NCBI GenBank assembly: GCA_022113835.1 | Contig: JAILWY010000025.1 | Coordinates: 1,178,001-1,242,000, forward strand | Origin: Atopsyche davidsoni | Lineage: Eukaryota > Arthropoda > Insecta > Trichoptera > Hydrobiosidae | DNA: 64,000 nucleotides | Reading direction: 5' to 3' | Shown here: piece after piece, positions 1-64,000 of the stretch | Layout: each line of letters begins with the position of its first letter | Position numbering within the stretch: position 1 is the stretch's first letter | Position numbers and translations under genes: made by a program | Notes under the pieces: generated by a model | What the model was told of the DNA's origin: nothing | Databases searched by the model: none | The model's input: the letters and a program-made list of their open reading frames with translations, nothing else

Positions 1-3000
1 TTGAAGTGACAACTCTTCAATCATAGTAAGACGCTGAAATAAATATCCCGCCAAGACAACACCGATTCTTCCGAAGGAAGGTTTATTATACACTAGTATA
101 AAAAAACCTTCCTTCTAGAGATCCATATACTAGACAAACTTGAAAATTGATAAATTATTTAGACACGTCAAAGAAAAACTTCGGCTCTCTTTTGACAACT
201 ATAATATAGTTGACCAGAAGCAGTTTTGGTTTCTGCCAAATGCTTTGATGTGTGTGTTTGCATAAAAATAAATTATTTTAGAATTTTTTTTAAATATACA
301 GTCCTCATGGTCTCAGCACGTGGACTAAATCTTCGGGGATTGAAAACTTTATGCCTAAAACCAAAACCTATAAACATACGTGTTTTGTTGTTTCAAACTA
401 AAAATAACCACAGAAAATATTTTTATTCGGCTGAAAAACTGAAAAATAATTATTCATTAAGTATGTTGAATATTTTGTGAAACAAAGAAAATATTATTTT
501 ATGTTATAAACCTATTTCTCTTCTAGTCAAATATATTTATAATAAATTTAAAATATTTGACCTCCACGCCAAAATTCAAGACAAAAAATAAATTGTGTTA
601 ATTACAAAGTAACTTAAATTATTTTTAAATTATTCGAAATAGTCTTTTGTGTGTCAAAGTAAAACAAGAGAAAAATCAAAAGATTAACAAAGATTTATAA
701 ATGCAAAGTCGAGTAATTCTTTACAAAATTTGGCTGCTATTCTTATTGAATCAAATACGCAAAGTTTTATTAAAAAATGACAATAAAAAGAGTGTCAAAA
801 GAAAAGGAAAAATACTCTTTCTTCTTAAATTTCTGAAAAAAAAAATTCTTAAATTCACTCATCAGAAATGATTCAAAATAAAAGCTTTCTAGACACCTTA
901 AAGATATATTTTTTTAAATTGTTTAATTGAGTTGGGTTCTTCATTAAAATGTATGTGTCTTTCAAAAACATCAAACAATATCTCATATTTTTATATAAAA
1001 TTATCCCCGATCTTGAAATGGTGAAAATATTTTATATATTTACTCACTGTCCTAAACATTAAATTTTCAAATTAAAGTCAAGAATATTATTGGAAAATCT
1101 ATTAGTAATAACTGCTAAACTTTGTATGTTTTTGGGATAAAAAAAAAATAAATGGCAGTTAGTTAGAAATTAATAGAATTCCAAAGACGGTAACACGTGA
1201 TGTAACTTCATTACCAATACCCCATCCGTCAGACAAATTGCTTCATTTACCATATGTATAGAAATTAAGGTACGGAATGCCATTACAAAAGACGACGATG
1301 AATATTTAACCATCACAACATTTTAATATCAAAACAGGTTATTTAATATTTGATATTATTCAATTTAATTGACTAATGAGCAATTTAGTAGTCGACAATG
1401 TAACATACCAAAATTTTGTGTTAACACGTTACTCGAATGTTGTATCTTTTTCCCAAATACTTTTTAATATCTTCAATAAATCTTATGATTTAAAATGACC
1501 TTTAAATGGATTGAGCACTGATGTCAAAACGTTGGAAGACCAACATAGCGTTGCTAACGATTTTCGCTAAAACCATAGAAAATTTATTATTATTATTATG
1601 AATATTATAAAAATAGTATTAACTATATTATTATTTCAAAAAACATCTGAAATAAGCTCCCATATATATCAACGATATCAAAATTTATATTTTATACGGA
1701 GCTGACGAGGATCAGTTCAAAAAACAACCTTGCGAATAAAATAGATTCTGCTATTAATTAAGTTGAATTAAACACACTTATGTGCTTTTCTAGAGTACCT
1801 GAATTAAACATTCAAAATAAAGCTTTCAATCAGGAGCCATTACGAGTGTATTCAAATAAAATATCGACCGTTAATTGCTCGCGCTCTCAGACTACCCCCA
1901 CTAGACTCCGCCGGTAAATAAAACATCTGATGTTCACTCGCTTTCAGAATAATTCTACTTGTTAATTAAATCCATCTAGGGTGGCACTGAAATCGCTGAA
2001 GTCGCACAGTAAACAGTCACAGCGAGTTGTTTCAGAGCCTTAAGCTGAAAGCGTGAAAGTGGAAAGCGAGACTGAAATCAATCGCTTCATGAAAATTAAC
2101 CGGCGCCATAACAAAGCATCGAAGATGGAAATCGGTTTAGGTACAATTATTTTGGAGGATTTATTCGATTATACTGCGATAAATAAGCCGGAATGGTAAC
2201 ATATATATTTCTAGTAATCAGTTTATGCAAAAAACATAAAAAAACGATGCAACCTTAAAAAGTAGATTATATGCGTAAATGCAAAAAAAGATCTCATCTA
2301 TGATTTTTTTTCTCAAATTTAAGCTTCGGTTAGTAGAAAATTTTTAATAAAAAAAAAGTATTTTTAAATACTTCATTCAATCAATTTTATTATAAAAGTG
2401 TTTGAAGAACTCTAAATCTGTATTAAAAATAAATAATTTTTATCTCATTTTTATTTTATATCTTCTTGTCAATAATTTTAAATCGCATTTAAAAATACTC
2501 TCTTAATTTTAAAGTATTATAATACTTTATTTTTAACCAAACAGAATATATATATATATTTTGAATATTAATAATTAAAACCGGTAAAATAGCCGATTGC
2601 TGAAAAATCACAAGTAAAATAGGTTTAATCTTTTAATAACGAAAGCTTGGATAAATCCTAAAATTAATAGTTTTACTTTGAGTCAGTTCACATACTTTAA
2701 ATTTACTTTGAAATGACTTCTTCGTGAGTTTCAGTCTCTCGTTATTACTGAAAATGATTTTGGCATGTCTAGCAGAGAAATCAATACAAGGAAGAAAAAA
2801 ATACGACGGAAAAATAATCTTCGTTTGTGGGGCATCCCTTTCAGGGATGTTGGATTACTCTCTGTGATATACTACCCTCACCCCTCTTTACACAACAAAA
2901 GAAGCAGCTATCTCCGAGGATGTATTCCAGTATTTATTTCCTCTTTAATTCAATTTTTAATCCCAAGAATATAGCTTTTATTGTATAAGAACTGATGCCC

Positions 3001-6000
3001 CGAACGAATCGTTTATTTAGCTGAGAAATATTGATCGAACCTGCAAAATTACAGATACAAAAAAAATGTATCACTTTGAGGTATGCAGAATATTTGAAAT
3101 AAATAAAATTTTATTTGTACAGAGTAATTTTTTCAGATTAAAACTTTTAAACGCATTAAACAACTTAGTTGAAATAAAGTTTCTAATGACATTTTGAAAA
3201 AGCAAGTAGAAATAAGAAAAAATATTTAAGGGACTGTGTGACAAGGGTTTTAGGGTGAAAAAAACACGAAATATACTTATGGAGAATTTTTTTTTTCATA
3301 TCACGAGCTTTTGCATTTTATATGCATTCAATTTTCTTACATTCGGTCATTAAAGTTAATTACAAAATAATTTTGAAATCTTGTTTTTTATTTGCACATA
3401 AAGCCATAATTAGGAAATTTTCAATTGTAATTCTTGCCTAGTAACTGAACAAAAAGAGTTTAATTATTATTATATATATACAGGCTCATGTAGCATCTTA
3501 TGTAGAGGTGTGATTTTAATCCATAATCCAAAATTTAAAAAATATACCATCAAACTTTATTGTATAATAATCTGGAAATATTTTTTTGTCGATACAGGTA
3601 AAATTCGATATCACCTCCACGGCTATCGCGACTTATATTTTACAGATGAAATCTATATTAAGTACATTTTAATAAACAATATAATATATAGTACAGTAAA
3701 AATATTTTTCCCTTACATCAAATTACTTTGAAGCCCGTTCAGGTCTTGTTTTTTCACCTTGACGTTTACTGTCAGTCTTTATTTTCAGCATACGCGCAAT
3801 ATGTGCGGAGTCTCTATGCTAATGAATGAGAAGCCTCCCTAAACGACTGACGCTTTTAAATTGAACAGAAACAAAAAGGGTTTTTTTTCTTTAAAACAAA
3901 ACGTGCTAGAGTTTTTCTACAGCCTCTGCGAAAATATTAAATTTAGTTTAGCAGTTTCACATATTCTGTAACAAATTTTGTTAAACAATTGCGACACCTG
4001 TCAGGGGACTAATTTAAGTGAAAAGCACGAAAACGCAATGAGTTTGAATCCCAAAGATGCTGTATCATTGTGAAATCGTTTATTTAGTGAGAGGCTTTCG
4101 AGTAACAGATAAAAAAGGAGACTCTAATTTTAAATAATCAATATTTTATAAAATGCGTGATTAAATCGGCTAAAAAAAATATATACTACCTACTTCCTAA
4201 ATTTGAAAACATTCAATACAAAATAAAAACATTTAAAAAATGTAATAAACAAGTTATAAGGCAAAATAAATTCCACAAAAAAAAACAATAACACGTGAAT
4301 TTCATCAAAAAGAGTGTGCAAATTTTGATAAGCGAATAAAGTCAAAAAGGTCGTCCATCTCGCGAAAAAAAAACATTTTTTTATAACAGGTGGTTAATTA
4401 ACGTTTTGCTTTTTGTGTAGGAGAGATGCCAGAGAAATTTATTTTTCAATAATAAATTTTAAATATGCCAACAAAAATGAAACGCAGGCAAAGATATATT
4501 GGATTTTAAATGTAGTTCGTGTCTATTTGTTATGAGTTTATTTGATTTGTCGTGGTTATAAAAAAAAACTATTTTAGTGATAATTGGTAAGCGCCTGAAA
4601 TTATATTTCAGGAAGAGTTATTTTTCAGATTAAGTCAAAATATATACTTTGAAATATTATATAAAGAGACGTTTGTCCAAAGGTTTTAGCAAACGTCATA
4701 AGGTGATTATTATTGCTTATTTGCTCAAAGCTTTAAGTAATCCGACGCTTTGGCACCTTTTTCAGAGATATTTAAAAAATAATCCGGAAATCCATGAAGA
4801 TGGCCCAAAAACATTGGAGTAGTGAAACTTAAATCTGCTTTGCCTTGTTTTTGCTTTACTTTCCTGTATCTCAGAGAAGTATGGTTTTAAGGATTATTAT
4901 TAAGATTAAGTCAGCATAGATATCAGGAAGTGATGATTACAAACAAACAAATAAGACTGTCCCATAATGGAGATACATTTAGTGGTATGGTCACATACCT
5001 TCTCTGAGAAAAGATACCCGAAGAAAAAGAAGATTTTTTTATATTTGTTAAAATCGCAATGGTTAAAATAAACTTGTATTGAGAATAAAATTCAAGTCTT
5101 GAAGTTGCCAAAGAAAAAAATTGTTTTGTACCCAAAATATATTTACGATCTTATCTTCAAAAAAAAATCACTAAGATTAAAAATTATCTTTTTATTTATT
5201 CAAATACAACCTTTAAACACACGATTGAACACTTTTTCATGAAAGTGTTTTTTTCAGGAGAAATAACGCGTTTCAGGGAGGCGATGTTTTTTTCACGTGC
5301 GTACTCGTAAAACGACGCAAGTAAAGTCGGGAACGCGTTTTGGGGCTGGGGAAAGACGGTTTTATTTAATGTTATGAAAACTCGGCACCTTTATAACGTA
5401 AATTGATTTCGCTTCCATAAAAATATGCCCCTTTTCATATTACCCGAGCGGCTTGACTAGCGTATTCAATTATATAACTTCAATTTTCGTGATAAAGAAT
5501 ACTAAAATTTTGAACGTGAAATATATTTTTGTGCTCTGCCTGAAAATGCTCTTTTCGGGGGTTTTCCGATAAACTGATAAAGTGGCTATTTTTATAAATA
5601 CTTGGGGGAGAAGAACCTCAGGGTTGCAATCGGAAATGCGATTTTTCTGCATTTAATCTTTTTTACAATAAATGTGACGAGTAAATTGAGCTGCATTACC
5701 TTTAAGCTTAGTATTATTCTAAAGTTTGTTGATTTTATTTATAACCAAATATATTCTAAGGCTTTAGCAGCCGTTGTTACTATGTGATTCCGATTTTTTT
5801 TCTCGTTTCTTCTATTCTTTTTAGCAGGGAAGCCGAAACGTCATAAGACAGAAAACTTTAAATAGCTAGACATTTTCCGATAGCGGGTGCTTTCGTTTTT
5901 AATGAAAATTGTCTGACTGATTATTAGAGAAGACTTTTTACGCTTTACATAAGCTGTCATATTAAAGAAAAACTACATTTTTTTTAGTTTAAATAATTAA

Positions 6001-7440
6001 TAATAAAAATTTATAAAATAGTAATTTTTGAAGTATACATTTTTTTTCTGTATTAGAATGCCGATGAATCGTAAGATATTGCAAATCTTTGTATGTATAT
6101 AAAAATATTCGGAAAGCAAAGATCGATGTTACTATAAAAACGAATACACGAGGGACGTGACCTTTTCAGGTGAAGTATTAGCATAATCGAAGCTAGTACG
6201 ACAAGGTACAGGAACGGAACAGCTGGAGAGAAAACTGACAGAGGGGACGTTTTTAATACATTAGAGTGGCCGTGAAGGGTGATCTTAAGGTCTGCAGATT
6301 GAAACGTCGTCTATTTATCAAAAATCAATCAAAAATACGAGCAAGATTGCTCCATTTTGACAAATAACATTTCCAGATAGTATATTTTTATTTGTTCTGT
6401 ATTACAGTTCCGAGATTACGCAGTTTTTCGTTTTTGAATTTCAGGAGCTTAATTGTATTTTCTGTATTTTTTTTGTTTCACGTTTAACGTTTATGCTCTT
6501 GTGAGTGATAAATGAAATATCTTCTTTCAGATCTATACCTCGTGTTTTCCGCCCTTGGCTCTTAAAAATTGTCTGTTTTCGCTTGAATGTGTTAAGTCTC
6601 GGTGTCTTCCATAAACGGCTTTCGAAATAATAAAAAGCCTACAAAAAGCAGCCTCCTCCCAGATGACTTTATTCCATTACTGTTCCTCGAGTACACCTGT
6701 CGCCTAAAGAAACACGAGTCTAACATTTGCACTTTTTATAGAGATTGATTTCAGTAAGATTTACTCTTAAACACATTGTCACCAAATAAAAGCTTTCAGA
6801 ATTTTCTAGAGAAAATAAAACGAGTCACATTTGTTTTTTTTATATATTTGGGAAATCATTTAATGTATATAATATAACAAAATACAAAATACCTAAAAAA
6901 ATTACATAAAAAGTGTTTGAAGATTCCGTTTAAATGTAATAAATTTATTCTTTTCAGGAAGGGAGCTTTTACTTTTAAAAAATATACGAGTTGATGTATG
7001 GAAATTACGTATAATCTTACTTTGCATAAATATTCTGTAAATAGTATATATTTATATATATATTTTCTGTTTAAAATAGTAGATCTCCTTATTAATGGTA
7101 ATAAAAAAACATAAACACATTTAATACCTGTTCACGTATCAAAATCGATAAATATCACCTAGAAAAAAAACTGGATATAAAATAAATTTTTAATCGAAGC
7201 TTATTTCTTAAGAACTAGATTATTAAATTATAGCATAAGTATTAACAATTGGTTTGGAGTTAAACGCTGGTTTTTTAATTTTTTAAATAATTTGGTTAGT
7301 GTATATTTTAATATGGAGTACTAGAAATTAAGCCTGTTTTCTACTACTTGACATATAATTAACACAAATCAAACAGATTAGTAATTTAAAATTATCTGCC
7401 TGTTACCAAAGTTGCCTAGAAAAGTCCATTACGTAGAGTT
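1..7440. other. Gene-poor AT-rich DNA, no gene recognised
   Basis: Both strands have only short, low-complexity open frames. A few GC-richer islets stand out from the background (about 1,860-2,130, 5,265-5,350, 6,140-6,310 and 6,590-6,715). None has a convincing start codon, splice pair or recognisable protein motif. They may be regulatory or decayed repeats. Confidence 0.6.
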
Positions 7441-7618
7441 GTTCCAATTTGCAGCAAATTTTCACGACGGGTAAAGGACATATTTTGTATATCAGATGTC
7501 AAAAATATGTTTGAAAATGATGAATTTGCAAAAATTCAATATTAGCAAGGCAGGGGTCTACGAAAAACAAGAAAACTCGACAAGGGGTCAACGGGACCAA
7601 ATAGTTTGGGAACCTATG
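7441..7618 (-). mobile_element. hAT-like element end (relic)
   Basis: Read on the minus strand, this begins CATAGGTTCCCAAACTATTT and continues with GACCCC-rich sequence, the usual look of a hAT terminal region. A related stretch lies at 22,880-23,306. No transposase is visible. Its end at 7,618 is immediately followed by the 8-base target site of the neighbouring hAT MITE. Confidence 0.5.
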
Positions 7619-7626
7619 CTCTAAAG

Positions 7627-8081
7627 CAGAGCTTTTCAAAGTAGTCCCTACGGACCCCAGAAGGTCCCTGGGATCATTCAGGGGGTCCTTAGAAAATTAA
7701 AATAGATTTGGGGGTCCCTGAACAACGTCTGGGGGTCCGCGCAAGGTTTAATATAAAATAAAAAAATTGTGACACATAATTATCAATATGGAAATTAAAA
7801 TAAATAACAATGAATACATTTTAAGCGATTTTTACTTCTTAAGTAAAATATAAATATAGACAGGTGCATAAAATACAAGTAATAACAGGCATCGCGGTGA
7901 GTCAGGTAGGTTAATACAGGAACGCAATAGAGTCGATACTTGCACCAACTAGTCTATCATATGAATTTATGTAGTTTTTCACTCAGGGGGCGTAGGCAAG
8001 TTTTGACTATGAAAGGGGGTCCGTAGGCAAGTTTTGACTTTGAAAGGGGGTCCATGGGTCAAAAGAGTTTGAGAGCCACTG
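7627..8081. mobile_element. hAT-type MITE, 455 bp, with 8-bp target duplication
   Basis: The left end reads CAGAGCTTTTCAAAG and the right end, reverse complemented, CAGTGGCTCTCAAAC, a typical hAT terminal inverted repeat pair. A perfect 8-base direct repeat CTCTAAAG flanks it (7,619-7,626 and 8,082-8,089). The interior holds several GGGGGTCC-type repeats and no open frame, so this is a non-autonomous element. Confidence 0.85.
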
Positions 8082-8436
8082 CTCTAAAGCATTTGACTAT
8101 TTATATTAACTGTTTAAATATGCAGTATAACAAATTAAACCTGTCATCTGTAGGTACACTCCACTTAAAATTTAACTCAGCTAACTTAAACCGAGTAGCA
8201 ACTCAATAATGTCTAGCCTGTGCAGAAGTTTCTTCGAGTAGTCCGTCCTGTAGAGTTGACAACTTCTCAGCGGCGGCGTCTAACTACCTTCACCAGCCGG
8301 CAACAATAATCAAGTGACGTCTGCTCCGGAGGATGTCAGCGACTGGGCCTGCTGCTGAGCAGCGATCCTCGGCCTCCCTGTCGACTGCCTGTGACGCCTC
8401 GAGAGCCGTAGGGCTGTGCACCGCCACGAGGCCTGC

Positions 8437-8498
8437 CGTGACACGACCGTGACACGACCGTGACTTGACCTTGACACATCCGTAACACGACCGTGAAC
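8437..8498. repeat. Tandem 11-base repeat, about 5.5 units
   Basis: Units of the form CGTGACACGAC follow each other at 8,437, 8,448, 8,459, 8,470, 8,481 and 8,492, with decay in units 3-6. The array closes a GC-rich islet (8,220-8,500). Unit 3-4 contains TGACCTTGA, the reverse complement of the TCAAGGTCA core bound by FTZ-F1/ERR-type nuclear receptors; this may be chance. Confidence 0.75.
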
Positions 8499-8672
8499 TC
8501 CATTTTTCTCTCATTTCACACAAGAAACCATTTTTTTAAATAAACTTTATATATTGGCACATGCAATGTCTAAAATAAAAAAATCTAAAATAACCATAAA
8601 AATATTTATGTATAAATTTCAAAAACATTTTATTTTATTTAAACTTATCGATCCGAAGTTTGAGCTCTCATA

Positions 8673-8763
8673 CTACATCCACATCTTCTTCAGGGGCCTC
8701 TCCTCAGAGGAAGTTGACGACCATCTCACTGAACATATATTCATCGTTTTTTTGTGGGTCAAC
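8673..8763 (+). repeat. Dispersed repeat family R, short copy
   Basis: It shares CTCCTCAGAGGA, GACCATCTCACTGA and the sequence around them with copies at 10,286, 15,745, 41,280 (minus), 41,508 and 54,238. No terminal repeats are visible in this copy. Confidence 0.6.
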
Positions 8764-9142
8764 TAGCCAAACAAACTATTTAAAAAAATAAAGCACAATT
8801 TGAAAAGTTAACAATAAGCTTTTTCACCAATGTTTGAAAAGTACTGCAAACTTAACAAGTCTGTCGAATGCATAAACATTTGTATTTTTGTTTTTTCATT
8901 CGTAACTTCAAAACTTTGTTTTTTTTATTATTTTAAAACAACTTTCAAGTTTGTATATTTTTGAAAGTAGTGAATAAATGATTGCTCAAACTTCTATCAA
9001 CTTTGATATATTTATATGAAAACACTCATTTATAAGAAAAAACGGTTTATACCTATTAATTTTAATGACAGTAAAACCTATTAGGGTTTTTAAAATAGGT
9101 CAAATTCAAGATCGATGGTAAGTATATGCGATAAATTATTAT

Positions 9143-9322
9143 TTACTAATATGATAAGGCACATTTTTTCACACATATATATTTGAAAAAATATCATCAT
9201 GACTTGAGTAGGATTCAAACCTATATCTCCAAGTTTACATGGCTGGTGCACTGACCCTTGTGCTAACGAGCTACTGCAATTAATCGAGAATTTTAAACAA
9301 TCATGCGAACCAATATGCCCAG
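9143..9322 (-). mobile_element. tRNA-derived SINE-like copy
   Basis: On the minus strand the copy has a polymerase III A-box-like TAGCTCGTTAGCACAAGG and a B box GGTTTGAATCC (plus-strand 9,211-9,221). It then runs into the family body ending at TTAGTAAAT. Same family as 22,032, 28,736, 48,658 and 59,883, but the most diverged. The tail region is missing. Confidence 0.65.
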
Positions 9323-9429
9323 ACCTATCAGTTCAATCCACTACATACATAAATTATTATCGAAACACTGATTTTGAAATCACTCATATTTTAACGTCAA
9401 TCATGATAATCGCCTACAACAGTAACTGA

Positions 9430-9700
9430 TATTGTATTTGTTATATAAGCATGAGTGTTTGGTTTCATCACGAGTCACGGCTCTTGTCCCATCCCTAGAA
9501 GTTAGCAAACTGTCTCTGCCGGCAATAGAAGGCAAGTATAATTGCAGGGCGGGTGTTGCTGACGGCGATTATCATTGCGGCTCTACGCGAGGCTTGCGGG
9601 GGAGTCTACCCCTTAGAGCCTTCCACGCTGAGAAGTTACATGCCTCACCCAAAGGGAGGTTTACACTTGACACTCTTAGAGTACCTAAGCAAATGAATTG
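9430..9700. other. GC-richer islet without recognised gene
   Basis: A stretch of about 210 bases (9,490-9,700) is clearly GC-richer than its surroundings and has an 89-codon open frame on the plus strand. The frame has no recognisable motif and no flanking splice signals that make a case. It may be regulatory or a decayed exon. Confidence 0.25.
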
Positions 9701-10285
9701 ATATATTAATATGTGTATTTATATATTACTAACAGATTAAGCTACAACGAGCATGACGTTCAGAATTAACTTGCTCTTCCTTGCGAAGCCTCCAAGTCGC
9801 TCTGCTCGAGTGCTCGGTCTTTGTTGAAGTCACTCCTCCATTTTTGACGATTCAAATCGCATTCAATGCAAAAATTTAAAGCCTTTTCAATTTACTTAAA
9901 GGCCTCAAATGGATATTCCGAATTGGGATATGCTCGAGAGACATAATTAATACTCATAAAAATTATGTGTAATTTTAATATTTTTAAGAGGTGAGATGAT
10001 TTTTTATGATGATTGATGATGATTATTTTTACTTTATTTATTAAAACTAAACTTTAGGCTGCCGAAAAAATCAATTTGGAATCGTTAAGTTATTTTGGTC
10101 ATTTCTGCCACCAGAAAATTCTGGTCTTTTCTACGAAAGTATCTTTTAAACAATAAATAATTTATGTTTTATATTATTATTTATTGAGATATTAATATGT
10201 GTTTTATAGCTAATGATATTTTTAAACAGTATGCATTCAATCCGATCATCCATGATGCAAAAATAAATTTAACACAGGTGTAAAT

Positions 10286-10400
10286 TATAACCCATCTTCT
10301 TCAAGTGCCTCTTCTCGGAGGAATTTGGTGATCATCTCACTGAACAAGTCTATTCATGGTTTTCATAGGGTAAATAGTGAAGAGGGTTTTCAGGTTCTTC
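10286..10400 (+). repeat. Dispersed repeat family R, diverged copy
   Basis: It holds CATCTTCTTCAAGTGCCTCT, then ATCTCACTGAACA and AATAGTGAAGAGGGTTTTCA, in the same order as the longer copy at 15,745. Confidence 0.55.
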
Positions 10401-11113
10401 TGTACTGGTGTTTTGAGTTCAAAGGAATGGCCTGCGTATTTCAGCTGCCAAATATAATTATTACAGAGATTCTTTGCTTTTCTTAAACAGCTCCGATATT
10501 CCTTCCGGAGCAGATTGCAGACAAGAAAACAGTACAAACCAATTCATAATAAATATTTATTATGGTTGATGTTTTTTCCGTTTGGCCTTAAACTAGATTC
10601 TGTTAAAATTTTTATTTATACATATACATTTTGTTTTTAATATGATCATAAAATCAATAGCTCCTTGTCAAGCCTTGCTATTTAATACACACGGGAATAT
10701 CTGGTTAACCTTTTATTTTATGATTCACCCCAAATTTTCTTTCGAATATAAAAACTTTCCGACATCCTAACAAAATATCAATTCACCGAAATTTCCAGTC
10801 AGAATAACCTGAAAATATAAATTTATTCAAATTCAATACAAAACTAGAATAATCTTGCTTTTTGGAAAAAATGCTTAGAATCTAGTATTTGAGTGACGAT
10901 AGAGATATTTTCTTTACGTCGTGCAGTTGATTTATACAGTAAACAGACCAATCAAAAGGAAACCCCTCATCCATCAATGTCAAGAGATCAACTTGAATGA
11001 GGTCCTTATAATGGAGGGTTGCTATAAATGTATGTGTACAAATAGGCAATATGGGATACATCCAATAGCTAAATATATTATAATATTACTCGATACACAC
11101 AGTATTTACAGAT

Positions 11114-11117
11114 AATA

Positions 11118-11203
<86 letters not shown>

Positions 11204-11207
11204 TATA
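11114..11207. repeat. (TA)n microsatellite
   Basis: Nearly pure TA for about 94 bases. Open frames reading IYIYIY across it are artefacts. Confidence 0.95.
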
Positions 11208-14200
11208 AAATATTTTTTAAAAAACCTAATAATCCATACAAAGCACTGCCATATTTTTTAAACAGCATAATAAGTATAAACGCGTTGATTTAATATGATT
11301 TTTTGAAAAATTTGTACTGTTACCTGTATAGGGTAGAATCAACAAACAAACTAAGTATCTTTATACATATTTTAAAGCTTTGTTTTGACTACCTTCAGAA
11401 GCTTTAAGCTTTATTCAAAGCACTGGATTATTAAATTACGAGAAGCACACTGAATTAAAGCACGCTGATTCAATATGCAGGTAATCACATATTTATCTTG
11501 TTTAAGTTTGTACATTTACAGTTTAAGGCTGGGATTTAGTAATAAACAAATGTAATACATTGAGATTATATAAGTACGTGTTCATAAGCGTTATTTCACC
11601 TTCAATATGAAAAGCTACCCCATAGCTTTCAAGACAGTCGCGTTCAAAGATTTTTATAATTTCAGGATCATTGTATTTAATTAATTTTGTTTATTTATCT
11701 CAAATAAAAGTGTATATGATGCTCTCAGTCTTGAAAGAATACTATCTATTTTTACATGAATACATTGAAAAGGTATTATTTGGAACTATGTTTTATATGT
11801 AATAATGAATTTTTTTAAATAACCATTGGTGAGAAAATACTATGTAAATGAGGTGGAACCTATAAAGGATATCATAATAAAGATCCAAAAGATCAATTAG
11901 CTTTCCAATACCAATTACTTTCTCTGTGATCGAACCAGCTGGTCAGCCGATTCGAGGCCACTCGTCCCCGGCTCAAGCCATTGTCCCTGAAACACAATGC
12001 CTCTGTCCTATGCACCTGTAATTAGTGCAGCGTTGTACCTGGCGAGCTGCACACCTGGCTGTACCTAATTCAGCGATGGGCAAACTTTTCACTATAATTG
12101 ATTGTCGATGGAGGTGCTGTCCAATCCATAGGAAACTTCCAGCATAGCAACAACCGCAGCGGATCCAAACATTTCGAATGCATTCAAGTCAGACTGAAAA
12201 ATGGCACGTATCTTAATAAAAAAAAAAAATCGAAAACGTGTTTCTTGGAATTCGGTTTTCTGACTTAATAAAATCTTTTTTGCTTGAATGCAAAGTATTT
12301 AATATAAATTTTACTTATTCGCAACTCTTCGGCGACGTTGATTGATGGGACTGATTTTAAAGCGAATTCTTAAGATTGACAATCACCATGACTGATCGAT
12401 CAAGCGAATTATTCCACTAACTCCCACGTATAAATCGATGCAATAGCTTAATATATTCTGTTCGACTGCTGTATTTTAGCATTGTCAAGTGTGAAATAGT
12501 GATGGGAACATCTGCAAAGTGATTTTTTGATGTCTTAATTTTCAAGTATTCAATATGTATACATAATCATTACCTTAACCGATATTTTTCATGGTATACC
12601 AATCGAAGAACGTGTGCCCAGAATTTTTATTTTGATTTGTTATTTACTTGTGATTGGGTTTAAACTTATTATTAAATGCATATTTCTGAAAATGTTACTG
12701 AAACCGTAACTGAAACCTTCGAATTTAATGGCATCCCATTTGAAGAGCGCGGCTTGCAATCAGCAGCCCCTCTCGTCAATTTCAATCGAGACATATCAAT
12801 CTAGATGATGGCTTAGAATTCATTTGAATTGATCTGCATTGAGTGAGGCTGTTGGCTCCGAAGGGTTGATTTGTGGAGTTTGAATTGGTGGTAATAATTT
12901 TATTTCGTTCCAGAACTACCCTTATTTATTTGCAAATAAAAATATATTTATCAACTTTAAGAATTGCGGAATTTATATATATATTTGATAACCGTCGGTA
13001 AAAATATCATAATTTTAAATTCAGTATATCCAGTCGTGCAAATGTTTGACTTTCGATAACTGAAACTTATCGGTAAAAATAAAATCTCCCCTCCGGGTGT
13101 TCCTCATTCTGAAAATCTCATTTGGTCTGATCTAAGTTGAATTATGGCAAAAAACGTAGCCGGCTCTCTCGATTTTTTTCAATATCGTTAGACGTCCCTA
13201 TAAAAAAATTCTCTTAGAGTACGTCAAATGATATTTAGATTTGTTTCATGAAGAAATTTGTAACGTTTGTGCTCCTAGCATATTTTTATTTTATAAAAAA
13301 AAATGGTTTCCCATCCTATAACTGTAGCTTTTTGAAGTTTGCTACAGTTTTTGGCATTATTTTAATTTAGGCCTGCCATTTCAAGTCATTTCTGGTCTGG
13401 TGCTTTTTTTAATAAAGCTACAGCGATGCTGTTACTAAATAATAATATAAATTAATTAATTTGATTGAGGGACCAATGTGAGCCCGATTCACATCAATTA
13501 AAATAATCACCAGTAAAAACTATTGAAAAAAAAATCTTATCCATTGCTTACACGATGACTTTTGAAATTAACTTTCAAAATAATCATTGGTTATAAATAA
13601 AATGCTTCTTTTACATATATTTTATATTTAACTGTTTATTTATTAACTTGAAGTAATCTCACCTTACACACAATGACACTTACAAGAAGTTAAATTGAAT
13701 TGTAAATTCAAAACCACGAGATCCCTTCATAGACAGACATTTCCAAAATGTTAAAGGGTTTTCGTACAAAATTACATTAAAATTAATTTCATCTCTGACT
13801 TTCAACACCGAATTTCAAACTGCAGACTTCAGTATTTATTTAATAAATCAAAGCATTGACTACACATAAATACGTTAGTGCATTTTCAGGTTTTGGCGGT
13901 CGTTGATATTATAAATACTCATTTCTTAGGTTCTATGCCGCATAAATGCTTTCCAATATTTCGGTCTCGGTACTAGAACCAAATTTAACAGATTTATCTT
14001 GAACATCTGAAACACATTACTTTTAAATATTTCTGTATACAATTCTCTATTGATATAAAATATGAGATGTTTTTTAAAATATTTTTGACAGAAAGTACAT
14101 GGAAATTTTTTTGGTAATTATGGCAAGCTTTTCAGATAGAGCCTGCTTTTTTTAAAATATGGTTTATAATAACTTTTATCATATACAAGCACACTCGAAT

Positions 14201-14446
14201 AGAGTTGTGATAATAATATTAACCTTATATGTTAATTTTACATGTTCAAAAAAATTTGAACAACTAATTTCACAATTACCTGAGTGTTCTGGGATTTGAT
14301 TTTTCTCTAGTAATGATCATATAATATACAGCTTCATCACACTGCATCGGGAGACGCTTCTCGTTGCTATCTCAGGTACATAAAAACCTCCGAAGGCTTT
14401 AGTGTTCAGGATCATTAAATCATTTTAAGGGTCGCGACCGTAAATA
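11208..14446. other. Noncoding stretch with regulatory-looking islet
   Basis: No gene is recognised. At 11,930-12,190 a GC-richer islet holds E-box-like CAGCTGG and CACCTG, with TAATTA between. At 12,330-12,450 there are TTGATTGATGG and AAATCGATGC, similar to Exd/Hox-type sites. These are motif impressions only. Confidence 0.3.
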
Positions 14447-14617
14447 ATGGATCGATTCTCAGAGGAATCACCAAGTATGGAGGCAGAGCTAAATTTACAA
14501 GTGAGCAATTTCATTAGTGGGCTTGTTCATTGCTACCCCTGTGGGCCATTTGTTGTGGGGTTGTTTTGCAAAATATGCCCTAATTTAGTAAAGGCATGCG
14601 TGTACTTTTATTACAAG
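14447..14617 (+). CDS. Possible first coding exon, unknown protein (weak)
   Basis: An ATG in good context (AATAATGG) opens 57 codons ending at a strong donor, CAAG|GTAACG, in phase 0. The peptide begins MDRFSEESPSMEAELNLQ and then has a cysteine-bearing hydrophobic part (CYPCGPFVVGLFCKICPN). The frame continues past the donor into AT-rich low-complexity codons, which fits an intron. An alternative donor is CAA|GTGAGC after codon 18. No partner exon was found and the peptide is not recognised, so this could be chance. Confidence 0.15.
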
Positions 14618-15744
14618 GTAACGTATAGTCCCAAAAAAAAAAATCTTTGCATGGTACGATCCTTTAAACGCTTATTGTTTATCAAAATAAGAAACATTTT
14701 TCAAAATTATTTTAATGAACGGTACATTCAAACTATATATTACGTTAAAATGAACCAGTTTATGAATAAACACAATAACTGTTGGATAAAAAAAACAACT
14801 ATTTCTAATTTTCTAGATTTTACCTCGCGATCTCATTTCTCGTAGAAAAATCAACTTTTAACCTATTCTATAGTTTTACGATCACTAAAAGTTTTTATAG
14901 TGCGTAGAATTCGATTCATAATATGGAAACCCGAGCTTGATCTTATTTACGAGAGCATAAAAATCTGAAATCATCATTAAAAATTGAGTGTTTTGACTAA
15001 GGCCAATCTTTTAAGACTCTATAAAAATTAAATTAACGTTTCCAAAAAAAAATTTTTTTGAATATTAAATATTTTTGATAGAAAGTGATGCCCCTTCCCT
15101 TTTTTTATTTTTTGGTGCTATTTGTTTTACCAATATGCTATGTATATATATATTTCATTTGAATAACTATGCTTTTAAATAAAGTTTTCGTAACTATTCT
15201 ATATGCAGTGCGTTATAGTGAGAAGTAGATTAGATTCGCGTTTCTACATCTATGTATTCGCAGAAATATATATATATAGAAAATCATAATGTTCCATAGA
15301 AATATAACCCAAGATCAGCCCCTTTCACGAATAAATCGCGGGAATACATTACCTAGCGCCCTGTACCAGAACAACCCCAACCCTTAAAGCCTCTGCCATA
15401 AATCAAAATGGCCGCCGCAGAAGTCTCAAATATTTCGCACCATACAAATGTTACTGTTGAGCCGACCATAGAAATACATAACTTTTGCATTTTTAACCTA
15501 TTTCACAGACTTTTCTACACATCGTAATTTTAGTAAACCTTAACATGCTGAAAATCTTGATTTAATAATAAAACTAAAAATGTACCACAGGCCAACATTT
15601 AGATGCAAAATATTTTTTGGATACCAGAAAAGAAGATTTTGTGACGTAAATACTTTTACTAATGCGATTTATTTTCTTTTTTTCATATTGAATAAATATC
15701 ATATTCATAAAAAAATTATGTTGTTCAAAGCAAGCGTACTTCTT

Positions 15745-15955
15745 ACTCATCAAGTGCCTCTCCTCAGAGGAGGTTGGCGACCTTTTCACTCAGCATATAC
15801 TCATGCTGAGCAAGTTTTCATGGTTTTTTAGGGGAAAAATAGTGAAGAGGGTCCTCGGGTCCTTCTACATCGCAGTTTTATAGCATTATTATATAATCGT
15901 TTCCTAACAAAGCTCTGGCGTTTAGATCTGATACTCCTGCAGCAAGCTAAAGAAA
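15745..15955 (+). repeat. Dispersed repeat family R, long copy
   Basis: About 210 bases match the minus-strand sequence at 41,280-41,490. Shared blocks in order: CTCCTCAGAGGAGGTTGGCG, CATATACTCATGCTGAG, GAAGAGGGTCCTCGGGTCCT, and TTTAGATCTGATACTCCTGC. No terminal repeats or open frame; it is possibly the tail of a retroelement. Confidence 0.7.
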
Positions 15956-18900
15956 CAATACTTTGTTATCAAACTATACCCCACCTCGACAAGGTATTTC
16001 CAGAGCACAATAATTCCATGTCCACTGCTCTATTACCGATCCTTTACACACGCCTAAATTCAGAATGGCAGCCATACACAAGCAACAGAATAGGGAGAGC
16101 GGGGAGGCATACTTTAATATTCTTAATCGTGAACTTTCATTGCTACTATTCTACAGTATAATTGTGATAGAAATTTTAAATAATAAAAAAATGGCTGTTC
16201 AAGGTGTAATCTTTTAAAGGTAATAAAGCAAGCGAGCTGCTTGCGGAGGTGGTGCCGCTTATATGCCAAATCCGAGAACCGAGAATGGTTTCGGAGAAAT
16301 CATTCCATAGAATTGCAAATGACTTCACTCGGCACGGCTCCGAGAAGCGATCGCGTTAATATTATTTTTGTACGGAACAAAAGTTTTATTTTTGCCTTTC
16401 ATGTGAATAATTTTTTAATATTTCTCATGCAAAGTAGTTGGCAGTGAGTAGTAATTTTTTAAACGTCAAGAATTTTGTACATTTACTTGATTTATGTATA
16501 AATGTATACTTTTCAGCAGGTCTATAGATTTCAGGTACTTTGGGATTTAAACAATTAAGCATCTACCTTGAAATAGATTTAAACATAATAATAAATATCT
16601 CTCTTAGCAAAAAAGCTGAATATATATTTTGTGAAATGATAATGGTAGTAAAGAAGTTTCGTAGAGATATTCTGACTTTCAGAGTTCCGTGGAAATTGCA
16701 TAAAGTGATAATAAAGTCCTCCCTCCCTCGAGGGAAGCGACCGAACGTAATTTACAGTTTATCTTTGGATTCCAGGTAACAATGCTTAAAGCTTCTTAAT
16801 TTTAATATGAATCAAGTATATATTCAATCTTCTACTGAAAAAACGAACGCCTGGCAACAGTGTCAAGATATCTTTGTTTTAACATTTTAAGACTCGTAGG
16901 GAGAAAATATTTATACGTTGTCATACTTGAAATATAATGTAGTATTTTTTTAAAATTGCTAATTTTTTATTGTGGATCAAACGTGGTCGATTTATTTTTA
17001 TTTTTATTACGTAATATAGAGTTTATTGACAGTTCAACAACATGTGGAATTTACAGCTTCATATTGAGAGATCTGTTTATATGACGTGGCTGTTTATTTG
17101 TGTTTGATTTTTCAAGGGAAAGAGAAAAGTATTTTATGACTTATCTATTAATTCCAGGTTGCAATGCTTAAAGCTTATTATTTTTTATTTAAATTAAATA
17201 TTAACAAAACATGCACTGAAATGTTAAATAATATTTTATTTTGTTAACAGCAAATTTGACATTCATATTTAAACTATTATACATGCATTAGAAGTTTTTA
17301 AAGGTTTTTCTATATTTTTTAATTTCTTGGATGTTAAGAATTATTATTATTTTTTTTTAATTTTTACATTTCAGTCTCGATACAGGAGCCACGTCCTCAG
17401 TGAAACAATAATTTTAATGCTGTTCGGTACAATATATGTATATATGTAATAAAATCTTGCATAGCTGTATACAAAATATTTCTTTCAAAAGATCTCAGTA
17501 AACTTCTTTATTTTGCTATGTACTATATATAGTTTCAAGGTAACAGCTAACAAGACGAAGTTTTAACTGCTTTTGGCATCCATTTTTCTCACATCCCAGC
17601 ACATCTTTTGTGAACTAGCTCTAGGAGCTTCTCCTAAAACTTTTCACATACAAGTGGTGTACAGTTTCACGATTAAGAGCTGCAGGGATCCTGGTTCCGG
17701 TTTGCGCTCTTTGCGCTAGGAGGCATTCTGCAATAGGGGTGGGTCACAGAAGCAGTTTTATTAACTGCTAATATTTGAAACTTTTTTTATTTTGGATGAG
17801 TTTCTAGTAAAAACAATACTCGTATTTTGTTCACGACAAGAAAACGTAGCACCCATCGGATCCTCAACCTACTTCATTCGTGTTGTGGATTTTTTCAATG
17901 ATGTCACGTCTGCTGGAATAAGCACATTGCGAATCGACAATTAAAAAAATTAAATATGCTGAATCAGTTATATTTATTATAGTACTTAATAATTACATTG
18001 CCGTTTGATGGATGACAGTTTTCGATGGTTTTGTAAATATTTCTCAACACTCACGTGTCTCCGAACACAAACATCCATTATTTTACACATGTATATTTAT
18101 ATATAAGGCTTCTTTATATTTTTGTCTAAGACGCACAACACTAAACCGAAGGTCGCCGTATAAGAAGTTTCAGGTTTCTTATCTTTATTAGACGTGTGTT
18201 TGTGAGACAATTTATATTGTTAAAAATTTTGAAATTCTATCGCTTATGGAAGTTTTTAACAAGTGATTTCTTTATAATTAAGGTAATTTTTCACAGATTT
18301 AAAAAATATATATAGTAAGAATATTATTTTAATTTGGTAATATTTTAATATTTTCTCCTAACAATTTGTATAACTAAATAATTAGGAGACTCCAAATGTC
18401 TTTAACGGAGAACTTTTTCGTCCATCAAAGCTTTCTTGCACTTTGTAGCACACTCCTGGGTATTGCGAAGTTAATCATATTTTTTGTTGAAAAATGCATG
18501 TTTATAAATAATTATCTATTATATATAAGTAATAAGTGTGTAAAAATAAAAAATATATACAAATTACATGTAACCTTAAGCGAAGGCTTCACATCGAGTT
18601 AAACATCCGGCAATTGATACGCTTAAATCTCCGATTAAATACTACATTATTCGTTCCAGAAGAATTTGAAATCCGTTATCTCATTATTTAAGCGTTAGCG
18701 ACGCCATTTTGAGCCGTTGGTTATTTATGGTCGCTTCCTTTTTTCCATTCTTGGCTCTAAAATTAATTACAACCCCCGCCCTATCAGAGCGCCGACCCTC
18801 TCCCAATAAAGCAATGCCTTTTCTCTTTTACATTTAAATTAAATCCGTGCTTTTTTGACCGCTTTCAAACGATAAAATTAATATATATATATATATATTT

Positions 18901-21900
18901 TGGATGATCTCACTTTGATTTATTGGCGAAATTACTTCCGCCAACACTTTGCCTAACATCTTCAACCAGATATTTTTGATATACTACTATACTATACTAT
19001 AAGACATAAATATAAGATTGCATGTATTATTTATAAGTTCTTTTACAATAATGTCTAAAATGAGGCATTAAATGTTTTACTCAATAAACTTATATATATT
19101 TTAAAATGCTAAATAGATTCATTGGTGACCAAAAAAAAATTATTAGCATTATTGCCGAAATCGTAGTAAATTATTCGAGTTTCATTCAATCCGCAATATT
19201 AGAAATACGAAGTGTGTTTAAGCAGATATTCAAGTGAAATATTTAATCCATAAAATAAATTAATTTTCGAGTCTCATCTTCAGGGGCTCCTCGAAAAACT
19301 TTTCAGGTCAGGGGCTTCACAACTGAAAATAGACAAAAAAAAAAAAAAACACCCTACGAATGACGCACTATTGGAAAATTCTGAATCAACTCTACCGGAA
19401 AGCAATAAATTCCTCCGCAGACATTCCAAATTCAAGTTTAAATAAAATCAAATTTGGAACGGAGAAATCATTTCGCGCCATTTTTTTGCAGTTTTGAAAT
19501 TCTTTGTGATATTTTCATTGAGTTGTCATAAAATATTTAAGTTATTTTTCTGTTACTTACGAATCAATTGATTTAACGATTTTACAAACTTCAATAAACC
19601 AGAAAGTTTATAAAATATTTACACTTGAAAATTTATTTTAAAAAAATGATTTCGAGCTATTTTTATTTGATGTTTTTGTTCATAAAAATTTTTAACTTCA
19701 TTGTGAAATAATAAAACTAAGATAGTTCAAAAACAAAAATACCAAACTATAAAAGATTTTTTAAATATTATTTATAGCTGAAATCTCCAATTTATATTTT
19801 ACAAGAGTAAAGAATATTAATATTTTAAATGCCTAAAAGCATATTTTTATCGCAGAATAACTGATATTATTAATTTAATGCAGCGTAAATATTTCTTGAG
19901 TTAAGCTCGCTTTTAACAAAGCCTATTTTTCAAAAAGTAAATATGCCGTACTTTACCAATAATAAATATCTATTAAAAAACTTTTTCCCGACTGCGAAAA
20001 AATATCTAAAATAAAACATTATTAGGTGGTCGGTGTCCATCGCTCCTGTATTAAAGAGCAATCATCCTTTAATCATCCCCAGAGAGCGGTTAAAAATGAG
20101 GGATTTAAAGGAAACTTTTTCAATATGGCGGCAAACTTCCCTACACCCCCTGTGAATTTTTTCATCCACTTTTTACAATATCGGCCGGATAAACTGACTT
20201 ACGGATGAAAATTAATTAAAATACAGAATTTTATTTATATCCCACATTGTATACATTCCCTGATTTATTTTTAATAAAAATATTTTTAAGTACTGTGTAC
20301 TTACTGTACAGACCAGATATATTAAACATTTTGTAGCAGAATATTAAAAGGCTGTTTGGGTGTTTACTGTGTGTTAAGGATAGGCAAAAAGTACGTCCAC
20401 CATATTTCTCTATTAAACCTTCGAAAATAGATGGAATATACACTCATCGAATCTCCATTTTAAACCTTTTAAATTTACCTTATACTAGATTTGTCCTTTA
20501 TATCCGGGTAAGTCACTGTAGAACAAAAAATAAGATCTTGCACTATAAAAAAATTAATTTATGTGTGCATCTCGTATGTTAATATATATAATACATACCT
20601 GCACTTTCATTCGAGTAAGAGACAATGGTATAAATTTATCTTCTTATTTGTTAAGCAAATAGTATAATTTTGTTTTAAATTCAAAACACACTAACAAAAG
20701 TTTTTGACCGAAAAAAACCTTAAAAAAAATTAATAAACATTATATAAAATTTAAATAATTGGTTGGAAACCGTTATCAAAAATCTCACTAATAACGGAAA
20801 CATCGTTCAAAATAAGGCCTTATAATAAAATTTATAGTGGAAACTATTTTTATTGTTAGGGAAAAAAAATATTCTTTAACAAGCCCTACAATTATGAAAA
20901 AAAGTAATTGCAGGAAGTAGAATAGCTTAAGTGGTAATAATTTTGATAAATAAATTGAATAGAATTATACATTATTTAATATTCAGAAACGTTTAGACCG
21001 TTAGCCATTAATTAAGAAAGGATTTTTGTACAACAAATATGAAAAACTTAAGTATATTTTTATGGAAAATTAATTTTATTCAAAGTTAATTTCAAATTTG
21101 GTCAAGGATGTAAATAAATTAAATAAATTCAGAACGTGCTAAAAATGTTATGTTAAATGAATTGCTCGGTTATAAAAAATAAACCTTTTTATTTTAAAAA
21201 CTGTTAACTCAAATGTAGTAAAACATTCATAAAAACGATTCTCAAGACACACGGGTTCAGAAAAAAGCCTCTGTATAAAATTTCATCACATTTTTTGATA
21301 ATAACTATACCGGTTATTCAATATTATTTTATTTTTAATTATTTACTTATTTTACGCTTAAACGCTTTTTTAAAAGTAAATAAGGTTGAGGGTGATGATC
21401 GCTAAGCATTGTGTATTCTCAACATGCACCCTCAATAAATACAGAGAGGTACAATAGGCGCAAGGGTTTTTTTATGTTACAACCCTTCGCTAAGTCCACA
21501 GAGCTGTTTTGATATACTTTTCCCATTAAAGGTACAATATATTACAATAAAGTTCTATCAAAGCAAGCTGGTTTTATTGCCACAAAAGAGGCAAATGTAA
21601 AAACGGTTTTGCTATGCTATGGTACTGACAATCGTTACATTGCATTAATCATAATTAATTATTATTATTTCGAGTTTAAAATTGAGTATCACAAACTAAT
21701 AACACTGTATGGCAAAAAAATTACAGCTGCTACATCCCTACTTGTGATCTCTATACCGATGCACTTCTCACTATTGATGGGTTTCTAAAGCAGAATCAAA
21801 TAATAATTTACTGAAATTTTTAACAAGATCAAATGTTGTTCAGGGGTGAGAATCATTTACCATAGATTTTATTAAAAAAATTAGTAAATCTACAATTAAA

Positions 21901-22019
21901 ACCTATGTGTCTTTTTTTACCAGCCTCATGAATATAATGCAATTGATTTTTAGCTTGAAAAGTTAATGATAAGTGGAAAACGAATCTACGGATATTGGTT
22001 TATCGGCCTGACAAATTAT
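15956..22019. other. AT-rich noncoding DNA, no gene recognised
   Basis: Several GC-richer islets (about 16,215-16,360, 17,580-17,720, 18,650-18,800, 20,020-20,200) interrupt AT-rich sequence. Open frames are short and unlike known proteins. Both 15,405 (AAAATGGCCGCC) and 20,123 (CAATATGGCGGC) carry GCCAT-type motifs of the sort bound by Pho/YY1, which is only a suggestion. Confidence 0.45.
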
Positions 22020-22031
22020 CAAATTTAACAC

Positions 22032-22376
22032 TATTACTAATATGATTAGGCACATTAGTTCACACATAGAAGATGATTTAAAGAAATTCTCAGAAAAATA
22101 TCATCGTGATTTGTGTGGGTTATAAAAAACCACATCCCCAGGCTTACATGGCCGGTGTACTGACCCTTGTACTAACAAATCACATCCATTAATCGAGAAT
22201 TTTTATCAATCATACTCTACATACGAACCAATGTGTCGTATGTATAGTATAATGATACTCACGATGATATTTTTCTGAGTGTGATCTAATGTGCTTAATC
22301 ATATTAGTAATAATATAAAAAGCCCATAATGGGTAATAAATACGCATCTGATTGACGTTCAATCCAAAAAAATTGA
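22032..22376 (+). mobile_element. Fold-back SINE-like element with 12-bp target duplication
   Basis: The element is flanked by CAAATTTAACAC (22,020-22,031 and 22,377-22,388). The left part is a minus-oriented copy of the family body and tRNA-like head. The right part (from about 22,262) is the plus-oriented body and tail, ending with AATGGGTAATAAATACGCAT and an A-rich run. TATTACTAATATGATTAGGC at the left is therefore inverted as the start of the tail block at the right, so the transcript could fold into a long hairpin. The target duplication and A-run indicate retroposition. Confidence 0.75.
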
Positions 22377-22549
22377 CAAATTTAACACAAATAAAAATTG
22401 ATTATGTAATTCTGATGAGAGCATTTTTTTAGCTGTTTTCAAAAAATATTTATAATTATATGAATCTTTATAATTATGATATATTTTTAGCGTTGTTATT
22501 AAGTAAAGGTAAAAGTTACAATTCTATAAAGTGGATGGTGCACATAAGA

Positions 22550-22790
22550 AAACGAATACAGAGTGGTGATTTGGACATAAGTTTAGCATCCCTGGAGGCT
22601 TTGGAGGTGACATCCGGTGGTGTCGGCGATTCATCAGGCCACATCCCCTCTCGCTCCCTTCCCCGTCGCCCTCCACTTCCAGCGCGGAAGCCTTCCGATG
22701 ATTCAAGCGACCCATTTACACCGCGAGGGCAGCGCAGACAACCGGCGATTAATATCCGTCTGAAAATTCCATGCAGGTTGTGAACTAAAG
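22550..22790. other. GC-rich islet, coding status unclear
   Basis: About 240 bases are much GC-richer than the surroundings and open in several frames on both strands, including a plus-strand proline/arginine-rich frame (RSLPRRPPLPARKPSDDSSD). Such overlapping openness is typical of GC-rich noncoding DNA. No splice logic or known motif supports a gene. Confidence 0.3.
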
Positions 22791-22879
22791 GGTTAAGTGT
22801 CATATTATTAAATATATATATATGAAAATTATTTTTAAGCTACTTAAATCAAGTGTTGTTACTAGTATTGCTTTTTAGC

Positions 22880-23306
22880 AGGTTTTAAAGGATTCCCATA
22901 CTATTTTGTCCCGTCGACCCCCTGTCGAGTTTTACTGATTTTCGTAGACCCCTGCCTTGCTAATATTGAATTTTTATAACATTCATCAACTTCAAACATA
23001 TTTTTGACATCTGATATACAGGGTGCGCCATATTTCATGTCGGTGTGTAAACATTGAATATCTTTTACATTTATCAATCGATTGACTTGAGTAAACATGT
23101 TTTAAAACAATAATTTAATACAATTTTAACCATGAAACAACGCACTGAATTAGTGACGCTGTACATTGAAAATAGTCGTTCAGTTGTGTTAACTCAACGT
23201 GCATATTGTCGAAAATATCGTGGCCAACATGGTTCATGGGATTCACTCTTGTAGGGATCCATGGGGGTCGATATTGACCACTTTGGAAACCTATGCTTTA
23301 GATAAC
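22880..23306. mobile_element. hAT-like element relic, host of a mariner fragment
   Basis: The left part reads GGATTCCCATACTATTTTGT and GTCGACCCCC; the right end, reverse complemented, begins CATAGGTTTCC and also reaches GACCCCC. The left part is the reverse complement of 7,495-7,615. A mariner fragment interrupts it at 23,022. No transposase is seen and no clean target duplication was found. Confidence 0.55.
23022..23265 (+). mobile_element. Mariner-family 5' fragment with transposase N-terminus
   Basis: After TA, the fragment starts CAGGGTGCGCCATATTTCAT, a transposon-end sequence also present at 30,622. At 23,131 an ATG opens MKQRTELVTLYIENSRSVV followed by LTQRAYCRKYRGQHG and a stop. This looks like the start of the helix-turn-helix region of Tc1/mariner-type transposases (DUF4817-like). 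The catalytic domain and right end are absent. Confidence 0.55.
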
Positions 23307-24084
23307 ACGTATTCCTTTAATTTCTTGTGTTGAGATATTTAACCAAAAAACCAGTCTGAGAGTAGAGTCATCGTTCATTTTAGTTTGAACAATCTTTATT
23401 CACATATTAAACGATCCTTCATTTTTTTACTACTACGGTATTATATATCAAACAATCGAATTTCTTCAACTATGATCTTTGACTCTGTATTTGGATGCGT
23501 GTTTATATACATACAGTATAAATATAGCCCAGTAACCTTTTATCGTGAACTAAATTAAACATTCAGTTACATCCTAAAAAAAAACTCTTAAAGCAGTTTT
23601 GAGAAAAAAAATCTCCATGAACTAATAAGTCAAATATAGCCGCACCCCCATCATATCTAATGACTTCACCGTCTTATCATTTTAAAGTGTTCATATTTGC
23701 TTTTTCTAGTAAAGTCACTTAAAATAATTGACTGCTTCTGCCAAGGAGTAAAAAATAAAGTAAAGGAACTCGAGGCAGGTTCTATAATTGCTTTAGTCTC
23801 AAGTCGATAGAATTCCTCAAGAAACTAGGAAGGAATTAAAAAAAAAACAAGCAAAAGATAAAGCAGCCAAGTCGGAACTTAATCAAGAAGAAAAATGGAT
23901 TCCAACGTGCGATCTATTATAAAAGTAGAAACAAAGTCAACCTCTTTTTAACAAACAATTCACACGTTTTATTTATAAGAAGAAAACTACAACAATCGGT
24001 CGTATCTTGTACTTTTGATGTAATTGGTTAACATCGGTTGTATGGCTTGTCTTTTTTCCCAATAATTCCCAGTAACATTATACA

Positions 24085-24127
<43 letters not shown>

Positions 24128-24255
24128 TTATGATTATATATATTGAACACTTTACTATTTGCTATCCATTTCTAAGCAGTAGATAAAAATACACATTTGG
24201 GTTGGAGGTCACATTATTATTATGCTGTGTTGTATCACTGAGAAAAGTGATTCTT

Positions 24256-24299
<44 letters not shown>

Positions 24300-24974
24300 A
24301 TTGAATTTTTTGTTAATTGCTACATTCAACTAAGTCATTAATTTATATTAGAATTATGAAATTATACATCGAAATTAGGATCGAATAAATAATTTTTTTT
24401 AACGAAAGAATTTTTTTTTAAATATCACTAGATTGAACGCAGAGGTAAACATTGTGTTAAATTGAAAAAAAAAAATTTAGCCTTTGTATTTATACATAAA
24501 CATGGGGTATTTTCTAGCAATCCGCTCCAAATAACTTATTTTGTTGCAACCGCGTTCTTATGACAAAGCAAAAATGATGAAAAGGTTTTTTTGATCATTC
24601 TCAGAAATACCCTTTTCCTGTGAGCGGTGCTATTTCCTGGTACAAATAAAACCCAAGGAAAGCGTGTATTAATGGATTTGAACATATAATGCTGCCTGAA
24701 AACACCGGCTCCAGGTGCAGCCGAACTAAGTGCAGGGGAGAAAGTCCCGCGTTTATTCGCCGCCATGCAGGTGCTTCGTACAGAACAAAGGGGTTTGAAA
24801 AATTGACTACTCACGAAGGACGTGCTGCTATGAGAGGGGTGCTTTTTATTTCTAGCGTAAGCATGACTAAGCACAGTCCAAAACTTTTCTACCCTCCCCC
24901 CCCCCACCCCGCATGATGGATTTCTCTATTAAAGTGCAACGCCTTCAAACTGAAAAAGACAGGTGCGCCTTGAG
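23307..24974. other. Noncoding stretch with two TA microsatellites
   Basis: (TA)n runs lie at 24,081-24,125 and 24,257-24,300. A GC-richer islet at 24,660-24,920 ends in a C-run near 24,896-24,909 and is open in opposite frames on both strands; nothing in it is recognised. Confidence 0.5.
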
Positions 24975-25515
24975 GGTCTAAGTCCCATACTCGAGTTTTT
25001 TTGATCATATTCTGGTCCGCTTTGCGTAAAACCGACTGCACCGATCAAAAAAATTTAAATGCAAAAATCTAGATACATCCCTTCTTCCGAATAGAATATT
25101 TTTTTATTTCTTGTGTATTTACTTTTAATATGATAAATATGTGTTTTTGCGATTGAAGTGTAGGAATTTGGAGATTCGTCATTTCCTTGATCTGAGAGTC
25201 CTAAACATTTAAAAGTATTTTTTTTTAATTGGAATTAAAATATTAAATATAAACCCTGGGCGATTTATTATTTTAAAAATAAAAAAAAATATTTTTTTTT
25301 AACAAACTTTGGTTTTGAAAAGTCGTCATTTTATCCAATTGCTCAACATCTTCAAGATTTTATTTAACTCTAAAAATCATCGTTATTTAATAATAAAAAA
25401 TAGGTAAATATAATTTATAGTTTTTTCAATTCTATATAAAAAAATCAACTTTCGACATAGAAAAATAAAGTGATAGTTAAATTAATTACTTAAATGACAC
25501 GATTTCGCCAGGTAA
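24975..25515 (-). mobile_element. Helitron-derived internal segment (diverged copy)
   Basis: About 540 bases correspond, in reverse complement, to 49,660-50,220 inside the Helitron at 48,983-50,847. Shared landmarks are GACACGATTTCGCCAGGTAA, TAGGAATTTGGAGATTC and AGTCCTAAACATTTAAAAGT. No Helitron ends are seen here, so this may be a separate element that the Helitron captured, or the reverse. A third, more decayed copy lies at 63,000-63,310. Confidence 0.55.
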
Positions 25516-27087
25516 AACGGTCCTTTTTTTGTGGCAGACGGGGGATGGACACCAAGAAAGGTTACGTAGCAAGACCCTTAAGAGTCTTAAAAACACACCT
25601 GAAAATATAATACAGTTGCGTGTAACTTTACTCAACAAAATTTTTGACAGAGTTTAATATTTTGTGAAATATGAGTTTTCCATATTTTTTCAGATATTTA
25701 AAGACTTTGAAAAGTATAATATGAGTTTTTTTAACAAAAATAAAGAAGTAGTTCACGTGACTTTTGAAGCTAATTTTAACACCAACGCATATAACTATTT
25801 AGCAATTAAATAAATTTTTAATAAAAAGTCCGGGTTTAAGATGGTTTAATTATGTTTAGTCACAAAGTTTGCTATCATATCATATATCCGAGCTGAAATA
25901 ATAAAAAAAACCATAACACCCATGATCCTAATGCTTACATTATTTTGCTAGGTCGGCATCTTAAAACAGAAAAATTATCTTAAAGATGCCAATCCAGCAA
26001 AAAGAAACTACGCTATTTATTTCTTTAAATATAGTAAATTTTGACAAAAATATAAAATTATAAATAAAGTACAAATGAAGTATCCCATATTTTATCTCAT
26101 AACTTATAAACTTTTCCAGCCGGTTAACCCCTTGAAAGTAATCAAGTGTTTTCATAGGAAAGCTTAATATTTTTAATACAAAAGTTTTCATCCCTTCTTA
26201 CTGATCTCCAGTTATTATCCACCCTGCCGAATAAAAACTTGAGTATTTTCTCTTAACCTTGTATTTACAACAAACTTCCACTGGCAATAAAATATTTAAT
26301 ATTAGATTTATCTTAGACAATCGCAACATTATAGTACAATTGAAAAACTTCGCTTTTGATGGTCTTTAGAGTTTTTCAATTAAAAGTCTTGATAATTTTC
26401 AATCCGCGCGTATTACTCATATTTGTGAAAAACAATTATATATATTTTTTTCGTACAAATATTTAATTTTTGAATTAAGTAACCCGATGTTTTATCGTCT
26501 CCATTATAATCAAACCTGTTCGTAAAATAATTTTTTTAGTACTCAGTAAAAAAGAGCTTTAATTTCCAAGCCATGAAAATTATATATCACTATCGCATTC
26601 AAAAAATTTATCGATCACAAAACACCCTTCGGTAATATATAACTCCGTCGTAATCCTTCTGTTATTAAAAGCACAAAGGCCACTTAAAAAGCTTCCCTTG
26701 GAAAGCTTGCAGATTCAATACTTCCCGGCTTCATGCTGCTGAATACAAGAACAAACGTCACAAAAGCTCTTCCTAATACTGTTGAAGAGATAAACTCCCG
26801 GAAGGAAGTTCAGCGAGAAAAATTTATACTTTGTACTTCTGCGTCATAAATTTATGGAAAAAATTTAATATAAGAATATAATACATCGTATTAAAAATAA
26901 TTCGTACAAAATGTTTAAATACGTTGATTCACATTTACTGATGTATTTTTTTAATCGGCTAAAATATTTGCGGACTTGAATCCCGATCGATCTCGAAAGA
27001 AAATATAAATTTACTATATGTAGTATTTCATATTACACGTACCTTAAAAAAAAAAAACAAAATGTCCATAAAAATTTTCTTCACGAC
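25516..27087. other. AT-rich noncoding DNA
   Basis: No gene, repeat end or RNA gene was recognised. Open frames are low-complexity. Confidence 0.5.
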
Positions 27088-27150
27088 ATGTGTGGGATTC
27101 ATAAAGCTATTATGGCCGGTGCTCTTACCAATTGAGCTACGATGGCTATG
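27088..27150 (-). repeat. tRNA-like half sequence (SINE head or tRNA relic)
   Basis: On the minus strand GCCATCG-TA-GCTCAATTGGTAAGAGC makes a tRNA 5' acceptor strand and a perfect D arm (GCTC/GAGC). ACCGGCCAT follows, the same words as in the SINE-like heads at 9.2, 22.1, 28.9 and 48.7 kb. The anticodon stem and T arm do not form, so this is not a functional tRNA. Confidence 0.6.
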
Positions 27151-27427
27151 CAAGTGTGGAAACGGTATACATAGTTGGGTTTTATCTAAATAAGGTATTT
27201 ACTACGGCTGAAGAAAAAAGAAAAAAATACAGCAGAACAGTAATGTTTCTTACTTATTTTATTACAAAATAAAAAAAATACTGAAAAAAAACCTCCTTTA
27301 AAACAAAATATTGACAAACCATTTTTATAGAAAAATTTTTCTATTTTTAAAATTTATATGATGCTTTTGAAAGCTTTATAGTTGTTGTTAATTTATATAT
27401 ATAAAGTTTTGTAGCAGTTTCAAATAA

Positions 27428-27430
<3 letters not shown>

Positions 27431-27472
<42 letters not shown>
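27431..27472. repeat. (TA)n microsatellite
   Basis: Pure TA for about 42 bases. Confidence 0.9.
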
Positions 27473-27475
<3 letters not shown>

Positions 27476-28735
27476 AATAACCACACTACTAGGTAGTCAC
27501 AAAAATAGATTAAAAAAACGGTTTGATGAGATTACATTTTTTTTATTTTGTGTCTGACTTTTTACGCTAAAAAAAAAGAAAAAATTAAAAAACATTTTTT
27601 TAAAGGTTTACCTGCTTTTTGGTCTCAGTGGCAGTTTGACTTTGCTGCAAAGAATGCTTTTAAAAAATAACGAATTACATTCACGCTTCTTTAGCAATTG
27701 AAGATTTACAAATTGCGAAATTCTGAAATACTGAAATTGCTGAGCATGAATTGAATCGGTCCATTTTCCATGATGAATTGCCTTTTGCAAGCCGCGCTAA
27801 GTCCGGAAAGGTTCCGGAGGCTTTCGCGGTGACAAGAAAAAGGAAAAGCAGCCTTCACGCTGAAAAACAACAAGTCCTCCCAGAGAGAGTACTATGTCTA
27901 ATGGTATGTTTTCATAACATTATATTTAATATATCCCATTTTTTTGTGTTGTACATTTTTATATTATGTTATATGCTTTTTTAAGATGCATATTTTCAAA
28001 AATATATAATGAAAGAATTGTATTTTTTTCTACATATACACCAAAAATTACAAAAACGTGTATTTAAATTATAATACATAATTTATCCCTGAGTACCTGG
28101 CTTGGTTTTGAATATTACATACTTTAACATATGTTGTGTCCAAGATGCTGGAAGACTATGACATATTTTTTTTATGTGGAAGTTTTATCATTCAACAAAG
28201 AACATAATATTTATTTAACAATTTTTATTTAAAAAAAAACGAAAACCTGCATGATCGCAATACTAAGAGTATAAGAGATCAAGAAATAAAAATACACCTA
28301 ACGTTCTCTCACTTAACGAAAGCTCTTGCAATTATGTTTAATTGGGGAGAGAAGCTTTCAGGGCAACATTACTTGGAACAGCCGTAAAAGGCTGTGAAGG
28401 GAGGCTTGTTTAAGTTTATTTTACGCTTCATCGTCAACCTGAAACCACGAAGTAGAAATTCGGAAGTTTACAGAAGCGCGACACAGCCAATTCTACACCG
28501 AGTCTTGAGACTTGCAAATTACTATGAAAATATAACAAGATGTAAAATAAAATAATTTAAATCTAACGTGTGTAGATTTATTTTAAATAAAATACTAAAA
28601 TAATTTTAACACATGTTTCAATTTTTTGTCACCGGTTTCACCAATTGAATTCAGTTGGATAATGCCAACGTGAAAAGCTTTAGTATTTTATTTAAGATAT
28701 TTATATATCTTAAATAAATTTATATTTATATAAGA

Positions 28736-29160
28736 CCTAATGTGCCTAATCATATTAGTAATAATATAATAAACCCGTAATGGGTAATAAATACGCATCT
28801 GATTGACGTTTAATAAAAAAATAGACATAATTATATGATGGTGCGCGTCTTGGCTAAATTAATAGATTTTAAAAATAATATCCAGATGGGACTAAAATCG
28901 TTTTACTTGTTACTTTGGTTAAAAAGTCCAGTGCTTGCAAATCACTAAATATTCGTTGGCCTGGGCACATTGGTTCATATGTGGAGTATGATTGTAAAAA
29001 TTCTCGATAAACGGAAGTGATTTGTTAGTACAAGGGTTGGTACACCGGCCATGTAAGCCAGAGGATGTGGGTTCAAACGATGATATTTTTCTGAGAGTTT
29101 CTTTAAATCATCTTCTATGTATGAACTAATGTGCTAAATCATATTGGTAATAATATATAT
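28736..29160 (+). mobile_element. SINE-like family, tandem-permuted copy
   Basis: The family tail (ATGGGTAATAAATACGCATC, then A-rich) comes first at 28,736-28,815. The 5' extension follows (GCGCGTCTTGGCTAAATTAA at about 28,845), then the tRNA-like head with an A box TAGTACAAGGG and B-box start GGGTTCAAA near 29,090, then the body up to CATATTGGTAATAATAT. Tail-before-head order means two joined copies or a permuted one. Confidence 0.6.
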
Positions 29161-30621
29161 ATATATATAGTATATATCAACGTGTTAAAATTATTTCGAT
29201 CCTGGGTCAGTAATATTGGTCCAACTCTAATCCCAGCTTCCAGCCACTGGTACTAAAATATAATGATATTTTTTGGCAAGCGCTCTTAACTTTCAAGAGC
29301 TTTAACAGATTGAAAATAAATCCCCAAAGAAGAAGATGATGATGCAGCACACTGGAATAGTGAATATTTCGACCGGCATGTTTTCGGGACAATGCAAGCG
29401 TCCAAAAGCTTTCGAGGATCAAGATCATAACCTAATTAGGGCACAAAGGACTTATTGTGAAGATAAATTAACAGATAACAAAGTTCAACTTTGAGAGTGT
29501 AAAAGGAAAAGGGGGTGTATTCAAAATAAATTTTCAGCGGATTGAAATAAAAGTTTAAATGAAAACGTGGTTGAAAATATTACACAACTTTCGCGTGAAA
29601 GTTCTTTCTAAGGGTGATGATGACCTGTCAAAACTTCGTGTCTGGCCTCCGACTACAATAATAAATATTACGAGCTGTCTGAAAAACACCCCAAAAATGT
29701 TATACCGGACAGTGTAACCATTTATCGCTGGCACAGATGATTGACACATTTCTTCCTTTATGCTCTAAGAAATTGTATCACCAAACATGGCGATTTTATT
29801 TCGATTATTATCACTCCAAATCACAGAGCTTCCCAACATTTAGTTACAAATTTTTTTTATTCAAGAGCATAGTGTTTATCGGGAATTATTTACATTTTAA
29901 ATCTAATTGTAATATGCTCAAAAAAATATTTTTATCTAGCTTTCAAAATGTTATATAATATGCATTTTATTTCAGGATCTTTGCGTGAAAGCCTCGAAAC
30001 CACTGCTTACTTTGGCCGACAGCGGATGCTTCTACTAACAGAGAGGCTGCAAACTCTAAAGACCCAACTTGCGGTCTGTGGCATGCCCATAAAGACCCGA
30101 ATTCCGGTCTTATCGCAGCCTCAAGACGTACGATTATTCGGAAAGCATTACACTTTTACGCCAAAAACTTTATTTTTGTTAGATAAAGGATGTTATCAGC
30201 GTTTTGAGTCTTAACTTCTTGTAATTTCCTTCAAAATACCGACGGCATCTAAACTTGAGTGATTATTTTTGATAAGTATAATAATTTATTTCAATGCTTT
30301 TACTGTCTTTGCGAAGATAATATTTTTAATAAAAATCAATTATTTGAAAGCTTTATTATTATATAGTATAAATAAGAAGAAAAAATATACGTGAATACAG
30401 TGAGAAACAAAATGCCTGTAAATTAAAAAAATACGCAAAATTAAATAATGCTTATTTTATTAAAAATATTTAAAAATAAAATTTGAAAAAAACTAACATA
30501 GTTAAACAAAAAACAATATTAACTTATAACATGAGCTTTCGTTTATATATATTAGTTGTGGTTATTGTTAAAAATATGCATTTATATTTGTATTCATATA
30601 TATGCATATATATTATATTTT
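29161..30621. other. Noncoding stretch with one exon-like islet
   Basis: A GC-richer islet at 29,976-30,214 follows a good acceptor (TTTTATTTCAG) and stays open for 79 codons to a TAA (RESLETTAYFGRQRMLLLTE near its start). It has no recognised motif and no partner exon. The rest is AT-rich. Confidence 0.3.
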
Positions 30622-30690
30622 ATGCGCCATATTTTATGTCGGTGTGTGAATAATAAATAACTTTTAAAAAAAGCAACCGATTTCTATATA
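30622..30690 (+). mobile_element. Mariner-type left end fragment
   Basis: TGCGCCATATTTTATGTCGG followed by TGTGTGAATAATAAATAACT matches the left end of the fragment at 23,022. Nothing coding remains. Confidence 0.45.
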
Positions 30691-30792
30691 TATATAGATT
30701 GATGTAGTATTCAAATAGCTAGTTCAAATAAATTGCAAAGGGCCAAATTAAATAAAAATACCTACATATATTATGGCATATCTATATATATA

Positions 30793-31338
30793 GAGGGTGT
30801 CCAAAAAGAGTATCGGGTATTTGTTTTAGTGACAGTTATTGCGATATGCTGCGAAAATTTTTGGGCCCAGAGTTGCAGGAGTTTCAAGGTTTCAACTCAA
30901 GAACGTGGTTCCAACATGATTTCAACAAGTTCCACTTGCCATACATCCAATCAAGCAATTGAAGCTGTTAACGAATTATTCCCTAATAAGCTCATTTCGC
31001 GGAGAGGTAACATCAACTGGCCTCCCAGAAGCCTCTACCTTAGCCCTCTTGACGATTTCGTCGAATAATCCGATGAACCTAACGGAATTGAAACAAAACA
31101 TCAGGTCAGAAATGGCAGCAATATCGAGGACTATGTGTCAGCGTGTTATCAGCAATCTTCGCTCCAGATTAGAAGAGTGCCAGCAGCGCGTAACGGTCAC
31201 CATTTGGATAACATCATCTTTTCGAAATAATTTTCCATTTTGTATTCTTATATTCAACAATAAAACAAAATACTTGATTACTAGTAGTTTTTGTTTTATT
31301 GAACTTACAAATATCCGATATTCTCTTTGGACACCCTA
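30793..31338 (+). mobile_element. Degenerate mariner-type element, 546 bp, both ends present
   Basis: Left GAGGGTGTCCAAAAAGAGTA and right (reverse complement) TAGGGTGTCCAAAGAGAATA are inverted terminal repeats, each next to TA (30,791-30,792 and 31,339-31,340). Between them are frameshifted remains of the transposase C-terminus: WFQHD in one frame, then TCHTSNQAIE and NINWPPRSLYLSPLDDF in another. The N-terminal half is deleted. The longest open frame crossing this region is out of frame and leaves the element, so it is not a gene. Confidence 0.8.
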
Positions 31339-31486
31339 TATATACTTAGATAATATTAAAGACACAAGAATAAGCAACAATATGACAGAGTTCGTCAGCT
31401 ACCGCATAGTTGTTGGAACAGATTTCAGCACTCGGGATACAACATCTGGGTTAGCCGAGCAAACTTCCCGCGCAGTGCTCTTCCCG

Positions 31487-31555
31487 CACCCCTCATCTCT
31501 CACCATCACCATCACCCCTCATCCCTCATCCCTCATCCCTCACCCCTCGCCCCAC
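31487..31555. repeat. Pyrimidine-rich CCCTCAT-type simple repeat
   Basis: Imperfect tandem CCCTCAT/CACCATCAC units directly downstream of the mariner relic. Confidence 0.75.
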
Positions 31556-33324
31556 CACAGCTCGTCACAGGTCGTCTATCTTCAGTGCATGATTACATTG
31601 TCCGAGTGTAAATTGACTATTCAATACGTCTGCAGTTACACACGCTCACTGCGCTAGCTTTTGCAAATTCTGTTTCCCGCTTAGTTCTGTATGAAGCAGA
31701 TATTTATTTAAAATATGTATGTTTCTGATTTCAGTGTCGCGTTACGCAAATCAGTGTGTAAAATTATATAAAGAGCTCAGCCAGCCATGAAAATATTTAG
31801 GCCGGTGCTTTGGGACGAGTAATTCCAGTAGCTTGCAACCTTCACGGTGTATTTGAAGAATTATTTTTTTACAATCGAAATTCTCAAACTACTTGTATTG
31901 ATATGCGCAAATAAACCATACCTGGTAGAATGCCGCATATACCAAGTAATAAGTTTTCTCAGGTAGTAAGTTTTTCAGTATCATTGACAAACAAAGATCT
32001 AAAGAAACTTCATAAGCTTTTATGGAAGTCTACAAGCTCCAACATTAACTGTGAATGTACAAACATTAAGAATAACGGCATAGTTTGACTCAGAATGTTT
32101 ATGCATGAATTAGATTGGTTCAGCATGGGTAAACACGGATCAGTTTATTCAGAGTGGTTTGGAATGACTAAGTATGGATAGAATTGGTTTAACATGATTT
32201 TACACTCAGTTAAAAATAAAATGCTTTAACCTACATACATTCACGAAATATATATTTTCTTTAAAACATAGTCAAAGAAAAAGAACTAACAAAAATCAAT
32301 ACTTGACAAAAATATGACGATAAAACAAAAACAAGTACATGATTGATGGTAGGGGCGCCTCCTTCAGCCTCCAGGGGTCCCTCGGCGCCAGGAGACAGTC
32401 TTTCAGGAATTTTCAAAAAAAAATTCATGAAAAAATGGATAGTGACTGATGACATAATAACAGCAGGTAGAGACTTGGGGATAGCGGAAAATAATAAATC
32501 ATAACTGAGGAAATTTCGATGTGATTAATCGACAACGCAAGGTGCTCGGGAAAAAACAAGATGATTGTAATATTTAATGCATCGTTTATTGAGACAATTA
32601 ATCGCTGAAAATCGAAAGTTAGAATCAATGAAAAGAAGATCCCAAGAACCTCAGGTTGTCTACCTTTCTGGATTTGATTTAGTGTTTTGCATAATTTCAA
32701 TAATATTTAATTGTTGTAGATATATATATATTTTATGAAGGATTGAATTTAGACTATTACTTAGATTATCACTCCTATGTCACCAAGTCACGAGAAGCTA
32801 ATAAGTTTTTTTTTTGTGAGTGGTTTAACCTTAAGAGCTTTCTCAGACAGCCTGTAAAAGCGTTTTGCTAAACAGAATCGATCGCATTCAACATTTTTTG
32901 TTATCTACTAGCGATTAACTTATTTATTAACGAGACAAATATGTCAATAATAACATATTAACACGTTTTTCAATTGTATTATTAAAATACCATAAATCGT
33001 ATATACGTATGACTTCCTAGAACAAAAAGCGAATTTTCACCTTTGATTGTCAACAAAATGCGTAATCATTAATTATCCAAGCCCATTGAGTGAATGCGTG
33101 TCCGAAAGGGTTGATTAATAACAAGAAATTAATCAACTTAGTGAAGCAGTGGTGGCCAACTGGAACGTCGAGCCGTGGAGTGCGCCAACTTTCTGGAAAC
33201 TACAACCCTAGTATCATGACAACTCGTGTTTCAAGTTAATCACTTACTCGTAGTTTACTTCATTTTCATTATTACACACACACACACACACATTTGGTAG
33301 TATGCATTCATTTTAAGGATTTTC
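31556..33324. other. Noncoding stretch, no gene recognised
   Basis: It contains a (CA)n run at 33,273-33,292 and, at about 33,147, CAGTGGTGGCCAACTGGAAC, which looks like a lone hAT end. Nothing else is recognised. Confidence 0.4.
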
Positions 33325-33921
33325 TAAGAGATAGCGTTACTAGTATTGAATCGCATCAGGCTATACTTTAACTAACTTCATTGTGAAGCGTCATTATTGC
33401 GTTTTTTTTTTTCTTTATATGTCATATCGCTGAAGTGTATACAACGTTTTTTTTTTTTGAACTCTCAACATGTCAACTTTTGTACCAACAAAACGCTGTT
33501 GAAACCAGGCAACAAACAATTGATGCGTTTGAAGCGAGCATTGGCAGAAAAACGGCCAGAATATACGACCAGGCACGAGTCTGTAATTTTTCATCATGAT
33601 AATGCTCGGCCACAGTCGCTAAACCGGTTAAAACATATTTGGAAAACACCCGCCTTATAGCCCAGACCTTGCCCCTTCCGACTACCACTTGTTTCAATCG
33701 ATGCAGAATGCCCTTTCTGGAATACGCTTAACTTCTGAACAGGGTATCAAAAATTGGCTTGATTCTTTCTTGGCTTCAAAAGACGAACAGTTCTTTTGGG
33801 ATGGAATCCATAATTTGCCCGAAAGATGGGAAAAAGTAGTGAATAGCGATGGACAATACTTTGATTAGAGTATATTGTACCAATTTTTAAATAAAGCTTA
33901 AAATTAATGCACACTACCTTA
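33325..33921 (+). mobile_element. Mariner element, internally deleted, 597 bp
   Basis: The left end TAAGAGATAGCG and the right end (reverse complement TAAGGTAGTGTG) are similar inverted ends. A second copy of the left half is at 60,182. The transposase start MSTFVPTKR is present at 33,470 but is cut short, and the following part is out of frame (HHDNARPQSLNRL holds the second catalytic Asp). A large central deletion removes most of the catalytic domain. Confidence 0.85.
33647..33868 (+). pseudogene. Mariner transposase C-terminal remnant
   Basis: Reading from the third catalytic Asp region the frame is intact: HPPYSPDLAPSDYHLFQSM, later WLDSFLASKDEQFFWDGIHN and LPERWEKVVNSDGQYF before TAG. 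YSPDLAPSDYHLF is the D34D-type mariner signature. It belongs to the deleted element at 33,325-33,921 and cannot work alone because the DNA-binding and first catalytic parts are missing or frameshifted. Confidence 0.85.
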
Positions 33922-36319
33922 TATATATATATTTTTTTTTGCCCAAAAGTCAGTGAGCTAGGTAGCCAAGTATATTACAGTGCGAATAAATTAACGAGTC
34001 TAAATAAAACCGGTTTTAAATTTGTAAGATATTAATCTGATTCCGCCTGCCCGTACTTCACAAGTCGGTAATGAAAAATATTTAATATTTATTGCGGACC
34101 CGAATCTTTAGCAATTTGAATGCGTGGATAACAAAGTCCACCGAAATTGGGATAATTTGTAATTTCAGGAGCGAACCCTTTTTGCTGAATATGCCTGAAA
34201 ATAAATTATTTGCAACGCGTTCACTTTCCGGAACACGGCCGGTTAAAACATCGGTTCAAAAGCGAAAATCATCAAAAAAATTATTTGCTACGTCAATTGC
34301 AGCTCTAATGAAGATAAAAGCAATTTTTTCAACAATACACAATGAAATTATACTTTAAAAAATTTGATTTTCTTGTAATTTTCTTATACCTATAAGACCA
34401 ATAAAGATTTATTAAATTAATATTTATCTATCTTCTAAGCTATGGTTTTAATTTTTTTAATATTTTTGTTTGTACATTTATTCCTTGTTTTCGTCAGCAA
34501 AAATATTATTCATTTTTTTGGACATCTTTATTTTCTGGGTGTTTGAGTTTAGTATCAGGGACTATTTTTCAGTACTGGAACCATTTAGCATGAAAAACCT
34601 TATAAAAAAATATTTATGCAATAAGAAACAAGAAATTTCAACTCACAGATGAAGTTAAACAACTTTATTAACAGCAACCGCGTTAATAATTGTTATGAGA
34701 AGTTCTTTAAATATGTCTTTGTCCTTATAGTGCATATTCAAGAATCTTTTCCAAAATTTTATGTACTCCAATAAAGATCATTAAATTTCTTTGTACTACC
34801 TTCTAGGATGTGAGATGACATCTAGTACATTTATTATTCCTGTGAAATCTTAAAAGAAATTCAAAATAATTATATTTAATAATATGTTTTTAGATTAAAT
34901 AATAAAAAATGACATGGTCTCATTTATAATAAGAAGTCTATTTTCTTTTTTTAATATATAATTACATATAACTTTTTACAGTATTCAAGTAATTTGTTAA
35001 AGAAAATCACAAATCAATCAAAAGCTATTGAAGATTGTTTTTAGAACCAAATTGTATTATTTTCATAGTTAAATATTGCATCTAAAAATAGCTTGATATT
35101 TGTCCTTTTACAATAAAGTAGAATCATCCAACCTTTGTGAATACCCCTCGACTATGTTTTCAGGTCCTAATAAGGGATATTCTGTTCCATTATCCTGAAA
35201 ATATCGTGAAATTACATGAACCCCTCTTCTGCAAGAACTGGCTTTTAAAACGTTTTTTTGCGAATCTACTTTATGCCAAGATAAATACTATATGAATATT
35301 TAAGTAATTTATGACCAACATCATGCCATCCTTGTTTAGGGACAGTATTCTATACATTTTTTTAATAAATAAAAGGGATTTATATAATTTTATAATAAAA
35401 ACAATAAATATAGCTCAAAGTAAAGTACTATATTACCTTATCATTTGATTTGAAAGTTGTGTTGCTGGGTGTTGTGCCATGTCAGTGTTTTATCGGTATT
35501 TATATTATTTTTTTATTAGAAACGTCGATCACACAACCCAATATTTATTTTATTATTTAAAATAAAACTAAGAACCACGCATATCGTATTTATTGATACG
35601 TAGAAAGCGTAGTTTTATTTTTATAAAAAATTGGGAAATACCACATCAAATGAATTATTTGCATAATAGTTAATTGGGTATACGACCTGAAAGATTCTCA
35701 TACGCTAAGCTCTTAGCAGAAAATAAATATTTATTGCGGCACTTGATCCCATTCTAATGCACGGAGATATCCGAGAAATCCCGAAGACTCCCGAAGGCTC
35801 CAGAGGACTCCCGAAGGCTTCTCATCATTCATTATCATTGGATTTTTTTTACTTTCGAAAAGGTTCACAGGACGAATTGTTCTCTTGAATAAAATGTTCA
35901 TTTGCGATGCTGATATAATACTTATTTTTTATTTGATTTCATCTAAGCACTTTATGAAACCGAAAAATATTTATATATAAAAACATAAAATGTTTCAAAA
36001 AAATTCGGTAACATAACAAGTATCGAAGGTGAACGCTTATTTTATTGCTTCGATTTCAATGTAAATTTGATATCCACATGCAGATTTGAGTCCCTTTGAG
36101 TCCGAAAAAATTAAAACGAGAAATTTTCGCAAATGAGAGACGCCATGAACTCTGAAACAGATGATCTGAAAAAGAGCTGATTCGTTTAGCGAGCGCTCCC
36201 CGCCTCGTTAGTCCTTGAAAGCTCGCTAATGAATCCGAATGCGTATTAATGGAATCACCTAAGTGCAAGCCCAAAGCTCGCCGAGAGGTCCTGGCTCCAG
36301 GGAAAGCTCAGGAGAAATT
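33922..36319. other. AT-rich noncoding DNA
   Basis: No gene recognised. At 35,785-35,820 the 14-base word GACTCCCGAAGGCT occurs twice in tandem with a short spacer. Confidence 0.45.
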
Positions 36320-36480
36320 ATAAATTCATTCCACCCAGGAGTTCAGGTCACTGAGGTCATCTCCACAGTGGACATCTTAAGCTTTTAGATCTTTACCAAA
36401 CACGCGGATAAAAGTTGCGAATTTGATTTGAAGTATTAAAAGCATTTTTGAGTTTCAAAACCTTTTACAGTTATAATTAT
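36320..36480 (+). repeat. Old copy of the gene-cluster flank repeat
   Basis: ATTCATTCCACCCAGGAG, CACAGTGGACATCTTAAGCT and ATTTGATTTGAAGTATTAAA follow the order seen at 57,029-57,160 (and, inverted, 48,400-48,545) with many substitutions. This repeat therefore existed before, or independently of, the gene cluster duplications. Confidence 0.65.
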
Positions 36481-39400
36481 ATTTTCAGTAGCGCCGTAGT
36501 CATGTCGTATTTCAAACGATTTAACTAGATAATTCAATATATATTTATTCATTTTTAAATACTTGTTGCTGTAAGTGTGGTTAATCTTTCAATATCGTAT
36601 AAATAAACACAAGCAAACAAATAATTCAGAAAGGGTAAAATGCGTAATCTTAACCCACGGAGCTTTTTTCGTCGTCTTTTTTTTCATTAATTTGTTTTTT
36701 GGCTTTTTGGCGTAGACAGTAACTTAAGTAGAGCTTACAAAGGATTTTCAAGTTCAGTGGTATGCATTGTAGCTCTGAAATAAATTTACATAATTAATAC
36801 AGATGCTATCAGGTGAACTTGATGCCCATTTAATAAATGTAAAAGTCTTTTATTTTATTTTAAATCTGTCTGTTTAGAAATACCACTTTTAAAACGCATA
36901 ACGATGCAACATATTAAATATTTAATAAGTTTTAACACGGTACATATATACATTTATTTTATTTAATATAATAGGATACTTTGTTTTAATCAAGACACAG
37001 GTGGGATTTGAACACATCCCTGAGTCAAAAAAGCTTAATTTCAAATCCCACAAATTAAATTTGTTAAACTTATCAGAAAACAATTTAATAAGACACTTTA
37101 CTCAAATCGGCACGTAGTAGAAAAAAACTGAAATTGTGTGATTTACTTTGAATAAATTGATTTTTTTATTGCAGTGTCCTTATGGCCTCTTCGCAAAGTT
37201 CTGAAAATTAAGTTCAAGTATCTATTTCAATACTCACAAAAAGTCGCATTTTCTTCTTTTATCACCTCGTTTCCTTGTGAGGGTAGTAATAAAAAATTTA
37301 GAGTCTAAAAATTGATCGGAATCTTTCGAGGGCTCTGCAAATAGTTGCAATCGACATTTGTAATACCATCTAACTGTTAGATGGTATTACAGGTGGAAGA
37401 AGAAACCTTTCAATCACCCAAATCTCCTCCAAGGTGTAAAGCCTGTTAAGTTCTTAGACCGTTTTATAGTATATTTACTAAATATTTTTTTATCTTAAAA
37501 ATCAGGGTATATCCATAATAAAAACAATAAAATTTAAAAAAAAAAACGCCTATGAGCAGTCAAATTCAATGGCCTTCTTCAGACTCTAGTCAAAAAGACA
37601 AACAAACTTTATAACGAATACAAATAGCCAAACTGCGAAAAATTATACAGACTCACTATGTTAAGATATTTGTTTTTAGTGATTCCAGGTTTAGATGTTG
37701 GTTTAGTGCGACTAGTTTCGTCAGCTTTATATGCTGGCACTTTCAAACAGAGTGAGGTTTTGTGAATTACAAATAAGCAAGAGACAAATTGTAAGAGGGA
37801 GAGGTTATGATTGTCAGGAATATTTTGAATGTTCAATGAGTTAATAGTTCGTAACAAACTGAGATATTTATACAATTGCTATATTAAATAAATTAATTTA
37901 TATTTTCAGAAGTCTAAGAAACCTTAAGGTATCCATTTTTAGCCAAATTTTTACATATTTGGCCACATTTCAAATGATTGATTTTTCGCACAGTTGCTAT
38001 CCCAAGTGGCAAGGCCACTTCTTGTTTTGTGTTGATTTATAATGGAAATATACTTATCTTATCTAGGACTAATAAAAAACTATACTGGCCAGAAGAAGCA
38101 TAATGTGTAATTTTTGGCAACCCTGAGTAAGAATATTTTTTACGGGGTTCTTTTAGGACGTAAAGGATGAATCGAAAAGTATCTAAAGGAATCGTAGCAT
38201 TTCACTGATGGCTTAAATGTATTGAAATTTTAGTGTTATTACTAAAAATACGAAATGTGAAAACACTTTTTTTTTTAATAATTTTTTTATAATAATTTGA
38301 AAAAATATTACAATTGGAAGCATAAAAAATAAATAAATATGCCAGGGACTTAAAACGATTTTCGAAGGCATATACATCTCTAATAACCTTTGGTTCTATT
38401 TCATGAAAAGACGGTCAAAGGAAATTGCCCTGAACCGCCAGTGTAGAAGTAATTAAGCACTATTTTTCTAAGTCTCTGAAAGTGGAGCCTATTACGCCTT
38501 TCGGACGTGAATTTCTGGCTTTTTCAGAAGCTACCTTGTAAATGTCCACTGTACAATACCTTTACCTCCTTTTCAGGATCTTTTTATGAAAATATAATTT
38601 TTTTGGAAAATTCTTATTATCACTCTCAAAACACAAGAATTGACTTCTCTTTGAGCACTAAGAGAGTTCGAATAAATACTTATTATCATGGTTACCAGTA
38701 ACAATCTGTAAATGCAAGTATAAATTTGTGATGTATTTAAGCAGCAACGTTATTTGCTTATTACGAAAATACCAAGGATATTGTATTTTGATATAAATTT
38801 GATTATGTCATTTTGTTTTAATATATATTAGTATATAATAAATATATATTATATATAGATATACCTTAAGCCGAATTTTCCAGATGGTCACTATGAAACT
38901 GCAGAATATATAAGAGATTCCTGGCAGTCCTTTATGTGCCTGAATACCACTATTGAACCAGCCAGCCGGGATGCATCGCTAGATAAAGGCCTTCCGTTTT
39001 GCCCTGGCATGAATGCAAATTCCCTGATCGATGAGATGTGAGACAAAGCCATTACTTTTGTTGAGTTCCAGAAATTTCAAAGAAAGACTAATTATTTAAC
39101 ATTTTTATAATAATTTGGGACACTCGTTAACAAACTGAGAGGAAAGTTTTTCATAAATAAATTGTTTTAAACATTCTATAACTCTCTGGATAAAGAGGGT
39201 TTTATGTCTACAAGAATACCAATGTGTGTTGCAGAATTTTATTTAATGGAATTTCCACTGAATGTATCTACTCTCGCTTAAAGATCTGGATATTGCAGGA
39301 CGGGGGATGAAAATCATCATAGAGTACTGAAGGCCTTAATAAACTTTTTCAATATGATGGGAAAACTTTGGGGATTTTCGTTGGAAGCTTTTGAAGGCTG

Positions 39401-39600
39401 ATCTGAAACTTTTTCAAATAAGATAAAGCTTGTGGAATCATAACGTCGTCAAATCTAAGCGAAGCAGTTTTGATTAGCGGTTAAAATATGATTTTTATTT
39501 TTTGATACACTAATAACTCGCTCAGCTAATGATCTTGGAATTGACTATTAAGTATGATTGGTAAATAATTTTAAAATGTTAACAAGTTTATTTTGTAATT
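36481..39600. other. Noncoding stretch upstream of the gene cluster
   Basis: No gene is recognised. It holds a 31-base perfect palindrome (37,360-37,390), listed separately. At 37,560-37,595, on the minus strand, GTCTGAAGAAGGCCATTG resembles the tails of several arthropod retroelements. Confidence 0.4.
37360..37390. repeat. Perfect 31-bp palindrome
   Basis: Arms GTAATACCATCTAAC (37,360-37,374) and its exact complement (37,376-37,390) are separated by one T. A clean inverted repeat this long stands out against the AT-rich background because the arms contain G and C. Confidence 0.9.
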
Positions 39601-39625
39601 TTATTATTGTCATGATAGTTTTTTT

Positions 39626-39631
39626 TTTATT
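39626..39631 (-). terminator. Polyadenylation signal of gene A
   Basis: AATAAA on the minus strand, 60 bases after the stop codon of gene A. Confidence 0.7.
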
Positions 39632-39690
39632 TAAGTACAAAAATACTGTATAGTTTAGAGCTTCTGATACACGAACCTGGTGGCTTCGTC

Positions 39691-41020
39691 TTAGCAGGGT
39701 GTCAGCTTCTGCATATGTGAATTGTTACATAAATACAAGGAACCTAGAGTGTCCACTCCAATAGCCGTTATTCCACTGTATCCTGTGATAACACGGACAG
39801 TCTTGGACGGAAGATCGATGGCATATAAAGCCACAGGATTGAGTATGTAAATCGTTTTATATATTGGATCCTGAATTATTACAATGGGTTTGATACGGTA
39901 AATTCCTGAAATCATAAAATAAAATATTTCAGTCATTGAAACCCCCAGAGAGACCGCAATTATAACTAGCTTAATTCAGAGCAACTGGTTCAGTAATGAT
40001 TTGAATGAGGTATATTATTGTCAACTGAATAATAACACCACTCATTTAGTATAGAAGGCCGCAAACGAGAAGACAGCAGGTAAAATCAACGAGAGACAAT
40101 TGCGATTGAAATTTGCGAACGCATCTTAATCCACCTTGGATACTTAGCAAGATTAAAACATTTCTGTATTCATACCTTCTATACTTTCAATTTCTTGGGT
40201 CGATTGCCGAAAAATGTAATATACTTGGTCTATAGAGTTGTAGTAGTAGATGTCGTTGGTATTTAAGTCAAATGTGAATTTTTCAATGCCAGCTGGTCCA
40301 GCAACTTTCTTTAACTTAAAGTTGTCCACATGATATAGACTCCCGCGAGACGTAGCAAATATTGATCCACATGAATTTTTTGCTATTGCATCAAAAGGAA
40401 AGTCCTATATAAAACAGCGGAAATATTTATTTAACAACATCTCTTATTGATATATATATATATATATATTTGCATGAATGGAAGTTCTTACCGATGGTAT
40501 GTACGAATAAATCGTATTATAGTTATAATATATCTGGAATCCTTTTGCATCCATTATGAGAAGTTTATTGTTTGTCACCATCTCCAGATCACTGTTTCCA
40601 AATAAGATTTCTTCAACAAAAAAAAGCTTATTTACAACACGGCTACGAAAGTTATGAGATAGCTGACATGCGAAAATAAATTTTACTAAATATTTTATAC
40701 TGCAAAATATGAAAACCTATGCACATTCCAACAAAACGCAAGGAAGCTACAGGATCGAGTGAAACATTTAAAAATTGATTTTATTATTTACCTGTTACTT
40801 CCTCGTGATGCATACTCTGCTGAAATGCTAAGTAAAGTATATCTTTGGCACCCTTTCTTCTTATGTAGTATATGTTATTTGCAGGATCAACGAGTATCCG
40901 GCCACGCACGTCCATGAATCCCAGCAGGGAGGAGGAGTACTTCCGGTCTGGTGAGAGCTCCTGGCAGTCCTGGGCGGCCACCACCATCAGGACACACCAC
41001 AAGAGCCACGCTGCCTTCAT
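39691..41020 (-). CDS. Secreted beta-propeller-like protein, copy A (intact; ommochrome-binding-protein-like?)
   Basis: Four coding exons: 41,020-40,792, 40,610-40,492, 40,404-40,176 and 39,905-39,691. All introns are GT-AG, the phases (1, 0, 1) fit, and they join to 792 nt, 263 residues. MKAAWLLWCVLMVVAA is a signal peptide, likely cut before QDCQ, so the protein is secreted. Blade-like units recur: GRILVDPANNIYYIRR (exon 1), KLLIMDAKGFQIYYN (residues 77-116), GSIFATSRGSLYHV with NDIYYYNSIDQVYYIF (117-192), and TAIGVDTLGSLYLCNN near the end, closing with TPC. Length and layout recall insect ommochrome-binding / SMP-30-like propeller proteins, which bind hydrophobic ligands in hemolymph; this is inference. 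The ATG at 41,020 is chosen because upstream in-frame codons lie before the acceptor TTTTTCAG. AATAAA follows the stop by 60 bases. B, C and D are paralogues. Confidence 0.8.
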
Positions 41021-41102
41021 GCTGGCTCCTGAAAAAGCCAAGCACTACTGTCACAGATACTTTTGATACAAAATAAAATATAAAGCTTAAAAAATATATC
41101 AT

Positions 41103-41250
41103 ACTCAGTTTCTCGAAGAATTATGAAATAATCGTTCGTATATCTTCGTTGACAGAATGCAAAGACATAATTAAATACTTTGATTATTATATGTACTAAA
41201 TATTTTGATAAGACGAAAATTCACAGGGTGGTTATCAGTTATATATTTAA
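41103..41250 (-). promoter_or_regulatory. Promoter and noncoding first exon of gene A
   Basis: The block is shared with B, C and D. On the minus strand it holds CTTATC (GATA-type, 41,207-41,212), a TATA-like ATATAATAAT (about 41,181-41,190), and CATTCTGTCAACGAAGATAT, where transcription probably starts. A 5'UTR exon of about 50 bases ends at 41,105 with donor CTGA|GTATGA. Intron 1 ends at TTTTTCAG before 41,028. Confidence 0.55.
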
Positions 41251-41279
41251 ATAAATATATATTTAAGATATTGTGTCTG

Positions 41280-41490
41280 CAGCTTGCTGCAGAAGGAGTA
41301 TCAGATCTAAACACTGTAGATTTGTAAGGAATGGGTTTATAATAATGCTATTGGGCAGCAGCAATACGCAGACTTTCTACACTACACTATTCTCCCCTTA
41401 AAAAACCATGAACATTGGTTCAACCTGAGTATATGCTCAGTGAAATGGTCGCCAACCTCCTCTGAGGAGAGGCACTTAACGAAGAAGAAG
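41280..41490 (-). repeat. Dispersed repeat family R, long inverted copy
   Basis: Reverse complement of the copy at 15,745-15,955, from CTGCAGCAAGCT through CTCCTCTGAGGAGAGGCACT. Confidence 0.7.
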
Positions 41491-41507
41491 ATATTTATAT
41501 ATATATA

Positions 41508-41641
41508 CATCATCGGGTGCTCTCTTCAGTGGAGGTTGTCGACCATCTCACTGAGCATAAATTTATGCTGAATGGTTCATTAATAAGCTGTTCATGGTTT
41601 TCTAAGGGGAATAAAGTGTAATGGGTTCTAGGGACTTTCTA

Positions 41642-41642
<1 letters not shown>
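41508..41642 (+). repeat. Dispersed repeat family R, second copy in opposite orientation
   Basis: GGTTGTCGACCATCTCACTG, AAGCTGTTCATGGTTTTCTA and the following GGGTTC words match the family. With the copy at 41,280 it forms an inverted pair 5' of gene A. A (TA)n run follows at 41,646-41,676. Confidence 0.65.
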
Positions 41643-41677
<35 letters not shown>

Positions 41678-41819
41678 CGTAGATAGTATAGCGTACATGG
41701 ATTTATTTATTTTCGTTATATTACTGACCAAGCAAGGAAATATCTCGGGACCATCAAACAGGAAAAGATAATTCGGAGGAATATATTGGATTTTTATTTG
41801 ATTTGCAAAAAACACTCCC

Positions 41820-42490
41820 GTATCATAAATATTTTATACCGGTAGCTTATTATAAGCAAAACACTTATGAGTACAATTTGGGTTCCTATAATTTATATGA
41901 TGACAATGTCTAGATGTATTATTGGATAAAACAACGAAAAATTTTTTCATTCCGAAGCCAAAACGTCTAGTATTCTGACACTGATTTTATTTTTTTCAGG
42001 GTCATTTCAGATCAAAATTTCAGAAAATAAGTAAAAAAAATAATGGTTTTGTTTCATATTCTCCTGTATATTCATTTATTAGATAAACTAAATTCGAGAG
42101 AAGTCAAAGTATTTCCTTTAATTTCTAGTCTTACAGTAGTCACGTAAATATATGCGTGTGTGTGTATATATAAATATAATGTTATAAAAGATAATAATCG
42201 ATGCATAAAATGTTTATTCAATGATTTGGTGACTTGATTATGCTCTTGCTGATTATGTTATTTATAGGATTTTATCTTATCGTCATTTACTTGAATTCAA
42301 AAGCAATATACCAGTTTATTACAGCGAATCCTTTAGTAATGATTAATAAAATGATTAATAAAATTAATATACTTAAAATATATTAAAATGGAAGCAACCT
42401 TAGTTCAGCCTTCCCTCTGGACACATCTTCCTGAAATTCTAGATGCATTTTAAATTGGCCCGGATGTCCTTTGGAAACCAAATCACCAAC
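41820..42490 (+). repeat. Duplicated upstream flank block (A version)
   Basis: Shares CGTCTAGTATTCTGACAC, TTATCTTATCGTCATTTACT and GTCCTTTGGAAACCAAATCA with flanks of the other copies (55,500-55,880 and 56,580-56,660; 61,490-61,810; 51,130-51,215 inverted). It shows that the unit of duplication reached well upstream of the genes. Confidence 0.6.
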
Positions 42491-42791
42491 TAGGCAACAC
42501 TTGGATATACTACTATGAAAAGAGGCTATATTTCTTTTTATTTTTCCATATAATTTTTCCACTTCGCACTCATATTAAACTTCGATTCAAAATATCTCTT
42601 GAGAATCAATATTTTTGTGATTGCGACGGAAAATACTGTGAACATAAAGACAAATGCCAGAGACGTTTTAAACAGTGGCTGCTTGTGCGACACCTTCTAG
42701 TGATTTAATTTAATACCACCTGTGGACATAATCGCTTTTTTTCGATATACGGAAAAATATTATTTTTTGTCTCCCATGATCTTATAAAGCC

Positions 42792-43004
42792 CTATAAGTT
42801 CTTAATCAGGTTTATAATTTTGGTGTAGAGTTCTTGGTTGTGAAGCTGCTTAAAGGTTTTCTTGAGACTTTCCCTGCTACTCATCGGTATTTGAGTACAC
42901 AATTCCGAGGTGCACCATGCATATAAAGATAAAAATATATACACGATTGTAAAGGTAAAAGTAATGAATTTAATCATGGAAACTCCACAAACAATAAAAC
43001 ACAT
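42792..43004 (-). CDS. Possible small secreted peptide (unknown)
   Basis: A 70-codon frame on the minus strand. The second ATG (42,977) gives a good signal peptide, MIKFITFTFTIVYIFLSLYA, with likely cleavage near WC|TS. A mature tail of about 39 residues then has one early cysteine (SELCTQIPMSS), a charged part (RESLKKTFKQLHNQ) and a Leu/Ile/Lys-rich end (INLIKNL). With the first ATG (43,004) the leader is longer (MCFIVCGVS...). GTGGAG|TTTCC just before the second ATG could be a splice acceptor. No second copy was seen near B, C or D. The peptide is not recognised; it may be a real short gene or a chance open frame in AT-rich DNA. Confidence 0.3.
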   Translation of the reverse strand: MCFIVCGVSMIKFITFTFTIVYIFLSLYAWCTSELCTQIPMSSRESLKKTFKQLHNQELYTKIINLIKNL

Positions 43005-43675
43005 AAATTACAGTTTTTGGTGATCGTTGGCACAAGCCCCGGAGGTTGTTTTGATATTTTATTTGGACTTTTAATCTTCCATTTCCACGTCCAGATGAAA
43101 AGATGGCGGCGTCTTTAGTGTGGCAGCACCGGAAATTACATAACATGCCTGTGGCAGGTCTGGCAACACTCAAAGAAAGCCTACTTTCTGGGGTGGACTC
43201 TCGTATGTCGACTTGGCCTATGATATTATTGGTGCAAAAAATAAAAGAATAAAAAAAAGGAAATTTGTGAATATTCATAATTACACATTTTTTGCCCGTA
43301 TACGTGCAAAAATACGCAAAGATACGTATATTGTATCATTCTAAAAAAATATAATATTATATATTTCAATTAATCGTTATAATATTTCAAGTACTCATGA
43401 GTATAAAACTACATACACAAAAAAATATTTTTTTAAAGTTATCGCAGATAACGATTGAGTTGAATTTAAAACGTTAAGATAAGATTAAATTAGAGTGTTT
43501 TGCTCAATTGGTAGCAATAATTTATTTTTTAAAATACTATTAATATTTTTCAGTTATTAAATAATATACATTTTATACATAAACGATCTCCTAATCTAGT
43601 GATAGGGATTTTTTGGATAGATAATGTTGAAAATTGGCAAAATAAAAAAATATGTATTTATATATATATTTTTTT

Positions 43676-43790
43676 TTATATTTTATTGGTGACCGGTTTA
43701 GCCAACCCTTATATTATCAAACCAACTCGTTTTATTTTGTCAACATAAGTTTGCCAAACAGGTCACCAATAAAATCAAATATGTGGAAAT
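43676..43790. repeat. Small fold-back repeat (GGTGACCGGTT family)
   Basis: TTTTATTGGTGACCGGTTTA at the left is inverted as AACAGGTCACCAATAAAAT at the right, with a spacer of about 70 bases. The same fold-back lies at 62,530-62,640, and single arms occur at 48,255, 54,831 and 57,292. Confidence 0.75.
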
Positions 43791-43945
43791 ATTACAAAAA
43801 GTTTATTTTTTAAATAATTTAAATGGTATTAACACTTTACTTTCCATAAAAATATTTTGAATGATTAATTTTTTTTATATTATACATTATTTTCTGCAGA
43901 CTAGGAATATATCAAAACCATTTAACAGTCTTTTACAGTAATTCA

Positions 43946-44046
43946 ATATAACAGGTTATTCAATTTAATGATACACGCTTTTTTTATTTCTAAGATATGA
44001 CACTTTTTATTGGCATAAAAAACCATATATAATATAATACAGAATT

Positions 44047-44048
<2 letters not shown>
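43946..44048 (-). pseudogene. Stray 3'UTR of another gene-cluster copy
   Basis: The sequence matches the 3' end of gene D (57,900-57,990): AACAGGTTATT, TCTAAGATATGACACTTTTT, GGCATAAAAAACCATATAT. It includes AATAAA on the minus strand (44,006-44,011). The coding part that should follow at higher coordinates is missing, replaced by (TA)n and a mariner. This is a relic of a fifth copy. Confidence 0.65.

Positions 44049-44100
<52 letters not shown>
44049..44100. repeat. (TA)n microsatellite
   Basis: Pure TA for about 52 bases, ending at the mariner insertion. Confidence 0.95.
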
Positions 44101-44103
<3 letters not shown>

Positions 44104-45021
44104 GTTGTTTTTTATAGAGGTATAGAACTTTAAGTTGGCAACACTGTTTTAACTGGCGGCCATTTTGTCAGCTGTTATAGGATTTATGTTTAGTTTGGTT
44201 TGGCATTTTAACATGAATAGACTGACGCCTGAATTGATTTGGTGAATGGGCCTAAAACAAGATTGCCGTTGATCCCGATTTTCATAAGCGAATTTTGTTC
44301 AGCGATGAAGCTCACTTTTGGTTGAATGGATACGTCAATAAACAAAACTGCCGTATTTGGAGTGATGATAATCCTCAAGTGTATGTTGAGACGCCGTTAC
44401 ATCCAGAAAAACTGACTGTTTGGTGTGCTTTATGGGCTGGTGGAATCATTGGTCCGTACTTCTTTAAAGACGATGCTGGTCAGGCCGTTACAGTCAATGG
44501 TGACCGCTATAGAGCCATGATTACTGACTTTTTCGTTCATCAATTGAACAATCATGATGTGCAGGAGCTGTGGTTTCAACAAGACGGCGCAACATGTCAC
44601 ACAGCTCGTGCCACAATTGCTTTATTGAAGGAAACGTTTGGTAACTGCATAGTTTCACGTTTCGGACCCGTTAATTGGTCTCCAAGATCGTGCGATTTAA
44701 CGCCGCTAGACTATTTTCTGTGAGAATATGTGAAGTCACTAGTCTACGCCAATAAGCCCAAAACGATTGACTACTTGGAGGACAACATTCGCCGCGTTAT
44801 TGCCGATATACAGCCACAAATGTTGGAAAAAGTCATCGAGAATTGGACCTCCAGACTAGACTACGTCCGAGCCAGCCGTGGCGATCATATGCCAGAAATC
44901 ATATTTAAATTATAATGCCAAAAAATTATCTTTCGAATATAGTTAATTTCATGTCAATTTAAAAAAATTATCTTTGTTTTATTTCATTTTAAAGTTCTAT
45001 ACCTCTATAAAAAACACCCTA
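44101..45021 (+). mobile_element. Tc1/mariner-superfamily element (DD41D spacing), deleted, 921 bp
   Basis: The left end CAGGTTGTTTTTTATAGAGG and right end (reverse complement TAGGGTGTTTTTTATAGAGG) form inverted repeats of over 30 bases, each beside TA (44,099-44,100 and 45,022-45,023). The transposase begins MNRLTPE at 44,213 and then jumps into the catalytic domain, so the DNA-binding region is deleted. The rest is described under the transposase remnant. Confidence 0.9.
44213..44915 (+). pseudogene. DD41D transposase remnant
   Basis: After the start MNRLTPE an internal deletion removes the helix-turn-helix part. A stop (TAA) follows EWA at about 44,250, then the frame reads KRILFSDEAHFWLNG (first catalytic Asp), LTVWCALWAGGIIGPYFF, FQQDGATCHTARATIALL (second Asp) and SPRSCDLTPLDYFL (third Asp). 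There are 41 residues between the second and third Asp, giving DD41D rather than mariner's D34D or Tc1's D34E. A second stop (TGA for Trp) follows DYFL, and the frame continues EYVKSLVYANKPKTIDYLED to the end at 44,915. With two stops and no DNA-binding domain it is inactive. Confidence 0.85.
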
Positions 45022-45026
45022 TATTA

Positions 45027-45350
45027 CTAGAAATGTTGCCCGTCATAGAACGACGTTTTCGGAGGCATTATGAGTTATTAATGATGTGATTAATAATTTC
45101 TAACGCAATTTCGATAAAAAAAATAACACTGGTACTTGTGTCAAGCTGACATAAACTGAAAATTTTTACGAAGTATCAAAATTTGTTTTTTTGTAAAAGT
45201 TCTAAATTTGAAATTCTCGCGGTGAACAACAAAATCCAATAATTCGTACATAGTGAAACTCGCTAAAGCATCTTTTATAGTTGTATTAAATTAGTTTATC
45301 AATGAAAATATTATCCTATCGTCTCGAAATTCGGCACTTACTGAAACTAA
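45027..45350 (-). mobile_element. Helitron 3' end joined to 5' region (short non-autonomous copy)
   Basis: On the minus strand the element ends ACATTTCTAG|T at 45,027, preceded by the hairpin CGTCGTTCTATGACG. These are the Helitron 3' hallmarks and match the Helitron end at 50,847. Bases 45,100-45,350 are the reverse complement of 49,140-49,380 in that Helitron. The copy stops abruptly at GTGCCGAATTTCGAG, where a plus-oriented helicase fragment begins nearby. Confidence 0.75.
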
Positions 45351-45389
45351 ACTAAAAACTTACTGAACTTACATGCAAAAAATCTTTTA

Positions 45390-46010
45390 AGATACTGTTA
45401 ACTGCTGATCAAAAAATAGTTTTAGAAAAAGTTATGCAACACGTAGCAAACGAAAGCGGTGGAATTATTTTCCTTGACGCACCTGGAGGCACTGGAAAAA
45501 CATTCATGCTCAATTTGATACTCGCTGAAATTCGATCGAATAATGAAATTGCACTAGCTGTTACTCGATGGCGGGCGTACAGCGCATTCAGCTCTTAAGC
45601 TTCCATTAAATGTTAACCATACCGAAACACCAACATGTAACATCACACTGCAGTTTTAAAAACAAGCTCACTTATTGTATGGGATGAATGCACTATGGCA
45701 AACAAGAAATCGCTTCAAGCTCTTGACCGTACTCTGAAAGATTTCAGAGAAAAAACCGATCAATGGGTGGAGCTCTATTGCTTCTTGCTGGTGATTTTCG
45801 ACAAATTTGCCAGTGATTCCAAGATCAACACCAGCCGATGAACTACTTAAATGCATGTTCGCAAAGCATCATATCTGTGGAGACATGTAGAGAAACGCAC
45901 ATTGTCGACAAATATGCGTGTGCATTTACTTCAAGATGCTGCTGCGCAGATATTCGCCAGACAGCTTTTGGATATGGGCGATGGAAAACTTCCGATCGAT
46001 TGAAAACTAC
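45390..46010 (+). pseudogene. Helitron PIF1-like helicase remnant
   Basis: PIF1/Helitron helicase motifs appear in order with frameshifts: LTADQKIVLEKVM, Walker A in FLDAPGGTGKTFMLNLILAE (about 45,465-45,525), AHSALKLPL-like words in another frame, Walker B LIVWDECTMANKKS (about 45,673-45,715), then MGGALLLLAGDFRQ (about 45,764-45,806). It ends in frame-shifted NMRVHLLQDAAAQIFARQLL-type sequence. The stops and shifts make it dead. It lies next to the opposite-strand Helitron end at 45,027, so it comes from a rearranged insertion. Confidence 0.85.
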
Positions 46011-46127
46011 ACGTGAAATATCTTTTCCGCCAAACTTTTGCCAAATGCAATCATCAATTCAAAATGTGGTGCAGAAAGTTTTTCCCGATACAAATGTTTA
46101 TATAAATTACATTTAATTATTTATAAC

Positions 46128-46129
<2 letters not shown>

Positions 46130-46217
<88 letters not shown>
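46130..46217. repeat. (TA)n microsatellite at the arm boundary
   Basis: About 88 bases of TA just outside the promoter of copy C. Confidence 0.95.
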
Positions 46218-46234
46218 GAAACATAATTATTAAC

Positions 46235-46357
46235 CACCCTGTAAATTCAAGTCTTATCAAAATATTCAGTATATAATAAAAGTAATCAATACTATCTCTT
46301 CATTCTGTCAGCGAAGATGTACGAACGTTTATTTAATAATATGACTAGATACTAAGT
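46235..46357 (+). promoter_or_regulatory. Promoter and noncoding first exon of copy C
   Basis: CTTATC (46,253-46,258), TATA-like TATATAATA (about 46,269-46,277), then CATTCTGTCAGCGAAGATGT as likely start. The 5'UTR exon ends at 46,355 with donor ACTAA|GTATTA. Promoter and donor remain in place although the signal peptide is lost downstream. Confidence 0.5.
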
Positions 46358-46432
46358 ATTAGTTAATTTTAAGTTTTTAATTTTTTTTGTATTTAAAATA
46401 TATTATTTAGTAGCTGTGCTTGCCTTTTTCAG

Positions 46433-47981
46433 GAGCCAATATGAAGACTACCTGGAGCTCTCGCCGGGCCGGAAGTACTCCTCCTCCCTGCTGGGATTCA
46501 TGGACGTGCGTGGCCGGATACTCGTTGATTCTCATGATAACATATACTACATAAGAAGGATGGATTCCAAAAATAAACTTTTCTTCTACGAGAAAAAAAG
46601 CGTGTCACACAGGGAAATTACAGGTAATTAATAAATTCAATTTATACATTTTAATGTTTCTTTTAATCTTGAAGCTTCCTTGCAGTTTGTTGGAATGTGC
46701 ATGGATAATTTTTTAGTATAAAACATTTCATACAGTTTATATGTTGTGGAAGTTGTATTAGAGATGCATAAAAACGCTGTTTGGTTATTATACGCATAAC
46801 AAACCCAATGTTGTCTATCTGATATATTTCCTTCCTATATTTTATAAATATTAAAAAAAAAATTTGTTGAAGATATCTTATCCGAAAACTATGACCTGAT
46901 GGAGCTTCTATCTAATAATCTTCTTATAATGGATGCAAAAGGATTCCAGTTATTTATTGACAATAAGATTACCTTATCCATACCATCGGTAAGAAATAAT
47001 ATATATATACAAATGTATAAATATATAACGAGATATATCAATAAGAGATGTTGTTAAATAAATATTTCCGTTGTATTACGTAGGTCTTCCATTTTGATGC
47101 AATGGCAAAAAGTTCAACCGGATCGATATTTGCTACGTCTCGCGGGAGTCTATATCATGTGGACGAAAGTGAATTAAAGCAAGTTAATGGACCACCAGGC
47201 ATTGAAAAATTCACATTTGACTTCACCTTCATCTACTACTATAACTCTATAGACAACGAGTACTGCGTTTATAGGTCATTAACAAAACAAATTGAAAAAA
47301 TAGAAGGTATGAATACAGAAATGCTTTAATCTTGCTAAGTATCCGGGGTGGATTAACAAGAAAATTAGCAGAGTCAAACGCAATTGTCTCTCGTTGATAT
47401 AACCTGCTGTATTTTAGTTTGCGGTCTTGTGTACTCAATGAGTGGTGTTATTAGTCAGTTGACAATTATATTCCTCAATTTATTACATTACAAAAATCAG
47501 AACTGATCCGTTGTTTTTGAATTAAGCTTATCATGTTTATCATTAAGTTTTATTATTATGTTTTAATATTATGTTTCTCTCTCATTAGGTGTCCATGTCT
47601 TGATTTAATTCTTATTTAAAATAAGGAATATCATGATTATATAAAATATGTTCCGTTGCGGTTTCAAAATGTATTGATAAATTAATGTGAATTCCAAGGC
47701 TGGAGGTTTCAATGACTGAAATGATTTCAGGAATTGACGGTTGTAGACCTATTGTAATGACTCAGGATCCAATATATAAAACGATTTACGTTCTTACTTC
47801 GGAGAATCTGTATGCCATCGAACCCCCATGCAATACTGCCCGTGTTGTCCCAGGATACACTGGAGCAACGGCTATGGGCGTGGACACCGAAGGTTCTTTG
47901 TACTTGTGCAACAATTTACACATGCAGAAGCTAGTACATCTTAAGTTGACGGATGCAGATTACGATATAGGTTTATGTTAA
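46433..47981 (+). pseudogene. Propeller-like gene copy C, signal peptide deleted
   Basis: Exons 46,433-46,623, 46,873-46,988, 47,084-47,306 and 47,731-47,981 keep GT-AG splice sites and matching phases. A 46-base deletion relative to A and B, right after ATGAAG, removes the signal peptide and the first cysteine and throws the ATG (46,441) out of frame. The family frame (YLELSPGRKYSSSLLGF) stays open but has no ATG before GFMDVRGRIL. The 3' end also differs: after NNLHMQKLV the usual ending is replaced by HLKLTDADYDIGLC, because a rearrangement at about 47,937 removed the normal stop and polyA signal. The unspliced upstream frame is hydrophobic (FKIYYLVAVLAFF) but lacks ATG. It is either a pseudogene or a gene using a non-standard start. 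Confidence 0.7.
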
Positions 47982-48657
47982 TGCTAACTTAACTGAGTGT
48001 AGTTATAATTAATGCTAAAATTTAATAAACTCAAAGTGAAGGCAAAGTACAAAGGTACTTTTATCATTATAACCTTGTTTACATTTTTAAATTATTCACC
48101 AAACTTATAAAATCCCCACATCTTGAGCTGAGTTACCACGTTACGGTAAAGGCTTTGTGGGACATCTTTGCTGTAATGATAATGTTTAAAAATTAAAACT
48201 TCATAAAAAAACTGAATCAAATATTTTCATTAAAGGAGATATATATGAATTCTCACTCAGTTTGTGAAACCGGTCACCAATCAAAAAATGACATGCGGAA
48301 AAATCACTCAAGTATTTTATTATATTTAAATACTCACACTTACATCCGTTCATATGATCTACACAGTTAGATATGCTATGAGCAACAGCCAATTATACCA
48401 AGGAAAAAGGTAACTCATAAATATTTTTAATACTTTAAATCAAATTTGAAAATTTATCCACGTGTTTGGCAAATATTTAAAAGCTGAAGATGTCCACTGT
48501 GAAGCGCAGAAGACAGAGGCCTGATCTCATGGGTGGAATGAATATATATGTTTTAAACCTTTTTATTTAAAATGTCTGTGTTCAAGACATTTATCAGGCT
48601 TTTAAATATATGACAAAATGAGCCTTTGGCATTCAAATATCAAAGAATACAACAAAT

Positions 48658-48982
48658 TTACTAATATGATTAGGCACATTAGTTCACATATACTCGTAGA
48701 AGATGATTTGAAGAAACTCTCAGAAAAATATCATCGTGATTTGTGTGGGATTTGAACCCACATCCCCTGGCTTACATGGCCGGTGTACGAACCTTTGTAC
48801 TAACGAATCACTTCCATTTATCGATAATTTTTAACAATCATACTCTACATATGAACCAATATTTAGTGATTTGCAAGCAGTGGACTTTATGAACAAAGTA
48901 ACAAGTGAAGCGATTTTAGTCCCATGTGGACATTATTTTTAAAATCTATTGATTTAGCCAAGACACGCACCTCGTATTCATA
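48658..48982 (-). mobile_element. SINE-like head and 5' extension (part of the insertion)
   Basis: On the minus strand: extension starting GCGTGTCTTGGCTAAATCAA, A box TAGTACAAAGG (48,792-48,802), B box GGTTCAAATCC (48,748-48,758), then the body to CATATTAGTAA. Of all copies the A and B boxes are best preserved here, with about 33 bases between them, as in tRNA-derived promoters. Confidence 0.7.
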
Positions 48983-49445
48983 TCTATCTAATATATATAA
49001 TAGCCATTGTGTGTTTGTATTGTTTGTATGTTTGTATATTTGTATGTGTGTATGTTTCGATTTTTGGTTTTCTATAGAATATCTTAAAAGATACAACGCT
49101 GATTTTTTGCACATAAGTTAAGTAAATTTTTCCGCAGCTATGTGCCGAATTTCAAGACGATAGGATAATATTTTCATTCATAAACTATAAAATATGCTTT
49201 AGCGAGTTTCAATATGTACGAATTATATAATTCTGTTTTTCGCCGCGAGATGTTGTTCACCGCGAGATTTTCAAATTTAGAACTTTTACAAAAAAATACA
49301 TTTCCAGTTTGTCAGTTTGACACAAGTGCCATCTCTATTTTTTTTATCGAAATTGCATTAGAAATGATGAACCACCTCATTAAGGCAGTTGCTCCCAGCC
49401 ATTTAATTGCCTCTGGTGTCCAACCGGACACCACAGTCAGTGCAT

Positions 49446-50035
49446 TACCTGGCGAAATCGTGTCATTTAATTAATTTAATTGTCACTTTATTTTTCTATA
49501 TCGAAATGATTAAGATAATTATTTTTTTTCCGATTGAATTGTAGGAATTTGGAGATTCATCTGGCCCATTTTACAAGAGTCCTAAACATTTAAAAGTTTT
49601 TTTTTAAATTGAAATTAAAAGATTAAATATAAACCATGTGCGCCATATTATTTTAAAAAATGACACGATTGGGCTGTCTCTGGTGTCCGGTTGGCACACC
49701 AGAGGGCAGTCCATTACCTGGCGAAATCGTGTCATTTAATTAATTTAATTGTCACTTTATTTTGCTATATCGAAAGTTGATTTTTTACACAGTATTGAAA
49801 AAACTATAAATTATATTTATCTAATTTTTATTATTTAATTAACGTCCATTTTTAGGGTAAAATAAAATCTTAAATATGTTGAAAAATTGGTTAAAATGAC
49901 GACTTTTCAAAACCAAAAGACGCACATGGTTTATATTTAATCTTTTAATTCCAATTGAAAAAAAGACTTTTAAATGTTTAGGATTCTTGGAAAATGTACC
50001 AGACGAATCTCCAAATTCCTACATTTTAATCGGAA
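49446..50035. repeat. Fold-back and direct repeat core inside the Helitron
   Basis: ATTACCTGGCGAAATCGTGT occurs directly at about 49,444 and 49,714. TAGGAATTTGGAGATTC and following words (49,543-49,650) recur inverted at 49,920-50,030. A short palindrome around GTGTCCGGTTGGCACACC lies at 49,690-49,707. Related sequence sits at 24,975-25,515 and 63,000-63,310, so this core may be an independent MITE. Confidence 0.65.
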
Positions 50036-50351
50036 AAACACATATTTATCATATTAATAGTATATTTATAAGAAATAAAAATATATTGTGTTCAGAAGAA
50101 GGGATGTACCAAACTTTTTACATTTAAATCTTATTGATTGGTGCAGTCGATTTTTCGCAAAACGGACTAGAAAATGATAAAAAAAACTCGATTATGGGAC
50201 CTAGACCCTTAATAACTCAAAATAACACCGTCTACGCACAGAAAACGTAATTCAACAAGAATTTCACAATTGAACGTGATAAAGACTGCATCAAATAAAG
50301 AACAGTGCAGTGAAAAGTGATGTGTTGTTTGTGACACGAAATGTGACATAA

Positions 50352-50840
50352 ATGTCAAGCAATGAGTTGGAAGGAAAACGTGAGCAGCGTCTTCTTAAAA
50401 TTCGAGTACGCGCATCGACCTCAAGACAAAAAGAAACTGATGCACAGCGAACGCTGCGTTTGTCTTCGGATTAATTAGTGTGACCTGTCGATTCTGCAAT
50501 GCTTTACATTATCAAGCAGAAAACCCATCAGATGGAAAGTTCAACGATTACTGTCACAAAAGTAAAGTGAAACTACCAGCAAGGCCTATTTCCCCAGTAT
50601 ATTTAAAGGATATTTATAATGGAAATTTCAAGAGAAAAATAAGATCATACGATAACAGTATATCTTCTGCATCAATGGGAACTAAATTAACAGTGGGCCA
50701 CTCTGCTTCAAAGTTCAAGGCCAAGTATATCACAGAACTTCATCCAACTGATGGTAGCAATGAAAGCAATTATTCATCTTATTATGTTCAAACACCATTG
50801 CATCGTTCATCGAATGCGCGTCATTCTATGACGGGATACA
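50352..50840 (+). pseudogene. Helitron Rep/helicase protein N-terminal remnant
   Basis: The start ATG (50,352) reads MSSNELEGKREQRLLKIRVR and a repeated R-L-S motif (AQRTLRLSSD), then TAA at about 50,471. Further on the frame holds a zinc-knuckle-like CRFCNALHYQAENPSD, FNDYCHKSKVKLP, PVYLKDIYNGNFKRKIRSYD and SASMGTKLTV, typical of the Helitron-like N-terminal domain (family usually CCxKGKV; here YCHKSKV). The catalytic HUH part is absent: the sequence loses similarity and then meets the 3' terminus. Confidence 0.8.
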
Positions 50841-51545
50841 TTTCTAGTGTTAATATAATAAGCCCGTAATGGGTAATAAATACGCATCTGATTGACTGAT
50901 CCATAACATAGATATAATACAACAAATGGCAGGTGGAAAGGTTTTAAAATTCGGCTTTCTAATTATTTACATCGATATCGTTGGACATTCTTTGACTGAG
51001 CTAAGGTTTTGTTTTGTTTGTTGAAAGGGAAAATGAATAAAATTTTAATGTTTTTAAATAAAAGTTCAACTATTTATATGCATAAAATAATATATTTTTA
51101 CTAAAATAATAAAACCTTAGTAGTATATTCAAGTCGGTGATTTGGTTTCCAAAGGACAATGTGTCCAGAGGGAGGGCTGAACTGAGGTTGCATCCATTTT
51201 GATATACATTATATATATTTTAAATATATTTATTAAAAAAAAACGCTACTTATTTATTTGGGGCAATAACCGATTATGTTTGCCTATTTTCCATTTATTT
51301 TAAGTGTTTTTAGGTAACTTTTTAAATTACAATTCAAAGATGAAACATCTAAATATTTATTGAACAATATTAACAAGGTCCAAATGGTGTCCAATCAAGC
51401 CAATATCTCCTCGGCTGTCATGGCTCAGTACGAGAGCGACGAAGGCTTTAGAACGCTAATCTTAAACAGTACAGTGTGATATTATAAAATTACTTAGTGT
51501 GAAAGCGATGGAACTGTCCAAAAATGAAATATTAAATCGATAGAT

Positions 51546-51771
51546 AAGGGTTTTCGGCTATATGAGACGCTGTGTCGAGGCTGTAGTGATCTTCTCCCAG
51601 TTCTCTTGTTTGCCATGTCACGGAATCGTAGAGCCTCATTTGCAGCCGAAGTCAATCTTCACTGGGGTGCAAGTTCCTTTATGTGACTGCACAAATGCTG
51701 GGAAGGCTTTGCTTGTGAGCACAGGATGGGAGTTCAAAAAAAACTAGCGACCGGTGGATGATTTTGAATCA
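51546..51771. repeat. GC-richer duplicated segment, possibly once coding
   Basis: About 225 bases recur inverted at 62,060-62,275 with few changes and are deleted from the block near 56,218. Plus strand is open (CVEAVVIFSQFSCLPCHGIV...). Minus strand has an ATG frame MRLYDSVTWQTRELGEDHYS followed by LDTASHIAENPYLSI. Neither peptide is recognised. Confidence 0.45.
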
Positions 51772-52205
51772 GAAGGAGTGCCTTGCCTGTCAGAACCTGG
51801 TTTATTATCAATGTTCTGGTATTTAGCCATATAATAAACCAAAAAAATATATCCTAACGGTTGCTTTTTAAATGGCAGATGAAAATAAATGGTTAAATTA
51901 TATATAATAGGTGAGATTCGAAACCACAACTCACACTCCATCTCATCGTTTTAAGGGTGGAATTTTTATCATAAATATATGCTTATTCAATTTAAATATA
52001 TACAAAACACACACACACACACACACATATATGTATATATATAAATATTTTTATTAGAAGTTATTTTATTTATGAATTCGCTGCGGGGAATTTGTATATT
52101 GGTTTATAAAATGTCCTAAAAATAATATTATCAGTAGGTTAATATATATATATATATATACTGTAAGTTTCAAAGCTCCTGATACACGATCCTGGCGGTT
52201 TCGCC

Positions 52206-53980
52206 TCAACAGGGTACCAGCTTCAGCATTTGTAAATTGTTACATAAGTACAAGAAACCCATAGGGCCCACTCCAATAGCCGTTGTTCCATTGTATCCTG
52301 TGATAATACGGGCAGTCGTGGATGGGGGATCGATGGCATATAGAGCCATGGTATTAAGTACGTAAATCGTGTTATATTTTGTATCCCGAATCATTGCAAT
52401 GGGTTTATCATGGCCAATTCCTGAAATCAAAATTAATCACACCTTTCAGTCATTAAAACATCCAGCCTTGGCATATCATGTTAAGTCGTTCAAACACGTT
52501 GAGACCGCAATGGAATTTAGTTTTATAATCATGATATTCATTACTTTAATGAGAAATAAATCATGCCACGGATACAATAGAAAAGAGAAACATAATATTG
52601 ATGCATAATATTAAAACAGAATAATAAACATGATAAGGTTATTAAAAGATACTGGATCTAAGTTTTACTATACTATAATCAACTGACTAATAACACCACT
52701 CATTAAGTATACAAGACCGCAAACTAAAAGACAGCAGGTTAAATCAATCAGAGACGATTGCGTTTAAGTCTGCTAATTTTACTGTTGCTAACAGATTTTT
52801 ATTCGCGTTCGTACCTCAATAAACAATATTACTGAGTTGTTTTTAATAATGTCTTAATGAACATCAAATATGCCTACGTTCTATCTTTGTTCATTTTATA
52901 TTTTAAAAAACTTTAGACATGTTGAATGCAAGTGGCTATGGGTTAATTAGATGCTTTGCATGGCATTGTAAAATAGTATTCAGACCACGGGGGTTGTGCT
53001 TTCAGTTGCTTTCGAGCACGAACATTTATTAATCCACCCCGGATACATAATTTAAGCAGTTCTGTAATCATACCTTCTATTTTTTCAATTTGTTTTGTTG
53101 ATGACCGAAAGATGCAGTACTCGTAGTCTATGGAGTTGTAGTAGTAGATGTCGTTTGAGTAAAATGTGAATTTTTCAATGCCTGGTGGTCCAGGAACTTG
53201 CTTCAATTCATCCCCGCGCACATTATAAAGACTCCCGCGAGACGTAGCAAATATCGAATCAGCTGAATTTTTTGCCATTCCATCAAAAGGTACTTCCTAT
53301 ATAATACAACGGAAATATTTATTTAACAGCATCTTTTCTGATATATCCCGTATTATTTATATTTATTTATTTATACATATATGCATTAATGGAAGTCCTT
53401 ACCGATGGTATGGACATATCAAGTTTATTATAGTCAAATTTTAGGAATCCTTTTGCATCCATTATGAGAATTACATTACTCGTCATCAACTCGACGTCAC
53501 TGCTTTCTGATAAGATTTCTTCAACAAATATTTACTGAATTATTTACAAAATATGAAGAAATAAATTGTTAGATTAAATTGAGCTCATTGTGCGTAAGTT
53601 AACCAAACAGCGGTTTTACTTATCTCTCACATACAAACATAAAATCACAAAATAAATATAAAAAACTTGAAATCTATGCGCTTTCCAACAAACCGCGAGG
53701 AAGCAAAAATATTAAGTGAAACATTAAAATTATTATTTTTTTTTTTTTATTTACCTGTTACTTCAATGTGGATATTTTTAACTGCTTGCTTTCTGTATAT
53801 TATATTTTTTGAATCCGTTCTTCTTATGTAGTATACGTAATATCCATCAACAAGTATCCGGCCGCGCACGTCCATGAAGCCCAGCAGGGAGGAGGAGTAC
53901 TTCCGGTCCGGTGAGAGCTCCTGGCAGTCCTGGGCGGCTGCGACCATCAGGCCGCACCACAAGAGCCAAGCTGCCTTCAT
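52206..53980 (-). CDS. Secreted beta-propeller-like protein, copy B (intact)
   Basis: Four coding exons: 53,980-53,755, 53,518-53,403, 53,296-53,074 and 52,420-52,206, with GT-AG borders and phases 1, 0, 1; joined length 780 nt, 259 residues. Signal peptide MKAAWLLWCGLMVAAA, then QDCQELSPDRKYSSS. It has the same blade-like units as copy A: GRILVDGYYVYYIRR, VILIMDAKGFLKFDYN, DSIFATSRGSLYNV with NDIYYYNSIDYEYCIF, and TAIGVGPMGFLYLCNN near the end (LVPC). Exon 1 is nearly identical to A while exons 2-4 differ strongly. Intron 4 carries an extra 245-base insertion (52,781-53,027). No AATAAA is seen in the short 3' stretch before the inverted-repeat arm begins near 52,140. It is the only family member in the spacer of the inverted repeat. 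Function as for A: inferred extracellular ligand binding. Confidence 0.8.
52781..53027. mobile_element. Insertion in intron 4 of copy B
   Basis: Copies C and D lack about 245 bases between CTGCTAATTTT and TTAATCCACCCCGG. The inserted piece has weakly inverted ends (CGTTCGTACC near the left, GAGCACGAAC near the right). It matches no repeat elsewhere in the window. Confidence 0.5.
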
Positions 53981-54062
53981 GCTGGCTCCTGAAAAAGCCA
54001 TGCACTGCAGTTATAGATATTTTAAATATAAAATAAAATTTAAAGCTTAAAAAATATATCAT

Positions 54063-54210
54063 ACTCAGTTTCTAGGAGAATTATTAAATAAGCGTTCGTA
54101 TATCTTCGTTGGCAGAATGTAAAGACATAATTAAACACTTTGATTTTTATATGTACTAAATATTTTGATAAGACGAAAATTAACAGGATGGTTATTATAT
54201 ATAAATATAT
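54063..54210 (-). promoter_or_regulatory. Promoter and noncoding first exon of copy B
   Basis: GATAAG (54,167-54,172 plus strand), start-region CATTCTGCCAACGAAGATAT, 5'UTR exon ending at 54,065 with donor CTGA|GTATGA, acceptor TTTTTCAG before 53,988. Close to the A version. Confidence 0.55.
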
Positions 54211-54237
54211 ATATAATATATATGTATATATATATAT

Positions 54238-54335
54238 ATATCACTTAGCATAAATTAATCCTGAATAGTTCATATATAAGTTGTTCATGGTTTTCTAAAG
54301 AGAAAATAGTATATTGGGTCCCCGGGTCCTTCTAT
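54238..54335 (+). repeat. Dispersed repeat family R, partial copy
   Basis: GCATAAATTAATCCTGAATA, AAGTTGTTCATGGTTTTCTA and GGGTCCCCGGGTCCTTCTA follow the family order. Confidence 0.6.
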
Positions 54336-54340
54336 ATGTG

Positions 54341-54373
<33 letters not shown>

Positions 54374-55779
54374 TGTTACAACTATTCTAAAACACTCATT
54401 ATAATAGCCTACACTCTACAGCAGTGCTTTTTAAAATTAAAATTGCAACATACACCATAGTAAATAACACCTATAAAAATATCTCAGTCTCCAAATAATA
54501 ATATTGATAAAAAAAATATTTTTTTTATTTTTAGTGTAGAATAATCAATTTTCAAATAAATATATATTTATTTATATATAAAACAAATCTTATATTTTAA
54601 ATATAGTAAAATACTTGATATATAGTATATATCTAAAAGAATTATTAAATAAACGTTCGTACATCTTCGATGACAGAATGCAAATACAGAATTAAATTTA
54701 CGCACGAATTTTATTAAAATTTATATGATTTGAACATTTTTTTAAACGATCAACGATTTTTTTTAAAATTATGAAATACAGAAGAGTTGGGATTTTTTAA
54801 ATGTTTTGGCAAAACCAGCATGCACACTTTGAAACAAGCAGAAAGGTTGGCGAAACCGGTCACCAATAAAAATTAATATGTGGAATACTCAGTCAAGAAT
54901 TTTTTATTTAGAATAAAATATTAAAATGAAATTCCACCAAATACTACATATATGTCAGAAATATTGAATTTCTTATAGTTCTTAGGGCTTGCAATACAGC
55001 GCGTGGCTATGTCATATAAGTTACAGATATTTTTTAAAGCGAAACCACTGAAGGGTCAAAGACCAGAAGAGTAATAAGAACCGAGGGCCAATCTGTCGCT
55101 TTGCTGAAAAAAACAATGAATAAAATTTATTAAATATGCATCTAACATGATGTTCAAAAAAACTTATACAAATTATTCTGACTTTCACACTCATTGACCT
55201 CAAGGAAGACGATCAAAAATATATGAAAATAATAACTTAACTTCATTTTAAACCACCGATAAACAGGTGAAGGAAGAAAAACATAAAGTTATGGTGTGTG
55301 CATATAATCCTACAACCCTTTACTTTTTTATCATAAAAATATATTATTTCTTAAAAATTATTCATAGATATTAACTAATTCATAAATGAAATCAAATACA
55401 GCTCGTTGTATTTTATTGATTTATGTCACTAATGGGTCAATTCGACACTTCAAAGACACTTGGATATGAAATTTATCATAAAAACGTGTTTTATGGTGTT
55501 AAACTTAATATCGCACAAAACTCTAAAGAAACCAAAGATCAAATTTAGACACCATTAAACTAAACACCCAAATAATGGCGTCAATACAATGATTTTATTC
55601 TGATCGGGGATAAATACCAACTTTTCACACAATCAGTAATGTAAAATACAATAATTATTTTTTAGGAAACCTCCTGTAAATTCGAGATAAGATAAAGTAT
55701 TTCCTTAAATTTTTAATCTATCAGTAGTCACGTTCATATATGCGTGTGTGATTATATCTAATCATTTTAGGACATGATT
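54336..55779. other. Spacer upstream of B, mostly noncoding
   Basis: Holds the stray first exon at 54,636, a single fold-back arm (GCGAAACCGGTCACCAATAA at 54,831-54,850) and, from about 55,500, flank sequence shared with 41,960 and 61,490 (ACACCATTA, ATGGCGTCAATACAA). No gene recognised. Confidence 0.5.
54636..54681 (-). pseudogene. Orphan first exon / promoter of the gene family
   Basis: GCATTCTGTCATCGAAGATG followed by TACGAACGTTTATTTAATAA matches the noncoding first exons of A-D. The donor GTAT position is altered (TAGATATATACTA) and no coding exons follow before B's own first exon at 54,065. It may be a relic of a lost copy or an alternative upstream first exon for B. Confidence 0.6.
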
Positions 55780-55919
55780 ATGCTCCTACTGATAGTATTA
55801 TTTTTAGAACATTTTATCTTATCGTCATTTACTTGAATTCGAAACCAATATACCAGTTCCCTGCAGCGAATACATAAATAAAATAATTTCTAATAAAAAT
55901 ATTTATATATATACATATA

Positions 55920-55950
<31 letters not shown>

Positions 55951-56972
55951 ATTTTGTATATATTTAAATTGAATAACCATGTATTTATGATAAAGATTCC
56001 ACCCCCAAAAACGATGAGATGGAGTGTGAGTTGTGGTTTCGAATCTCACCTATTATGTATAATTTAACTATTTATTTTCATCTGCCATTTAAGAAGCAAC
56101 CGTTAGGATATATTTTTTTGGTTTATTCTATGGCTAAATACCATAACATTGATAATAAACATGGTTCTGATAGGCAAGGCGCTGATTCTGATTCAAAATC
56201 ATCCACCGGCCGCTAGTTTTTTTTTCTCGTATAGCCGAAAAGCCTTATCTATCGATTTATTTATTGCATTTTTGGACAGTTCTATCGCTTTCACACTAAG
56301 TAATTTTATAATATCACACTGTACTGTTTAAGATTAAAGTTCTAAAGCCTTCGTCGCTCTCGTACTGAGCCATGACAGCCGAGGAGATATTGGCTTGATT
56401 GGACACCATTTGGACCTTGTTAATATTGTTCAATAAATATTTAGATGTTTCATCTTTGAATTTTAATTTACAAAGTTACTTAAAAACACTTAAAATAAAT
56501 GGAAAACAGGCAAACATAATCGGTTATTGCCGCAAATAAATAAGTAACGTTTTTTTTAAATAAATATATTTAAAATATATATAAGTATATCAAAATGGAT
56601 GCAACCTCAGTTCAGCCCTCCCTCTGGACACATTGTCCTTTGGAAACCAAATCACCGACTTGAATATACTACTAAGGTTTTATTATTTTAGTAAAAATAT
56701 ATTATTTTATGCATATAAGTAGTAGAACTTTTATTAAAAAACATTAAAATTTTATTCATTTTTCCCTTTCTACAAACAAAACAAAACCTTAGCTCAGTCA
56801 AAGAATGTCCAACAATATCGATGTAAATAATTAGAAAGCCAAATTTTAAAACCTTTACACCTGCCATTTGTTGTATTCTTTGAGATTTGAATGCCAAAGG
56901 CTCATTTCGGCATATATTTAAAAGCCTCATAAATGTCTTGAACACACAGATATTTTAAATAAATAGTTTTAA

Positions 56973-57034
<62 letters not shown>

Positions 57035-57502
57035 TTCCACCCATGAGATCAGGCATCTGTCTTCTGCGCTTCACAGTGGACATCTTCAGCTTTTAAATAT
57101 TTGCCAAACACGTGGATAAATTTTCAAATTTGATTTAAAGTATTAAAAATATTTATGAGTTACCTTTTTCCTTGGTATAATTGGCTGTTGCTCATAGCAT
57201 ATCTAACTGTGTAGATCATATGAACGGATGTAAGTGTGAGTATTTAAATATAATAAAATACTTGAGTGATTTTTCCGCATGTCATTTTTTGATTGGTGAC
57301 CGGTTTCACAAACTGAGTGAGAATTCATATATATCTCCTTTAATGAAAATATTTGATTCAGTTTTTTTATGAAGTTTTAATTTTTAAACATTATCATTAC
57401 AGCAAAGATGTCCCACAAAGCCTTTACCGTAACGTGGTAACTCAGCTAAAGATGTGGGAATTTTATAAGCTTGGTGAATAATTTAAAAATGTAAACAAGG
57501 TT

Positions 57503-57690
57503 ATAATGATAAAAGTACCTTTGTACTTTGCCTTCACTTTGAGTTTATTAAATTTTAGCATTAACTATAACTACACTCAGTTAAGTTAGGCATCTGATGA
57601 TGACCTAGTCTATTTGGTCGAAACTAGTAATGCAAAAAATTTAATAAACTCAAAGTGAAGACAAAATACAAAGGTACTTTTATCATTATA
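57503..57690. repeat. Fold-back repeat with about 60-base arms
   Basis: TAAAAGTACCTTTGTACTTT and the following CACTTTGAGTTTATTAAATT (57,503-57,556) are inverted at 57,637-57,690. The loop holds the hammerhead-like core. In the left arm of the large palindrome (48,000-48,075) only one arm of this fold-back is left. Confidence 0.8.
57590..57633 (+). ncRNA. Hammerhead-ribozyme-like motif (candidate)
   Basis: In order: GCAT, CTGATGA (57,594-57,600), stem II GACC...GGTC (57,602-57,605 / 57,616-57,619), GAAA (57,620-57,623), a tiny stem III AC-TA-GT, the H17 position A (57,629), then ATGC pairing with the first GCAT as stem I. Two-base-pair stems III are known in newt satellite and Penelope-like retroelement hammerheads. 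The extra T between CTGATGA and stem II departs from the consensus, so activity is doubtful. Confidence 0.4.
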
Positions 57691-58030
57691 ATAATGGATC
57701 TTCACCAATCAAATGCCTTGTCCCTCAACAAGAGTAAACTAGGTTTTTTTAAAACAATTTAATTAGTGTTATGATAGCTTTCGGACCTAGGAAAGATTTA
57801 CATATGTGCAATTTACAGCAAGATAAAACACAATTTTATAACTGGATGATGAAAATTCATTTAATATATTTAATAATAGTCGTTGTTACAATAATAAAAT
57901 ATAACAGGTTATTAAATTAAATGAAAAACGCTATTTCATTCTAAGATATGACACTTTTTATTGGCATAAAAAAACCATATATTATACATAATATTCAAAG
58001 GTCGTGATTCACGGACCTGGCGGCTTTGTC
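57691..58030. other. 3' flank of copy D
   Basis: Contains the 3'UTR and AATAAA of D on the minus strand (57,957-57,962). The remainder is AT-rich, with no gene. Confidence 0.6.
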
Positions 58031-58981
58031 TTAACAGGGTGTCAACTTCTGCAAATGGTATTTGTTGCATAAGTACAAGGAACCTTTGGAGTCCACGCCC
58101 ATAGCAGTTGCTCCAGTGAATCCTGAGATAACACGAGCAGTATTGAACGGGGGATCGATGGCATACAGATCCTCAGAATTAAGAACGTAAATCGTATTAT
58201 ATTTTGGATCCTGAATCATTACAATAGGTCCATAATCGTCAATTCCTGAAATCATAAAAAAAACCTTTCAGTCATTGAAACCTCCCGCCTTGGTATTTAC
58301 ATTAATTCATTAAAACATTTTGAAACCGCAAAGGAACCTATTTTGTATAATCATGATAGTCATTATTTTAAATAAGAATTAAATCATGACATGGACACTT
58401 CATGAGAGAGAAACATTATATTAAAACATAAAAATACAACTTAATGATAATCATTATTAGCTTAATTCAAAGAAAACGGATCAGTTCTGATTTTTGTAAT
58501 GTAATAAATTGAGGTATATAATTGTCAACTGACTAATAACACCACTCATTGAGTACACAAGACCGCAAACTAAAATACAGCAGGTTATATCAACGAGAGA
58601 CAATTGCGTTTGACTCTGCTAATTTTCTTGTTAATCCACCCCGGATACATAATTTAAGCATTTCTGTATTCATACCTTTTATTTTTTCAATTTCTTTTGT
58701 TAATGACCCATAAATGCAGTACTCGTTATTTATAGAGTTGTAGTAGTAGATGTCGTTGGTATTGACGTCAAATGTGAATTTTCCAATGCCTGGTGGTCCA
58801 GTAACTTGCTTTAATTCACTCTTGTCCACATGATATAGACTCCCGCGTGACGTAGCAAATATCGATCCAGATGAATTTATTGCCATTGCATCAAAAGGGA
58901 TGTCCTACATAGTACAACAGAAATATTTATTTAACAACATCTCTTATTGATATATCTCGTTTTATATTTATACATTTAAAC

Positions 58982-59023
<42 letters not shown>

Positions 59024-59647
59024 CATATAAAAAATATATATCTATATATATAGATGGAATTCCTTACCGATGGTATGGATAAGGTAATCCTATTGTCAGA
59101 AAATTTCTGGAATCCTTTTGAATCAATTATAATAAGGCAAGTGATATTAATCACCATCAGGTCACTGATATCAGATAAGATATCTCCTACAAATTTTTTT
59201 TTTTATTATTTACAAAATATGGGAACGTAATATATCAGATAGATAACATGCGTTTGTTATGCGTATAATAACAAAACAGCGCTTTTATGTATCTCTAATA
59301 CTACATCCACAACATATAAACAGAAAAACCACAAAGTAAATAAATTTTTCATTCCGTTTTATACCTAAAAGTTATATATGCACTTTCCAACAAACTGCAA
59401 GGAAGCTTCAGGATTGAGAGTAACATTAAAATGTAAAAATTGAATTTATTGATTACTTTTTATTTCCCTGTGTGAATCAATACGAGTCTCATAGAAGTAA
59501 AGTTTATTTTTGAAATCCATCCTTCTCATGTAGTATATGTTATCATGAGAATCAACGAGTATCCGGCCATGCACCTCCATGAAGCCCAGCAGGGAGGAGG
59601 AGTACTTCCGGCCCGGCGAGAGCTCCAGGTAGTCTTCATATTGGCTC
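58031..59647 (-). pseudogene. Propeller-like gene copy D, signal peptide deleted
   Basis: Exons 59,647-59,457, 59,183-59,068, 58,904-58,676 and 58,245-58,031 keep usable splice sites and phases, and the normal ending (LQKLTPC, TAA) and polyA signal remain. Exon 1 has the same 46-base deletion as copy C, so the ATGAAG start is out of frame and the signal peptide and first cysteine are gone; the family frame (YLELSPGRKYSSSLLGF) stays open. The exon 1 donor is weakened to AAAAA|GTAATC. Blade-like units persist: GSIFATSRGSLYHV, NDIYYYNSINNEYCIY, TAMGVDSKGSLYLCNK. Open frames without a start suggest either recent death or an unknown upstream coding start. Exons differ from C much more than the introns do. 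Confidence 0.7.
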
Positions 59648-59723
59648 CTGAAAAAGGCAAGCACAGCTACTAAATAATATATATTAAATTAAAAATAAAA
59701 TTAAAAACTTAATATTAACTAAT

Positions 59724-59850
59724 ACTTAGTATCTAGTCATATTATTAAATAAACGTTCGTACATCTTCGCTGACAGAATGAAGAGATAGTATTGATTACT
59801 TTTATTATAAACTGAATATTTTGATAAGACTTGAATTTACAGGGTGGTTA
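59724..59850 (-). promoter_or_regulatory. Promoter and noncoding first exon of copy D
   Basis: GATAAG (59,823-59,828 plus strand), start-region CATTCTGTCAGCGAAGATGT, 5'UTR exon ending at 59,726 with donor ACTAA|GTATT. Nearly the same as the C version. Confidence 0.5.
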
Positions 59851-59882
59851 ATAATTAAGTATATGTATTATATATATTATTA

Positions 59883-60061
59883 CTTATATGATTAGGCACA
59901 TTAGTTCATACATAAAAGATGATTTAAAGAAACTCTCAGAAATCATCATCAAATCATCTTCTATGTATGAACTAATGTGCCTAATCATATTAGTAATAAT
60001 ATAATAAACCCGTAATGGGTAATAAATACGCATCTGATTGACGTCCAATCCAAAAAAATAA

Positions 60062-60062
<1 letters not shown>
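59883..60062 (+). mobile_element. Fold-back SINE-like element, minimal form
   Basis: GATTAGGCACATTAGTTCAT with AAAGATGATTTAAAGAAACT (59,890-59,935) is inverted at 59,950-59,999, with only a few bases between, followed by the family tail AATGGGTAATAAATACGCAT and an A-run. The tRNA-like head is absent. Target duplications cannot be read because a (TA)n run (60,065-60,137) abuts the end. Confidence 0.75.

Positions 60063-60064
<2 letters not shown>

Positions 60065-60137
<73 letters not shown>
60065..60137. repeat. (TA)n microsatellite
   Basis: Pure TA for about 73 bases. Confidence 0.95.
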
Positions 60138-60139
<2 letters not shown>

Positions 60140-60181
60140 ATAAATGTTTATATGTAATTTATATAAACATTTATATATATA

Positions 60182-60850
60182 TAAGAGGTGGCGTTACTAC
60201 TATACTCGCATCAGGCTATACTTAAACATTTCATTGTGAAGCGTCATTATTGCGCTTTTGTTTTCAGTATATGTCATATCTCTGAAATGTTTACAACATT
60301 TTATTTTGAGCTCTCAACATGTCAACTTTTGTACCAACAAAACGCAATTTCCGGGAAGCTTTACTTTTCTGTTTCAATTGGAAGAAAAAACCAGCTGAAA
60401 GTCACCGATTGCTGTGTGAAGTTTATGGTGAACATGCTCCATCGCAACAAATGTGTGAGAACTGGTTTCGACGCTTCAACAATGGTGATTTCGATGTGGA
60501 TGACAAAGAACGTCAAAAGATGAAGAATTTGAGGCATTGCTCGATAAAGACTAGTGTTAAACGCAAGCAGAACTCGCGGAATCATTGGGAGTTGATCGAG
60601 CAACAATTTCAAGACACTTGAAAGCATTGGGAATGATCCAAAAGCAAGGAAATTGAGTGCCACATGAATTGAAGCCGAGAGACGTCGAAAGGCGATTTTG
60701 CATTTCGGAAATGCTGCTTGAACGCCACAAAAAAAAAGTCATTTTCACATCGTATCATCACTGGTGATGAAAAGTGGATTCGTTACGACAACCTGAAGCG
60801 TAAAAAATCATGGGGTAAGCCCGGACATGCATCAACATCGACGGCCAGAA
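60182..60850 (+). mobile_element. Mariner element, 5' two thirds
   Basis: The left end TAAGAGGTGGCG follows TA (60,180-60,181) and is related to the left end of the copy at 33,325. The right end is missing: sequence switches at about 60,852 to unrelated GC-rich DNA. Confidence 0.8.
60319..60850 (+). pseudogene. Mariner transposase N-terminal remnant
   Basis: It starts MSTFVPTKRNFREALLFCFN and has the helix-turn-helix region (SHRLLCEVYGEHAPSQQMCE, WFRRFNNGDFDVDDKERQ). A small deletion then shifts the frame; remains of LGVDRATISRHLKALGMIQK and GDEKWIRYDN (first catalytic Asp) follow in other frames up to GHASTSTA. Frameshifts, a TGA in QGN*VPHELKPRD, and loss of the rest make it inactive. Confidence 0.85.
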
Positions 60851-60851
60851 T

Positions 60852-61050
60852 ATGTATAGTGTAATGGGTCCTCAGGTCCGTTTACACACACATACACCCA
60901 CTTGGGACGGAGTCGTCTCCTTTGCGGAGAAGACCATGACCCGAAGGGAGGAGCTCGAGAGGCAACGCCAAATAGCCGACCTGAGGAGAAGTCCACGGAC
61001 ATGACAAAAACGGCGCTGAAGAGGATCGAGAGCTGAAGAGCACGGGACAT
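60852..61050 (+). mobile_element. Possible non-LTR retrotransposon tail
   Basis: After family-R-like words (AGTGTAATGGGTCCTCAGG) a GC-rich open frame (60,903-61,004) reads WDGVVSFAEKTMTRREELER and QRQIADLRRS before TGA. A final Trp-x-x-Val-x-x-Phe-Ala-Glu segment with Arg/Glu-rich tail is common at the end of LINE ORF2 proteins, but this is too short to be sure. Confidence 0.3.
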
Positions 61051-61420
61051 CTTTTTCATGCTTTTCAGCTTTCATGTTTTTCAGCGCATCAAATAACGGA
61101 GACGCTGATTCATCTCCATAGATAGTAAGGGACGAATGTCAGAGACAAATAGAAGGGAGGGGAGGCAGACTGGGGAGCAGCGAAAAGTGCGCTCCCTGGG
61201 AAACTCCCCCTCACGAATGAATGATTATATTTTATATTATATATTAAAAGACCAGCTGTCGGCACCCGCAAGTAGTACCACAGCGCTGCCCGGGGCCGAC
61301 AGTAAAAAATAAATAAAAAAAACACATACATATACAATGAATAAACACAATAATACAATTAATGGTCTACATTAACTTACATTTCCTATCTCCTAGAAAA
61401 TAAACCTGTGTACGATCACA
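61051..61420. other. GC-richer unclassified stretch
   Basis: Bases 61,080-61,320 are GC-richer and include CCAGCTGTCGGCACCCGCAA and a later inverted GGGGCCGACAG. It may be more retroelement sequence. No gene recognised. Confidence 0.3.
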
Positions 61421-61429
61421 AGATCATCA

Positions 61430-62420
61430 AATATTGGACTTAATTCTAAAGAAACCAAAAATCAAAAGAACAAAAAAAATGGTTTTCGTGCCGAAGCTAA
61501 ATCGTCTAGTATTCTGACACCATTAGATTAAACACCAACATGTTATGGCGTCAATACAACGATTTTATTATTTTTATGGGCTAAGACCAATTTTTCACAA
61601 AATCAGTAAGTACAATGATGATTTTTTATAATCCTCCTGTAAATCGAGATAAGATAAAGTATTTCATTTAATTTCAAATCTCACTTTACTCACTTACTTT
61701 ATATTTGTATATATGCGTGAGTGTGTAACTGAAAATGTTATCTTAATGATACATTATCTTATCGTCAATTAATGAATTTACAAAAGCAATATATCAGTTA
61801 ACTTCAGCGAATTTAAAATATATATATATGTTAGTGTGTGTGTGTATGTAAATATTTAAATTGAATGAATATGCATATATTTAGGATAAAAAATTCCACA
61901 CCTATATCGACGAATCTCACCTATTATAAAATATATAATTTAACCGTTTATTATTCTCTGCCATTTAAAAAGCACCCGTTGGGATATAATTTCTTTGATT
62001 AATATACGGCTTAATACCAGAAAATTAATAATAAACCAGGTTCTGAAAGGCAAGGCGCTCCTTCGGCTTCAAAATCATCCGCTAGATTTTTTGAACTCCC
62101 ATCCTGTGCTCACAAGCAAAGTCTTCCCAGCATTTGTGCAGTCACATAAAGGAACTTGCACCCCAGTGAAGATTGACTTCGGCTGCTAATGAGGCTCTAC
62201 GATTCCGTGGCATGCCAGACAAGAGAACTGGGAGAAGACCACTACAGCCTCGACACAGCGTCTCATATAGCCGAAAACCCTTATCTATCGATTTATTTAT
62301 TTTTGTCGTTTCGAATTCATAAACAATATTTCGTTGATGGACATTTCCATCGTTAACACATTAAGTAAATGTAAAGTATCACACTGTGAAAATTGTTTCA
62401 GACTAGAGTTCTAAAGTCAT
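61430..62420. repeat. Duplicated upstream flank block (D version)
   Basis: Shares CGTCTAGTATTCTGACACCA, TGGCGTCAATACAACGATTT and the CATTTAAAAAGCACCCGTTG block with 55,500-56,350, and the segment 62,060-62,275 with 51,546-51,771 inverted. Confidence 0.7.
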
Positions 62421-62519
62421 CATTCCTCACGTACTGAGCGACAGCAGCAGAGCAGACGCCGTTTGGGTCTTGTCAACATTTTTTTACATTTCAATATATA
62501 TATATTTATACACATATAT

Positions 62520-62650
62520 ATTTTTTTAAATATTTTATTGGTGACCGGTAAAGCCAACCTTGAGCGTTGGCATTATCAAACCATGTCGTTTTATTATCTC
62601 AACGTAAGTTGCCGAAACAGGTCACTAATAAAATCAAATATGTGGATAAA
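62520..62650. repeat. Small fold-back repeat (GGTGACCGGT family)
   Basis: TTTATTGGTGACCGGTAAAG is inverted as CCGAAACAGGTCACTAATAA with a spacer of about 60 bases, followed by AAATCAAATATGTGGA as at 43,774. Both this and the copy at 43,676 sit about 2.7 kb upstream of a minus-strand gene copy, so they were probably duplicated with it. Confidence 0.7.
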
Positions 62651-62999
62651 TTTCAAAAGTTTTTTTAAATATTTAGATGGTATTTTTTTGAAATATTTAA
62701 TTGGTATTCACCAAGTTCTTTTTGTAATATTTATTGAATGTATAATTATAAATTTTCTGAATATACTGACATCTAAGGCAGTCATATCAAAGATACGGCC
62801 CGCGATCGCAATGTGTCACAGAAAGAAGAATCATGTTTTTTAGAGCTTTAAAAAAATTAATCGATAGTTAAAAAAATATGATGACACGTTTCACAAAAAA
62901 GGGACAAAAGCTTTCAGGGAAAGAAAATACACCCATTTCAGCCCCAGTCAGTACGGATCTCACTCGGAAATCGAAATCGTTTCATTATTTCATTTATTT

Positions 63000-63310
63000 A
63001 ATTATAACTTTACTGGGCTGAAAGCTGGTTGATTTACAGAATATTATAAAAATTAAAATTTATATTTACCTATTTGTTTATTATTTAATTTCCGTCCTTT
63101 TACAAGGTCAAATAAAGTCTTGAAGATGATTTGATAAAATTATGATTTTTCAAAACAAAAGTTTGAATCTCCAATCAATCGGAAAAACTCATATTTATCA
63201 TATTAAATTTACTAGAAAAAAAAAAAACCTTTAGAATAAGGAATGCATAAAACTTTTGGGATACATATATTTTTTCTATTGGTGCAGTATATTTTTCGTA
63301 TTCTAACCTG
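63000..63310 (+). repeat. Decayed copy of the Helitron internal core
   Basis: AAAACTCATATTTATCATATTAA, GATTTTTCAAAACAAAAGTTTG-like words and TTTCTATTGGTGCAGTATAT follow the order at 49,720-50,170, much diverged. Confidence 0.45.
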
Positions 63311-63599
63311 TTGTTTGAAATTTTTAGCTATAAATGTACATTTTAAAATTGCTATTAAAAATAATAAGTCGTTGCATATTTGCCCCAATTCGACCCAATT
63401 ACCAGAATTTTCATACTATTATTTACTACTACTTATTATTTATTTAACATAAAAATATAAACAATAATTTTATAATTATATTTTTGGAATTGAGTATTTT
63501 TTCCATTTCCATTTAGTCCAACTAGGCGTGCCACTAGGTTTCCGGCTTTTTTTTATCAATGAAAAGTGTATAATTTAAAAAAAAATACAAAAAAATAGT

Positions 63600-64000
63600 T
63601 TATTCAAAGTATCATCACATTTTTGTCATTTCTCTGGCAGTACACGAATACCGTGACGATAAAACGACGCGTCGGACCGAAACCGTTCAAGCATCCAATT
63701 TTCCACTTTTTCAAAATTGGCCAAGTGTAGCCCAGCCAATCCATGCGCCATCGACCGGAACAAATAAAAATCGGAAGGGGTCAGGTCTGGTAAATAAGGC
63801 GGGTGTGGTAGCAGATCCCATTTCAGCGTTTTGATGGTGTCCTGGACGATGGCACGAAGCTTTGTCGTGCTTCAATATCATTCGTTCGTGTCTCGTGTCC
63901 CATTCCGGCGGTTTTTCGAGCACTGCAAGGGTCAAATTGATCAGTTGTTGTCGGTAGCGCTGCCCATTGACAGTTTCGCCTGGTTTCAGAAGCTCCTAGT
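63600..64000 (-). pseudogene. Mariner transposase C-terminal part, running off the window
   Basis: Read on the minus strand: LLKPGETVNGQRYRQQ, LTLAVLEKPPEWDTRHERM, ILKHDKASCH (second catalytic Asp; family usually HDNA), then in another frame YLPDLTPSDFYLFRSMAHGL (third Asp) and GIRVLPEK before TGA. The frameshift between the Asp motifs and the changed HDK show decay. The N-terminal half should lie beyond base 64,000. Confidence 0.85.

Follow-up and report, generated by a model that had tools for sequence, protein, structure and literature searches.

Divergence between paralogues C and D, two members of a cluster of four related genes in a window of 64,000 nucleotides from the trichopteran Atopsyche davidsoni, is a mosaic of nearly identical and strongly diverged stretches and not a split between exons and introns. 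The most probable explanation, and one we hold with reasonable confidence, is that patchy gene conversion between two inverted arms, together with weak constraint and clustered replacements in the proteins, has produced a pattern in which the exons appear to have evolved faster than the DNA around them.

The four genes, A to D, lie within 39.6-59.9 kb of the window, C on the plus strand and the other three on the minus strand, and each is modelled with four exons whose borders and phase are conserved across the copies, the models resting on an open frame and GT/AG borders. Paralogue A runs from 39,691 to 41,028 (exons 41,028-40,792, 40,610-40,492, 40,404-40,176 and 39,905-39,691) and paralogue B from 52,206 to 53,988 (exons 53,988-53,755, 53,518-53,403, 53,296-53,074 and 52,420-52,206), and both have an in-frame ATG and an N-terminus that, judged by eye, is signal-peptide-like. 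The first exon of C with homology to the family is exon 2 (46,433-46,623), whose reading frame the old ATG no longer matches; it is followed by exon 3 (46,873-46,988), exon 4 (47,084-47,306) and exon 5 (47,731-47,981), whose final ~50 bases cannot be aligned to A, B or D. In D, exon 2 (59,457-59,647) carries the same deletion as C and is followed by exons 3 (59,068-59,183), 4 (58,676-58,904) and 5 (58,031-58,245). BLAST places C with its flanks and D with its flanks in an inverted repeat, B sitting between the arms, the left arm covering 46,202-52,138 on the plus strand with interruptions at ~48,658-50,915 and 51,568-51,735, and the right arm 55,785-59,877 on the minus strand. Mariner-type remains are also present in the stretch, alongside introns.

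An earlier note on this DNA had reported, from a hand alignment, that the exons of C and D differ far more than their introns. Its count for exon 3 (25 differences in 116 bases) is exactly reproduced, and for exon 4, where it gave about 20 differences and an indel, we find 24 in 223 bases and one indel of 6 bases. Exons also exceed introns over the gene as a whole, with raw counts of 104/745 against 71/762 (p=0.006), and of 94/730 against 54/704 (p=0.0013) once columns at indel edges, in microsatellites and in the non-homologous C-terminus were dropped (C coordinates 46,720-46,736, 46,859-46,868, 46,989-47,019 and 47,931-47,983). Under a circular-shift control that keeps the clustering of differences, 46 of 1434 shifts confined to the gene body were as extreme, and 3 of 2217 when the flanks were included; introns no more alike than exons, the outcome that the note had named as fatal to its reading, is not what is seen for this pair. 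The claim that the introns have changed by only a few percent fails, their raw divergence being 13.7% (34/248) in 46,624-46,872, 9.5% (9/95) in the microsatellite-ridden 46,989-47,083 and 6.7% (28/419) in 47,307-47,730, and no more than 174 intron bases, almost all of them from the third of these introns, are near-identical. Most exon changes do alter an amino acid, as had been stated (75 of 100 are replacements by the Nei-Gojobori method), but this is not an excess since ~77% of sites (553/720) are replacement sites.

Among the six possible pairs a significant exon excess was found in C-D only, which favours conversion as its source. The comparison of A with B is reversed, with an exon deficit (p=1e-8), A-D also has a significant deficit, and in A-C, B-C and B-D the difference is non-significant. 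Faster exons, as would mark a secreted family of the venom-gene type under diversifying selection, are therefore not a property of the whole family, being significant in one pair of six, with the proviso that the deep intron alignments are poor.

The C-D alignment, 2440 columns with 216 differences, was divided by a two-state segmentation, the rates and switch probability of which were chosen by us and not fitted, into three low tracts and a set of high stretches. Tract 1 (46,224-46,552, plus strand; 8/329 differ, 2.4%) takes in the 5' flank and 120 bases at the start of exon 2 and spans the site of the deletion, tract 2 (47,339-47,512, plus strand; 1/174, 0.6%) lies within intron 4, and tract 3 (47,984-48,557, plus strand; 5/574, 0.9%) lies in the 3' flank. 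The high stretches have 110/780 and 77/471 differences, the second of these including the non-homologous end of the last exon of C, with 12/106 in a further one at the 3' end and 3/6 in a short one at the 5' end, so that the tracts lie among stretches diverged by 11-16%. The single mismatch that had been noted in 48,170-48,545 of the downstream flank is upheld, as an identical run of 392 bases (48,126-48,517) is followed by one of 39 bases, and none of 5000 permutations gave a run as long as the former. A run of 133 identical bases in intron 4 is likewise unexpected (p=0.0008 over the region; 0/5000 among introns alone), and three more of 94-98 bases have p values of 0.02-0.03. From this alignment, conversion-like tracts between C and D are well supported, and we infer, from the copies of a single genome, that gene conversion produced the low tracts, the segmentation and the run-length permutations agreeing on the mosaic. 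Farther out, divergence of the arms is also uneven (identity falls from 96.3% across 654 columns to 85.9% across the following 440), as conversion would lead one to expect.

The earlier suggestion that conversion had homogenised the surroundings but spared the exons is borne out as to the tracts, with their runs of 392 and 133 bases, but not as to the sparing, as tract 1 enters exon 2. The tract edges do not coincide with exon borders, and the initial 120 bases of exon 2 (3/120 differ), about 98 of which fall in the conserved mature-like part, are as alike as the 5' flank (5/209); since tract 1 covers these exon bases, the edges of homogenisation disregard exons, although three tracts are few from which to judge how they are placed relative to exons. 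Selection may, we infer, have had some part in where the tracts stopped.

Scaling the C-D differences by those fixed between A/B and C/D, in ungapped four-way columns, gives 99:31 for exons and 44:20 for introns, ratios that do not differ significantly (p=0.30), whilst the 200-base upstream flank stands at 5:30 (p=3e-11 against exons, p=2e-7 against introns). Because the scaled exon and intron ratios are similar and that of the flank is far lower, it is the upstream flank and not the exons that is the outlier, as conversion of that flank would predict. A similar upstream deficit exists between A and B (19:30), and the 5' flank is slow in that pair too (20/200), so constraint may contribute there.

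C and D are an inverted duplicate pair, and sites expected to be near neutral have diverged by ~10% outside the patches (introns 53/530; four-fold sites, counted over the whole frame, 8/74). Under the favoured explanation, ectopic gene conversion between the arms would later have brought three or more patches back to 0.6-2.4%, one joining the 5' flank to the beginning of exon 2, one within intron 4 and one in the 3' flank, and as these patches are mostly non-coding the exons would look relatively fast. The leftover excess (14.9% against 10.0%) would come from weak overall constraint and local clusters of amino-acid changes, some of them perhaps adaptive. The exon and intron rates in and out of the tracts are in keeping with this, as is a four-fold rate over the whole frame close to that of the introns.

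A quite different history, in which C and D duplicated recently (at an age matching the 0.3-1% of the flank) and one or other of them took in its divergent patches from further paralogues, the donor perhaps lying outside the window, is to our minds very improbable. It gains something from crosswise characters, which pair A with C and B with D, or else A with D and B with C, and make up 15 of the 99 exon differences between C and D and 16 of the 44 in introns, counts given without an expectation for homoplasy, which at such divergence can also yield crosswise patterns. An indel of 5 bases at the start of intron 4 sets A and C apart from B and D, and exon 4 alone fails to favour the tree AB|CD (lnL -611.5 against -610.5 for AD|BC). 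Against an import, 52 of the 99 exon differences occur in one copy only, in near-equal shares (27 in C, 25 in D), and the introns outside the tracts are 10% diverged as well. The crosswise patterns and the exon 4 tree do hint at more exchange among all four copies, and conversion between the A/B and C/D clades, which we considered as the main cause, may have contributed to the mosaic.

Conversion does not account for all of the exon excess, as outside the tracts exons differ at 91/610 positions (14.9%) and introns at 53/530 (10.0%; p=0.016), with 65/410 against 31/312 in the first such block (p=0.02) and 26/200 against 22/218 in the second (p=0.36). Diversifying selection on a secreted protein, acting chiefly on the closing part of exon 2 and the central part of exon 3, could have driven the exons past the neutral rate, a reading that we regard as fairly unlikely. 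In its favour, replacements outside the tracts are more frequent than intron changes (pN 0.150 against 0.100, p=0.017), but the Nei-Gojobori silent rate there, 0.171, is likewise raised above introns (p=0.025). Over the whole frame dN/dS for C-D is 0.89 (dN 0.149, dS 0.167; Nei-Gojobori), which is not well below 1, the value at which the earlier note would have given up its case, and zero falls within the bootstrapped range of dN-dS (-0.093 to 0.053). Exon 3 alone reaches 1.92, on just 3.5 silent changes; the other five pairs have values of 0.68-0.92, and the mean is above 1 in none of the six.

Site models on 237 codons, those gapped in any copy having been removed, give strong apparent evidence for selection when dS is held constant (2dlnL of 40.8 for M1a/M2a, 43.0 for M7/M8 and 40.8 for M8a/M8). 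We rejected these models as evidence, as a null with two synonymous-rate classes fits better than the selection model that lacks them (lnL -2216.1 against -2223.9), and when selection is added to that null the gain is 2dlnL 1.1 (p=0.57) on the tree AB|CD and 3.3 (p=0.19) on each of the other two trees. Neither dN/dS nor the site models with variable synonymous rates demonstrate diversifying selection.

There is a further point in its favour in the arrangement of the changes, as exon differences are clustered (26 pairs at lag 2 against 14.2 expected, with none of 2000 shuffles as high) and clustering was not found among the C-D intron differences. Multi-nucleotide mutation was tried as a cause of the clustering and rejected, there being no excess of adjacent pairs in the introns (2 against 5.1 expected). 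Silent third positions in unchanged codons differ between C and D at 3/39 sites near clusters and 10/131 away from them, and a significant rise near clusters was found in none of the six pairs. Codons variable between A and B, which were picked blind to C and D, have a C-D pN of 0.191, well above introns (p=0.0013), although their pS is also up, at 0.245; in the remaining codons pN is 0.101 and pS 0.103. Taken as a whole this amounts to a weak hint that the C and D proteins have been pushed to change.

Both C and D are without 46 bases found in A, the signal-peptide region being removed and the old ATG no longer in frame with the mature sequence, and both frames are open downstream to the stop, for ~250 codons each. 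That C and D are recently dead genes, the deletion possibly having been carried from one copy to the other by the conversion of tract 1, is a serious possibility, though one that we would not quite favour, and it is compatible with the other readings. In the flank common to C and D there are two ATGs but a phase-compatible start exon was not found, nor was a start exon common to both found elsewhere in the window, although one could lie beyond it or escape the scan. Open phase-2 candidates upstream number 12 for C and 14 for D, against 11 in one shuffle of the C side, and hydrophobic ones 4 on the C side and 1 on the D side, no more than the 5 in one C-side shuffle; furthermore exon 5 of C has lost its family-like end.

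Against death of the genes, the simulated chance that both frames would stay open with all C-D exon changes unconstrained is only ~0.01, so that death was late if it occurred at all, and neutrality alone predicts exons equal to introns, not higher. If only the latest exon changes were unconstrained, open frames would be unsurprising, the simulated chance being 0.41 at the divergence of tract 1 (about 9 changes per copy). These figures fit a history in which C and D stayed under constraint through most of the time since they separated and their start went late. Lastly, C and D, as inverted copies of a rapidly evolving gene for a secreted protein, may have been caught between conversion, homogenising the 5' flank, part of an intron and the 3' flank and perhaps spreading the start-destroying deletion, and selection driving a few protein segments apart, a combination that we consider distinctly unlikely.

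The family to which these genes belong may resemble the lepidopteran ommochrome-binding proteins in size (~260 residues), signal peptide and repeating strand-like motifs, a likeness that serves as a lead only; the collections searched, which suit animals poorly, yielded no relative. A protein-database search with B gave 212 candidates, none at an E value of 1e-3 or below. A Pfam scan of A, B and C gave nothing above cut-off (the best, Tectonin at E=0.18 for B, was below its own cut-off), and a PDB search with B returned two matches, both with E above 1. An alignment of the four proteins gave 229 pattern stretches in viral contigs and 83 in prokaryote genome contigs, with no relatives by tblastn in either of these non-animal collections. 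Taken together, these searches have no bearing on how novel the family is.

The cluster shows in small compass that positive selection can be mimicked by a patchy, conversion-like mosaic, as both an exon divergence above that of introns and a strongly significant constant-dS site model lose force when simple controls are applied. Should comparison with relatives show that the clustered segments have diversified, the locus would offer a useful natural setting in which to weigh selection against conversion.

The pattern belongs to a known kind, of which CEACAM32 of ruminants, so far as the part of the account drawn on here goes (PMC7042247), is a close precedent and one that favours conversion. 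There, conversion detected with GENECONV is described in the introns and leader exon and was not found in the mature-protein exons, which differ strongly, and the gene is expressed. The likeness lies in the significant conversion-like tracts in intron 4 (p=0.0008) and the 3' flank (0/5000) of C-D, found by permuting run lengths, a test comparable in type to GENECONV; the difference is that tract 1 overlaps the first part of the mature-coding exon 2, and that C and D may have no usable start. In viperid three-finger toxin genes, as presented in the portion of PMC2474615 used here, exon segment switching leaves introns alike and some exon segments sharply different. C and D also have alike intron segments and sharply different exon segments, but their exon blocks differ by clustered substitutions in few codons and their introns outside the tracts are 10% apart, and no kinship to the toxins is claimed. 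Finally, a review of Caenorhabditis paralogues (PMC3966223) reports, in the part drawn on here, that interlocus conversion tracts reach into introns, as do the conversion-like tracts between C and D, although the genes are different and that part of the review describes no case of exon divergence above that of introns like the one found here.

A deletion of 46 bases relative to A, one of the four paralogues, is common to C (46433-46480) and D (59647-59600), the two genes carried on the left and right arms of the inverted repeat; through it most of the signal-peptide region has gone from both genes, and it also leaves their ATG out of frame. The site of this shared deletion falls within the conversion-like tract 1, a patch of low C-D divergence that takes in the 5' flank and the first 120 bases of exon 2. 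At the start of intron 4 there is a 5-base indel (47331-47335 in C), the bases being present in A and C and absent from B and D, a distribution that is contrary to the grouping of A with B and of C with D. The end of the last exon of C (47931-47981) does not align with A, B or D, the family-like stop is missing and the frame extends for approximately 12 residues into other sequence.

Long AT microsatellites are found in the right arm at 58985-59052, within intron 3 of D, and at 56976-57031; the tandem-repeat list has no such microsatellite at the corresponding left-arm positions.

Transposon remnants were identified by Pfam scan, with matches in three of the ten reading frames scanned: a Mos1-type HTH (60310-60618), a Transposase_1 match scoring slightly below the cut-off (63714-63995) and a PIF1-helicase fragment (45356-45595), which we infer to be Helitron-like. 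The left arm itself contains an insertion (48658-50915) with a tRNA-Thr-like stretch on the minus strand (48,736-48,809), and its segment 48,658-48,860, further copies of which lie near 22.0, 29.0 and 9.1 kb of the window, is perhaps a tRNA-derived SINE.
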